The notes under the pieces were generated by a model. That model was given only the letters and a program-made list of their open reading frames with translations. It searched no databases and was not told the origin of the DNA. Shown here one piece after another: positions 1 through 34,869 of a stretch of 34,869 nucleotides of DNA. The position numbers and the translations under genes are program-made. Source of the stretch: Akkermansia muciniphila (lineage in GTDB: Bacteria; Verrucomicrobiota; Verrucomicrobiia; Verrucomicrobiales; Akkermansiaceae); assembly GCA_945862285.1 (NCBI GenBank), contig CAMAYN010000016.1, forward strand, positions 1 to 34,869, given 5' to 3'. Position 1 is the first letter of the stretch. Every line of letters begins with the position of its first letter.

Positions 1-554
1 GCATCACTGCGGAATTGATGGTAAAAACGCCAATCCATCAAGGAGTAACGCACGGCACTCAGCGCAGTGTAGCGGGTGTTATCGCGCAGCTCCGAAAGCA
101 TCGATTCCGGGCCATGCATGGGCAACTCCAAATGCTCCATCTTGCCTTGTGGCGAACGAATTTTCACCATCGGGCCTTTGCGGGATGCGACTTCGCGCTC
201 CGAGAGCCGAATGCTTTCTGATTTGATGTCCGGATCTGTGCGAAAGGCGGTAGATGGACCAGAAGGAATCAACCCACAAATCATTTCATACGAAAAATTT
301 TCATGCACAACTTGCCACGAGATACGCCGAGGTTCTTTGCCCCAATCGCCACCCCATAACACACTCGGCATGCCGCCCTCTTCGGCGAGCGATTGCGCAA
401 AGCTCCCTTCAGCCATTTTTTGCATGAGCGCCAGTGCTCGATAAACATTCGATTTCCCGACACCATTGCCGCCTGTGATCACATTCACACGGCTGAGATT
501 CAGCCGCAAGTCGCGTAACGAACGATAGCCTTTGATGTGGATGTGTGACATCAT
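1..554 (-). CDS. AAA family ATPase (RecF/SMC-like P-loop), N-terminal part; runs off the window start
   Basis: Reverse-strand reading from the ATG at 554 gives MMSHIHIKGYRSLRDLRLNLSRVNVITGGNGVGKSNVYRALALMQKMAEG..., open to the window edge; Walker A GGNGVGKSN. Confidence 0.85.
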   Translation of the reverse strand, partial: MMSHIHIKGYRSLRDLRLNLSRVNVITGGNGVGKSNVYRALALMQKMAEGSFAQSLAEEGGMPSVLWGGDWGKEPRRISWQVVHENFSYEMICGLIPSGPSTAFRTDPDIKSESIRLSEREVASRKGPMVKIRSPQGKMEHLELPMHGPESMLSELRDNTRYTALSAVRYSLMDWRFYHQFRSD

Positions 555-569
555 GGCAATAGTTATCGA

Positions 570-1388
570 TCAATTGCCGCTTGGATTTTGCGAAAGAGGC
601 TCTTTGGTGAGATTTCTTTTAAACCGTTTTGGTAGCAGGGGATGCAGCAATTGTGCGGGATAATTTTTTGGAAATGGCTCACGAATGCCAAACTCGTTAG
701 GCTCATGCCCCGGATGTTTGTAGGTGCCAAAGAGGAGATCCATCAAGGGCGAAAGATTGGCATAGTTGCCAGCAAAACGATCTTTCGCATGGTGCCAGTG
801 ATGCAATTCTGGAGCACCGATGAGGGCACGTAGCGGGCCGAGCGGCAGTTTCACGTTCGAGTGAATATAGATCGCCCAAATCCCACGAAATGCCGTGAAG
901 CCTGCCAAGGTTCCTAGATCAAAGCCGAGCAGAAATGCGGGTAAATTGATCAGCCCCACCGTGTAAATGGTATCGAGCGGATGCTCGCGATGCGCGGCTA
1001 ACCAGTCGAGGTGTTCCGCGCTGTGATGGACGGCATGAAAGCGCCATAGGAATGGCACGCGATGTTGAATGCGGTGTCCCCAATAGATCAAAAAATCACT
1101 CAATAGCAGCATCTCGATCACCTGAAGCCACCACGGCTGTGCGGCGATGGCGAGGCGGAAATTCATCGGCACAATTTGCACAAGATAGGGTGCACACCAC
1201 GCCAGAGCACCAAAGACTACGCTCCCCCAAATCAAGTATTGCCCCAAAAAATAACAAAGATCCGTCAGCCAACCTGGGCGGAAAAATTTCTGCGCCTTTG
1301 CGGGGAAACATCGCTCCAAGGGAGAAAAAACGACCGCTAAAAAGACAAAGCTCACCAGCGGTGCGGCGAAAAAATACAAGGCGTTCAT
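570..1388 (-). CDS. Sterol desaturase / fatty acid hydroxylase superfamily protein
   Basis: 272 aa membrane ORF with histidine clusters HRIQHR, HAVHHSAEH, HHWHHAKD typical of this superfamily. Confidence 0.88.
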   Translation of the reverse strand: MNALYFFAAPLVSFVFLAVVFSPLERCFPAKAQKFFRPGWLTDLCYFLGQYLIWGSVVFGALAWCAPYLVQIVPMNFRLAIAAQPWWLQVIEMLLLSDFLIYWGHRIQHRVPFLWRFHAVHHSAEHLDWLAAHREHPLDTIYTVGLINLPAFLLGFDLGTLAGFTAFRGIWAIYIHSNVKLPLGPLRALIGAPELHHWHHAKDRFAGNYANLSPLMDLLFGTYKHPGHEPNEFGIREPFPKNYPAQLLHPLLPKRFKRNLTKEPLSQNPSGN

Positions 1389-1864
1389 TTTTTCTCGTTG
1401 GCGCGCTTATTTATAAAGTCGTCGATGTTATCACGAGTAATCTCAAGGTCCCCCGAGTCGAAGGCAGGAGCCATTTTCGATGAGGGCAGCAAGCGTTTTG
1501 GCGGTTCTTCTACGGCTTGTTTTATTTCTTCAAAGGAAAAAGCTCTAAGACTTTTCGATGAATGCATCAGCGAGTTCTTTTTCTGAGATTCAAGCATCGC
1601 GCGGATTTGATCATCGCTCATGATCAGCCCAGACTTTGAAGATCTCAGCATGGACTCGCGGGCACGTTTCACTTCTTCATCGGTCACGGTCGGATGTACT
1701 ACAGTCCTTTGCTCATTCGGCGTGTCTGTCTGCACCTGCTTTTCTGCCGCATTTTCGGTAGGCATGGCGCTTGGCTTGTCTTTCTCCGACATATACCAAA
1801 TGTAACAGGAACCTAAAGTGACAGAAACGGCTAAGACGACGACCTTGCTAAAGTGATTGCTCAT
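1385..1864 (-). CDS. Hypothetical protein with N-terminal hydrophobic segment
   Basis: ORF 1385..1900; likely start MSNHFSKVVVLAVSVTLGSCYIWYMSEKDK at 1864; overlaps the downstream desaturase start. Confidence 0.6.
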   Translation of the reverse strand: MSNHFSKVVVLAVSVTLGSCYIWYMSEKDKPSAMPTENAAEKQVQTDTPNEQRTVVHPTVTDEEVKRARESMLRSSKSGLIMSDDQIRAMLESQKKNSLMHSSKSLRAFSFEEIKQAVEEPPKRLLPSSKMAPAFDSGDLEITRDNIDDFINKRANEKK

Positions 1865-1939
1865 GACAATAGCTGTAGAGTTTCGGATTTGGCCTGTCAA
1901 TCAGGGAAATGGCCAATGTGATTCACGGCGATCAACACG

Positions 1940-2115
1940 GCGATCAAGCTAGGGAGAATTTACCTAAGCTCGATCATGCTTGTGCTATTTTTTTACCACG
2001 GATGAAGAGGATGAACACGGATTTGATTGCATTTTAATAAAATCGATCCTTCCAACATTCCAAAATCCCACCAAAAACCTCTTCATCCGTGATTTTGATT
2101 CCCTAGCTTGATCGC
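1940..2115. repeat. Nested inverted-repeat element (16-bp outer arms, 14-bp inner arms)
   Basis: Outer arms GCGATCAAGCTAGGGA 1940-1955 / TCCCTAGCTTGATCGC 2100-2115 (perfect); inner arms CACGGATGAAGAGG 1997-2010 / CCTCTTCATCCGTG 2078-2091 (perfect). Confidence 0.7.
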
Positions 2116-2207
2116 AGATTGTCCGAACCTTCTCGCCTTGACGGATGCGACGTAGCGTCCGCAGATTCGCATGCATCACGGTGGATGTTGTTTGCGCGGT
2201 CTGACGG

Positions 2208-2459
2208 GTTTGGGCGGGCAAAAACGGGGTGGCGGCGGGGTGCGCGTGGTTTTTGGGAGGCGAAAATTGGGGCGTACGCGGATTCGGAGGCATTTTGGGC
2301 GGCGGAAATCGAGGCGTTGGCGCGTACGGAGGCTTTTCGGGCGGCGGGAATCGAGGCGCGGACGGGCGTGGAGTGATTTGTGAAGACAGAAATGGGGGGA
2401 CGCTGGCGCGTGGGGCGATTTTGGGTGACGGAAATCAAGGCGCTGGTGCGCGGGGGGCG
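2208..2459. repeat. Degenerate 42-bp tandem repeat (6 units), G-rich on + strand
   Basis: Units start at 2208, 2250, 2292, 2334, 2376, 2418; e.g. attttgggcggcggaaatcgaggcgttggcgcgtacggaggc. All align without indels; a weaker possible unit follows at 2460. Confidence 0.85.
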
Positions 2460-2644
2460 ATTTCTTGGTGCCAAGATGGGAAGCTGCGGGATTTCTTGGC
2501 GGTGCTCAAGCGGCGGACAGAGCGGCAGGGGCATGCGGTGGCAGTGGGAGCCATTCTTCATGCATCGTTCGCTTAAATTCGCTTGACCACTACTTTCAGT
2601 TACACCCCATGGCCAAATCGAAGAGATCAGATGGGCGTTCCGTT

Positions 2645-3334
2645 TTACTGAATGGCTTTTTCCGCAGGGCGTGGCGCGATGTCGTAATAGCGACAAATGT
2701 GCAGTGGATTGTATTCCAGCGGACTATCGAAGATAAAAATATAATTTCTGCGACCTGGGCGATGTCCCCACTGACTTGAATAAACGGGGCGCACTTCTTG
2801 GTCTTTTACCATACCAAATAGCACGTCGATTTCGGTAATTTCCTTTTTCCATTTATTATTAGAAATGGTCTGATTCGCGCCTGCGTTGATGGCGATTTTC
2901 TCCGAACCAAGTATCACAGAAATGGCGCTGCGGGAGAAGTTGAAAACGCGATAGTCGCCGGAAGATACTTTTGCGGAACCGATGTCGTAGGCAACGAGTC
3001 GCAAGGGCTTATCCTTCGATTTCACGCATGCAAGTAAAACGCGATCTGAATCTGCCGGTAATTCCACCCATGCTGCGGGCGTGGGCGGGGTATCTTGCGA
3101 AAATTCTTCTTTCGCATTTCGTAGCACGAATTTTGATGATCCCTCATACCGCATCATTTCGCCAATGCCCGTGGAGTTTGCCGAAAATTCAGTAATCTCT
3201 TTGCCGTTGTGAAAAAACTTACCTTCCACGAACTCGTCTAAGGCGATGGTGACGATTTCCGTTTTGATTTTCGCTTCTTGGGCCGTGGATAGAAAAGTCA
3301 AGGTTGCGATGAAGAATAGGAGCCAATGTTTCAT
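2645..3334 (-). CDS. Secreted hypothetical protein
   Basis: ORF 2645..3502; likely start MKHWLLFFIATLTFLSTAQEAK (signal peptide) at 3334; immediately downstream of the Verru_Chthon-A-like gene. Confidence 0.65.
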   Translation of the reverse strand: MKHWLLFFIATLTFLSTAQEAKIKTEIVTIALDEFVEGKFFHNGKEITEFSANSTGIGEMMRYEGSSKFVLRNAKEEFSQDTPPTPAAWVELPADSDRVLLACVKSKDKPLRLVAYDIGSAKVSSGDYRVFNFSRSAISVILGSEKIAINAGANQTISNNKWKKEITEIDVLFGMVKDQEVRPVYSSQWGHRPGRRNYIFIFDSPLEYNPLHICRYYDIAPRPAEKAIQ

Positions 3335-3359
3335 AGGTAAAATCGGTTGGGTTAGAGAA

Positions 3360-6300
3360 TTAGATTTCGTTTTGATTGAGCCAACGGAAAGAAACGATGT
3401 CAAACCTGCGACCAAAGGCGCGATTGACGTTCGAATTGAGCACAGCAGGTTTGGTGTGTGCACGGTCGGTGGGATCTGTGAAAGGACTGCTGCGTTGCAC
3501 AAACGCCTCGCACCAAGCTCTGGCCAAGACTTTTCCCGTGGAATCGAGCGCTTCGCCGCATGTGCGAATGCGGAAATAATCGGATCGCGCTTGGAGAATC
3601 GGTCCTAGAGATTGCAAAATGTCGCCTTGTTGGAGGTAGCCAGCATTACCAGCGGCACTACTTTCGCCATTCATGGCCGCGGAAAACTGATTCCCATTTG
3701 GCTGCACGGCTGGCTCTCCTACGGTGTTGGGCAGGCCGGCATTCACGGTGCGATCAAGTGCCGCTTGCAGTGCCCCTTTTCGCTGATTTTCTGGGCGATT
3801 GGTGGAAAATGGATTACGATTGACAAATTCAGCCATGGAGCGGAACGGGCCACGGGCTTTCACTTCATTGACAATCTCTGTGGCGAGTTGATCCAGTTCA
3901 TCGTCGGATAGCTGTCGCCAGCCCTTCCAGAACCCGTCACTTTGCCCCGACTGACCGCGCAAGTACGGTGCTTGGGAGAGGACGGAGCCAAAGCGATTGA
4001 AGCGAATGCCGCCATTGTTCGACCATGAAACGGCTGTGCCCTCACGGTTCACTACTGGCAATTCCGAGGAACCCATCGACGACAGAACGGCCTTCCAGGC
4101 ATTTTTTGAAGTCGAGTTGACGTTAAAAGCACCAGTGATTCTGATGCGAGCGGCGATGGCTTCCGGAGCCCGATTGCCTGCGCCAGAGATGATCTCATCA
4201 ATGCCCACATCGCCGCCGATTGGAAAAAATTGCATACGCGGATTCGGCAGTGTCTGTTGACCAGAGACGAGGCGTTTCATGTCAAACGTCGCATTTAAGC
4301 TCGTTCCGGTTCGATTCAAATAATCAGCGCCGAGTGTAGAAAAGAAAAACCCATCCCAAAGACGTCGATTCACATCATAGGAAACATCGGTGATATTTAA
4401 TCCCGAAAACCCGCCAAAATTCGGGTTTTGCGTAGCATTTAAAGGAATACGCGGATTGGCATACGAATTCCCGACGATGAACCCGGGCTCGAAGTTGTAT
4501 CTACCAATTTGCGCGTGTTGGAACTGGCCGATCGAAGACAGCGGCGCTCTGGGAATATCATAGATGATGACGTGATTTTTCCCACCAGCCAAAGTGTTCG
4601 ATGCTCCGCCGTAACCTTGGTAACGCCCACCCGCACGGTTGACCTGAGGTTCAGAAATGGCACTGCCCGCTTCACTTACAAGGCCGCGATTGCCACCGAT
4701 TCCGTCGCCGATCCCACGACTAGGAAAGCTGTAAGCGCCAAGCCATGGGGAAGTGGTGTGCCAGCCAGTGCGCTGCCCCGCAGAGCTAACATTGGAGCCA
4801 TCCCAGCGGGAGTTCGTGACCATGGCACGAGGATTACAATCAATCCAACCGCGGAGAGTTTGTGTTTGGTCGGGATTTTCTACTTGATTGGTAGTGCGCA
4901 GGTTGAAAGCCCAGGTAGCGATGTGAGGGTTAACATTGCCATTGGCGACATCTTGAATCAGATACTTGACGCGATTGGCCTTCGGTAAGATCGGCTCTGG
5001 TACGGTGACGGGCCCCACTGTGCTGGGATCAATACCGCCATTCCATGTTTCTGTGCATCGGCTGAGAGTGCCCCCAGAAGATTTCAACGTAAACCAAGCA
5101 GAGGAAACGCGATCCGTTTGTATCGAAAATCGGGGAGGCTGACTTCCGACCGCTTGGGTGGTTCCGGCAAACTGCGTGTCTTGGAGAAAAATTCGATCAA
5201 ACCAGATTCGACTTCCTTCAGGCAAAATCAGATCGGTATTCGATGAGTTTTTTAAGTTCAGGCGAAATCCCCCTCTTTCACTCCAACCCGAAACGAGGGA
5301 GCGCGGGCCCGAACCCAAATCCGACTCTGCTTGCACGGAAAACAAGCGAAATTCACCAGGTTCTAAATCCACATTAGGAGTAACGAGCTGAATGTAGCGG
5401 CCACCTGCTCGAGAATTGGCGCTGGCATCGCTAGGAATTTGTGTGCCACCACCGACGAACCAGGTATTTCTCATCCATAGCTGGTTGATTTGTGGTGTGG
5501 GATTGTTCGGCGTGGTGAAGGAGAATTCAAAGTAGGGATAAAGAGCCCATTCAAAAGTATAGGTGGCATTGCGAATTTTTACATTATAAGGATTCCAGAT
5601 GCCGACGAGTGGTTGCACCACGATCTGCGCCCTGTATTGAGCGGGAGTGCTTCCTTGCGTGGGGCTTTGAAGAATGGAATTAAAGCGGAATCCCATTTGA
5701 AACATGGATGCCACCGGAGTTACGGGGCTGTTTGTGTGTTGAATGTCGCGCAGGAATGCTCCACCGGCATCGTGTCGTGTGTAGGGTGGCCAGTTTTTGA
5801 AACGCAAGTCGGCTTCTAAACTTGGCGTTGCCTGTACGATGGGAAGTTCTTGTCCTGATAGGTTTTGCCACATTGTCGCATAATTCCAGAGATTCCCCCA
5901 GTTTGGCCCGACACCTGCATTTACGGCATTACTGATATTTTCGCTTAAAAAGAATAATGACGGATTACTGGCAGGCGCGAAATCGATTCGATTGATGCCG
6001 CCTGATGCTGAGGCTGTGGCAGTAGAGCCGAAGTAGGGTGTGCTATAATTTTTATTCGCTTGGGAACGATCAAAGATCAGCGATAGATCGGCTTTCATGC
6101 CTCCTGCATCGCAGTTGACGGGAAGTCCATGACCACCTGTCGTGAGGTCGTGAAAGTATTGTTGCGGGAGGTTATTTTGATTGGCCACAAGAGCCACTGT
6201 GGAGAGGGAAAGAAGGCGGCTTTTACTGACTGTTCCTGTGGGAAGTGGGGCGAATTTTTGCCAATTCCCCGCCGCTTGATCCATGTTGACCAAGCCGTAT

Positions 6301-6992
6301 TCCAGCGGGGAATTCGCTCGTGCATAGCGCTCGGCATCATTTTGTGGCGCGGTGGTCGGCTTCTCGATATCCACTCGGGCTTTTGCCCCTTCATCTGAAA
6401 TCCAATACGCATAACGCCCGAGTTGACTACCCTGCGTCACGTTCACAACGGGGGCAAGTAAATCTTGCTGTTGTGCTCCATTGAGGAAACGCGCCACCAG
6501 CAGAGCGTTACCTTGCGTGGTAGAATTTGATGCGGTCAATGTTGTCGATGGATCGGGATTATTTCCGCTTACTAACCAACGGACTTGGGAGGCTTTCGGG
6601 TCTTGTGGGCGATTGGCCGCAGCGGAATTGGTCACGCCAATCCAATACGGGTTCGCGGATTGGCTGGCATTCATCACCTCCGCATTCATCGTGACACTTT
6701 GATCGATCCCGGCATTTCGCTGGAGATTCCCCAGTGCGATCATCATCGCCATACGTGCATTTGCGCGAGCCGTAGTTTGCGCGGATTGCGCGGCAGAATT
6801 CCGCAAACTGATGCTGCTCAGGCTGAGCATTCCCACGGCAATTATGGCGAGTAAGACCATCATGGAAATCGTAATCACCAAGGTGAATCCTTTATGCCTA
6901 ACTCGAGGTTGTTTTATACAAGAAAAACACTTCACCTGCATCGACGATTCGATTTCAAGTATCGTACTTTTTTCGCACGTAAACATTTTCAT
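3360..6992 (-). CDS. Verru_Chthon cassette protein A-like large protein with prepilin-type N-terminal signal (start uncertain; M at 6941 also possible)
   Basis: About 1200 aa; N-terminus RHKGFTLVITISMMVLLAIIAVGMLSLSSISLRNSAAQSA resembles a prepilin cleavage/TM segment; size and organisation match the Verrucomicrobia-restricted family. Confidence 0.75.
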   Translation of the reverse strand: MKMFTCEKSTILEIESSMQVKCFSCIKQPRVRHKGFTLVITISMMVLLAIIAVGMLSLSSISLRNSAAQSAQTTARANARMAMMIALGNLQRNAGIDQSVTMNAEVMNASQSANPYWIGVTNSAAANRPQDPKASQVRWLVSGNNPDPSTTLTASNSTTQGNALLVARFLNGAQQQDLLAPVVNVTQGSQLGRYAYWISDEGAKARVDIEKPTTAPQNDAERYARANSPLEYGLVNMDQAAGNWQKFAPLPTGTVSKSRLLSLSTVALVANQNNLPQQYFHDLTTGGHGLPVNCDAGGMKADLSLIFDRSQANKNYSTPYFGSTATASASGGINRIDFAPASNPSLFFLSENISNAVNAGVGPNWGNLWNYATMWQNLSGQELPIVQATPSLEADLRFKNWPPYTRHDAGGAFLRDIQHTNSPVTPVASMFQMGFRFNSILQSPTQGSTPAQYRAQIVVQPLVGIWNPYNVKIRNATYTFEWALYPYFEFSFTTPNNPTPQINQLWMRNTWFVGGGTQIPSDASANSRAGGRYIQLVTPNVDLEPGEFRLFSVQAESDLGSGPRSLVSGWSERGGFRLNLKNSSNTDLILPEGSRIWFDRIFLQDTQFAGTTQAVGSQPPRFSIQTDRVSSAWFTLKSSGGTLSRCTETWNGGIDPSTVGPVTVPEPILPKANRVKYLIQDVANGNVNPHIATWAFNLRTTNQVENPDQTQTLRGWIDCNPRAMVTNSRWDGSNVSSAGQRTGWHTTSPWLGAYSFPSRGIGDGIGGNRGLVSEAGSAISEPQVNRAGGRYQGYGGASNTLAGGKNHVIIYDIPRAPLSSIGQFQHAQIGRYNFEPGFIVGNSYANPRIPLNATQNPNFGGFSGLNITDVSYDVNRRLWDGFFFSTLGADYLNRTGTSLNATFDMKRLVSGQQTLPNPRMQFFPIGGDVGIDEIISGAGNRAPEAIAARIRITGAFNVNSTSKNAWKAVLSSMGSSELPVVNREGTAVSWSNNGGIRFNRFGSVLSQAPYLRGQSGQSDGFWKGWRQLSDDELDQLATEIVNEVKARGPFRSMAEFVNRNPFSTNRPENQRKGALQAALDRTVNAGLPNTVGEPAVQPNGNQFSAAMNGESSAAGNAGYLQQGDILQSLGPILQARSDYFRIRTCGEALDSTGKVLARAWCEAFVQRSSPFTDPTDRAHTKPAVLNSNVNRAFGRRFDIVSFRWLNQNEI

Positions 6993-7105
6993 TGGGTTTT
7001 CTCAGTTAGGCAATAAAGGTTCACCTAGGAAAGTAGAACTTAGTCGGAATACATCATTGACCACAAGGTAGGAATGCGTATAATTTCTTTAAATTTGCGC
7101 ATCGT

Positions 7106-8290
7106 ATGTCACGGATAATCAAAGAGGATCATGCTCCCCCAAAGGTTGCGGTTTTAGTCGATACATCGACGAGTTGGGGAAGAAGTGTGGTCGAAGGGAT
7201 CCATTCCTACCAAAGCATGCATCGGCGCTGGCACATTTATGTGGCACCGAAGGGATTAGATGAAAAATTATCCTTGCCTCGAGGGTGGCAAGGTCAAGGA
7301 GTGATTGCTCGCATCGGGTATCGCGAATTATCCAAACAACTGAAACAGAGCAAGTTGCCTGTCGTCAATGTTTCGGGGATTCGCGTGCCGGGAGCGAACT
7401 TCTCGCGCATCACGACAGACTTGAGAAAATCGGCAAGTTTGGCAGCGGAGCATTTCTTGAATCATGGGCTTCGGCATTTTGCGTATTTTAGTACAATTCG
7501 TATCGATTACGTATCCCAGCATCAACAAGCCTTCACGAATCACGTTCAGAAACGTGGTTGGAGTTGTCGGATTTTTGAGCCGGATGAGCGGGCGGGGCAT
7601 GATTCCGAATGGACGATGGATTTATCCAAGGTCAAAGCATGGATCGCCTCGTTGCCAAAGCCGGTGGGGATTTTGACATGGGCATCGAGCGCGGCGAGGG
7701 AATTCATTTATGCATGTTTAGAAAATGGTTACAAGATTCCCGAAGAAATTGCGATCTTGAGTGGCTCGGATGACGATTTATTTTGTAAAGTCGCACCGGT
7801 GCCTATTTCCGCCGTCAGCGTAGCCGCCGAGGAAATTGGTTTCTTAGCAGCGAAACGTCTCGAAGAAATGATGACATCTCCCCAATGGATCAAGCAGGCC
7901 GATGTTTTCGTGCCACCCGTTGGAATTACCACACGCCAATCGACAGAGATTCTTGCTGTGGATGATGCGGCGCTTGCGAAAGCATTACGCTACATCCGTG
8001 AAGATCCATCGCGCAATATTCATGTGGACGATGTCGCAGCAGTAGCAGGTTTTTGTCGGCGTGTGTTAGAACAGCGCTTCGCCAAAGTTCTCGGGCGATC
8101 ACCCGCAGCGGAAATCAAACGCGTGCGAGTCGAATATGCACTTCATTTATTACAAACAACGAACTTCCGCATCGCTGATGTTGCGGAAAAATCGGGATTC
8201 TCTTCCGCTGAATATATGGCGACTGTTTTCCGCAGTGAATTAGGCGCAGCTCCTCTGAGTTTTAGGAGAAATAAGCCAGTCCCTTCGTAA
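7106..8290 (+). CDS. XylR-type transcriptional regulator (LacI-like sugar-binding domain + AraC HTH)
   Basis: KVAVLVDTSTSWGRSVVEGIHSY... periplasmic-binding-like domain; C-terminal ALRYIREDPSRNIHVDDVAAVAGFCRRVLEQRFAKVLGRSPAAEI...FSSAEYMATVFRSELGAAPLSFR AraC HTH. Confidence 0.88.
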   Translation: MSRIIKEDHAPPKVAVLVDTSTSWGRSVVEGIHSYQSMHRRWHIYVAPKGLDEKLSLPRGWQGQGVIARIGYRELSKQLKQSKLPVVNVSGIRVPGANFSRITTDLRKSASLAAEHFLNHGLRHFAYFSTIRIDYVSQHQQAFTNHVQKRGWSCRIFEPDERAGHDSEWTMDLSKVKAWIASLPKPVGILTWASSAAREFIYACLENGYKIPEEIAILSGSDDDLFCKVAPVPISAVSVAAEEIGFLAAKRLEEMMTSPQWIKQADVFVPPVGITTRQSTEILAVDDAALAKALRYIREDPSRNIHVDDVAAVAGFCRRVLEQRFAKVLGRSPAAEIKRVRVEYALHLLQTTNFRIADVAEKSGFSSAEYMATVFRSELGAAPLSFRRNKPVPS

Positions 8291-8324
8291 TTTTGCGCCC
8301 GCCGCAATTCGATTCGCAACATAT

Positions 8325-9683
8325 CTATTTTCCGATGCAAAATCGGCTAAAAATCACGCCAAGCAAGTCTTCTGTATCGATCTTACCGGCGATTTCTCCC
8401 AGCGCTTCCATTGCTTCACGGAGTTCAATGCTAACCAGGGCAAGATCTGCATTTTCTTCGAGCATCGCTATCGCATGATCCAAGGCAGCATGGGCGCGCT
8501 GCAAGCAATCTTGGTGGCGTGCATTAATGGCGATTATACTCGCACCAGAATCAAAAGCATGCGTTTGCGCAATTTGACGAATCGCAGCTTCCACCTCTGA
8601 AAAACCTTCATCCGTGAGGCATGAGAAACGAATCACTTCCGCGTGTTTTTGCCATGATGGATGGATGCCGAGGTCCACTTTGTTGAGCAAAAAAATTTGT
8701 TGCTGAGCTTGTTCCGACTCTGGAAGTTCGGCAGGCGCGATGCTCGTGGCATCAAATACATTGATGACGAGGTCGGCCTGGTCGCGCTCTACCGAACTTC
8801 GGCGAATCCCTTCCGCTTCGATGGCGTCAGCTGGCTGATCTCTCATTCCTGCGGTATCGATTAAACGCAGCAAAACACCACCGATGTTTGCGGCTTCCTC
8901 TAACGTATCACGCGTGGTGCCCGCTAGGTCACTGACGATGGCACGATCAAAGCCGAGCAAGCGATTGAGCAAACTTGACTTCCCGGTATTGGGCGCTCCA
9001 GAAATGACGGTGCGTATGCCATCGCGTAAAATGCGCCCACGCCCTGCGGTAGCCAAGAGAGAAATCAAGCCGTGATTCACTTTTTGCAGGCGTGAGAGAA
9101 GTGCTCTTCCCACATCCGGGCTAATATCCTCATCAGGGAAATCGATATAGGCTTCGATGTGCGCTAGAGTCTCCAGAATCTCATTGCGTAAAGACTCCGT
9201 TTTTTGACCGAGGTGCCCTTGGCGTTGCTGATGCGCGGCGCGCATGGCTTGTTCCGTCCGCGCGGAAATGAGATCCATGACGGCTTCCGCCTGCGTCAAA
9301 TCGAGCTTACCGTTGAGAAATGCTTGCCGGGTAAACTCTCCCGGCTCTGCCAAACGGGCACCGCAAGCTAATGCCCGCTGGAGTAACCGACTCATGACCA
9401 AAGAACCACCGTGGCCAGCAAACTCGCAAGTGTTTTCTCCTGTATAACTCCGCGGCGCTTGGAAAAAGGTGAACAATGTTTCATCGATCAACTCGCCCTC
9501 ATGATCATACACATGGCACAACGAGGCGACACGCGCCGAAATCTTTGCGGCACGACCATGGGTCATACTGGCAGCAATCGCAAGCGCATCAGGCCCCGAG
9601 ATCCGCAACAGACCCACGGCAGCAGATCCTGGCGCGGTTGCTATTGCGGCGATCGTTTCGCCTGCCGAATGAAATAAGTTCAT
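8325..9683 (-). CDS. mnmE: tRNA uridine-5-carboxymethylaminomethyl(34) synthesis GTPase MnmE
   Basis: GAPNTGKSSLLNRLLGFDRAIVSDLAGTTRDTLEE, DTAGMR, C-terminal FCIGK; likely start MNLFHSAGETIAAIATAPG at 9683 (ORF extends to 9809). Confidence 0.95.
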   Translation of the reverse strand: MNLFHSAGETIAAIATAPGSAAVGLLRISGPDALAIAASMTHGRAAKISARVASLCHVYDHEGELIDETLFTFFQAPRSYTGENTCEFAGHGGSLVMSRLLQRALACGARLAEPGEFTRQAFLNGKLDLTQAEAVMDLISARTEQAMRAAHQQRQGHLGQKTESLRNEILETLAHIEAYIDFPDEDISPDVGRALLSRLQKVNHGLISLLATAGRGRILRDGIRTVISGAPNTGKSSLLNRLLGFDRAIVSDLAGTTRDTLEEAANIGGVLLRLIDTAGMRDQPADAIEAEGIRRSSVERDQADLVINVFDATSIAPAELPESEQAQQQIFLLNKVDLGIHPSWQKHAEVIRFSCLTDEGFSEVEAAIRQIAQTHAFDSGASIIAINARHQDCLQRAHAALDHAIAMLEENADLALVSIELREAMEALGEIAGKIDTEDLLGVIFSRFCIGK

Positions 9684-9741
9684 GGAGGATTGGTGTGCAT
9701 CGTGCACGTCGATGGAGACATGACTTCGCGAACTTGAATCA

Positions 9742-11046
9742 TCATTGATCGCTACCCACGCCCTTGGTTTTTTCCTTCGTGGGCGGAATCTCATTGTTGA
9801 CCGATTCACTGCCTAAGCCTTCAAACTGCCACGTAACAAATTTTTTCAAGTGGATATTTTCCTCTCCCGCATACTCGAGTAAAACAGTGGCAGTCTCATA
9901 CTTCGTTTTACGGTTTTCTCCTTCAGCAAGATCGAGCTTTTGTAATGCCTTCGCTTCGGGGGAATCACGTTTCACAAATACAGTGAAGCGATCATCGCTG
10001 TGTCCCGGGTCACAGACAACGTATTTGAGAACGTCACTCTCTGCTACGTTCGAAGCGGAGAGGTGGTCTTTGATCAAAATCACACGAAATTTCTTTTGCT
10101 CCCCTTCTTTCCCTGCTTCAAAAAATTTCCGCAGTTCTTGAAAGCGAGTTTGCGCATACACATCCCAATCAAGCAGCATTCCTTGATCGGTTTTTTTAAA
10201 ATACGCTTGGATGGTTAAGCGCGGCATCATGAATTGATTCATATTGCCTAAACTCTCCGTCAATGGGTTGATTTTTTCTATCCCGTGAAGCATCTCGCTC
10301 GAAATCAATGGGCGGAAAAACCGCGTCATATCGATCTGCGTCTCACGATGGTAGGTCATGAGGAAGATGTTCGATTTCTTACTTTCACTATAATTGTGCA
10401 CAGGATAAAAACAATCTGCCGTGATGTACATGTCGCTCAAGACTTTTTCGCCATAGAGAGCACGGAGTCGATCCAGTGTGGCCGTGCCGCCTAAGACGTA
10501 TTTTGCTTTTTCCTCCGGCGACTGTGCTTGGAGAAATGCTTGTAACACCACCTGAGCATCGTCAACCCATGCTTTTTTGAAATACAAATCGGCTTTGTCT
10601 TCTTCGGTCTGAGGAGCGGACGATTCATCGAGCGCTTTGACTAAATTCTGATTATTGTTTTGATATCGATGCTCGCGGATTAATAACCATGCGCCGCCAC
10701 CGAGCACGATGAGCAATAGAACAATCAAGCCAATGAAAAAATAGAACCCCGATTTGTCTCGCGGATTTTCACTGCCAGAAGTCGCCACAGCGGCAACTGG
10801 TTCAGGCGTGGTAGGTGCCGGAATTTCTTCCGCACGAGGATGCGTTACATGCGGAATCTCCGGTTCGCTCGCCATGACAATAGGAGGATTTTCCACAACA
10901 GGAAGGGGCGTGACAGGCAGCGGTGGACTCGTTAGCGGAGTCCCACAATGCGGACACGGTGCCGTTGTTGGCGGCAAATGATAGGGAATATAAATAATCC
11001 CATTACATGCGTGACAATTGAATGATCGTTGTTGGGGGTTAGCCAT
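9742..11046 (-). CDS. Hypothetical protein with N-terminal zinc-ribbon-like CxxC...CxxC and one TM segment
   Basis: MANPQQRSFNCHACNGIIYIPYHLPPTTAPCPHCGTPL then GFYFFIGLIVLLLIVLGGGAWLLI. Confidence 0.75.
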   Translation of the reverse strand: MANPQQRSFNCHACNGIIYIPYHLPPTTAPCPHCGTPLTSPPLPVTPLPVVENPPIVMASEPEIPHVTHPRAEEIPAPTTPEPVAAVATSGSENPRDKSGFYFFIGLIVLLLIVLGGGAWLLIREHRYQNNNQNLVKALDESSAPQTEEDKADLYFKKAWVDDAQVVLQAFLQAQSPEEKAKYVLGGTATLDRLRALYGEKVLSDMYITADCFYPVHNYSESKKSNIFLMTYHRETQIDMTRFFRPLISSEMLHGIEKINPLTESLGNMNQFMMPRLTIQAYFKKTDQGMLLDWDVYAQTRFQELRKFFEAGKEGEQKKFRVILIKDHLSASNVAESDVLKYVVCDPGHSDDRFTVFVKRDSPEAKALQKLDLAEGENRKTKYETATVLLEYAGEENIHLKKFVTWQFEGLGSESVNNEIPPTKEKTKGVGSDQ

Positions 11047-11140
11047 AACGGGTGCAGCGTAGCTAAGAATGGCCTTTCGTCAATATGTAAGTCTTTTTCC
11101 TATCGATTCCTTTCATTTCGCTCGATTTACGCTATCGATC

Positions 11141-11770
11141 TCACACATTTGGCAGCAAACTCACATGCCTAGGAACTCCATGAAATGATTCGTTCAAGCC
11201 CAATCGCTTTGCCATGACTTCCACGGCACGACCGAGAAGATCCACATCACCGCGAGCATCGTGGCGACGCAGCGCACTGTCCGCCAAGCTAAGACGGGCT
11301 TTGACGTGATCGAGCGAATGCTTGATGCCGCGTTCCTTGCCAAATAGCATTTTGGAAATATGAATCGAATCAATACAAGAAATCTCACGCGTAGCTGCAC
11401 CCAGTCGCTCACTTGTGGCGGTGAGGAATTTCGAATCAAAACGCAAGCCATTGTGCGCAATCAGCGTGGATGATCCTACCCAGCGCGAAAAATCACAGAG
11501 CACCTGCCCCGGACGCGGCGCGCTCACCACGTCGCGATTGCTGATTCCCGTGTAACTTTGGATAAACGAAGAGATTGACTGCCGCGGTCTGGCGAAACTG
11601 AAAAAGGAATCTTCTTCGATCAATTTCCCTTGGAAAAATCGCACCGCCGCTATTTGAATCAGATCATCATACGCCGAGTCTAACCCCGTGGTTTCCAAGT
11701 CATAAATGACGTAGGTGGGGGGAGTTGTAGAGATTTCAGTATCGCTCATAGCAGCAAAACATTTCTCCAT
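11141..11770 (-). CDS. 3'-5' exonuclease (DEDDh, DnaQ-like)
   Basis: YVIYDLETTGLDSAYDDLIQIAAV (ExoI), LIAHNGLRFDSKFL (ExoII), HDARGDVDLL (ExoIII). Confidence 0.88.
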   Translation of the reverse strand: MEKCFAAMSDTEISTTPPTYVIYDLETTGLDSAYDDLIQIAAVRFFQGKLIEEDSFFSFARPRQSISSFIQSYTGISNRDVVSAPRPGQVLCDFSRWVGSSTLIAHNGLRFDSKFLTATSERLGAATREISCIDSIHISKMLFGKERGIKHSLDHVKARLSLADSALRRHDARGDVDLLGRAVEVMAKRLGLNESFHGVPRHVSLLPNV

Positions 11771-11773
11771 GGA

Positions 11774-13135
11774 TTAAAACTCACAAGTCCCCGGCGTGCG
11801 CGCAAAGGGAATGACATCGCGGATGTTCGCCATGCCCGTGGCAAACATCAACATACGCTCAAATCCTAATCCAAATCCCGCATGCGGCACACTGCCGTAG
11901 CGACGCAAATCCACATACCACCAATAATCCTCGGGGCTCAAGTTGTGATGCACCATATTCGCTAACAAAACATCCAAGCGCTCTTCCCGCTGGCTGCCGC
12001 CGACGATTTCGCCAATCCCCGGCACCAGCACGTCCATGGCCGTCACGGTCTTGCCATCATCATTGAGACGCATATAAAAGGGCTTAATTTCCTTGGGATA
12101 ATTAAATACCGTAGTCGGCTTTTTAAAATATTCCTCCGTGAGCCAGCGCTCATGCTCACTTTGCAAATTCAAGCCATATTCTACCGGGTATTGAAAGGTT
12201 TTGCCGCTCTTTTTCAGCAGCTCCACCGCTTCTGTGTAGGTCACGCGTTCAAACGCACGACTCGCCACAAATTCCAACCGCTGCCGCAGCTCCTTATCCA
12301 CAAATTTTTCGAAAATCGCCAAATCCCCCTCGTTTTTATCCAAGGTCTGCTGCACCAGATATTTTACCAATGCCTCGGCAAGATCCATATCGCCAGCGAG
12401 ATCGCAGAATGCCACTTCTGGCTCAATCATCCAAAACTCCGCCGCATGGCGCGAGGTGTTAGAATTCTCTGCACGAAACGTCGGCCCAAAGGTATAAATA
12501 TTGGATAATGCGCAGGCAAACGTTTCTCCTTCCAGTTGTCCGCTCACCGTGAGATACGCTCGTTTGTTGAAAAAATCTTCGGCATCTTTCGCGATTTTAT
12601 CATCGGGCAAAGTCGTCACCCGAAACATCTCGCCCGCACCTTCGCAATCGCTCGCCGTGATGATGGGCGTGTGCACGTAGGTGAAATCGCGCTCTTGGAA
12701 AAATTGATGAATCCAATACGCCATCCGACTGCGCATGCGAAACACCGCTCCATGGAGGTTTGTTCGTGGTCGCAAGTGGGAAATCCCGCGCAAAAACTCC
12801 AAGCTGTGGCCTTTTTTCTGCAAGGGGTAATCCTGCGGCACCTCGCCAATTAGCCGAACACTCGTCGCCTGCATTTCCCATTTTTGCCCCTGCGCGGGCG
12901 AGGCGATGAGCCGTCCACGAATTTCCACTGAGGCACCGGTGAGCATACGTTCTACATCCTCATATCCGGGGATTCCGGCATCCGCCACCACTTGGAGATT
13001 GGCCAGACATGTGCCGTCATTGATTTCTAGGAAAGAAAATGCCTTAGAATCACGCCGAGTCCGCACCCAGCCTGCTACTGTGACATCCGCCATCTCCACC
13101 TCGCTCGATAATACGCGCTTGATTAAACTTCGCAT
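11774..13135 (-). CDS. asnS: Asparaginyl-tRNA synthetase
   Basis: [43 protein letters not shown]..., [58 protein letters not shown]; start chosen at 13135. Confidence 0.95.
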
Positions 13136-13193
13136 GGCGAAATGCTTAAACCGTCCCCTGCCGCATGTCAATCAAGGCATCACGATAGATTCA

Positions 13194-13658
13194 TCATCGA
13201 TGATTAAATCGCGCCATTTCCCGTGCGGCTTCTCGTAACTCGACTTTTTCCTTCAAATCATGCCGCTGGTCACCGTGGGTTTTCCCTTTGCCGACGCCAA
13301 TTTCAACTTTGACTTTGTCGTTTTTCCAATACATCCGCAGCAGGGGCAGGGATGATCCTTTGACGGCGGTGGCGTGCTCAAGCTTGAGAATTTCGCGCTT
13401 ATGCAATAGCAGTCGGCGCGGTCGCTTGGACTCGTGCTGAAACCACACACCAGCGGTTTCCCAGGGTTGAATGTCGCAGCCATAAAGGAAAAGCTGTCCT
13501 TTATCAACGCGGGCAAAGGCATCGGAAATATTGATTTTCCCGGCTCGGATCGATTTCACTTCCGTGCCGCGTAACTCGATACCTGCCTCGTATTTTTCAC
13601 CAATATGAAAATCTCGCCCCGCTTTTCGGTTCGTTGCAATGTCCTTAGGTGCGCTCAT
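13194..13658 (-). CDS. smpB: SsrA-binding protein SmpB
   Basis: NRKAGRDFHIGEKYEAGIELRGTEVKSIRAGKINISDAFARV...RPRRLLLHKREI...GVGKGKTHGDQRHDLKEK. Confidence 0.95.
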   Translation of the reverse strand: MSAPKDIATNRKAGRDFHIGEKYEAGIELRGTEVKSIRAGKINISDAFARVDKGQLFLYGCDIQPWETAGVWFQHESKRPRRLLLHKREILKLEHATAVKGSSLPLLRMYWKNDKVKVEIGVGKGKTHGDQRHDLKEKVELREAAREMARFNHR

Positions 13659-13716
13659 GGCACGAAGATGGGGCTATTTCTATGGATGGCGGTCAGATCG
13701 ATCAAAGCGACCAAAA

Positions 13717-13986
13717 TTAGATCAAGGGGATTTCTCGAAGTTTGATTTTACCCTCAATAATTTCCGTTAGTGCAATGTCGGCAGCTCCCATGCTTGGAAC
13801 CGTTGGAATTAAAGGAGAGCGTCCGCTGTTAAGCTGGCGAACTCTTTTGGAAACAAGGTTGATGAGCTTCTGCGGATCATCGATAATTTCTGCTGCTTTG
13901 GTGACGAGATCGCTTTTCATAGGAAGATTCGAGTAGCGGTAATCAGACTTCGGCGTTTCAAAAGGTAAAATATTGTCGATAGACAT
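13717..13986 (-). CDS. rpoZ: DNA-directed RNA polymerase omega subunit-like protein
   Basis: INLVSKRVRQLNSGRSPLIPTVPSMGAADIALTEIIEGKIKL; start at 13986 or 14031. Confidence 0.75.
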   Translation of the reverse strand: MSIDNILPFETPKSDYRYSNLPMKSDLVTKAAEIIDDPQKLINLVSKRVRQLNSGRSPLIPTVPSMGAADIALTEIIEGKIKLREIPLI

Positions 13987-14192
13987 AGGAGAAACGTCGA
14001 TGAAGAAAATCGCGGATGGGTGAGACAACATTTAATTCCGATATTGGCAAGCACAAAATCGATTATTTTTTAAAATTTTTTGTTCGGGATGCTTGATATC
14101 AATTCGATTGATAGAAAATGCCAGCAAATGAAGTAAATGATTGCGAATTTGCTAGGTAATCCGTCGGCAAATACTACTTTACGACATTTTTC

Positions 14193-15605
14193 ATGAAACA
14201 TCTGACTTTTTTCCTTCCCGTTCTATTCGCCACGTCACTACTGCCGAGCCATGCACAGGATGGCGAGCAACTCTACGGACTCTATTGCAGCGCATGCCAT
14301 GGAGCGGATGGCAAAGGCGGCGGCAATGGCACCTTGCCACCACTCGCCGGCAGCGATTGGATTCATGGTAATGCGAAACGCACCATTGCGATTGTTCTAA
14401 AAGGACTTCACGGCCCCGTTCAAGTCGCTGGCAAATCCTATAATTTGGAGATGCCCCCGCAGGAGGATTCTCTCACCGAGCAAAACATCACCGCCATTCT
14501 GAATTATGTCCACAAGGCATGGGGAAACAAAGGGCAAGATGTTAAGATTGACATGGTGCGGGTAACGAAATCGGAATATGCTGACCGTAAGAAGCCATGG
14601 ACTGCAGATGAAATCCTCAAAATCTTTCCCCTAGAAAAAAAAGCTACCTTTCTCAACAATCTCACTTCCCAAGTCTATAAAGGAAATTGGGATAAACTCC
14701 CTGATTTCTCGAAGTCCAAGGCAGAAAACATCGAGGAAGAACACAGTGGCATCATCGATATTAAACTTGCTGAACTCAAAGAAAACTACGCCATCGTTTG
14801 GCAAGGCGACTTCATGGCACCTAAAACGGCGGAATATGAATTCGTCATCTTCGTGGATGACGCGGGACGCCTGATTTTCGATAAAAAAACGGTAGCCGAA
14901 GTGAACGGCATTGGCCCCGCAGCGGAAGGGCGTGCTGGACGCGGCAAAGTAAAACTAAAATCTGGCCCGAATCCCATCCGTCTCGAATACATGCAACAAG
15001 CCGGCGAGCAATCCTTCACCATCGGCTGGCGGCAAGTGGGCACCAAGAACTGGACATGGATCTCTGCCGATCGCCCACCAGGGAAACAAGGCCCTGACCC
15101 GATTATGCTCATTCCTTCAGCGGGGAAAACAGTCATCTATCGGAATTTCATCAAAGGCGTCAGCGCCCGAGCCATCGGCTTTGGCTTCCCCGGAAAAGTC
15201 AACCTCGCCTACTCCGCCGACCACCTCGCACCCGAACTAATCTGGTCAGGTGATTTTATCGATGCCAGCAAACATTGGGTCAATCGCGGCCAAGGCAGCC
15301 AGTCACCCGCAAGCAAGGACGTACATCAACTCACGACGCAAAAAATTTACCCACCCAGCGCCAAGTTTAAAGGCTACACCTTAGATCCCAAAGGCAATCC
15401 CACATTTCATATTCAATCAGAAAGCTTCACCATCACCGATGCATGGAAACCCGGCGCCGACAATACCCTCATACGCACCATGACCATGACCAGAGGATCC
15501 ACGCCGATTGAAATCGATCTCAGTAAATCCAAAACCGTCACCCCGCAGAATTCCGTTACCCTCAAGCCCAATTCACCTACGGAAATCATTTACAAATTGA
15601 AATAA
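14193..15605 (+). CDS. Secreted c-type cytochrome with PA14-like domain
   Basis: Signal peptide MKHLTFFLPVLFATSLLPSHA; heme motif YCSACHGADGKGGG; middle region AEYEFVIFVDDAGRLIFDKKTV...NPIRLEYMQQAG resembles PA14. Confidence 0.82.
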   Translation: MKHLTFFLPVLFATSLLPSHAQDGEQLYGLYCSACHGADGKGGGNGTLPPLAGSDWIHGNAKRTIAIVLKGLHGPVQVAGKSYNLEMPPQEDSLTEQNITAILNYVHKAWGNKGQDVKIDMVRVTKSEYADRKKPWTADEILKIFPLEKKATFLNNLTSQVYKGNWDKLPDFSKSKAENIEEEHSGIIDIKLAELKENYAIVWQGDFMAPKTAEYEFVIFVDDAGRLIFDKKTVAEVNGIGPAAEGRAGRGKVKLKSGPNPIRLEYMQQAGEQSFTIGWRQVGTKNWTWISADRPPGKQGPDPIMLIPSAGKTVIYRNFIKGVSARAIGFGFPGKVNLAYSADHLAPELIWSGDFIDASKHWVNRGQGSQSPASKDVHQLTTQKIYPPSAKFKGYTLDPKGNPTFHIQSESFTITDAWKPGADNTLIRTMTMTRGSTPIEIDLSKSKTVTPQNSVTLKPNSPTEIIYKLK

Positions 15606-15653
15606 CTCGATTTCTGAAACTTCGTCCTATTTTCCTTTTAAACGAAAAATTTT

Positions 15654-17093
15654 ATGCGTCCTTATATCCTCTCCGCACTGCTCACCAGCCAGATTTTTGC
15701 AGCATCTCCGAACCAATCCGAATATTATAAAATCGAGCCAATCCCCCTTCCCGAAGGCGAAGTCATGGAAATCGGCTCCATTGCCCTGATGCCGAACGAT
15801 CGCGTCGCCGTCACCACCCGCCGTGGCGACTTGTGGATTTGCGACGGTGCTTACGGTGATGATCTCAAAAAGGTCAAATGGACTCGCTTTGCCCACGGAC
15901 TCCACGAACCGCTAGGCATGTTCTGGAAAGATGATTCCCTTTACCTAACGCAACGCGCCGAATTCTCTCGCATTAAAGATACCGATAAAGACGGCATAGC
16001 TGACTCCTTTGAAACCATCAACGCCGACTGGGGTATCAATGGCGATTACCACGAATACGCTTTCGGCACCCCGCCGGACAAAAACGGCGATGTCTGGATC
16101 ACCCTCTGCCTCACCGGCTCATTCAATGCTGATAGCGATTGGCGCGGCTGGACGGTAAGGATCACACCCGATGGCAAGATGATTCCTACATGCAGCGGCA
16201 TTCGCTCCCCCGGCGGCATTGGTTTCAATGCCGAAGGCGATGTTTTCTATACCGATAACCAAGGCACATGGAATGGCTCATCGTCGCTGAAATGGCTCAA
16301 GCCCGGATCATTTCAAGGCAATCCGACTGCCAATAAATTTCATAAACTCGCCAACTTACCCGCACCGCCCGAGCCACTTGATGGCTCACGCCCCATGGTA
16401 GAACACATCAAAAACCCCAACTACCTTCCGCCTGCCGTATTTCTTCCCCACGGCAAAGTTGGCCAATCCCCCACCGCCATTGAGCCAGATCTTTCCCAAG
16501 GGAAATTCGGCCCGTGGGCAGGTCAACTCTACGTGGGCGAACAGACGCACTCCCAAGTGCAACGCGTATTCCTCGAAAAAATCAACGGCCACTACCAAGG
16601 CGCGGTATTTCACCTGCTGGAAGGCTTCCAATGTGGCATCATCCCCACCAAGCTCGACCCACGCGGCATCATGTTTGTCGGCGGGTCCAACCGCGGCTGG
16701 GGCTCACGCGGCAACCAGCCCTTTAACTTCGAGCGCGTCAAATGGACGGGGAAAACACCCTTCGAAATCCTCACCATGAAGGCCGAGCCAGATGGCTTCA
16801 CCCTTACCTTTACCGAAGAAGCCGGCGCCTCCGCAGGCGACCCCGCATCCTATTCGATGAGCGCTTGGACATACATTCTCCAATCAAAATACGGCTCCCC
16901 CGAAGTAGATCAAGCAACGCCTACCATCAAGTCCGCCACCCTCAGTACCGATAAAAAATCCGTTCGCCTCACCATCGACGGGCTCGTCCGCGGCCACGTT
17001 CATCACCTGAAGGCGAATCAAGTCAAATCTGCCAAAGGGAGCTCGCTCTGGCACTCCGATGCCTATTACACTCTGAACAACATACCGAAATAA
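15654..17093 (+). CDS. Secreted glucose/sorbosone dehydrogenase-like beta-propeller protein
   Basis: MRPYILSALLTSQIFAASPNQ signal; PVC-type membrane-bound dehydrogenase motifs (GSIALMPNDRVAVTTRRGDLWICDG, DTDKDGIADSFET, SPGGIGFNAEGDVFYTDNQGTWNGSS). Confidence 0.8.
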   Translation: MRPYILSALLTSQIFAASPNQSEYYKIEPIPLPEGEVMEIGSIALMPNDRVAVTTRRGDLWICDGAYGDDLKKVKWTRFAHGLHEPLGMFWKDDSLYLTQRAEFSRIKDTDKDGIADSFETINADWGINGDYHEYAFGTPPDKNGDVWITLCLTGSFNADSDWRGWTVRITPDGKMIPTCSGIRSPGGIGFNAEGDVFYTDNQGTWNGSSSLKWLKPGSFQGNPTANKFHKLANLPAPPEPLDGSRPMVEHIKNPNYLPPAVFLPHGKVGQSPTAIEPDLSQGKFGPWAGQLYVGEQTHSQVQRVFLEKINGHYQGAVFHLLEGFQCGIIPTKLDPRGIMFVGGSNRGWGSRGNQPFNFERVKWTGKTPFEILTMKAEPDGFTLTFTEEAGASAGDPASYSMSAWTYILQSKYGSPEVDQATPTIKSATLSTDKKSVRLTIDGLVRGHVHHLKANQVKSAKGSSLWHSDAYYTLNNIPK

Positions 17094-17162
17094 TTACGCT
17101 TGTTTTCTCCATGCTAGTTAGAAAAGGAGCTTGATTGTCTACAGGAGGCACCTTTTTTGCCC

Positions 17163-17188
17163 AAAAAGGCACTTCGGCGGCCTTTTTT
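17163..17188 (+). terminator. Rho-independent terminator-like hairpin downstream of 15654-17093
   Basis: AAAAAGGC (17163-17170) - ACTTCGGCG - GCCTTTTT (17180-17187), perfect 8-bp stem ending in a six-T run. Confidence 0.65.
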
Positions 17189-17209
17189 CGCCAGAAAGTG
17201 CCTAGGCAA

Positions 17210-17419
17210 GTATGGAGGAGGCATGCCCATGCATGGAGGGACTATGCCGATGTGCGTAGGAGCGATGCCCATGTCTGTAGAATACATCGGCAACTACGTA
17301 GAGGAATCGGCGATGTTCAGAGGACAAGTGGCAAGGGGCGGAAGAGGCATGGGCAACCTCGTGAGGGCGAGTCCCAAGTGTGTAGGCAAGAGGAAAAAGC
17401 CCGTTTGTAGAGGGATCAG
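17210..17419. repeat. Degenerate 21-bp tandem repeat, 10 units
   Basis: Units gtatggaggaggcatgcccat / gcatggagggactatgccgat / gtgcgtaggagcgatgcccat / gtctgtagaatacatcggcaa / ctacgtagaggaatcggcgat / ... all 21 bp with no indels through unit 9. Confidence 0.85.
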
Positions 17420-17498
17420 GCTCGCCCGGTAGGTCAGCACTCACTCCAATCAATCGCAAAAAATCGGAAAGTCCGCTGGATTTTTTCGCGAAGTTGCT

Positions 17499-18059
17499 CT
17501 AGGAAGCGTGATGGATCGCGCGAAATAGTTTTAGTTTTCCGTAACTGATGCGCCCATCTAGCGCCTCAAAGACGGGCTTCAGCGCTTCGTCATCATAGCC
17601 CTCCATGGCCTTGCGCATTTCTTCTTCCTCTGCCTGGGTGTAGAATACTCGTGGATCGATTTTTTCCCCATGCAAAATGGCCGCAGCCAGATGCCCTTCG
17701 ATGGTGGAAAGGCTCAAATTGCGTGCCGCGGCGATGTCTTCCATGCTTTTTCCCGCTCGCCAATGTTCTAAGGTGGCTTGTGCGGTGGAGTTCACGACGG
17801 GTTTTGCCGCATTGGCGCTCGGGCTCACTGGCGGCAGTTGGTAGCAGAGGCTTTTCCCGGCGCCTGTGGGTAAAATCGCCAACACATAACGATCCGCCAA
17901 GATCGATTCCATGATTTCGCCCTGCAATGGACGGAGGCACCATAGCCAAAATGCTCCTTTAATAAAGGTTGCAATTGATGATAAGAGTTCATTCAAGCAG
18001 TAGAAATGCATTATTCTTGGTAACGAAAGCACATATTTATATTTTTCAAACCAGCTCAA
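17499..18059 (-). pseudogene. Internally deleted RecQ-family helicase remnant (motif I region joined to C-terminal HTH domain)
   Basis: LRPLQGEIMESILADRYVLAILPTGAGKSLCYQLPPVSPSANAAKPVVNSTAQATLEHWRAGKSMEDIAAARNLSLSTIEGHLAAAILHGEKI...ALDGRISYGKLKLFRAIH; no DExH box, second RecA lobe or RQC domain. Confidence 0.75.
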
Positions 18060-18139
18060 ATTTTCGCTGAGCCTGCCGTGCGTGAAATGAACGAAAGAAT
18101 GCGAGTTGCGTAATATTGCGCTGCGGCGTAGATTTGTTC

Positions 18140-18520
18140 ATGACTTTAGCGAGCCCAGCTTTTCTATTTTTTCGGCTGTTTTTCGCTGCGGTGTGGTTCA
18201 TCAACGGAATCTATTGCAAGATCTTAGATCAAGTGCCCAGGCACCGTGAAATCGTTTCTCAAATCCTCGGTGCCGATCATGCAGCGCTACTCACTCAGTT
18301 GATTGGTTTTAGCGAAGTGATTATGGCACTATGGATTCTATCAGGATACCGCTGGAAGTGGAGTTGTGCCGCACAAATTTCTGCCGTTGCGCTCATGAAT
18401 CTCCTAGAATTGATCCTCGTGCCAGATTTACTGCTTTTCGGACGCATGAATGCGATAGTAGCGCTCGCTTACATCTTATTGGTGGGATGGGCAGGGTATT
18501 TTCATAAAAAAGCATCATGA
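18140..18520 (+). CDS. DoxX-like family membrane protein
   Basis: Four hydrophobic segments; FRLFFAAVWFINGIYCKILDQVPRHREIV...GFSEVIMALWILSG typical of the DoxX-like family; start at 18140 or 18116. Confidence 0.75.
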   Translation: MTLASPAFLFFRLFFAAVWFINGIYCKILDQVPRHREIVSQILGADHAALLTQLIGFSEVIMALWILSGYRWKWSCAAQISAVALMNLLELILVPDLLLFGRMNAIVALAYILLVGWAGYFHKKAS

Positions 18521-19257
18521 TGAATAATCTCAGAGATCATCCCTTTGCCGTTCATGCATGGTTCGATTATTCCTGCACGCTGACCTTTGCGCTGCCCAAG
18601 GACGAGATTGGTTGCCGTCTTCCTGCAAATCTTCAGCCTGATACGTTTCAAGATACATGGGGCTTTTTGGCCGTGGCGATTGTCAAAACACGCCAACTCC
18701 GCCCAGCGGGTTTCCCCGCTTGTCTAGGGCATAATTTTGTGCTGATTGGCTATCGATATTTTGTGCGCTACAGTTCTCATTCTGGACGCAATCTGCGCGG
18801 TCTTTACATCATCCGCTCAGAAACGGATCAACGAAAAATGGCATTCTTAGGAAATATTTTCACCCGATACCGTTATGTTACCACTGATGTTTCAGTGAAA
18901 AAAGCAGCGGAGATTTTCCATATTACCTCTGCGCAATCGGGCATAAAAATCACGGCTGATCTTGCGGGAGATCGTGCTCTGCCTGCAAGTTCCCCTTTCT
19001 CAAATTGGCAAGAGGCGCGGAAATTTAGTGGCCCACTTCCTTTTACTTTTAGCCATGATGCCGAAAAAAAACGCATGGTTGTGGTCGAAGGTGTGCGCGC
19101 GGATTGGAAGCCGCGCCCGATCCATGTCGTTGATTACGCGATTCCCTATCTCAGCGAAATCGGACATGCGAATGCCGTGTTGGCGAACGCGTTTATCGTC
19201 GAAAATATCCCGTATCATTGGAAGAAAGGAGTGATCGAACCATGTCTCATGCCATAA
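18517..19257 (+). CDS. DUF2071 (YqjF-like) family protein
   Basis: LPKDEIGCRLPANLQPDTFQDTWGFLAVAIVKTRQLRPAGFPACLGHNFVLIGYRYFVRY...GRNLRGLYIIRSETD; overlaps the upstream stop by 4 bp. Confidence 0.75.
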   Translation: MMNNLRDHPFAVHAWFDYSCTLTFALPKDEIGCRLPANLQPDTFQDTWGFLAVAIVKTRQLRPAGFPACLGHNFVLIGYRYFVRYSSHSGRNLRGLYIIRSETDQRKMAFLGNIFTRYRYVTTDVSVKKAAEIFHITSAQSGIKITADLAGDRALPASSPFSNWQEARKFSGPLPFTFSHDAEKKRMVVVEGVRADWKPRPIHVVDYAIPYLSEIGHANAVLANAFIVENIPYHWKKGVIEPCLMP

Positions 19258-20009
19258 GCCGCCATTGCTGCCAAGGTGTGTGGACGGTGTTGCGCTTTAA
19301 CTGGCATCTCCACCTCATCGCCCTAGTCGGAATCATCGCATCGATCAGCGCGGCTGTATTTCTAACAGGGCCCGTTTCCTTGTTGTTTGCCGCTCTTGCT
19401 TTCGGCGCTGTTTGCTCGGTGTTGTTATCTTTTGTTGCCACGTGGATTGCGTATGATGCGAGTGGACTCTATCAATCGGATTGGCTACGACCTTTGGTGG
19501 CAAATGCCAGACATGCCGCGAACATCCATGCGGGATTCGATGAAATCACCCCTATCCTGCACGAATCGTTTCCCATGACGGCATGGAAAATTTTCGACTT
19601 CTACCATGCAGAAAAGCATACAGAAATATCTATCCAGCGCGCGCGAAAAGCACATCCGCCCGATCCTACTACCATCTCTATCGATACGGAAAAAATTCCG
19701 CTTAATGATCAATCCATTGACTGTGCGGTGTTGTTTTTAGCAGCGCACGAGATCCGCGACCACAGGGAACGTGTGGCGTTTTTTCGAGAATTACGGCGCG
19801 TGCTTGCCAAGTATGGAAAGATCGTTGTCACAGAACATCTGCGCGATGCGGCAAACATAGCGGCCTACTCCATTGGCGCATGGCATTTTCATTCGCGGGC
19901 GGAATGGCTATCGACATTCCGCGAGGCAGGCTTGCATGTCGCCAACGAACATCGCAACAATCTCTTTATCACCACCTTCCTACTTGTAGCGGATGAAAAT
20001 ACTCATTGA
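19242..20009 (+). CDS. Class I SAM-dependent methyltransferase-like protein with N-terminal TM segments
   Basis: Two N-terminal TM stretches, then IPLNDQSIDCAVLFLAAHEIRDHRERVAFFRELRRVLAKYGKIVVTEHLRD (methyltransferase motifs); overlaps upstream gene by 16 bp. Confidence 0.75.
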   Translation: MSHAISRHCCQGVWTVLRFNWHLHLIALVGIIASISAAVFLTGPVSLLFAALAFGAVCSVLLSFVATWIAYDASGLYQSDWLRPLVANARHAANIHAGFDEITPILHESFPMTAWKIFDFYHAEKHTEISIQRARKAHPPDPTTISIDTEKIPLNDQSIDCAVLFLAAHEIRDHRERVAFFRELRRVLAKYGKIVVTEHLRDAANIAAYSIGAWHFHSRAEWLSTFREAGLHVANEHRNNLFITTFLLVADENTH

Positions 20010-20388
20010 ATGGTCTGGATATGTTCTGATTTTCTTGGCTCTATTGCATACGATTTTCCCACGCTATTTTCATTGGAAAAAAGATACCGCATCTTGTGCG
20101 CTGTTGACTCGTCAAGTCCTCTACGTTCATACGTTTTTCATCGCGCTAACCGTTTTTCTTATGGGCTTGCTGTGTATAACAAGTGCGTCAGATTTGCTCA
20201 ATACTCCACTCGGCAAACGGGTTGCCCTAGGTCTTGCATTCTTTTGGCTGTGTAGGCTGTTGATCCAATTTTTCGGTTATTCACCTCAGCTCTGGCGTGG
20301 GAAATTCCTTGAAACGATCATCCACGTCTTGTTCGCCATTTTGTGGACGTGGCTTAGTGCGCTATTTTTGCTGACAGCATTCATGTGA
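19993..20388 (+). CDS. Small integral membrane protein
   Basis: 131 aa with four predicted hydrophobic segments; overlaps the upstream gene by 17 bp. Confidence 0.65.
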   Translation: MKILIEWSGYVLIFLALLHTIFPRYFHWKKDTASCALLTRQVLYVHTFFIALTVFLMGLLCITSASDLLNTPLGKRVALGLAFFWLCRLLIQFFGYSPQLWRGKFLETIIHVLFAILWTWLSALFLLTAFM

Positions 20389-20421
20389 ATTTCGCATCAA
20401 AGAAAATCAGTATGATTTCTA

Positions 20422-21303
20422 TCACCGATGTTCCGACGGTCTCCAGCCGATCCATTTTTTGTAACTGTTAGAGAATGTAAAAGCACTTTCGTAGCCTACG
20501 GCTTGTGCGATGGTTTCTACTTTTTCATTGGTAGAATGAAGAAGTTTTTGTGCCTTTTGCATTCGTAGAAATGTGAGTTGTTGTAAAGGGCTGCGGCCAA
20601 GATGACGACGGCACAAACGCCGTAAATGTTCCGTGCTCACATGCGCCAAGTTCGCCATTTGATGCAGAGTCCACTCATGGGCAAGATTTTTTTCTACATC
20701 CTGCCACAGACGCAAAATTCGTTCATCCCCGTGTTGAGGTTGGGCGAAGGCGAGCACATTTTCATGAATCAAGTTGATCCATTTTTCCATAGAGGCGGGA
20801 AGCTGTCGGCAAAGAACTTCAGCTCGCAATCCCTGTATGGCATAGAGTAACGGTTCAAAAAAATATTCGCCGAGTACAGGACTGATTGAGGAAATGAGCG
20901 GAATCTGTTCCCGTGATTCACTGTAGCGAACCCAACAAAATTTCCATGATTCACCAGGGCGGCACATGAAGCGATTCATCACAAAAGGCGGCAAGAGACA
21001 CGCTTGGTTTTTTTCCAGAGATTCCCATTTGCCATCAACTAACACATTGCCGCGACCTTCGATGCATGCCATCATGTAAGTGCCAGATGGATTGGAACGC
21101 GAGACGCGAAATGGCGCCTTTGCTTGCATGACACCAACATGGGCAATATGGTGCTTTTTCAATAGCAGGCATTCTGGCGAATCCTGCAACCACGCTCTCA
21201 CATCAGAATCATCCGCACGTACTAACTCGTAGCTCGCATGGTGAATGAATTGTTCATCTTCCATGTCATCGCTAAGAGCCTTTTTCTTGTGCCGATCTTC
21301 CAC
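20422..21303 (-). CDS. AraC family transcriptional regulator
   Basis: Cupin-like sensor region plus C-terminal MANLAHVSTEHLRRLCRRHLGRSPLQQLTFLRMQKAQKLLHSTNEKVETIAQAVGYESAFTFSNSYKKWIGWRPSEHR. Confidence 0.9.
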   Translation of the reverse strand: MEDRHKKKALSDDMEDEQFIHHASYELVRADDSDVRAWLQDSPECLLLKKHHIAHVGVMQAKAPFRVSRSNPSGTYMMACIEGRGNVLVDGKWESLEKNQACLLPPFVMNRFMCRPGESWKFCWVRYSESREQIPLISSISPVLGEYFFEPLLYAIQGLRAEVLCRQLPASMEKWINLIHENVLAFAQPQHGDERILRLWQDVEKNLAHEWTLHQMANLAHVSTEHLRRLCRRHLGRSPLQQLTFLRMQKAQKLLHSTNEKVETIAQAVGYESAFTFSNSYKKWIGWRPSEHR

Positions 21304-21360
21304 ACCACGAGTGTAATCGACAATTTCTATGGCTCAAAGAATTTTTCATGAAATAATGTG

Positions 21361-21373
21361 CCTATTGAATAGG
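21361..21373. promoter_or_regulatory. Perfect palindrome CCTATT-G-AATAGG upstream of the TIM-barrel gene; possible operator
   Basis: Palindrome lies between the divergent AraC gene and the likely start codon at 21392. Confidence 0.35.
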
Positions 21374-21391
21374 TGTTGGTGGATTATCAGC

Positions 21392-22303
21392 ATGGATCAA
21401 AACGCATTTTCACCTACGCTCTCACCTATGCCTAACCCATGGACAAACGTCGGAAATCCTTACACACGAAGCGAAGTCTTGGAACGTCTTCACAACACCC
21501 TGAGCAAAGGGGAATCCATCATCGCTGCTGGTGCTGGTACGGGTATCAGCGCGAAGTTTATCGAAAAAGGTGGAGCTGACTTAATCATCATCTATAACTC
21601 AGGGCGATATCGCATGTCTGGTCACGGATCGACAGCCGGTTTGATGTCTTACGGTGATGCCAACGCGATCGCGATGGAGATTGGCGAGTTTGAGGTTCTT
21701 CCCGTGGTGCAAGAAATTCCTGTCATTTGCGGAGTGCATGCCACAGATCCTCGTCGCCGTATGTGGCACTGGCTCGGTAAGGTGAAAGACATGGGATTCA
21801 GTGGCGTGAATAATTTTCCCACGCATTGCATCGTCGATGGGAAATTCCGCCAAATCCTGGAAGAAACGGGCATGAGCGTGAAAAAAGAATTTGAAATGGT
21901 TGCCCTCGCCCGTCGCATGGATCTGTTTAGTATCGTTTACGTTGATGCTCCAGAAGAAGCGATTGCCATGGCAGAAGCGGGCGCGGATGTGATCATCGCC
22001 CACGTGGGCACTACCGTCGGCGGCTCTGTCGGTGTCGTGGATGCTACGATGTCCTTAGAGGAAGCGGCGAAGCGAACGCAGAAGATTATCGATGCAGCGA
22101 ACACCGTGCGAAATGACATTATTTTCCTCAGTCACGGCGGACCGATCAATACGCCAGAAGACGCGGCGTATATCAACGAGCATACAGATGCCGTGGGCTT
22201 TGTGGGCGCATCGAGCTTGGAACGAATGGCGGTCGAAAATTCACTCGTTGATCTAACGCGCGAATTTAAGTCGATCCCCGTGAAAAGAAAATTTCACCTG
22301 TAA
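21392..22303 (+). CDS. Phosphoenolpyruvate hydrolase family / TIM-barrel protein (Tm-1 C-domain-like)
   Basis: GESIIAAGAGTGISAKFIEKGGADLIIIYNSGRYRMSGHGSTAGLMSYGDANAIAMEIGEFEVLPVV...PVICGVHATDP; start chosen at 21392. Confidence 0.88.
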   Translation: MDQNAFSPTLSPMPNPWTNVGNPYTRSEVLERLHNTLSKGESIIAAGAGTGISAKFIEKGGADLIIIYNSGRYRMSGHGSTAGLMSYGDANAIAMEIGEFEVLPVVQEIPVICGVHATDPRRRMWHWLGKVKDMGFSGVNNFPTHCIVDGKFRQILEETGMSVKKEFEMVALARRMDLFSIVYVDAPEEAIAMAEAGADVIIAHVGTTVGGSVGVVDATMSLEEAAKRTQKIIDAANTVRNDIIFLSHGGPINTPEDAAYINEHTDAVGFVGASSLERMAVENSLVDLTREFKSIPVKRKFHL

Positions 22304-22311
22304 GCAGAAAT

Positions 22312-23526
22312 ATGAAAACGATTGCCGTCATTGGCACCTTGGATTCTAAGGGTCACGAACATGCATTTCTCGCAGAGGAAATCCAAAAACGTGGGCATAA
22401 ACCCATGCTCATTGATCTCGGCACAGGCAGCGATCCTTGCGTATCCCCAGACATTACTCGTTATGAAGTAGCCGCTGCTGCGGGTCTTGATTTGCAGCCT
22501 TTGTTAGATCGTAGTGATCGTGGCGAATGTGTGGTTGCTATGTCGCAGGCGATTCCTCATTGTCTCGAAAAACTCGTGCGCGAGAATCAAATCCATGGAG
22601 TCATTTCCCTTGGCGGCGGTGGCGGCACAGCCCTTGCTACTGCGGGAATGCGTGCCTTGCCAATCGGGTTTCCCAAAGTCATGGTTTCCACCTTAGCGAG
22701 TGGAAATACCGCACATTATCTCGGCACCAAAGACATCACCATGATGCCCTCCATCGTCGATGTAGCGGGGCTGAATCGCGTTTCCAAAATGGTATTTTCG
22801 CGTGCTGCTGCGACGATTTGTGCAATGGTCGATACCGAAGTAGAAGCGATTGATGCCAAGCCCATCATTGCCGCGAGTATGTTTGGCAATACCACAGAAT
22901 GCATCGACCACGCGCGAAAGTTGTTAGAAAATGCCGGATACGAAGTCCTTGTTTTTCATGCCACAGGTACTGGCGGTAAGGCGATGGAAGACCTGATTGC
23001 GAGTGGCATGGTCACTGGCGTATTGGACATCACCACTACGGAATGGGCTGACGAACTTGTTGGCGGCACGCTGAGTGCTGGGCCGACGCGACTTGATGCC
23101 GCAGCAACCGCTGGAATCCCTGCCGTTATTGCACCAGGCTGCCTCGACATGGTAAACTTCGGCGCAAAAGAATCCGTGCCGGAAAAATTCGCCGAGCGGA
23201 AATTTTATATCCACAATCCCCAAGTCACCTTGATGCGCACCACCAGCGAGGAATGTGCAAAGCTCGGTGAGATCATTGCTGAAAAAGCCAATCGCTCCAC
23301 CGCACCCGTTACCTTGATGATTCCCGAGAAGGCCATCAGCATTATCTCCGCTGAAGGTCAGCCTTTTTATGATCGTGAGGCGGACGATGCATTATTCGCA
23401 GCCATTCGTAAACATGCGCAAGTCCCTGTCGTATCCTTCCCGGAGACAATTAATAGTCGCGCCTTTGCCGAGGCCGCAGCGCACCAACTTCTCCAAAATA
23501 TTCAATCTCATTCTAACCAAAAATAA
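22312..23526 (+). CDS. Tm-1-like ATP-binding domain protein (UPF0261)
   Basis: MKTIAVIGTLDSKGHEHAFLAEEIQKRGHKPMLIDLGTGS...ISLGGGGGTALATAGMRALPIGFPKVMVSTLASGNTAHYLGTKDITMMPSIVDVAGLN. Confidence 0.92.
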   Translation: MKTIAVIGTLDSKGHEHAFLAEEIQKRGHKPMLIDLGTGSDPCVSPDITRYEVAAAAGLDLQPLLDRSDRGECVVAMSQAIPHCLEKLVRENQIHGVISLGGGGGTALATAGMRALPIGFPKVMVSTLASGNTAHYLGTKDITMMPSIVDVAGLNRVSKMVFSRAAATICAMVDTEVEAIDAKPIIAASMFGNTTECIDHARKLLENAGYEVLVFHATGTGGKAMEDLIASGMVTGVLDITTTEWADELVGGTLSAGPTRLDAAATAGIPAVIAPGCLDMVNFGAKESVPEKFAERKFYIHNPQVTLMRTTSEECAKLGEIIAEKANRSTAPVTLMIPEKAISIISAEGQPFYDREADDALFAAIRKHAQVPVVSFPETINSRAFAEAAAHQLLQNIQSHSNQK

Positions 23527-23530
23527 CATT

Positions 23531-23827
23531 ATGATTCGCCACTTCGGAGTATTCCAATTCAAACCAGAAATCTCGTCCTCACAAATCGACGAGTGCTTTT
23601 CCGAGCTATCCGGCATGGTCGGTAAAATCCCTGGATTGCTCGCCATCGAACACGGTCCTTACGAAAGCGACGAAGGCCTGAACGACGGCTTCACCCACGG
23701 CTTTATCATGACCTTTGATTCGGCAAAAAGTCGCGATGAATACCTGCCTCACCCTGAGCACGAACGTGTGCGCAGCATCGTCGCTCCTCGTCTGGCGCGA
23801 CTCGTCGTATTTGATTTTTCCCTATAA
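23531..23827 (+). CDS. Dabb family (stress-responsive alpha/beta barrel) protein
   Basis: MIRHFGVFQFKPEISSSQIDECFSELSGMVGKIPGLLAIEHGPYESDEGLNDGFTHGFIMTFDSAKSRDEYLPHPEHERV. Confidence 0.88.
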   Translation: MIRHFGVFQFKPEISSSQIDECFSELSGMVGKIPGLLAIEHGPYESDEGLNDGFTHGFIMTFDSAKSRDEYLPHPEHERVRSIVAPRLARLVVFDFSL

Positions 23828-23834
23828 CATTTTC

Positions 23835-26800
23835 ATGAAACACGTATTTGTTTTTCTCGCCACCTTGCTGCCATGTCTCGCGCAAGAAGTCTCTCTCTTT
23901 GATGGGAAATCATTGCAAGGCTGGCAAGCCCGCGCGGGTGAAGAAAAATGGTGGCGTGTTGATGACGGCTGCATTGTTGGCGGCTCGCTAACAGAAAAGA
24001 CAACCTACAACACCTTTCTTTCCTCAGAAAAAACCTACCAAAATTTTGATCTCACCTTTAAAGTAAAAATGGAAAAAGGCGATGGGTTTATCAACTCGGG
24101 ATTACAACTCCGCAGCATTCGCGTGCCTAATAACTCAGAAATGTCCGGCTACCAAGTGGACATCGGCATTGGCTGGTGGGGGAAGATGTATGACGAATCG
24201 CGTCGCAATCGAGTCATCGCCGAGCCCATCGACGCGAACGCCATCAAAGCAACAGCCAAAGATTGGGACTGGAATGACTATCGAATTCTTTGCGAAGGCA
24301 AGCGCATCCGCTCATGGATCAACGGTGTCGCGGCTCTCGACTATACCGAAGCCGATCCCGCCATACCTCAATCAGGACTCATCGGACTACAAGCTCATAG
24401 CGGTGGAAAATTTCTCGTTCGATTCAAAGATATCGTCATCAAAGAACTCCCCGCCACCGCCCAATATCAAGGTGCGCCACCAGCCAAAAAATCACCCATC
24501 GAGCACGCGCAACCACGCACACCGCAAGAACAACGTGCCGCATTCCACTTGCCACCAGGGTTTGCGATCGATCTCGTCACCGCAGAAGATCCGGCGATTC
24601 CTGCGGGGAAATTCATCTCCGTTGCTTTCGATCAGCGCGGACGCATGTGGACTCACACGGCACTCGAATATCCGGTTGATTCGAACGAGAATTCCAGTGT
24701 TTCTGATGCCCTTTTCGCCAGCAAAGCCAAAGACAAAATATTGATCTTCAATCGTGAAAATGTTTTCCAAGAAAAACTTCCCGACGCTGGATTAAGGGCC
24801 AACCACATCTTTGCCGATGGTCTCGCCATTCCGTTAGGGATTTTACCATGGGGCGATGGCTCTTCGTGTTATGCCCAACACGGACGCGACATCGTCAAGC
24901 TCACCGATACGAACAACGACAACCAGGCGGATCAGCGCGAGGTCATTCTTGAAGGCTTCGGCGTGCAAGACTCTCACCTCTTTCCTCATCAATTTACTCG
25001 TGCGCCCGGTGGTTGGATTTGGATGGCACAGGGTGCATTCAATTACAGCAACGTTAAACGTCCACAAGACCCGAAAGAGAAAGCCGTCAAATTCGATCAA
25101 ACCCGCATGTCTCGCTTCCGCCGCGATGGGTCAGAATTTGAAATCACCTCGAACGGCCCCTGCAACATTTGGGGGCTCGTCATGGATCGCAACGGTGAAG
25201 CATTTATCCAAGAAGCGAATGACTTCGGCTACGGCGTCATGCCATTTCACGAATACGCCAACTACCCCGGCTGCTCGAATGGTCAGTGGAAAAGCTACGC
25301 CCCTGAATTCCCCGGCACCTTTGTGAAACAACGCTTCGGTGGCACCGGCCTCAGCGGCTTATGCCTCACCGATTCGAGCGAAGCTTTTCCCGCACCTTAC
25401 GGGAATCTCATGCTCGTCGCCAACCCTATCACCAGTTGCATTAACGCCGTCACCATGACCCGCGATCAACCATCGCCCGACCACTATCTCACCGACTGGC
25501 AATTTTATAAAATCGACGATTTCCTCACCTGTGATGATCCATGGTTTCGCCCCGTCGCCATCACGCTAGGTCCCGATGGCTGTGTTTACATTGTTGATTG
25601 GTATAACAAGATCATTAGCCACAATGAAGTGCCCCGTACCCATCCCGATCGCGATAAACTCCGTGGCCGCATTTGGCGGATTCGACATGAAAAGCAAAAA
25701 CTTTTTACCGTTCCCGACTTCACCAAACTTGACGGTGCGACTTTAGAGAAAATTCTCCAATCGCCCTCGCTCACCCAAACACAAATCGCCGCACAAACAT
25801 TAGCCGATCGGAAAATCACTGCCAAAGACCTCAGCCACGTGCCAGCGCTCATGACCGCTACGCCCAGCTTGGCGCAATTGGAACAAACCGCTACTTCCCC
25901 CGATAAACACCTTCGCCGTGAGACAGCACGCGCCCTCGCAGAAGCACCATCGCTCGCGCCCGCCTTACTCCAGCTCCGCAAAGACCCCGATAAAAACGTC
26001 CGCCGCGAGGCACTCACCAGCATCGGTTATTGGCTCGGGAAATCAGAGGACAAAAAATCTCTGTTTTTCACGATGTTGGATTTCGACCTATCGGAAATCA
26101 ACTCCCCTATCGCAAAAAGCACGAGGAGTGGAATGATACGCGTTCGTGAGGCCTATGATCGCGAATTCGAGCGTTACGTCATCCGCCTCATCTTAGAGCG
26201 GCACACCACGTCACTTGCCGAATTCCTACAGAGCGAAGATGCGAAAAAACTCCCTACAGAAAGTTTCCTCCTAGCAGCGCTCGCATTACCAGCGAACCAA
26301 GCTGCACCGCTTGTCGCCTCTGTTATGGAAAAAATCAACCGAATCCCCAATCCACAGGAGGTTCTACTACTCGTTCAAGCCATCGAGCAACCAGGCGTTG
26401 CGAACATCCTCCAAACCCATCTCAAATCACCCACTTCCAGCAAAGCGATCATCGATGCACTCCTCGCTAACAAAACCCGCATCGCTCCCGAGCGCATCGA
26501 ATCTCTCATCCACACCACCGTCGATGAACTCCTCCAAGGAAATGCCGACAACCTGAAACGCGGCATCGAACTCAGTTCCGCCTTCGGTTTGAAAAACGCC
26601 AGCCGCCGCCTCCATTCCATCGCTCTCGATGGCAAAGACCTCCCAAACCGCATCGCCGCCTTGGATGCCCTCGCTGCACAAAAATGCGCCAATCCCATTC
26701 CACTCGCATCACTGATCGATAGCGGATCACCCGAACTCGCCCTAGCAGCCGCCCGCGCCCTAGCAAACTCACGAGAACAAGATGCGGGTCAAGCGACCAT

Positions 26801-28055
26801 TGCCGGACTAACAAAAATCCCACCCCAGTTTCACACGCAAATCATTGAAACCCTTTGTTCCCATCAAGAAGGAGCGAAGGCCATCGTAGCCGCTTGCCAA
26901 CGAAAAAGCCTCAACGCCGCCGACCTCAACAGCATCGCCCTCAATCGCCTGCAAACGATCCTCGGCACCGACCCCGACTTACAAAAACTCCTCTCCCAAC
27001 TCGGCGACAAATTCCGCCCCGTTCTCCAACTCAACGGCAAGCACGACGCTTTCATCTCTACCTCCATCAATCTCAGCGGCCCCTTCACCATCGAGGCATG
27101 GGTCAAACTCGAACCCGGTATCGACAACAACGACAGCCTCGGCGGAGCGCCTGAGCTTCTCGACATCAATTTTTTCAACACACAAGTTCACGTCTTCGGC
27201 GGCAGTAAGATGGGCAACGTCATCGTTTCGCAAAAGAAAATCATCGCCGATCTATGGACGCACATCGCCGTCACCCGCGATGCCAAAGGCCTCTGCAAAA
27301 TCTACCTCAATGGTGAACTCGACAACGACCAATCCAAAGCCCTGCCACAGGACATTCCGAACTTCCGCATCGCCTGGAGCGGGCCAAAAAATGGCACGCA
27401 CGGTCAATTTGCCGAATACCGCATCTGGAATCTTGAGCGCAGCAGCGAGGAAATCCGCGCATACTTCGACCGCAGCATTCCCGCAAGCGACAGCATCCTT
27501 TCCTACTACGGCCACAACGACCAAGGCTGGGGCAAGACCTCTCCAGCCGCATCGTTGATCCGCACCCTCGACCTTCCTCCGGTGATGAGCCTAACGCAGA
27601 GCATCGACTTCGATAAAAAATACCAGCACTTCCTCACCCTCGCCAAATCCCCCGGCGACATCGAAAACGGCAAAGCCCTCTCCGCGCTCTGTGCCGCCTG
27701 CCATCAATTCGGCAACACCGGCGGCAACATGGGCCCGAACCTCAGCGCCGTTGGCTCCATGGGACCCGAAGCCATCGTCCGCAACATCCTCACGCCCAAT
27801 GCCGCCATCGAACCCGGCTACCGCATCTACCGCGTCACCCTCAAAGACGGATCGCTCATCGATGCCTTCTATGTCAGCGAAGATAAAAACGCCATCGTCA
27901 TTCGCCAAATGGGCGCCACAGACCGCCGCATCGAGCGCAAAGACATCGCCGCAACCCAATTCCTCCGCCAAAGCCTCATGCCGGAAGGCCTGCTCGATTC
28001 CTTCACCGACGACCAAAAGAAAGACCTCTTCAGCTACCTGATGTCGTTGAAATAG
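23835..28055 (+). CDS. Giant secreted multidomain protein: DUF1080-like + PVC membrane-bound dehydrogenase + HEAT-like repeats + LamG-like + c-type cytochrome
   Basis: Signal MKHVFVFLATLLPCLAQ; SLFDGKSLQGWQ (DUF1080); FHLPPGFAIDLVTAEDPAIPAGKFISVAFDQRGRMWTHTALEYP; FTIEAWVKLEPG (LamG-like); GKALSALCAACHQFGNTGGNMGPNLSAVG (heme). Confidence 0.88.
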   Translation: MKHVFVFLATLLPCLAQEVSLFDGKSLQGWQARAGEEKWWRVDDGCIVGGSLTEKTTYNTFLSSEKTYQNFDLTFKVKMEKGDGFINSGLQLRSIRVPNNSEMSGYQVDIGIGWWGKMYDESRRNRVIAEPIDANAIKATAKDWDWNDYRILCEGKRIRSWINGVAALDYTEADPAIPQSGLIGLQAHSGGKFLVRFKDIVIKELPATAQYQGAPPAKKSPIEHAQPRTPQEQRAAFHLPPGFAIDLVTAEDPAIPAGKFISVAFDQRGRMWTHTALEYPVDSNENSSVSDALFASKAKDKILIFNRENVFQEKLPDAGLRANHIFADGLAIPLGILPWGDGSSCYAQHGRDIVKLTDTNNDNQADQREVILEGFGVQDSHLFPHQFTRAPGGWIWMAQGAFNYSNVKRPQDPKEKAVKFDQTRMSRFRRDGSEFEITSNGPCNIWGLVMDRNGEAFIQEANDFGYGVMPFHEYANYPGCSNGQWKSYAPEFPGTFVKQRFGGTGLSGLCLTDSSEAFPAPYGNLMLVANPITSCINAVTMTRDQPSPDHYLTDWQFYKIDDFLTCDDPWFRPVAITLGPDGCVYIVDWYNKIISHNEVPRTHPDRDKLRGRIWRIRHEKQKLFTVPDFTKLDGATLEKILQSPSLTQTQIAAQTLADRKITAKDLSHVPALMTATPSLAQLEQTATSPDKHLRRETARALAEAPSLAPALLQLRKDPDKNVRREALTSIGYWLGKSEDKKSLFFTMLDFDLSEINSPIAKSTRSGMIRVREAYDREFERYVIRLILERHTTSLAEFLQSEDAKKLPTESFLLAALALPANQAAPLVASVMEKINRIPNPQEVLLLVQAIEQPGVANILQTHLKSPTSSKAIIDALLANKTRIAPERIESLIHTTVDELLQGNADNLKRGIELSSAFGLKNASRRLHSIALDGKDLPNRIAALDALAAQKCANPIPLASLIDSGSPELALAAARALANSREQDAGQATIAGLTKIPPQFHTQIIETLCSHQEGAKAIVAACQRKSLNAADLNSIALNRLQTILGTDPDLQKLLSQLGDKFRPVLQLNGKHDAFISTSINLSGPFTIEAWVKLEPGIDNNDSLGGAPELLDINFFNTQVHVFGGSKMGNVIVSQKKIIADLWTHIAVTRDAKGLCKIYLNGELDNDQSKALPQDIPNFRIAWSGPKNGTHGQFAEYRIWNLERSSEEIRAYFDRSIPASDSILSYYGHNDQGWGKTSPAASLIRTLDLPPVMSLTQSIDFDKKYQHFLTLAKSPGDIENGKALSALCAACHQFGNTGGNMGPNLSAVGSMGPEAIVRNILTPNAAIEPGYRIYRVTLKDGSLIDAFYVSEDKNAIVIRQMGATDRRIERKDIAATQFLRQSLMPEGLLDSFTDDQKKDLFSYLMSLK

Positions 28056-28104
28056 TAGATGGCATTTTCGCGAGGTCCCCACCGCAGGTGTAATTGCCCC
28101 TCCC

Positions 28105-28195
28105 GCTCATTTTATCCCAACGGGATTGCGTCCCAAAGCCTAGGGTTGGGTATCGGGTGGGATCGGATCTCACGTCATGTTGACGACAGGGCATA
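28105..28195. repeat. Candidate dispersed intergenic repeat fragment (CCCAACGGGATTGCGTCCCAAAGCC.AGGGTTGGG type)
   Basis: tatcccaacgggattgcgtcccaaagcctagggttgggtatcgggtggga resembles a repeat recalled from PVC genomes; not verified by search. Confidence 0.4.
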
Positions 28196-28198
28196 CCC

Positions 28199-28504
28199 CT
28201 ATTCATTCGTGCGTGAGGGCTTCAGGCGCAGCAAACACATCCCGAAATCCACCACCCGCTCCTCAGCAGAAGCCAAGAACTGCGGTGGAATCGAATATTG
28301 CCCCGCACGATTCCGCTTTACCAACCCATTCTTATGCAAAATCCGCAAATGCGGTGCCAAGGTATTCGCCCGCACGCCCACCCGCTCAGCGATCTCTACC
28401 GTCATCAAGGCCTCACCCCGCGCTAACACCTGCAAAGCCCGCAAACGCTTCACATGACCTAGGCACTTTGCCAACTGACTCATCGAAATGATCCCTTCGC
28501 TCAT
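28199..28504 (-). CDS. Winged-helix (ArsR-like) transcriptional regulator
   Basis: MSQLAKCLGHVKRLRALQVLARGEALMTVEIAERVGVRANTLAPHLRILHKNGLVKRNRAGQYSIPP. Confidence 0.8.
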   Translation of the reverse strand: MSEGIISMSQLAKCLGHVKRLRALQVLARGEALMTVEIAERVGVRANTLAPHLRILHKNGLVKRNRAGQYSIPPQFLASAEERVVDFGMCLLRLKPSRTNE

Positions 28505-28550
28505 AAAAACAAGCCAACAATAGAGAAAATATCACCAAAAGCAACAAAAA

Positions 28551-28802
28551 AATTCCCCATAACAGGATAAAAACATCCTCTTACAATTTAGCAATATCCC
28601 TGCACATTGCAGCAATTCACTCTTAAGCAAGAGTAATACCCTATTAAAGTAACATAACGTCCTTGTATATATAAGCAACGTATCTTTAGACAAAAACATC
28701 GTCCTTTTCCATGAATGCAATGCGTTCTTACAATAAATTATCATCCTTTTAGAAAAAAATAACATCCCCTAACAAGAAAACAATGTGTTCTTCCACTCAA
28801 AC
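28551..28802. repeat. Degenerate AT-rich 21-bp tandem repeat, 12 units
   Basis: Units at 28551 + 21n: aattccccataacaggataaa / aacatcctcttacaatttagc / aatatccctgcacattgcagc / ... / atcatccttttagaaaaaaat / aacatcccctaacaagaaaac / aatgtgttcttccactcaaac; no indels. Confidence 0.85.
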
Positions 28803-29373
28803 AACGAGCAATGCACCAATTCTACCCAAGCCGAATGAGGCGACACCAAAAATCGAATGGCGAAACAACATCCACAAAAATCCCCCCAGCACCATTTTTC
28901 CCTTTCCATCCAGGCCACTTCCCGCTACGAACTGTTCAAAACGACACCCACACATGCGCTACATGGCCTCACCACTGCAAAGCCTCCTCACCACCTACCG
29001 CAAAGCCTCCCTAGGGCACATCAAGCGCCAATATGTAAGCATCGCAAAAGACAGCGAAATCATGAACGATCCCAAGTATTCTCTAGAGTTAATCCTCAGC
29101 GTCATCACCGTAAGGCAAGAAACCAACAAAATCGTGGCAAGTTTACCAGCAATGAATATCTAAAATCATGAGCGACAACGTAATCCGAAAAATTCGCCAT
29201 GACACGACTGGGTTGCAAATTCGTGAGTGCTATCAATGAAACAAAGCCAAACAATCATGAAACGAACGACTCTCTTTCGCAGTCTGACGTCCCCAATTTT
29301 TCTTTCTGATGACTGAGTATCTTCACCCCATTTACCTCGTATTGTGCATTACGCAAAATTCCGGCTTGCAATC

Positions 29374-29389
29374 GGTATCATCTGATACC
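29374..29389. promoter_or_regulatory. Palindromic candidate operator GGTATCA-TC-TGATACC upstream of the TAC operon
   Basis: Perfect 7-bp inverted arms with 2-bp spacer, about 35 bp upstream of the first ORF of the operon. Confidence 0.6.
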
Positions 29390-29423
29390 AAATTGACCTC
29401 GTCGCTATGAAAAACACACACCC

Positions 29424-29828
29424 ATGCACCGCAGACCATCCCACAAGGAGCTTAGCAAGAAGCTGGATCAGGCGAAAGAAGCTCTGACGGCAGGTCGCGT
29501 CCTGATTGCTAACGAACAGAAGCATTTTCAGCCTGACATGCAGGAATGCCGCAGCGCGACAAGCAAAGCACACTTCCACCGAATCTTGGAGTTCTTGGAA
29601 GAAATTGCGGCAGATGGAGGTGCCGATTGTTACGTTGGCCGCTATCCCCCCTACAAGTGTTATGAAAAGAACTTTGAAAACGATGAACTCTACGCCTTTT
29701 CCTGGCAGAGCCCACGCATGAAAAAGCGGATGTATCTCAAATTTGGCATACGAACTACAAAAGCAGAAGAACCTTGGTATATTTACCTCAATTGTCATGA
29801 AGACCAACCCGAAAAGAAAAATCGCTAG
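29424..29828 (+). CDS. Putative type II toxin (MqsR/HigB-like)
   Basis: 134 aa; C-terminal KKRMYLKFGIRTTKAEEPWYIYLNCHED resembles the terminal beta strands of RelE-fold toxins; overlaps an MqsA-like antitoxin gene. Confidence 0.6.
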   Translation: MHRRPSHKELSKKLDQAKEALTAGRVLIANEQKHFQPDMQECRSATSKAHFHRILEFLEEIAADGGADCYVGRYPPYKCYEKNFENDELYAFSWQSPRMKKRMYLKFGIRTTKAEEPWYIYLNCHEDQPEKKNR

Positions 29829-30390
29829 GTGGCAGCCACCAGGCGAATGCCTTGCCTGCGGCAGTGAGTCCGGCTTGTTGCGTCACCGTATCAGCTCGGA
29901 CAAAGTGGTGCATGGCGAGACATTTCACGTATCGCACCACGGCTACGAGTGCCGCGACTGCGGCTTCACCTTCCTCGGTCCTGAGGAAATGGATGAAGCC
30001 GTGCGCGCCGCCGTGGTAGCCTACCAGACCAAACACGATCTTTTGACCGCATTGGAATTGCGCGATCTGCGCAAAAAAATGAAATGGTCACAAACCGATC
30101 TAGCTCGCTACAGCGGTCTGGGCATCGCCACCATCAAGCGCCTAGAGCTCGGCTGCAACGTGCAAACCAAATCCAACAACGCCGCATTGGTGCAGTGCCT
30201 CAGTCAAGATCAGCCGATTGGTGAGACGCTGGAATGGGAAACGGCTTATCACAACGACATCCCTTCCATAGTAGATGCAGCCAAGCCTCCGTCTCTCATG
30301 TCGAATCTTAGTTGGATTTCGCTCCCGAAGATCATCTGTGCCGAACCCTCAGAAAACCGCTTCGAGGATTTGTTAGTTCCCGTTTACTAG
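29797..30390 (+). CDS. MqsA-like antitoxin: zinc finger + HTH, with C-terminal extension
   Basis: CLACGS...YECRDCGFTF paired Cys motifs; LRDLRKKMKWSQTDLARYSGLGIATIKRLELG HTH; about 50-residue tail SIVDAAKPPSLMSNLSWISLPKIICAEPSENRFEDLLVPVY; start at 29797. Confidence 0.85.
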   Translation: MKTNPKRKIARWQPPGECLACGSESGLLRHRISSDKVVHGETFHVSHHGYECRDCGFTFLGPEEMDEAVRAAVVAYQTKHDLLTALELRDLRKKMKWSQTDLARYSGLGIATIKRLELGCNVQTKSNNAALVQCLSQDQPIGETLEWETAYHNDIPSIVDAAKPPSLMSNLSWISLPKIICAEPSENRFEDLLVPVY

Positions 30391-30400
30391 AATCAAAATC

Positions 30401-30820
30401 ATGCTAAGCCAACTTCAATTGCACAAACAGGTGCTCTTACGTTTTGCCATCGAAGCCAAGACCCTGCCCAGCGAGGAGTTAGGCGACGAATACGACATGA
30501 AAACGCAAATCTCCGTTCCGGCATTCTCGGAAGCGGATCAAATGTGGGTCATCGGTCTGCGCATGGAATTTGGTCCTGACAAAGAGGCGACAAAGCCCAC
30601 GCCTTATCACGGTGAGTGCGAGATGCACGGGTACTTTTCGATCCACGAGAGTGTGCCCGAGGCGAAACGACAAGAGTTTTTGCAAATGAATGCAGGAGCC
30701 ATCCTTTACGGTATGATGCGTGAATGGGTCGCCCAATCCACTTCTCGCAGCCTTCACGGCATCCACTATCTACCCACCCTTGACGCCCGCTGTTTCATCC
30801 CAGTGAAGGTGATGTCGTGA
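30401..30820 (+). CDS. SecB-like chaperone (TAC-associated)
   Basis: 139 aa; LQLHKQVLLRFAIEAKTLP...QMWVIGLRMEFGP...GECEMHGYFSIHESVPEAKRQEFLQMNAGAILYGMMREWVAQSTSRSLHGIHYLPTLDARCF follows the SecB layout. Confidence 0.75.
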   Translation: MLSQLQLHKQVLLRFAIEAKTLPSEELGDEYDMKTQISVPAFSEADQMWVIGLRMEFGPDKEATKPTPYHGECEMHGYFSIHESVPEAKRQEFLQMNAGAILYGMMREWVAQSTSRSLHGIHYLPTLDARCFIPVKVMS

Positions 30821-30972
30821 GCTTACTGATTTCTTCGTAGCAACAGCGAGCAATAATTTATCCCAGATGTGATCAAAGAAAAATCGCCCAACCCCCTCGA
30901 CGATTTCTTCCGTTGTTATTTCCCTTTTTCTCCATGGATGCCTCTCATTTTATGCTAGGACGAAGACAACAC

Positions 30973-32520
30973 TCACGCCTCGATGACGATGCGGGGGAAG
31001 ACGGGGCTGGGTTTTTGGATGGTGTGGCCGTTGGGTAACATGCCCCAGGTGAGGTCGGGGAGTTTGTTTTCTAGCAAACCTGGGAGGTCGATCTGGGCGG
31101 CGAGTTTGGCGGCGGCATCGGGGAGGACGGGCGAGAGCATGACGGCGCAGTGGGCGACGCTTTCGGCAAGGTGATAGAGCACTGTGGCGACGCGTTCTTT
31201 GTTGTCGGGATTTTTATTCATTTCCCAAGGCTTCATGCGCTCGGCGTAGATGTTGCAGTTGACGACGTGACGATTGAGGGCTTCGAGGGCTTTGGCGACA
31301 TCGAAGTTTTCCATGGCATCACGGTAGTTTTTATGCGAGTCGGTGAGCGATTGTTGTAACGTGTGGTCTTCTTCTTGTAACGGCTGGTAGCAATGCAGCA
31401 CGCCTGCGGTGAAGCGTTGGCTCATGTTGAGGGCGCGATTGCAGAGGTTGCCAAGTTCGTTGGCGAGCTCGGTATTGAAAAGCATGACGAGGCGTTCGAC
31501 GTCGAAATCGCTATCGCGACCAATGACGATGTCGCGGCAAAGGTAGTAGCGCAGGGCATCGGTACCGAAGCGGTCGGCGAGTTCGTTCGGGTCAACGATG
31601 TTGCCGAGGGATTTTGACATTTTTTCGCCGCGGATGTTCCACCAGCCGTGGACGAGGAGGCGGGGCATTTGCGCATCGGTGAAGCCCATGGCGTGGAGCA
31701 TGCAATACCAGTAAATGCCGTGGGCGGGGACCATGATGTCTTTGCCGATGACGTGGACGACGTTTTGCCATGTGGTGGCGAAGTCCGGGAAGGTGGATTC
31801 TTTGCCACCGTAGCCGACGAAGCTGATGTAGTTGATGAGGGCGTCAAACCAGACGTAGGTGACGTAATCAGGATCGAAGGGGATCTCGATACCCCAGCTC
31901 ATGCGGGCTTTGGGGCGGGAGATGCAGAGGTCGAGGCTGGTGTTACGGGCAATGGCGTTGGTGAGCTCTGCCTTGCGGAAAGTGGGGAGGATGGCATCGT
32001 TTTTTTCGAGAAATTCCTGCAACCATGAGGTGTGGGCACTGAGGCGGAAGTACCAATTTTCCTCTTGGATTTCCACGACTTCTCCCCACTCCGGGCCAAA
32101 GTTCCCTTGTTCATCGCGGTCGCGATCGGTGAGGAATTGTTCTTGGCGCACGGAGTAGAAGCCGCTGTAGGCTTTTTTGTAGAGTTCGCCTTTGTCTTTA
32201 AGGTCGGTGAGGATGTCCTGCACGCAGTGTTTGTGGCGTGGATCAGTCGTGGCGGCCCAGCCGTCGTAGTGGACGCCGGTTTTTTCCCAGAGGGCAAGAA
32301 ATCCGGCGGTGATACGCTCGACGTAGGCGGCTGGTGTTTCGCCTTCTTTGGCGGCGGTTTGCTCGACTTTTTGGCCGTGTTGATCGACTCCCGTTAGGAA
32401 AAACACCGGATTTCCGCTGAGCCGTTGGTAGCGAGCGAGAACGTCGGTGAGGATTTTTTCGTAGGCGTGGCCGATGTGCGGCTTGCCGTTGGTGTAGTCG
32501 ATGGCGGTGGTGAGGAGCAT
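30973..32520 (-). CDS. metG: Methionyl-tRNA synthetase
   Basis: MLLTTAIDYTNGKPHIGHAYEKILTDVLARYQRLSG (HIGH), GEKMSKSLGNIVDP (KMSKS), YVWFDALINYISFVGY. Confidence 0.95.
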   Translation of the reverse strand: MLLTTAIDYTNGKPHIGHAYEKILTDVLARYQRLSGNPVFFLTGVDQHGQKVEQTAAKEGETPAAYVERITAGFLALWEKTGVHYDGWAATTDPRHKHCVQDILTDLKDKGELYKKAYSGFYSVRQEQFLTDRDRDEQGNFGPEWGEVVEIQEENWYFRLSAHTSWLQEFLEKNDAILPTFRKAELTNAIARNTSLDLCISRPKARMSWGIEIPFDPDYVTYVWFDALINYISFVGYGGKESTFPDFATTWQNVVHVIGKDIMVPAHGIYWYCMLHAMGFTDAQMPRLLVHGWWNIRGEKMSKSLGNIVDPNELADRFGTDALRYYLCRDIVIGRDSDFDVERLVMLFNTELANELGNLCNRALNMSQRFTAGVLHCYQPLQEEDHTLQQSLTDSHKNYRDAMENFDVAKALEALNRHVVNCNIYAERMKPWEMNKNPDNKERVATVLYHLAESVAHCAVMLSPVLPDAAAKLAAQIDLPGLLENKLPDLTWGMLPNGHTIQKPSPVFPRIVIEA

Positions 32521-32539
32521 TAGAGCAGGATAGATAAAA

Positions 32540-33085
32540 TTAGCGACGATCGAGGATGGAATTCCAGTGCTCGAGGTTGTCTTTTTGTAATTCGAAGAGG
32601 GCGGTGGTGTCGTCGTGGATGGTGATGGAGGTGATCTTGTCGCCTACACCGTTGTGGCGGCAGCCAGGTTCGCCGGTGTTGTGTTTGCCGGTGATGTTTT
32701 TTACTACATCGAGTGGGGAAGTGACTTCGCCGAAGACGGAGTGGCGGCGGTCGAGGAATGGCGTGGGCACGGTGGTGATGAAGAACTGGGAACCGTTGGT
32801 ACCAGGGCCAGCGTTGGCCATGGAGAAGATGCCGGGTTTGTTATGAAGGAGTTCGGGATGGAATTCGTCGGCAAACTTATAGCCAGGGCCGCCGCGTCCG
32901 GTTTCGGTGGGGTCGCCGCCTTGGATCATGAAGCGATCGATGACGCGGTGGAAGGCGACGTTATCGTAGTAACCACGCTTGGCGAGGTTGAGGAAATTGG
33001 CGCAGGTAAGTGGTGCTTTTGAGGCGAATAGAGTGGCGCGAACGTCGCCCGCGGTGGTGTGTAGTGTGATGGTAATGTCTGACAT
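32540..33085 (-). CDS. Cyclophilin-type peptidyl-prolyl cis-trans isomerase
   Basis: NVAFHRVIDRFMIQGGDPTETGRGGPGYKFADEF, FSMANAGPGTNGSQFFITTVPTPFLDRRHSVFGEV; start MSDITITLHTTAGD at 33085. Confidence 0.93.
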   Translation of the reverse strand: MSDITITLHTTAGDVRATLFASKAPLTCANFLNLAKRGYYDNVAFHRVIDRFMIQGGDPTETGRGGPGYKFADEFHPELLHNKPGIFSMANAGPGTNGSQFFITTVPTPFLDRRHSVFGEVTSPLDVVKNITGKHNTGEPGCRHNGVGDKITSITIHDDTTALFELQKDNLEHWNSILDRR

Positions 33086-33141
33086 GACGCGCATCCATAG
33101 CGCGGATTTTGGCGTTGGTAAATGCCTGAATTAAAGAAAAA

Positions 33142-33170
33142 TAGCGCGTGAATGATGAATCCACGCGCTA
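33142..33170 (-). terminator. Rho-independent terminator-like hairpin downstream of the 33196-33606 gene
   Basis: TAGCGCGTG (33142-33150) / CACGCGCTA (33162-33170), perfect 9-bp stem; minus-strand continuation is T-rich (TTTTTCTTT). Confidence 0.7.
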
Positions 33171-33195
33171 TAAAAATCAGCGATGGAAGGAAAAA

Positions 33196-33606
33196 TTACT
33201 CCTCCATGAACTTGTCATGACCTGCTTTTTTGAGGTCTTTTGCTTCCGCGAGCAATTTTTTAACATCGTCCGGTTTACCTTCTAGGAATGCCATTTCTAC
33301 TTTGCAGAAGATCACGAATGCTTCGCCAATCATATAACGGTATTCGACCATAGCTTTGGCAGCTACGGCTTTATCGGGGAAAAGCTTGTCGAATGCTTCT
33401 GGCTTAAACTCTAAGCTTTTCAGCATTGCCGTTTGAGCCTCGCGAGCCAAAGTTGCGCCTTTCGCGGCGTCTGTTTCTTTGCCCATCGCTTTGTAGGCAT
33501 CATTCATGGCGCTCATTTGTTCGCCAAGTGGGGTGTCGTCAGCGCGAGCAACGTCGAGAAGGAATAGGGATCCGATGAGTAGGAGTGTTGAAGTGAATTT
33601 TTTCAT
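33196..33606 (-). CDS. Small secreted hypothetical protein
   Basis: MKKFTSTLLLIGSLFLLDVARADDTPLGEQMSAMNDAYKAMGKE: signal peptide and helical mature region. Confidence 0.75.
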   Translation of the reverse strand: MKKFTSTLLLIGSLFLLDVARADDTPLGEQMSAMNDAYKAMGKETDAAKGATLAREAQTAMLKSLEFKPEAFDKLFPDKAVAAKAMVEYRYMIGEAFVIFCKVEMAFLEGKPDDVKKLLAEAKDLKKAGHDKFMEE

Positions 33607-33672
33607 AGAGACGAAATAGAGCGGTAGATACGGCGTTTTTTATGTAAATTTTTCAAATAGAGGGAAATTTTA

Positions 33673-34167
33673 TCAAAGAAGTCTTTTCGGGCCTTCGGAA
33701 GGTTTCGGGATGCGGCGCATTTGGTCGAAGTCGCCTTCTTCGCAGCAGCGCACGAAGCCTTCGGCGTAGCTTTTTAACTTGTCCCATGAATCGCGAATTT
33801 CCTGGGCTTCTTTTGAGGAGATCGAGTTATCGAGCGCGGCGGCGGAAATCATACTGAGCATTTTAGAGAACTGGGAAATGATTTCATGGGTTGCGGGTAG
33901 GACTTGGAAGCCTTGTTTGCAACTGCTATCGGGATTACGTAAAAAGCAGCCACCGGCGCGTTGGCAGAGCCATTCTACGATTGCTTCGTCTTGACATAAC
34001 TCCATGATCGTTACGATGCGGTCGAGAGGATTTTTATTGCCACTGCCGTCTTCGTTTGGTTTCTCGGCCCATTTGTAAACAAGCGAAAGCGAGATGCCTA
34101 ATTCGGCAGATATTGCCTTTGGGCTCACTTGCTCGAATACTTTTCGCAATACTTCGTAACTTTCCAT
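33673..34167 (-). CDS. HTH-containing protein, possibly phage CII-like
   Basis: MESYEVLRKVFEQVSPKAISAELGISLSLVYKWAEKP HTH region; remainder unassigned. Confidence 0.6.
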   Translation of the reverse strand: MESYEVLRKVFEQVSPKAISAELGISLSLVYKWAEKPNEDGSGNKNPLDRIVTIMELCQDEAIVEWLCQRAGGCFLRNPDSSCKQGFQVLPATHEIISQFSKMLSMISAAALDNSISSKEAQEIRDSWDKLKSYAEGFVRCCEEGDFDQMRRIPKPSEGPKRLL

Positions 34168-34276
34168 GTCGGGATTTTAGTTAGTGGAATGAGTTCAATC
34201 TGACAAGGAAAATCATCGTCCATGAGGATTGAGAATTGACACCTATGGTGCAGTGGAGAAACTAACGGCACATCTC

Positions 34277-34869
34277 ATGTCAACAAATACCATTCTCGTT
34301 ACCGGTGGAGCCGGATATATTGGTTCCCATACAGTGCAACTGCTTGTGAAGCGTGGCTTTTCCGTAGTGGTTTTAGATAATCTTGTTTACGGGCATCGCG
34401 AGGCGATCACCGATGCCTCTGTAGAGCTGGTGGTTGGCTCGATTGGCGATTCCCAACTGCTTGATGAGTTGTTTACGAAATATTCTTTCAGCGCGGTTAT
34501 TCACTTTGCCGCTTATGCCTATGTGGGCGAGTCCGTGACCGATCCTCTGAAATACTATCGTAACAATACTGCCGAGCCGCTCGCACTACTAGAAGTGATG
34601 CAAAAATTTGGCTGTAAGCAATTTGTTTTCTCTTCCACTTGCGCCACGTATGGCGTTCCCGATGTGATTCCGATTACGGAGAAACAAATGCAAAATCCGA
34701 TCAATCCTTATGGTCGAAGCAAACTGATGCTTGAGTGGGTATTGGCCGATTGCGAGCACGCTTGGGGGCTTCATTCCGTATGCTTACGCTATTTCAATGC
34801 GAGTGGTTGTTCTTCGGAAGGAAATATCGGCGAAGATCATCGCCCCGAGACGCATTTGATTCCTCGTGT
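34277..34869 (+). CDS. galE: UDP-glucose 4-epimerase, truncated by window end
   Basis: MSTNTILVTGGAGYIGSHTVQLLVKRGFSVVVLDNLVYGHREAI...FSSTCATYGVP...NPYGRSKLMLEWVL...LRYFNASG; no stop before 34869. Confidence 0.92.
   Translation, partial: MSTNTILVTGGAGYIGSHTVQLLVKRGFSVVVLDNLVYGHREAITDASVELVVGSIGDSQLLDELFTKYSFSAVIHFAAYAYVGESVTDPLKYYRNNTAEPLALLEVMQKFGCKQFVFSSTCATYGVPDVIPITEKQMQNPINPYGRSKLMLEWVLADCEHAWGLHSVCLRYFNASGCSSEGNIGEDHRPETHLIPR

What the first reader, a model, noticed from the sequence alone, without database searches (positions are those of the whole stretch)
29374..30820. Candidate toxin-antitoxin-chaperone (TAC) operon with a SecB-like chaperone
Seen: three tightly packed + strand ORFs (32-bp overlap between genes 1 and 2, 10-bp gap between 2 and 3). 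They encode a 134-aa small basic protein, a zinc-finger+HTH MqsA-like protein and a SecB-like protein. Known: TAC systems pair HigBA or MqsRA type TA modules with a dedicated SecB-like chaperone. Inference: this is a TAC module, and its toxin is divergent enough from MqsR/HigB that it may be an unrecognised toxin family.
Basis: partly seen in the sequence, partly recalled or inferred. Interest (0 to 1): 0.85.

Follow-up and report, generated by a model that had tools for sequence, protein, structure and literature searches.

The report
Chaperone-guarded toxin system with unclassified toxin
Three adjacent bacterial genes appear to form a self-poisoning switch (a toxin, its antidote and a helper protein that protects the antidote), probably used against viruses, and its toxin belongs to a family that no database we searched recognises.

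Summary
In detail: three same-strand genes, T 29424-29828 (134 aa), A 29797-30390 (197 aa), C 30401-30820 (139 aa), with a 32-bp overlap and a 10-bp gap. A is an MqsA-family antitoxin; C is a SecB-like chaperone, the only SecB-like gene found in this genome. T matches nothing in Pfam, NCBIfam, PADLOC or the PDB. It is no orphan: 19 further loci in the same order carry relatives, and all 20 have T-A-C on one strand. Y104-x-K106-F107 and H125 are invariant. A confident T model (pLDDT 90) matches no solved fold, but profiles link T to other TAC toxins whose model resembles BECR toxins, and more weakly to MqsR. Best reading: a TAC module with a new RelE/MqsR-like toxin family, probably phage defence, since relatives sit among defence genes. 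Unexpected: in some relatives the antitoxin end repeats the host tmRNA degradation tag, 10 of 10 residues in three genomes, with different codons; in 174 genomes the only coding genes ending in NELALAA were TAC antitoxins. The window antitoxin lacks this tail. Toxicity, RNase activity and defence are untested.

The parts
29424..29828 (+). T: candidate toxin, 134 aa, family without a Pfam/NCBIfam/PADLOC/PDB match; predicted helix1-strand-helix2-helix3-three long strands; invariant Y104-x-K106-F107 and H125, H34 nearly so
29797..30390 (+). A: MqsA-family antitoxin, 197 aa: four invariant Cys (CxxC...CxxC), HTH, then a C-terminal extension of about 65 aa (candidate chaperone-addiction region), ending LLVPVY
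   Evidence: TIGR03830 above its cut-off; family profile matches E. coli MqsA structure 3gn5 over residues 4-120; alignment
30401..30820 (+). C: SecB-like chaperone, 139 aa, the only SecB-like gene found in the genome
   Evidence: Pfam SecB E 3e-4, below cut-off; family profile vs PDB SecB 1fx3 E 3e-9; own-genome search

Best explanation
The three genes are a toxin-antitoxin-chaperone (TAC) module. T is probably a small ribonuclease of the RelE/MqsR (BECR) type that stops translation. A binds T through its zinc domain, represses the operon through its HTH, and has a C-terminal extension that cannot hold itself stable. C, a SecB-like chaperone dedicated to A, covers that extension. When C is drawn away, most likely by a newly made phage protein, A is degraded by a ClpP-type protease and T is freed to halt the infected cell. 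Shown here: gene order, family assignments of A and C, complete co-conservation, no other SecB-like gene found, defence-gene neighbourhoods of relatives, and tmRNA-type degradation tags on some related antitoxins. Inferred: that T is toxic, that it cleaves RNA, that A represses and neutralises, that C protects A, and what the trigger is.
For: 20 of 20 loci keep T-A-C; correlated divergence of the three proteins, r 0.56-0.74, 0 of 2000 permutations as high (shared ancestry not removed). A in TIGR03830 in 9 of 9 members scanned; C family matches SecB structures at 3e-9 and weakly (0.023) Rv1957, the M. tuberculosis TAC chaperone. No other SecB-like gene in the genome. T vs sister TAC toxins: hhalign P 0.0013, 0 of 300 column shuffles as high; the sister model matches TA toxin 7vd7 (Foldseek prob 0.98), with YoeB and HigB2 lower down. 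T vs MqsR: P 0.0035, 0 of 200 shuffles with 9 sequences. Neighbours of relatives: 196 PADLOC families hit in 60 neighbours vs 18 in 72 control genes. Known TAC behaviour: PMC5105189, PMC11618068, PMC8165232.
Against: Foldseek found no significant PDB or viral match for the T model (best E 0.5 and 0.05) although the model is confident. The MqsR signal weakened with 18 sequences (2 of 300 shuffles as high), and T shows none to Gp49/HigB TAC toxins. The window locus itself has no obvious defence neighbours. The window antitoxin lacks the tmRNA-like tail. No expression or activity data.
Confidence: 0.85

Rival explanations
1. The TAC module is real, but T is not a BECR ribonuclease: it has another fold and another target (for example a nucleotide- or RNA-modifying enzyme), as CmdT of CmdTAC turned out to be an mRNA ADP-ribosyltransferase.
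For: Confident model without a fold match; TAC toxins are known to vary (PMC11618068); an ART-like toxin with a SecB-like gene sits in the same order (L022; ART reading from recall).
Against: Profile links to BECR-like sister toxins and MqsR beat shuffles; the Y-x-K-F motif matches MqsR Y81-x-K83; order of helices and strands resembles that of MqsR (PMC2791442 and own knowledge).
Confidence: 0.3
2. T is not a toxin but an accessory or regulatory protein of a chaperone-antitoxin pair.
For: No toxicity data; two loci have broken frames in T (in-frame TGA in G502; short T in G684).
Against: First-gene position, size and charge of TAC toxins; T is present at every locus of this kind and co-varies with A. 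A broken toxin is also what TA systems often show.
Confidence: 0.07
3. C is an export SecB that happens to lie next to a TA pair.
For: It is a SecB homologue.
Against: SecB-like genes recur beside varied TA pairs across the order, and 20 of 20 T loci have one; most genomes sampled have no match to this chaperone family (21 of 243 have one), so it cannot be a general export factor there.
Confidence: 0.03

Closest known systems
MqsRA-type TAC (for example Vcho-TAC, PMC5105189)
   Same: MqsA-family antitoxin with a C-terminal extension, SecB-like chaperone, toxin gene first
   Different: T is not in the MqsR family (no Pfam match); no MqsR was found in 117 genomes of the phylum, though that search also failed in all control genomes
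HigBA-TAC of M. tuberculosis (Rv1955-Rv1957)
   Same: Three-gene architecture, SecB-like chaperone, ClpX-type degron at the antitoxin end (PMC8165232)
   Different: Antitoxin is MqsA type, toxin not HigB; sequences far apart
CmdTAC / PD-T4-9
   Same: T-A-C order, SecB-like CmdC (weak PADLOC hit), antitoxin ending in LAA as in several relatives
   Different: CmdT is an ADP-ribosyltransferase; CmdA is two helices plus an unstructured tail as described in PMC11618068, not MqsA-like
MqsR toxin (E. coli)
   Same: Order of secondary structure, Y-x-K motif around catalytic Tyr81, partner is MqsA
   Different: No significant sequence match; H125 where MqsR has K96; conserved H34; longer (134 vs 98 aa)

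Membership tests
TAC system | Type II TA pair and SecB-like chaperone in one operon-like array | tested here: met
   (the toxin role of T itself is inferred)
TAC system | Antitoxin with a C-terminal extension beyond its classical relatives | tested here: met
   197 aa vs about 131 in E. coli MqsA; profile match to MqsA ends at position 132 of 187
TAC system | Chaperone needed for antitoxin stability and toxin control | not testable with these tools
   needs expression experiments
TAC system | ClpX-type hydrophobic or LAA degron at the antitoxin end | tested here: inconclusive
   clear in several relatives (AA or ELALAA); the window ends VY
MqsA antitoxin family (TIGR03830) | Model score above the curated cut-off | tested here: met
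   66.2 vs 61.8 bits; Pfam MqsA_antitoxin 26.7 vs 30, below
SecB (PF02556) | Model score above the curated cut-off | tested here: not met
   21 vs 26 bits; the family profile matches SecB structures at 3e-9, so SecB-like rather than export SecB
MqsR toxin (PF15723) | Family model match | tested here: not met
BECR-fold (RelE/ParE/MqsR) toxins | Central antiparallel sheet with flanking helices, shown by structure comparison | tested here: inconclusive
   no direct Foldseek match; indirect profile links
CmdTAC | ADP-ribosyltransferase toxin | tested here: inconclusive
   no ART family matched T and no ART among the listed PDB fold matches; catalysis not tested

The most novel reading that the evidence does not exclude
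In this order of bacteria, TAC antitoxins of different toxin families have evolved C-termini that copy the host's own tmRNA (ssrA) tag in full, so that the antitoxin is always marked as a failed translation product and survives only while its SecB-like chaperone hides the tag; the toxin here is a new Tyr/His ribonuclease family restricted to such modules.
Probability: 0.4. Interest if true: 0.75.

Novelty: new variant of a known kind. Interest (0 to 1): 0.58.

Why it matters
It adds a toxin family to the TAC repertoire, outside current annotation, with named residues (Y104, H125) that make the mechanism directly testable. The tmRNA-tag tails in relatives suggest a simple answer to how some TAC antitoxins are made unstable: they carry the host's own degradation tag and depend on a chaperone to cover it.

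Tried and rejected
Searches of plasmids with six T-family proteins, phages and viral contigs found no T relatives. Alignment A4 could not be used on viral contigs. PDB sequence searches with T profiles gave only chance hits. Pfam hits of T members to FbpC-like_RD, Phage_TAC_3 and Mcm-like_N occur in one member each and were rejected. HigB/Gp49 kinship of T was tested and not supported. PF15723 (MqsR) in the phylum rang nowhere, including controls, so it is uninformative. No sigma-70 promoter-like site and no inverted repeat upstream of T.

Full report
Observation. The window is one contig (C16) of a 3.65-Mb genome.

Who they are. A scores above the NCBIfam cut-off for the MqsA family and its family profile matches the E. 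coli MqsA structure across zinc and HTH domains. It is about 65 aa longer than MqsA, at the place where TAC antitoxins carry a chaperone-addiction extension (PMC5105189). C alone falls below the Pfam SecB cut-off, but a profile of 20 relatives matches SecB crystal structures at 3e-9 and Rv1957 weakly. No second SecB-like gene was found in the genome (genome 92% complete). T has no family match.

Relatives. A scan of GTDB genomes gave L002 (58% in the best segment) and a genome search gave L003. Chaperone and toxin profiles then found more: 19 of 391 genomes of the order carry T, window included. With L002 there are 20 loci; in all of them T is followed by an MqsA-like gene and a SecB-like gene on the same strand. 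Only 1 of 11 genomes in the window's genus has it, so it is an accessory trait. No member was found outside the order in the phylum sample; other phyla were reached only through plasmid, phage and viral collections and one scan for close relatives. The organism is probably a member of Verrucomicrobiales near Akkermansia; this rests on the title of L002 and is inference.

What T might do. Alignment of 18 members leaves Y104, K106, F107 and H125 invariant. The model has pLDDT 89.8 and pTM 0.84, with helix, short strand, two main helices and three long strands. Foldseek found nothing significant. Other TACs of the same order carry a different small toxin (L018, L020, L023, L026; no Pfam match). 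Its model matches a Salmonella TA toxin (7vd7, prob 0.98, E 0.05), with YoeB and HigB2 lower in the list. T and this sister group align over 83 columns (P 0.0013; 0 of 300 shuffles as high). T and MqsR align with P 0.0035 (0 of 200 shuffles), but 2 of 300 with the larger T set; HigB/Gp49 gave no signal. In the MqsR comparison T Y104 falls on Tyr81, one of the two residues strictly needed for RNA cleavage (PMC9636575). I therefore favour a divergent BECR ribonuclease, at about 0.65, within the TAC reading.

Defence context. Neighbours within two genes of 18 family loci hit 196 PADLOC families at 1e-8, chiefly methyltransferases and UvrD-type helicases among those shown, against 18 families for genes at arbitrary places in genomes of the same order. 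PADLOC models of one kind overlap, so family counts exaggerate the ratio; for the most-hit model 6 of 60 neighbours match, against 2 of 72 controls. The window locus itself lies between a large dehydrogenase-like gene and metG (names from recall), without such neighbours. HigBAC and CmdTAC are known phage-defence systems triggered by phage structural proteins (PMC11980606, PMC11618068), which is the model for the mechanism proposed.

The tmRNA tag. ARAGORN gives host tags such as ANSNELALAA in G709 and ADSNELALAA in G181; the G724 tag, read from a partial tmRNA by pattern, is ADSNELALAA. The antitoxins end ANSNELALAA in G709, ADSNELALAA in G181 (an ART-like TAC) and ADSNELALAA in G724: ten of ten residues, following the host's own second residue. 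G479 and G481 antitoxins share the last eight with the G481 tag. Codons differ between antitoxin and tmRNA, so selection acted on the protein; it is not simply a recent copy of the tmRNA DNA. In 174 genomes the pattern for NELALAA plus stop occurs 85 times: 80 tmRNA genes, one tmRNA cut by a contig end, one match without a stop, and three TAC antitoxins. CmdA is reported to end in LAA like other TAC antitoxins (PMC11618068), and HigA1 in a ClpX degron (PMC8165232); I found no paper in the held library describing whole-tag copies, which is not proof that none exists. The window antitoxin ends LLVPVY although the host tag is ADSNEYAMAA, so this does not apply to it directly.

Verdict.

Noticed in passing
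L052, L022, L048, L040, L044 (antitoxin ends); L067, L068, L069, L061 (tmRNA): TAC antitoxins end in the host tmRNA tag, 10 of 10 residues in three genomes, with different codons; no other coding gene with NELALAA at its end in 174 genomes.
   Followed up: yes
L018, L020, L023, L026: A second small TAC toxin family without a Pfam match, with HTH antitoxin and SecB-like gene; its model resembles BECR toxins.
   Followed up: partly
L022:1468-2806 (- strand): ART-like toxin, small antitoxin ending ADSNELALAA and SecB-like gene: probably a CmdTAC relative (ART reading from recall; Pfam found nothing).
   Followed up: partly
L047:1474-1893 and L053:874-1905: Broken modules: in-frame TGA in T of G502; short T and split A in G684.
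   Followed up: no
L103, L104 (G425:C1): Two tmRNA genes in one genome, both scored as tmRNA by ARAGORN.
   Followed up: no
window 28505-29420: About 0.9 kb without a convincing gene, low G+C and strong skew, directly upstream of the operon.
   Followed up: no
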